A DNA stretch of 12,638 nt from Elusimicrobia bacterium HGW-Elusimicrobia-2 (GTDB taxonomy: Bacteria; CG03), in the NCBI GenBank assembly GCA_002841685.1, contig PHAM01000053.1, positions 1-12,638 on the forward strand, in the 5' to 3' direction. A program made the position numbers and the translations under genes. Below the pieces are notes generated by a model. That model saw only the letters and a program-made list of their open reading frames with translations, was not told the DNA's origin and ran no database searches. This document shows, piece after piece, positions 1 to 12,638 of this stretch; the first letter of the stretch is position 1; the number at the start of each line of letters is the position of its first letter.

Positions 1-1
1 T

Positions 2-175
2 ATTCAAACATGGTCGGAGACAAGAAATAAAATTGTAATTATTGCCGGAGATTATTATGGGATTTTTGACATCGAGGAATTGATGATTTTGGCGGGTAAC
101 CCCCCCGATGATTTTTGGAGTACCAATCCTGATAAATTCAGACATGAATACGATTTAATTCGCGGCAAAAAGTGA
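2..175 (+). CDS. 3' end of an unrecognised protein gene (partial)
   Basis: An open frame runs in from the left edge and ends at TGA 173-175, giving the last 57 residues of a protein. The visible tail is acidic and rich in aromatic residues (for example GDYYGIFDIEELMIL and PPDDFWSTNPDKFRHEYD) and ends in RGKK. I do not recognise the family and give no function. No membrane segment or known catalytic motif is visible. A hand count over 1-180 gives about 38% GC, clearly lower than the genes to the right, and the codons are AT-rich, so this gene may have a different history from the operon that follows. The reading frame could be accidental because only a fragment is seen, but the absence of stops over 57 codons in AT-rich DNA favours a real gene. 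Confidence 0.5.
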   Translation: MQTWSETRNKIVIIAGDYYGIFDIEELMILAGNPPDDFWSTNPDKFRHEYDLIRGKK

Positions 176-234
176 ACGGCGTTTTTTTATCAAAAAATCC
201 TTATGGCAAAACTTCAGAGCAGCAAACTGATGTT

Positions 235-261
235 TTGACTTGAAATCATAAATTTTATACA
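235..261 (+). promoter_or_regulatory. Probable sigma70-type promoter for tRNA-Phe
   Basis: TTGACT at 235-240 resembles a -35 box and TATACA at 256-261 a -10 box. The spacer is 15 bases, shorter than the preferred 16-18. The -10 box lies 10 bases before the tRNA 5' end at 272, as expected for a stable RNA gene with a short leader. The rest of 176-271 is AT-rich and holds no other feature I can support. This is inferred from motif match and position only. It may also serve the protein genes that begin 13 bases after the tRNA. Confidence 0.45.
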
Positions 262-271
262 CTCAGCCGAT

Positions 272-344
272 GCCGGGGTAGCTCAGTCGGTAGAGCAGTT
301 GACTGAAAATCAGCGTGTCGGCGGTTCGATTCCGTCCCCCGGCA
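272..344 (+). tRNA. tRNA-Phe (anticodon GAA)
   Basis: A complete cloverleaf folds by hand. The acceptor stem is GCCGGGG (272-278) with CCCCGGC (337-343) and discriminator A344. The D stem is GCTC/GAGC (281-284 with 293-296). The anticodon stem is GTTGA/TCAGC (298-302 with 310-314), with loop CTGAAAA and anticodon GAA at 305-307. The T arm is GGCGG/CCGTC around TTCGATT. The CCA end is not encoded, since TG follows A344, so CCA must be added after transcription. The A run 3' of the anticodon is typical of tRNAs reading UNN codons, which are substrates of the MiaA enzyme encoded just downstream. Confidence 0.97.
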
Positions 345-357
345 TGTTAAGCAAATT

Positions 358-798
358 ATGAAAGATAAATATACAAAACAGGTTGCTGCAATAAATAAAA
401 AAAACCGGAAAAAATTTCTCAAGACCCCCTTTTCCGGAAGGATGATCCTGATCCCGCAGTGCCTGAGAAATTCCAAAAAATGCGCCGCCGAAGAATCGGG
501 CCCGTTTTTTATCTGCGCGGACTGCGGGGCGTGCAAGATCAAAACGATCAGGGGGAAGGCCGCGGAACTCGGATATAAAAAAGTTTATATACTCAAAGGT
601 GGAAAAATAATCCCCTCTCTTTTTGAAAAAGACAGGCCCGGCGCCGTCATAGGTATCGCGTGCCAATGGGAAGGTTTTTTAGGCCAGAAGATCTGCGGGG
701 AATTCAAGATACCCGTTCAGTTCTTCCCCCTTTCCCGCGACGGATGCGCAGACACCGACCTGGACATAGAAGCTTTTTTAAAATTCATAGAAGAATGA
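358..798 (+). CDS. DUF116 family cysteine-rich protein
   Basis: The 146-residue product matches my memory of the DUF116 family. It has LIPQCLRN near residue 31, then a CADCGACK cluster (Cys53, Cys56, Cys59), a GYKKVYILKGG segment, IGIACQWE around 99-105 and a final SRDGCADTDLD motif. In total there are eight cysteines (35, 42, 53, 56, 59, 102, 113, 130), a pattern that suggests metal or iron-sulfur binding, although the biochemical role is not established. The ATG at 358 is only 13 bases after the tRNA-Phe 3' end and has no clear Shine-Dalgarno sequence. Met29 at 442 is a possible later start, but it would leave almost no leader before the conserved core. The stop overlaps the miaA start by ATGA, so the two are probably translated together. 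Confidence is high for the family and low for function. Confidence 0.8.
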   Translation: MKDKYTKQVAAINKKNRKKFLKTPFSGRMILIPQCLRNSKKCAAEESGPFFICADCGACKIKTIRGKAAELGYKKVYILKGGKIIPSLFEKDRPGAVIGIACQWEGFLGQKICGEFKIPVQFFPLSRDGCADTDLDIEAFLKFIEE

Positions 799-1718
799 AG
801 ATACCGCCGGATGTTTCAGCGGTGCCGGTGATCACCGGCTCCACGGCTTCAGGAAAAACCGACACGGCTTTCGCGCTGGCGTTGAGAACGAACGGGGCGA
901 TAATAAACGCCGACTCGCAGAGCGTTTACAGATATTTCAACATCGGCACATCCAAACCGCCGGCGGCAATGAGAAAAAGAATAAAGCATTATCTTGTGGG
1001 ATGCCGGGATCCCGAAAAACAATTTTCTGCCGGAGATTTTGTGATCCTCGCCCGGCGGATCGCGGCGAAAATCAAACGGCGGGGGGAATTACCTATCATA
1101 TGCGGCGGAACCGGTCTTTACATCAGCGCTCTTAAAGACGGCATTTCCCCCATACCTTCATCGGCGAAAATACGCGCCGAGGTCGCGGCGATGACGCCGG
1201 AAGAGCAGCTGAAAGAATTGGAGCAAGCCGATTACGCGATGTTTTCCTCCATTGACAAACGAAATCCGCGGAGGGTGAGTAGGGCTCTTGAGATCCGCCG
1301 CGTCACCGGTCTGCCGCCCGGCGAGGCGCTGGCGAAAAATTTCATATCCGGCATTCCCCTGAAAGTGTTTTTTCTCTCAATGCCGAGAGAGGAACTTTAC
1401 CGCAGAATAGACGAGAGGGTTGACAGGATGATAGCGAAGGGGCTTGTAAATGAAGTTCTAAGGATATTAAAAAGAGGAGTGCCGGAAAGCGCGCCGCCTT
1501 TCTCGGCTATAGGATATAAGGAAACACTTGCACACATCAGGGGAAAACTCACCCTGGCGGAAGCCGCGGAAAAAATAAAATCCAGAACGCATCGGCTCTC
1601 AAGGAAACAGGAGATCTGGTGGAGAAAAAAAGGCGCCGTCAGAATCAGCGTTTTTAACAAAAAACCGGATGAAACAGCGGCGGAAATCGAAAAAATTTTA
1701 TATAATGGGAAATCGTGA
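795..1718 (+). CDS. miaA: tRNA dimethylallyltransferase MiaA
   Basis: MiaA transfers a dimethylallyl group to N6 of A37 in tRNAs that read UNN codons, including tRNA-Phe. The 307-residue product has the family landmarks in order: P-loop GSTASGKT at 15-22, DSQS at 40-43, the FNIGTSKP substrate loop near 48-55, GGTGLY at 104-109, RNPRRVSRALEI in the middle, AIGYKE, and a C-terminal THRLSRKQEIWWR element that corresponds to the usual TRxxAKRQxTWFR. I chose the ATG at 795 because it forms an ATGA overlap with the DUF116 gene and puts the P-loop at the normal distance from the N terminus. The same frame is open back to 660, but that part lies inside DUF116. Length is normal for the family. The proximity to tRNA-Phe, a MiaA substrate, may be functional or chance. 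Confidence 0.96.
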   Translation: MKIPPDVSAVPVITGSTASGKTDTAFALALRTNGAIINADSQSVYRYFNIGTSKPPAAMRKRIKHYLVGCRDPEKQFSAGDFVILARRIAAKIKRRGELPIICGGTGLYISALKDGISPIPSSAKIRAEVAAMTPEEQLKELEQADYAMFSSIDKRNPRRVSRALEIRRVTGLPPGEALAKNFISGIPLKVFFLSMPREELYRRIDERVDRMIAKGLVNEVLRILKRGVPESAPPFSAIGYKETLAHIRGKLTLAEAAEKIKSRTHRLSRKQEIWWRKKGAVRISVFNKKPDETAAEIEKILYNGKS

Positions 1719-1730
1719 GGATGCGAAAGC

Positions 1731-1736
1731 GGGAGG
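1731..1736 (+). promoter_or_regulatory. Ribosome binding site of aroQ
   Basis: GGGAGG lies four bases before the ATG at 1741. It is the clearest Shine-Dalgarno sequence in the window. It decides the aroQ start against the longer open frame that begins at 1669 inside miaA. Confidence 0.75.
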
Positions 1737-1740
1737 ATAT

Positions 1741-2178
1741 ATGAAAATACTTGTGATCAACGGTCCCAACATGGATAAGCTGGGTAAAAGAGACGCCTCG
1801 GTTTACGGCGCTGAAACGCTTGCTGAAATAAACAAAAAAATAAGCGCGCTTGCTCAGGAACTCAGCGTGGAGGTGAGTTTCTACCAGAGCGCATCTGAAG
1901 GCGACATAGTGTCCGAGATAGGAAGCGCCGACGAAAAATATGACGGAGCCGTGATAAATCCCGCGGCCTACACCCACACATCCGTGGCCATAAGAGACGC
2001 CATAGAAGCCGCCAAAATCCCTTTTGCCGAAGCTCACATGTCCAACATATATTCAAGAGAGGATTTCAGGTCCAAATCCATGACCGCGCCGGTGTGCGCC
2101 GGTCAGATAAGCGGGTTCGGTTCTGAATCATATATGCTCGCGCTGAGGGCTCTCGTTTCGCTGTTAAAGAAGAAATGA
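1741..2178 (+). CDS. aroQ: Type II 3-dehydroquinate dehydratase
   Basis: This enzyme converts 3-dehydroquinate to 3-dehydroshikimate in aromatic amino acid synthesis. The product is 145 residues, the usual size of type II dehydroquinases. Signatures are INGPNM at 6-11, Arg17 and catalytic Tyr22 in the GKRDASVYG loop, YQSASEGDIVSEI (normally QSNxEG), INPAAYTHTSVAIRD at 72-86, His99 in EAHMSNIYSRE, and a final GQISGFGSESYMLAL. The Asn of QSNxEG is replaced (SASEG), a modest deviation in the active-site area, but Tyr22, Asn73 and His99 are kept. The start is set by the GGGAGG site at 1731. The gene is 22 bases after miaA and its stop overlaps the peptidase start by ATGA. Confidence 0.96.
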   Translation: MKILVINGPNMDKLGKRDASVYGAETLAEINKKISALAQELSVEVSFYQSASEGDIVSEIGSADEKYDGAVINPAAYTHTSVAIRDAIEAAKIPFAEAHMSNIYSREDFRSKSMTAPVCAGQISGFGSESYMLALRALVSLLKKK

Positions 2179-3158
2179 ACACCCTCCGCTGCGGGAGGCT
2201 CGCGCGCTTGCTGGAACAAAACAGCCTTGAATCGGCCGTCACCCGCGACCCTTCGGACATATTTTATTTTACAGGGATGCGGGCGGAAGGAGCCTACCTC
2301 GTCTTTAACAGGGGCGGGGCCAGGCTCTTTCTGAACAGCCTTTACCCCTGCAAAAAAAAATGGACCGCGCCTGTCGCGGAACTGAAAAATATAAAATTGG
2401 GGAAAACCGGCATTGAGCCGTCCAAAATATCCGTATCGTCTCTTTCGGCCTTAAAGAAAATGACCGGCTGTACTGTCATTGAAAAAGAGCCTCTTTTTGC
2501 GAAGATACGCGCATTAAAAGAGCCCGGAGAAATAAAGAATATAGACGCGGCCCAAAAAATAAGCAAGCGCCTCTGCTCCGGAGTGCGCCTGACGGAGGGA
2601 ATGAGCGAGAGAGACGCCGCCTCTTATATATCTGCGCGCTCGCACTCTCTATCCGGCGGCCCGGCGTTTGAGCCTATTGTCGCTTTCGGCGCGAACGGCG
2701 CATATCCCCACCATATCCCTTCCGGAAAAAAATACTCACGACACGCTCTGGCGCTCATAGACATGGGTGTCATATATAAGGATTATCGCGCTGACTTGAC
2801 GAGAATGAAGGGATTATTTAACATAAAAACTCTTTTAGGCAGGGCTTACGCGGCGGTGAAAAAGGCAAGAGAGACGGCCTTGCAGCATATTGTGCCGGGC
2901 GCGGAGATAGGCGGGATAGGCAGGATGATAAAAAAATATCTCGCCGATCAGGGTTTTGAAAAAAACATACTCCATTCCGCCGGCCACGGCATAGGGCTTG
3001 ATGTCCATGAGTGGCCCGCCATAAATTGCAGTGAAAGAGAAAAATTTGAGAAAGGAATGGTTTTCACTCTTGAGCCGGGCCTTTATTTCAGCGGCATCGG
3101 CGGAGTGCGGGTGGAAGATGTTTATGTCCTGGAGGACAAAGCGAGGGTTTTAGGATGA
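2175..3158 (+). CDS. Xaa-Pro aminopeptidase/dipeptidase, M24 family
   Basis: This is a cytoplasmic M24 'pita-bread' metallopeptidase of the kind that removes N-terminal residues before proline. The 327-residue product has a creatinase-like N domain (residues 1 to about 120) and a catalytic domain. All five metal ligands can be seen: Asp196 (ALIDMGV), Asp207 (RADLTR), His271 (SAGHGIGLDVHE), Glu300 (TLEPGLY) and Glu314 (RVEDVYV). The NGAYPHH motif around 174-180 supplies the usual active-site histidine. It is somewhat shorter than typical PepP/PepQ-like members (about 355), mostly in the N domain. Its position between aroQ and efp is a common bacterial arrangement. Both ends use ATGA overlaps (2175-2178 and 3155-3158), suggesting translational coupling. 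The exact choice between pepP and pepQ is not decided by the sequence. Confidence 0.93.
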   Translation: MNTLRCGRLARLLEQNSLESAVTRDPSDIFYFTGMRAEGAYLVFNRGGARLFLNSLYPCKKKWTAPVAELKNIKLGKTGIEPSKISVSSLSALKKMTGCTVIEKEPLFAKIRALKEPGEIKNIDAAQKISKRLCSGVRLTEGMSERDAASYISARSHSLSGGPAFEPIVAFGANGAYPHHIPSGKKYSRHALALIDMGVIYKDYRADLTRMKGLFNIKTLLGRAYAAVKKARETALQHIVPGAEIGGIGRMIKKYLADQGFEKNILHSAGHGIGLDVHEWPAINCSEREKFEKGMVFTLEPGLYFSGIGGVRVEDVYVLEDKARVLG

Positions 3159-3709
3159 TAAGTACTTCTGACTTTTCAAACGGCGTCTATATAAAGGTGG
3201 GCGACAAGCTCTACCGCATAATATGGTTTCAGCATCATAAGCCGGGCAAAGGCCCCGCGATAATGAGAGTAAAGATGAAAGACGTTTTCGGCGGCGCGAC
3301 CATTGAAAGAACTTTCCGGGGCGGAGAAAAATTCGAATCCCCGGAAGTGACTCGCACCTCCGTCAACTATTCATATGAAGCGGGAGACAGCCTCGTTTTC
3401 ATGGATGCCGACTACGAGCAGCAAGAAATAAAGAAAGGCACCATCGGACTGAGCGAAAAATTCCTCGTGGAAGGCATGAAAGTGGTTATTGTCATGACAG
3501 AGGGGAAAATCATAGACGTTGAACTCCCGCCTTCCGTTGAAATGAAGGTGGAATACACGGAGCCCGGCGCCAAGGGCGACACTGTTTCAAACGTGCAAAA
3601 ACCGGCCAGGCTTAAAAACGGCCTTGAGGTGAAGGTGCCGCTCTTTATAAACGAAGGCGACAGGATAAAAATTGACACCCGCACCGGTAAATATCTGGAA
3701 AGGACATAG
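3155..3709 (+). CDS. efp: Translation elongation factor P
   Basis: EF-P binds between the ribosomal P and E sites and relieves stalling at consecutive prolines. The 184-residue product shows the three-domain EF-P pattern: an N-terminal KOW-like domain with IKVGDKLYRII, the loop HHKPGKGPA with the tip Lys32, a middle OB domain (SYEAGDSLVFMDADYEQ), and a C-terminal OB domain ending GDRIKIDTRTGKYLER, which is diagnostic. The lysine tip implies modification by an EpmA-type, 5-aminopentanol-type or other lysine system rather than arginine rhamnosylation. No modifying enzyme is encoded in the window. Start and stop fit normal family length. The accB-like gene follows after 9 bases, so efp is probably co-transcribed with it. 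Confidence 0.97.
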   Translation: MISTSDFSNGVYIKVGDKLYRIIWFQHHKPGKGPAIMRVKMKDVFGGATIERTFRGGEKFESPEVTRTSVNYSYEAGDSLVFMDADYEQQEIKKGTIGLSEKFLVEGMKVVIVMTEGKIIDVELPPSVEMKVEYTEPGAKGDTVSNVQKPARLKNGLEVKVPLFINEGDRIKIDTRTGKYLERT

Positions 3710-3718
3710 CAGGCGTCA

Positions 3719-4207
3719 ATGAGAAAAAAATCAGCAGCGGGTCAAACAGGCCCGGAGGAAGAATTAAATTTAAAAAAAATAATGGAAGTCCTGGGCGAAA
3801 CCGATGTCTGCGAATTTGAATACAGCAAGGGTGATATGCACATAGTGCTCAAGAAAGAGCCCGTGGCTGTTATACTGGGAGAAGAGGAAAACACATCGGC
3901 CACGGAAAATGCGGGAGAAACAGCCCCGCGGGCCGGCACCGAAAACACTCTGCCTCCTCAGCTCCGCGCTAAAATCCTTAAATCACCCGCTGTGGGCACT
4001 TTCCACATAAGCGAGGGGGATATGCTGCTGGCAGCTGTCGGCAAGAAAGTGAAAAAAGGCCGGAAGCTGGGCTGGGTGAATTCCATGGGCATCATGCAGG
4101 AAATAATGGCCGACGCAGACCTGAAGATAGCCGCGATTTTCTGCAAAGACAGGGAAGTCGTTGAGTGGGGACAGAAGCTCTTTGAAGTAGAGGACGAAAA
4201 TGTTTAA
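3719..4207 (+). CDS. BCCP (AccB)-like protein lacking the biotinyl lysine
   Basis: The 162-residue product has the AccB plan. An N-terminal segment (LNLKKIMEVL...CEFEYSKGDMHIVLKK, residues 16-46) corresponds to the AccB N-domain. A polar linker (about 50-85) follows, then a biotinyl/lipoyl barrel domain (88-158) that starts SPAVGTFHIS, retains the VGKKVKKGRKLGWV turn and ends WGQKLFEVE. The biotin-accepting site should read EAMKM, but here it reads NSMGI (121-125): Gly124, codon GGC at 4088-4090, replaces lysine. Changing an AAA or AAG codon to GGC needs at least two substitutions, the flanking Glu and Ala are also replaced, and the frame is open on both sides, so a base-call error or frameshift does not explain it. 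Established BCCPs carry carboxybiotin on that lysine, so this protein cannot do so in the normal way. It overlaps accC by 8 bases. A scaffold or regulatory role in acetyl-CoA carboxylase, as for plant BADC proteins, is inference. Confidence 0.88.
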   Translation: MRKKSAAGQTGPEEELNLKKIMEVLGETDVCEFEYSKGDMHIVLKKEPVAVILGEEENTSATENAGETAPRAGTENTLPPQLRAKILKSPAVGTFHISEGDMLLAAVGKKVKKGRKLGWVNSMGIMQEIMADADLKIAAIFCKDREVVEWGQKLFEVEDENV

Positions 4208-5528
4208 GAAAGTACTCGTCGCCAACAGGGGCGAGATCGCCCTGCGGATCATAAGGGCGCTGAGAGAAATGTCTGTTAAATCCGTCGCCGTGTGCTCGGA
4301 AGCGGACAAGAATAATTTTTACTGCGGCCTCGCGGATGATTGCATCTGCATAGGCCCCGCGGCGGCGGCTTCAAGTTATCTGAATGTTTCGCAGATAATA
4401 AGCGCGGCCCTTGTCAAAAAATGCGACGCTGTCCATCCGGGATACGGATTTCTCGCCGAAAATCCTCATTTCGCCGAGATATGCGCCTCTTACGGCATGA
4501 GCTTCATAGGCCCCTCGGCGGAAACGATCGCGCTGGCCGGGCAGAAAGCAGAGATCATAGACCTTGTTAAACGGAAAAAAATACCCGTTGTGCCGGGCTC
4601 AAAAGGCATAGTCGCCAACGCCGCGGAAGCGAAAAAGATCGCCGCGGCCATCAAATACCCAGTTATAATAAAAGCCACCGCCGGCGGCGGCGGAAAAGGC
4701 ATGAGGATAGTCCGCGGCGAAAAAGATATAGAGCAGGCCTTTGAACTCGCCGGAGCCGAAGCGAAAAACGCTTTTTCAAACGCAGGGCTGTATGTTGAGA
4801 AATACATCGAGGCCCCGCGCCATATAGAGATACAGATCGCCGCCGACAAAAAAGGCAGAGTGCTCTACTTCCCCGAGAGGGACTGTTCCATACAGAGAAA
4901 CCACCAGAAAGTCCTTGAAGAGGGCCCCTCGCCGCAGATAAACGCGAAACTGAGAAAAAAACTCGGTGAGACGGCCTGCCGCGTGGCAAAACTGATCAAT
5001 TACACCACCGTGGGTACTGTTGAATTCCTTGTTTCAAAAAACGATTTTTATTTCATGGAGATGAACGCCAGAATACAGGTTGAACATCCCGTGACCGAAC
5101 TTGTATCCGACATTGACCTGGTGAAAATGCAGATAGCTCTCGCCGCGGGCCAAGACCTGCCCCTTGGCCAGGATGACGTAAAAGAGATATGCCATGCCGT
5201 GGAGTGCAGGATCAATTCCGAAGACGAAAATTATATGCCGTCTGCGGGAAAAATCGAAAAGCTCATCCTGCCGGGCGGCCCGGGGGTACGGGTGGACACG
5301 GCGATGACCAACGGTTCGGAAATATCGCCGTTCTATGATTCCATGATAGCCAAAATCATCACTTACGGCCGCGACAGGGCGGAATCCATAGAGAGAATGA
5401 AGCGCGCGCTGCTGGAACTCAAAATAGAAGGCGTGACGACAAATATAGCGCTTCATCAGAAAATACTCCAGGACGAAAATTTTATAAAAGGCTGTTACAC
5501 CACGGATTTCATAGGGAACATGAAATGA
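4200..5528 (+). CDS. accC: Biotin carboxylase subunit AccC
   Basis: AccC uses ATP and bicarbonate to carboxylate biotin on BCCP, the first half-reaction of acetyl-CoA carboxylase. The 442-residue product is full length and aligns throughout with the family: VANRGEIALRI at the N terminus, HPGYGFLAEN at 79-88, the glycine-rich ATP lid TAGGGGKGMR (160-169), ERDCSIQRNHQK with Lys237, and EMNARIQVEHPVTE with Glu287, Asn289 and Arg291. The C-terminal region has the usual HAVECRINSED, SAGKI and YYDSMI-like (FYDSMIAK) motifs and ends without a fused biotinyl domain. The enzyme therefore looks catalytically complete, in contrast to the degenerate carrier gene it overlaps (ATGTTTAA, 4200-4207). Its stop overlaps gmhA by ATGA. 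A PycA or propionyl-type carboxylase subunit is a less likely alternative. Confidence 0.95.
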   Translation: MFKKVLVANRGEIALRIIRALREMSVKSVAVCSEADKNNFYCGLADDCICIGPAAAASSYLNVSQIISAALVKKCDAVHPGYGFLAENPHFAEICASYGMSFIGPSAETIALAGQKAEIIDLVKRKKIPVVPGSKGIVANAAEAKKIAAAIKYPVIIKATAGGGGKGMRIVRGEKDIEQAFELAGAEAKNAFSNAGLYVEKYIEAPRHIEIQIAADKKGRVLYFPERDCSIQRNHQKVLEEGPSPQINAKLRKKLGETACRVAKLINYTTVGTVEFLVSKNDFYFMEMNARIQVEHPVTELVSDIDLVKMQIALAAGQDLPLGQDDVKEICHAVECRINSEDENYMPSAGKIEKLILPGGPGVRVDTAMTNGSEISPFYDSMIAKIITYGRDRAESIERMKRALLELKIEGVTTNIALHQKILQDENFIKGCYTTDFIGNMK

Positions 5529-6082
5529 TGAGGCTTTCCGATAACATAGCGGAACTGACACAACTTCTGGGCAGATTAAACGAATGTTCCCCTGATATAG
5601 AGAAAGCCGTTAAAATAACAAAAAGCGTCCTGAAAAAAAAGGGGAAGATCCTGATATTCGGAAACGGCGGATCAGCCGCGGACGCGAATCATTTCGCCGC
5701 GGAACTCGTGTGCCGTTTTGAAAAAGACAGAAAGGCTCTTCCGGCCATCTCTCTCAACACCGACACCTCTATCCTGACAGCGGTAGGCAATGATCTCGGA
5801 TACAAAAATGTTTTTGCGCGGCAGATAGAGGCTCTTGGCTGCGCTGGGGACGCCGTTATCGCGATTTCAACGAGCGGAAAATCCGACAACATAATTGAGG
5901 CCTGCCGGAGCGCGCGAAAGAAAAAAATCAAAATCATCGCGTTAACCGGTAAAACCGGATTGCGCGCGGGAGGCCCCGCCGATGTTGTGATAGCCGTGCC
6001 CTCCCGGAAAACGGCCAGAATACAGGAAGCTCACTCTCTGATTTTACACACGATATGCGGGCTTTTGGAAAATGATATGTAA
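5525..6082 (+). CDS. gmhA: Sedoheptulose-7-phosphate isomerase (phosphoheptose isomerase)
   Basis: GmhA converts D-sedoheptulose 7-phosphate to D-glycero-D-manno-heptose 7-phosphate, the first step toward ADP-heptose for LPS core. The 185-residue SIS-domain product has FGNGGSAADANHFAAELVCRF (42-64), LNTDTSILTAVGND, ISTSGKSDNI and RIQEAHSLILH. The zinc/active-site set His56, Glu60, Gln167 and His175 matches E. coli His61, Glu65, Gln172 and His180 with a constant offset of five, which separates GmhA from other SIS isomerases. Start is the first ATG of an ATGATG, overlapping the accC stop; Met2 is equally possible. It overlaps the next gene by 11 bases, and that gene acts in the same pathway. 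Confidence 0.95.
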   Translation: MMRLSDNIAELTQLLGRLNECSPDIEKAVKITKSVLKKKGKILIFGNGGSAADANHFAAELVCRFEKDRKALPAISLNTDTSILTAVGNDLGYKNVFARQIEALGCAGDAVIAISTSGKSDNIIEACRSARKKKIKIIALTGKTGLRAGGPADVVIAVPSRKTARIQEAHSLILHTICGLLENDM

Positions 6083-6533
6083 ACTTTCCGCGGCGGCGGA
6101 ATTGGCCCGGCGCGGCCGAGCTGGCGGTAAAAAAATCGTGTTCACAAACGGCTGTTTTGACATAATTCATTCAGGGCATATAAAACTTCTGGATGAAGCA
6201 AAATCTTTCGGAGACATTCTTATTGTCGGCCTGAACGAGTCCTCGTCGGTGCGGGCCATAAAACCCGGCCGGCCCGTGAACAGCTTTGCCGAGCGGGCCA
6301 CGGTGCTGAACGCCCTGAAATCCGTTGACGCCGTTTTCGGTTTTAAAGAAAAAACCCCTCTGCGGGTAATAAAAAAAATAAAGCCTGACATTCTTGTAAA
6401 AGGCGGAGACTGGAGAGCGCCGGAAATTGTCGGCTCGCCCTTTGTCAGATCCTACGGGGGTACAGTGAGAATAGTGAAACTCAAAAGGGCCCGCTCCACG
6501 ACCGCTCTAATCAACAAAATCAGGGAACTGTGA
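6072..6533 (+). CDS. rfaE2: D-glycero-beta-D-manno-heptose 1-phosphate adenylyltransferase (standalone)
   Basis: This is the nucleotidyltransferase half of HldE, which makes ADP-heptose from heptose 1-phosphate and ATP. The 153-residue product contains FTNGCFDIIHSGHIKLL with the HSGH nucleotide-binding motif at 33-36, VGLNESSSVRAIKPGRPVN, KGGDW at 110-114 and RSTTALINKI at 141-150, all specific to this subfamily. The kinase domain of fused HldE is missing, and no kinase (rfaE1) or phosphatase (gmhB) gene is present here, so they must lie elsewhere if the pathway is complete. The ATG at 6072 overlaps gmhA by 11 bases, and the pairing of the two supports the assignment of both. Confidence 0.94.
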   Translation: MICKLSAAAELARRGRAGGKKIVFTNGCFDIIHSGHIKLLDEAKSFGDILIVGLNESSSVRAIKPGRPVNSFAERATVLNALKSVDAVFGFKEKTPLRVIKKIKPDILVKGGDWRAPEIVGSPFVRSYGGTVRIVKLKRARSTTALINKIREL

Positions 6534-6534
6534 A

Positions 6535-7176
6535 TTGAAATTTCGCCATCAACAAAAGAAGCTGTCGTTTTTTTTGCTGTTGCTTTCCGCAAACGCCTTC
6601 GCCGGAGCGAAAGTTGCGCTCACCTTTGACGACGGCCCACACCCGTATTACACAAAAAAAATTCTTGAGATACTTGACAGTTATTCCGTGAAAGGCACAT
6701 TTTTCCTCGTCGGAAAACAGGCGGAGAAATACCCTCACCTCGTACGAGCCATTCGGGATGCCGGATGCGAAATAGGGAATCACACCTACACTCACCCGCG
6801 CCTTATTTATCTGGCCCAGGAGGATATAAGAAAAGAAGTGGAATCAACCACGAGACTTCTGGAAGATATAACCGGGGAAAAGATCAAGTATTTCCGGCCG
6901 CCCGGAGGCAGATATTATTTTGACACGCTTGAGAACATGCACGGCCTTGAGATCATCCTCTGGACGATCAACACGGACGATATCTATAAACCCGCAGAGA
7001 AAATTTATGCAGAGGTAATAACCGCGGGAGAGGGTGATATTATACTTATGCACAGCGGCGTTCCTCAAACCATACAAGCTCTGCCGCGGATACTGCGTTA
7101 TTTCAGCAAAAACGGAATCACCGCGCTTTCGGTGAGCGAACTCAGAAAGCGTAAAAGCGCGGAGTGTTTTGAATGA
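6535..7176 (+). CDS. Secreted polysaccharide deacetylase (CE4/NodB family)
   Basis: CE4 enzymes remove N- or O-acetyl groups from sugars such as chitin oligomers, peptidoglycan or exopolysaccharide. The 213-residue product begins with a signal peptide: a basic RHQQKK start, a hydrophobic LSFFLLLLSANAFA core and probable cleavage after Ala23. The NodB motifs follow: TFDDGPHP with Asp32 and Asp33, NHTYTHP with metal ligands His83 and His87, RPPGGRY at 121-127, ILWTINTDD and ILMHSG with His173. The start is TTG at 6535, chosen because GGGAA lies at 6523-6527 and because no ATG gives a signal peptide. It starts one base after rfaE2 and overlaps mltG by ATGA. A periplasmic peptidoglycan or glycan substrate is inferred from the adjacent mltG and cannot be named from sequence. 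Confidence 0.92.
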   Translation: MKFRHQQKKLSFFLLLLSANAFAGAKVALTFDDGPHPYYTKKILEILDSYSVKGTFFLVGKQAEKYPHLVRAIRDAGCEIGNHTYTHPRLIYLAQEDIRKEVESTTRLLEDITGEKIKYFRPPGGRYYFDTLENMHGLEIILWTINTDDIYKPAEKIYAEVITAGEGDIILMHSGVPQTIQALPRILRYFSKNGITALSVSELRKRKSAECFE

Positions 7177-8096
7177 TCCCGCGCGCCGCCGCTATTATTC
7201 TGCTTTCCGCGCTTTGGATGAGCTCGGGACGGGAGCAGAGTGTTTTTGTAAGAATCCCACAGGGCATTTCGGCGGCGGCTTTATCCGAACAACTGGAGCG
7301 GGAAGGCGCGCTTTTCAGGAAACGGCTTTTCCTGGGGGCTGTTAAAATTTTAAAACTGGACAGGAAGCTGCGATACGGCACCTATATGTTTTACCGGAAC
7401 TCCCCCGTTTTCAATGTGATAGAGGAGTTGAACAAAGGGATCGGTATCCTCATTAAGGTGACGATCCCCGAGGGATTCCGCGCCGGACAGATTGCCGAGC
7501 GCCTTGAAGCAGAAAGCATCGCCGAAGCCTTTGAATTCGCGGAATACGCCCAAAAAAACAAACTGGAGGGCTATCTTTTTCCGGAAACATATTATTTGCC
7601 TCCGGCGGATTCGCCCAAACGCATCTGCGGTATTTTCAAATCGCAGTTTGATAAAATAGTTTCAGAATTAAATTTATCCGCTAAAGCCGCCGCCGCGGGG
7701 CTGACACCGCGTCAGGCGCTGATCCTGGCCAGCATTATAGAAAAAGAAGCCGGCGGCGATGATGAAAAATTTTTAATATCCGGTATTTTCCATAACCGCC
7801 TGAAAAAAAGGATGAGGCTCGAGTCATGTTCCACCGTGCGTTACGCTTTAAACAAATGGCAAAAACCTCTCAGCATAGAAGACACCTTGTTTGAATCCCC
7901 CTTCAACACCTACCGGCGCAGAGGCCTTCCGCCGGCGCCGATATGCAATCCGGGAAAAATGTCCCTTGCGGCGGCCGTGGAACCGGATGATACCGAGTTG
8001 CTGTTTTTTGTGCTGGATGCCGATGGCAAACACAATTTTTCGAAATATTTTGAGCAGCACAGAAAGAAAAAATACGAGAAAAAGAGTAAAAAATGA
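7173..8096 (+). CDS. mltG: Endolytic murein transglycosylase MltG (YceG-like)
   Basis: MltG is an inner-membrane lytic transglycosylase that cleaves nascent glycan strands and helps terminate peptidoglycan synthesis. The 307-residue product has an N-terminal hydrophobic anchor (residues 4-17), then IPQGISAAALSEQL, GTYMF, a second IPEGFRAGQIAERL repeat, EGYLFPETY at 132-140, the catalytic region LASIIEKEA at 185-193, FHNRL, STVRYAL, SPFNTYRRRGLPPAPICNPG at 242-261 and a late DADGKHNFS. The usual LQSDPTVIYAL element is RLESCSTVRYAL here, a variant I regard as normal for some lineages. The anchor is short, and the C terminus is strongly basic (KKKYEKKSKK). It overlaps both neighbours by ATGA and forms a cell-wall pair with the upstream deacetylase. 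Confidence 0.95.
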   Translation: MIPRAAAIILLSALWMSSGREQSVFVRIPQGISAAALSEQLEREGALFRKRLFLGAVKILKLDRKLRYGTYMFYRNSPVFNVIEELNKGIGILIKVTIPEGFRAGQIAERLEAESIAEAFEFAEYAQKNKLEGYLFPETYYLPPADSPKRICGIFKSQFDKIVSELNLSAKAAAAGLTPRQALILASIIEKEAGGDDEKFLISGIFHNRLKKRMRLESCSTVRYALNKWQKPLSIEDTLFESPFNTYRRRGLPPAPICNPGKMSLAAAVEPDDTELLFFVLDADGKHNFSKYFEQHRKKKYEKKSKK

Positions 8097-9400
8097 CAAG
8101 CGGCACAAAAATGTTAAATAACTTTTTAAATGACAGATGCGATTTTCGTGATATTTTTTTCCAGGCGTCAAAGACTGCCGGAATATTTTTCACTCTTTCA
8201 AAAGTCAAGCACAGCGAAACAGGCACCGTTAAAGGAGCCGGGTTCAGAAAAGTCACCGGGGATTTTTCGCATTTGCAGAACTGCGAGATCACGCCGACGC
8301 TGACAGACGAGCTGCTGTCTCACGGGATAGATATAGGGCTGCGGGAACCCGAAGCTAATTTTGATAATGAAAAAATAAAGCTCTTCCTGCGGGAGCTGGA
8401 CGGCTCACTCAGAGAGCGCGGAAAGCTCTGCGTTGAGAACATAGACATCTCTTTCGGGGTGAGCGACTCGGCCTTCGGGATCTTCAACGGCCGAAAAACA
8501 CTGCTGAACGACAGGTACCGCATGAAATTCTTCATCTCCGTGATCACCGCCCGCGGAGACAAAAAGGAAACTTTTTCTTCCAGCGTTATCGCTGTCGAGC
8601 CGAAATCCCGCGATTTTCTTGATGATTGCGTCAAAAAGAGCGAATTCGCGCTTGAGACGGCTATGGCCCTTCTTGAGGCGGAAAGCGCACCCACGGGCCG
8701 GATGCCGGTTTTGATAAAAAACGAAGCCGGCGGCACTCTCATTCATGAAGCCATCGGCCATTCTCTTGAAGCCGACGCCGTCAGGCAGGGTATCTCTCCC
8801 GTTTACGCCGGTGCCATCGGGAAAAAAATAGCGTCAGGCGCCGTCACCGTCATAGACGACCCCACAATTCCGGGGAAAAACGGATCCTATCTTTTTGATG
8901 ATGAGGGGGTCCAGGCCTCCCGCAGCGTTCTCATAGAAAAAGGCATCCTGAAAACATATCTTATGGACAGAAAAGAGGCGCGGTTCCTGAAAACGGAATC
9001 AAACGGCCACGGGCGGCGGGCGTCTTTCAAGGATAAGCCTATCCCGCGCATGGGAATCACTTATCTGGCGGGAGGAGACTATGATTTCAATGATCTGCTG
9101 AAAAAAGCCGGCAAAGGTATTCTCGTCAAAAAAATGGGCGGCGGCCAGGTGAATCCGGCCAATGGTGATTTTGTTTTTGAGGTCACGGAGGGCTATCTGA
9201 TCGAAGGCGGAAGCATCGGGCCGCTTATAAGGAGAGCCACTCTTGCCGGAAACGGCCCGGAAATCCTGAGAAACATTCAGTGTGTCGGGGGAGCTGTGGG
9301 CTGGGATAACGGCACCTGCGGAAAAGACGGCCAGGGCGCCCCCGTTTCCGACGGGATGCCGGACACCCTGCTTCCTGAGGTTGTGGTGGGCGGAGAATAA
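8093..9400 (+). CDS. tldD: TldD family metalloprotease subunit
   Basis: TldD is the zinc-bearing subunit of the TldD/TldE protease, which degrades unfolded peptides and matures microcins and some RiPPs. The 435-residue product has the HEXXXH site HEAIGHSLEAD (His218, Glu219, His223), the IDDPTIPG and FDDEGVQASRSVLIEKG segments, a GHGRRASFKDKPIPRM region, and Cys409 in GTCGKDGQGAPVSDG, which corresponds to the third zinc ligand in E. coli TldD. It is shorter than E. coli TldD (about 480), mostly before residue 200. TldE/PmbA normally accompanies it but is not encoded next to it here. It overlaps mltG by ATGA and is followed by 21 bases that hold a possible promoter element. Confidence 0.94.
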   Translation: MTSGTKMLNNFLNDRCDFRDIFFQASKTAGIFFTLSKVKHSETGTVKGAGFRKVTGDFSHLQNCEITPTLTDELLSHGIDIGLREPEANFDNEKIKLFLRELDGSLRERGKLCVENIDISFGVSDSAFGIFNGRKTLLNDRYRMKFFISVITARGDKKETFSSSVIAVEPKSRDFLDDCVKKSEFALETAMALLEAESAPTGRMPVLIKNEAGGTLIHEAIGHSLEADAVRQGISPVYAGAIGKKIASGAVTVIDDPTIPGKNGSYLFDDEGVQASRSVLIEKGILKTYLMDRKEARFLKTESNGHGRRASFKDKPIPRMGITYLAGGDYDFNDLLKKAGKGILVKKMGGGQVNPANGDFVFEVTEGYLIEGGSIGPLIRRATLAGNGPEILRNIQCVGGAVGWDNGTCGKDGQGAPVSDGMPDTLLPEVVVGGE

Positions 9401-9409
9401 TTTTATAAT
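9381..9409 (+). promoter_or_regulatory. Possible sigma70 promoter before the cyclase gene
   Basis: A perfect -10 hexamer TATAAT sits at 9404-9409, with TTGTGG at 9381-9386 exactly 17 bases upstream; the latter matches three of six -35 positions. Transcription would start near 9416, only about six bases before the ATG at 9422, so the message would be almost leaderless. The site spans the tldD stop codon. If real, it would separate the signalling genes from the upstream operon. It is a motif call in a locally AT-rich stretch and could be chance. Confidence 0.4.
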
Positions 9410-9421
9410 GCGGTAAGCCTT

Positions 9422-11344
9422 ATGATTAATTTTAAAAATATAAAACTGGAAAAAAACACGCTGCGCGCGCTTCTTATAGGCATGGTAATTACTCTCTTAT
9501 TTTCATTTTTTTCTTTTTTCGGAGCTTTCAAAATTTTTGAATATAAAACCCAGGATTTCCGTTTTTACCTGAGGGGCGAGAGGGAAGCTTCGGGAAAGGT
9601 TAAAATCCTGGAGATGGGTGACGAGAGCGTCAGCGACAAAGCCATGGGAAGATGGCCATGGCGGAGACGCTACCACGCCATTCTTCTCAATATTATTTCA
9701 AAGTACAATCCGTCTATGGTGATGTACGATGTTCTTTTCACGGAGAAGGACAATTATCCCGAGGACGATCAGATTCTGGCCGGACAGCTTCAAAAACTGA
9801 AAACATATTTTCCTATGTTCTGTATCATAGACAAGGGTGCAACGGAAGAAATAAACGACCCTTTCCAGAAAATGCTGCTTAACAAAATTGCTATTCCCGG
9901 TAAAGCTGACAAAAGTTTTTATAACGCGATTGAACTTGTGCTTCCCATAACGCGTTTTTCAGGGGCTTTGGCGGGAAGCGGCTATGCCAACGCCATCCCG
10001 GACAGGGACGGCACAACACGGCGCGTCGCGCTGCTCGTCAGTCACGGCGGTAAAATTTATCCGCACATAGCTTTTATCATGGCTATGAATTATCTCGACG
10101 TTGATAAGTCAGACATAGAAATTCGGCCGGGCAAATTCATAAATATAAAAAAAAGTAAATACGGGGCTTTCAAAATACCGGTTGACAGCAGAAATCAGAT
10201 GCTTTTAAATTATCCGGGCGGCATAGAGCGTTACAATCCAATGAGTTTTCTTGAGGTTATAGACACGTTCAGGTCAGACCCGGAAGCTCAGAAACTTAAA
10301 GATATGGAGGGAAAAGCTCTTTTCGTCGGGCTCACAGCCACCGGCACAGTCGATTTACGCCCCACCCCATTTTCTCCGCTTTTTCCTATGGTCGGGGTTG
10401 TGGCCGCGACCTTCGCCAATATTGTTGACAAGTCTTTCATGAGAGCGTCTTCTTCCTGGGCGGATTTTCTTATGGTGTTTTTTATCGGCATGCTGATTAC
10501 GGCGCTTTCTCCGCGTTTTTCACCGCTTAAAGGCGCTGTTTTTTCGGCCCTTGTTATGGCGGCATGGTGCCTGTTCTCATATGCGCTGTTTGTCCGGCTT
10601 GTAATTGTGCCCGTATTTTATCCTCTGAGCGCGGGGCTATTTTCTTATTTAGCCATAACAATTTTCAGATTTGCCACTGAGGAAAAAGAGAAAAAGTTTA
10701 TAAAAAGCACTTTTCAGCGCTATGTGTCTTCGCAGGTCGTGGAGGAGCTGATCAAAAATCCGGAGATGCTTAATATGAAAGGGAAAAAAGAACGGCTCAC
10801 CGTGTTTTTTTCCGACATCAGGGGTTTCACATCAATGAGCGAAAAACTGGAACCTGAGGAAGTGGTGAAAATTCTTAATGAGTATCTTACGGAAATGACG
10901 AAAATTATTTTTAAACACCAGGGCACCCTGGATAAATTTATAGGCGACGCGATTATGGCTATCTGGGGCGCGCCCAAATATTTTGACAATCACGCGGAAC
11001 TCGCCGTACGCGCCGCGGCGGAAATGCAGGAAAAAGTCAAAGAACTCTGCGCCAACTGGGAACGTGAAGGCCGCAGAAAAATCGGCATAGGCATGGGGAT
11101 AAATACCGGTTTTGTCGTCGTGGGGAATATGGGTTCGGAAAGTTATTCAGATTATACGGTCATAGGCGACAACGTCAATCTTGCGGCGCGCCTTGAGGAG
11201 AACGCTCCGGCCGGAAAAATTCTTATATCAGAGGCAACTTACACGGAAGTAAAAGATATAGTGGAAGTGCAATTACTGGAACCGATGTCCGTAAAAGGCA
11301 AGGAAAAGCCGGTAAAGGTTTATGAAGTGCTCAAAATTTGTTAA
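9422..11344 (+). CDS. CHASE2-domain class III adenylate cyclase, membrane-bound
   Basis: This enzyme makes a cyclic nucleotide, probably cAMP, in response to an external signal. The 640-residue product has a membrane segment (about 14-36), then a periplasmic CHASE2 sensor (about 40-340) with the typical MGRWPWRRRYHAILL and MVMYDVLFTEKD motifs. Three more membrane segments follow (about 346-363, 371-391, 394-416), then a transducer helix with FQRYVSSQVVEELI, and a cyclase domain. Cyclase residues are Asp465 (FFSDIRGFT) and Asp509 (KFIGDAIMAIWG) for metals, Lys505 and Thr579 (DYTVIGDNVN) for purine selection, and Asn586 and Arg590 for catalysis. Lys plus Thr fits ATP-specific class IIIb enzymes. 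No clear Shine-Dalgarno precedes the ATG at 9422. A CRP-type gene follows after 8 bases, which supports cAMP signalling as a unit. The sensed signal is unknown. Confidence 0.95.
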   Translation: MINFKNIKLEKNTLRALLIGMVITLLFSFFSFFGAFKIFEYKTQDFRFYLRGEREASGKVKILEMGDESVSDKAMGRWPWRRRYHAILLNIISKYNPSMVMYDVLFTEKDNYPEDDQILAGQLQKLKTYFPMFCIIDKGATEEINDPFQKMLLNKIAIPGKADKSFYNAIELVLPITRFSGALAGSGYANAIPDRDGTTRRVALLVSHGGKIYPHIAFIMAMNYLDVDKSDIEIRPGKFINIKKSKYGAFKIPVDSRNQMLLNYPGGIERYNPMSFLEVIDTFRSDPEAQKLKDMEGKALFVGLTATGTVDLRPTPFSPLFPMVGVVAATFANIVDKSFMRASSSWADFLMVFFIGMLITALSPRFSPLKGAVFSALVMAAWCLFSYALFVRLVIVPVFYPLSAGLFSYLAITIFRFATEEKEKKFIKSTFQRYVSSQVVEELIKNPEMLNMKGKKERLTVFFSDIRGFTSMSEKLEPEEVVKILNEYLTEMTKIIFKHQGTLDKFIGDAIMAIWGAPKYFDNHAELAVRAAAEMQEKVKELCANWEREGRRKIGIGMGINTGFVVVGNMGSESYSDYTVIGDNVNLAARLEENAPAGKILISEATYTEVKDIVEVQLLEPMSVKGKEKPVKVYEVLKIC

Positions 11345-11352
11345 GATGCGGC

Positions 11353-12033
11353 ATGGTTGAAAAAGATATACTGAAAAAGATTCCGGGTTTTTCCGCTCTC
11401 GCCGCGGGGCATCTTGCACGGCTGGGGAAGATAAGCGAAGTCAGAAGTTTCAAAAAAGACGACATTATTGTTTCGGAAAAATCCCCGGGCAAAATGCTTT
11501 TTTTTGTAATTTCCGGCAGAATAAAAATTTATAAAAGCGCCGCTGCGGGGCATATAAAAGTACTGTCCTATCTTGATAAAGGCGACATCTTCGGGGAAAT
11601 GATTATTTTCGGCGGCGGGGTGCGCTCGGCTTCGGCGCAGGCAATGACAAGCTGCAGAATTCTTATTATACGGGCAAAGGACTTTAAAGCATTCGCTTTG
11701 CGTAATATTCATATTCTGCTTAAAATAATAAGCACATTGATTATCAGACTGAAAAAAGCCGATGATGATATCAAATCCCTGGCCTATAACACAGTCATTT
11801 CAAGAACAGCCTTTACGCTGCTTAAGTTCGCCGGGCAGTATGGAATTAAAAAGGGCGGCAAGATTTATATCAATTTCCCCCTTACTCATGTCGAAATTGC
11901 CAACAATGTCGGTTCCTCAAGAGAGGTTATATCAAGAGTGCTTTCCAAACTGGAGACACTGAAATACGTGGAATGCCTACGGGGAAAAATAGCTATACTG
12001 AATCCCTCGGGGCTGAAAAAAGTTATATACTGA
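11353..12033 (+). CDS. CRP/FNR family transcription regulator
   Basis: The product (226 residues from ATG 11353) is a cyclic-nucleotide-binding regulator. The N-terminal beta-roll carries the phosphate-binding cassette GEMIIFGGGVRSASA with Gly81, Glu82, Arg91 and Ser92. A long dimer helix (about 112-145) leads to a winged helix-turn-helix at 178-199, LTHVEIANNVGSSREVISRVL. Arg190, Glu191 and Arg195 match E. coli CRP Arg180, Glu181 and Arg185, which read TGTGA. The adenine-contact Thr127-Ser128 of CRP aligns with Ala136-Asp137, so ligand preference is less certain. There is no FNR-type cysteine cluster. I preferred ATG 11353 to the in-frame TTG at 11338, which overlaps the cyclase stop; neither has a good Shine-Dalgarno. 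The gene is 8 bases after the cyclase, its likely source of ligand. Confidence 0.93.
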   Translation: MVEKDILKKIPGFSALAAGHLARLGKISEVRSFKKDDIIVSEKSPGKMLFFVISGRIKIYKSAAAGHIKVLSYLDKGDIFGEMIIFGGGVRSASAQAMTSCRILIIRAKDFKAFALRNIHILLKIISTLIIRLKKADDDIKSLAYNTVISRTAFTLLKFAGQYGIKKGGKIYINFPLTHVEIANNVGSSREVISRVLSKLETLKYVECLRGKIAILNPSGLKKVIY

Positions 12034-12048
12034 CTTTCTTATTTTTTT

Positions 12049-12378
12049 ATGAAAAAAATAGAAGTTATATTTCCTCCCGATCGGCTCAATCGTGTCAAAA
12101 ATATTCTTTATCCGCTTACTATCGGGGGCATGATTGTTTCGCATGTTCGGGGAATCGGCATGCAGAGAGACGAGCTGAAACAAAAAGAAAAACGCTTTTA
12201 TGAATTCGCGAAGATAAAACTTGAGCTGATTGTCAAAGACAGTGAGCTGCAGAAAGCAGTGGACCTCATTATAGAAACAACGCAGACTGGCCACGTGGAT
12301 GACGGCAAAATATTTATTTCGGATATCAGAGACAGCGTGAGAATCCGCATGGGGGAATACGGGGAGGACGCCGTTTAA
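12049..12378 (+). CDS. PII-type signal transduction protein with shortened T-loop
   Basis: The 109-residue product follows the PII (GlnB/GlnK) fold: MKKIEVIFPPDRLNRVKNIL, GGMIVSHVRGIG, the B-loop TGHVDDGKIFIS and the C-loop RIRMGE. ATP-contact residues are kept: Gly37, Gln39, Lys87, Arg98 and Arg100, the last three offset by exactly three from E. coli Lys90, Arg101 and Arg103. The three missing residues fall in the T-loop, which reads QRDELKQKEKRFYEF and lacks the usual YRGAEY uridylylation motif. A tyrosine happens to sit at residue 51, but in a different context. It is shorter by a few residues than GlnB (112). No glnA, amtB or glnD gene lies nearby. It is 15 bases after the CRP gene and has no clear Shine-Dalgarno. 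Target and modification are unknown. Confidence 0.87.
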   Translation: MKKIEVIFPPDRLNRVKNILYPLTIGGMIVSHVRGIGMQRDELKQKEKRFYEFAKIKLELIVKDSELQKAVDLIIETTQTGHVDDGKIFISDIRDSVRIRMGEYGEDAV

Positions 12379-12404
12379 AAGCGGCCAGGCATCGGCGTTG
12401 CCCA

Positions 12405-12638
12405 ATGGATAACGGCATAAAAATAAAAAGGGCGCTTATCAGCGTCAGTAATAAAAACGGATTGAGCGGTTTTGCCCGCTCGCTCGCATCCTTCGGAATT
12501 GAGCTGCTCGCCACGGGCGGCACTTACAAATATCTAAAAAACAGAAACATTCCCGTAAAAAAAGCGGCCTCGGAGCCGCACGGCGAAATCCTTAACGGCC
12601 GTGTGAAAACCTTGAGCCGGGAAATTTTCGCGGGAATC
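12405..12638 (+). CDS. purH: Bifunctional purine biosynthesis protein PurH, 5' part (partial)
   Basis: The frame is open from ATG 12405 to the right edge (78 codons) and codes for the start of the MGS-like IMP cyclohydrolase domain: RALISVSNKNGLSGFARSL, LLATGGTYKYLKN, IPVKKA, GEILNGRVKTL. PurH carries out the last two steps of IMP synthesis. The usual GRVKTLHPKIHGGIL reads GRVKTLSREIFAGI here, so both histidines of that stretch are missing. The rest matches well, so PurH or a cyclohydrolase-only homologue is the best call. The AICAR transformylase domain lies outside the window and cannot be confirmed. There are 26 bases before the ATG and no clear Shine-Dalgarno. Confidence 0.85.
   Translation, partial: MDNGIKIKRALISVSNKNGLSGFARSLASFGIELLATGGTYKYLKNRNIPVKKAASEPHGEILNGRVKTLSREIFAGI

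Follow-up and report, generated by a model that had tools for sequence, protein, structure and literature searches.

The window, i.e., the whole 12,638-nucleotide stretch of DNA that was analysed, contains the gene order aroQ-pepQ-efp-accB'-accC-gmhA, which is kept across the phylum. The gene designated here as accB' (positions 3719-4207, forward strand) was identified from its open reading frame, its matches to BCCP profiles and a PDB match, and encodes a 162-residue paralogue of AccB that lacks the biotin-accepting lysine. It lies between efp (3155-3709, forward strand), its conserved upstream neighbour by synteny, and the biotin carboxylase gene accC (4200-5528, forward strand), the start of which overlaps the accB' stop. 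The window belongs to a family of seven genomes from an Elusimicrobia-type lineage that consists mostly of MAGs, and the named relatives are Elusimicrobia MAGs. The overlap between the accB' stop and the accC ATG is 8 nt in five of the seven genomes, including the window, and 1 nt in a sixth; in the seventh (G005) the two genes are separated by about 200 nt. The G005 spacer holds inverted repeats (L039, 4030-4245), unlike its relatives. The same gene string also carries a PII (GlnB-type) gene (window 12049-12378), which is syntenic in four genomes checked (G000, G002, G003 and G006), and, at 9422-12033, a CHASE2-cyclase gene with a Crp/Fnr regulator immediately after it, both of which are conserved along with the string.

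AccB' has the N-domain, linker and biotinyl barrel of AccB. Residues 17-158 were matched by TIGR00531 (BCCP; 5e-18) with 65.9 bits, which is under the equivalog cut-off of 115.2 bits, as are the scores of nearly all canonical copies of the lineage, and the match to PF00364 exceeded its cut-off. Functional carriers have a lysine within E-A/S-M-K-M/L/I/V; the translation of accB' reads N-S-M-G-I where the canonical motif is E-A-M-K-M, and in the alignment with the closest PDB chain, E. coli BCCP (4hr7), 'EAMKMM' lies opposite 'NSMGIM'. The preliminary description had placed a GGC codon (Gly124) at 4088-4090 on the forward strand, in the position of the biotin-accepting lysine, and this was confirmed by codon reading and by the family and 4hr7 alignments. 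GGC differs from AAG and AAA at all three bases and so is not the result of a single-base error; an error of sequencing or assembly was ruled out by these three changes together with the presence of glycine in all seven genomes. A shifted acceptor lysine was also rejected, as the hairpin has none in the window's family and the lysine found at +2 in some Fusobacteriota is not conserved. Judged by its sequence, AccB' is a well-preserved copy of BCCP that is predicted to be unable to carry biotin. It shares domain order, fold and the efp-accB-accC gene order with canonical AccB/BCCP (TIGR00531; E. coli 4hr7 and 1bdo), from which it differs in the acceptor motif, in its score against the equivalog model and, in the window's family, in a thumb that is two residues shorter.

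The AF2 model of AccB' has a helix and a hairpin, together with a barrel of high confidence. The biotinyl-type beta-barrel (residues 84-159; 3968-4195, forward strand) was predicted with a pLDDT of about 95, and its best Foldseek match was the E. coli biotinyl domain (1bdo); the top four matches include this domain, E. coli BCCP in its BC complex and Arabidopsis BCCP1. The putative AccC-assembly module (residues 17-50; 3767-3868, forward strand), delimited from dN/dS and the AF2 model, is predicted to form a helix (18-27) and a beta-hairpin (32-37/40-45), although confidence in the N-domain is only moderate (pLDDT 71-79).

The preliminary description had raised the conservation of Gly124 in the lineage as a point to be checked, and had named frameshifted or decayed relatives as grounds for abandoning a retained function. 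Glycine occupies the acceptor site in each of the seven family genomes, where the pattern is N/D-S/C-M/L-G-I, and the gene is open in all of them, without stops or frameshifts; the six relatives are 42-90% identical to the window protein. Pairwise comparisons within the genus gave whole-gene dN/dS values of 0.11-0.35 for accB', similar to those of functional canonical accB. By part, the values were lowest in the N-domain (0.00-0.04), intermediate in the barrel (0.03-0.26) and highest in the linker (0.27-0.73), making the N-terminal module the most constrained stretch of the gene. At the barrel tip (residues 117-131) mean identity in the family is 0.68, compared with 0.58 for the entire barrel, and G124, I125, Q127 and I129 are invariant. 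The accC-linked copy in other families of this small phylum has ESMK in three genomes and asparagine in two, and intermediate states of that copy in sister families (ESMK, or Lys replaced by Asn) were seen at L047, L049, L045, L051 and L016.

Three proteins of the biotinyl/lipoyl type are encoded in the window's own genome: AccB', an AccB with the motif EAMKV beside pnp, and a GcvH-like protein that looks like the GcvH of a glycine cleavage cluster. The EAMKV copy (C83) is the second, intact accB for which the preliminary description had suggested a search, and its presence means that a Lys-less BCCP homologue and a true BCCP occur in one genome. A canonical EAMK AccB adjoins pnp in all seven family genomes, and pnp-linked canonical copies are also found in most genomes of the phylum's other families. 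The accC of the window encodes the only biotin carboxylase of the genome, and each sister genome likewise has a single AccC; in G003 alone an additional AccC-like protein is encoded. As there is one AccC, the carrier AccB and the non-carrier AccB' must share it. Its catalytic partners are intact: accA, accD and a 203-residue biotin ligase were all found, and an alignment of AccC with the E. coli enzyme, read by eye, showed that the catalytic residues of the latter, Lys116, Lys159, His209, Lys238, Glu288, Asn290, Arg292, Glu296 and Arg338, are kept. The possibility that AccB' is the carrier of another carboxylase was rejected, given a genome with one AccC, no carboxyltransferases besides accA and accD, and no biotinyl-type proteins besides AccB' other than the EAMKV AccB and the GcvH-like protein.

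To see where else such proteins occur, a Lys-less profile was run against 389 genomes, and three further phyla were searched; the phylum of the window and some ordinary genomes were also included. Among 124 accC-linked AccBs with a readable site, the residue was glycine in 74, lysine in 38, asparagine in five, histidine in three, arginine in three and glutamine in one; these counts are not prevalences, because the phyla were picked for having hits. Lys-less accC-linked AccBs occur in three phyla besides the window's, one being Fusobacteriota (an assignment that rests on the 16S of one member) and another, at a guess, Armatimonadota. In Fusobacteriota, 44 of the 44 best accC-linked copies have glycine and all 26 of the other copies read have lysine, some of which may belong to decarboxylases; one member (G428, L219) has a second accB-accC pair with an EAMK accB besides its glycine copy. 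The second copies have lysine in 10 of 10 cases in each of the other two phyla, and second copies retain E[AS]MK. Histidine, glutamine or arginine was seen at the site of accC-linked AccBs from other phyla at L157, L158, L160, L161, L193, L197, L207 and L211. The order of frequency, mostly glycine and then asparagine, histidine and arginine, would be expected if the tight turn at which the lysine sits is retained after the lysine has become dispensable. The bias towards glycine and asparagine at that turn may reflect selection that preserves the fold but not the role of carrier, although sampling also inflates the glycine counts.

AccC trees require a minimum of 8-11 changes in lysine state, and a single clade of Lys-less rows was rejected (AU p = 2e-57 overall). 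Within the window's phylum alone there are three changes of state, and a single clade was again rejected (p = 1.4e-4). One ancient Lys-less family is ruled out by these tests; the lysine has been lost several times independently in bacteria. The Lys-less AccBs matched no separate NCBIfam model, and a search for close relatives of accB' among viral contigs and plasmids returned none that were informative. A 2011 study of carboxylase evolution omitted BCCP for lack of signal.

The closest known parallel is plant BADC (Arabidopsis BADC1-3), which is also a BCCP paralogue with an N-terminal part and a biotinyl-type barrel, lacks the lysine, and is found beside true BCCPs and one biotin carboxylase. 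AccB' is bacterial, however, its gene adjoins or overlaps accC, and in the bacterial sequences compared the lysine loss was repeated and independent, which makes common descent with BADC unlikely. The suggestion in the preliminary description of a bacterial BADC counterpart in an accC operon therefore holds as an analogy, i.e., a Lys-less BCCP coupled to accC with a true BCCP elsewhere; AccB' would work like BADC, probably by convergence. Actinobacterial acyl-CoA carboxylases have an epsilon 'glue' subunit that is not known to be a BCCP relative. It is likewise non-catalytic and helps such biotin carboxylase complexes to assemble (cited in PMC11926652). BADC was called unique to plants by a 2025 paper, in which its role is described as disputed between inhibitor and 'glue' (PMC11926652), and no report of a bacterial Lys-less BCCP of this kind was found in the open-access literature, where matches were judged mostly by title or abstract.

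The simplest reading of these observations is that AccB' would be a non-carrier subunit of the AccC-AccB complex. AccB' would be co-translated with AccC and occupy BCCP places within the AccC-BCCP complex, where its N-terminal helix and beta-hairpin would help to hold the complex together and its barrel would fold but bear no biotin. The biotinylated AccB from the pnp-adjacent gene would use the same AccC and do the carrying, so that AccB' would determine AccC oligomerisation and the number of live carriers per complex. Chloroflexus BC1 has a barrel, built from four BCCP hairpins of this type, that links two BC dimers, and its deletion lowers BC activity (PMC11077971). We infer physical incorporation of AccB', and a role in assembly and stoichiometry rather than pure inhibition; the assembly role is preferred because accB' is tied to accC and its N-domain is so constrained. 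Against the subunit reading stand the spacer in G005, a report that the E. coli BC-BCCP complex is held by core domains and not by the hairpin (PMC11077971), and the moderate confidence of the N-domain model. On balance, incorporation through the helix-hairpin, with AccB' setting assembly and carrier number, seems about as apt to be right as wrong.

The main alternative is that AccB' inhibits the enzyme by competing with biotinylated AccB for AccC, a larger share of AccB' giving less acetyl-CoA carboxylase activity. The two proteins have the same domain plan and one AccC between them, their ratio could vary because the genes sit at separate loci, and inhibition was the first role proposed for BADC (a precedent cited in PMC11926652). 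However, in most of the family the translation of AccB' is coupled to that of AccC itself, so that it is made whenever AccC is, and separate regulation of accB' is not visible; inhibition is thus possible but rather unlikely, and the constant coupling and N-terminal constraint fit an assembly or stoichiometry subunit at least as well. A docking role for the tip around Gly124, with a regulator such as the PII of the same gene string as the partner, appears improbable. The tip is conserved above the barrel average with four invariant residues, the PII gene is syntenic, and a link is conceivable because PII proteins bind BCCP elsewhere (in Synechocystis; PMC5080355), yet the PII gene is 6.5 kb away amid unrelated genes and the tips of canonical copies are conserved still more (0.87).

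It is very doubtful that AccB' is a decoy for biotin ligase or a sensor of biotin status. It resembles a ligase substrate that is unable to accept biotin, but the ligase, at 203 residues, seems to leave no room for a DNA-binding repressor domain, and it is the N-domain that is most constrained, not the barrel surface that a ligase would read. The protein-level dN/dS of accB' exceeds that of accC and efp, as might be seen in a relic decaying slowly and kept only through polarity on accC translation. This is scarcely credible: dN/dS of the N-domain and barrel is far below 1 and that of the whole gene is like that of functional accB, none of the seven genomes has a stop or frameshift, the same Lys-less state extends throughout a whole phylum, and intact conserved homologues occur across phyla. 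The earlier characterisation of accB' as a retained non-carrier BCCP, not a decaying gene, is strongly supported by its conservation, dN/dS, synteny and overlap with accC, by the canonical second copy and by recurrence in other phyla.

Drugs and engineering both target acetyl-CoA carboxylase, which commits carbon to fatty acids. In several phyla this may be a two-BCCP enzyme, with a required, accC-coupled, non-biotinylated structural and regulatory subunit and an unlinked biotinylated carrier; the case for such a general and overlooked design, in which the non-carrier half arose repeatedly and in convergence with plant BADC, is evenly poised. The repeated loss of the lysine provides natural replicates for the question posed in plants of whether a Lys-less BCCP inhibits or assembles the enzyme, and automatic annotation is likely to misname Lys-less AccBs as biotin carriers. 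If the two-BCCP design is real, it concerns the first committed step in making fatty acids, and the subunits listed in textbooks would lack one member, a non-carrier BCCP firmly tied to accC, in entire phyla such as Fusobacteriota.
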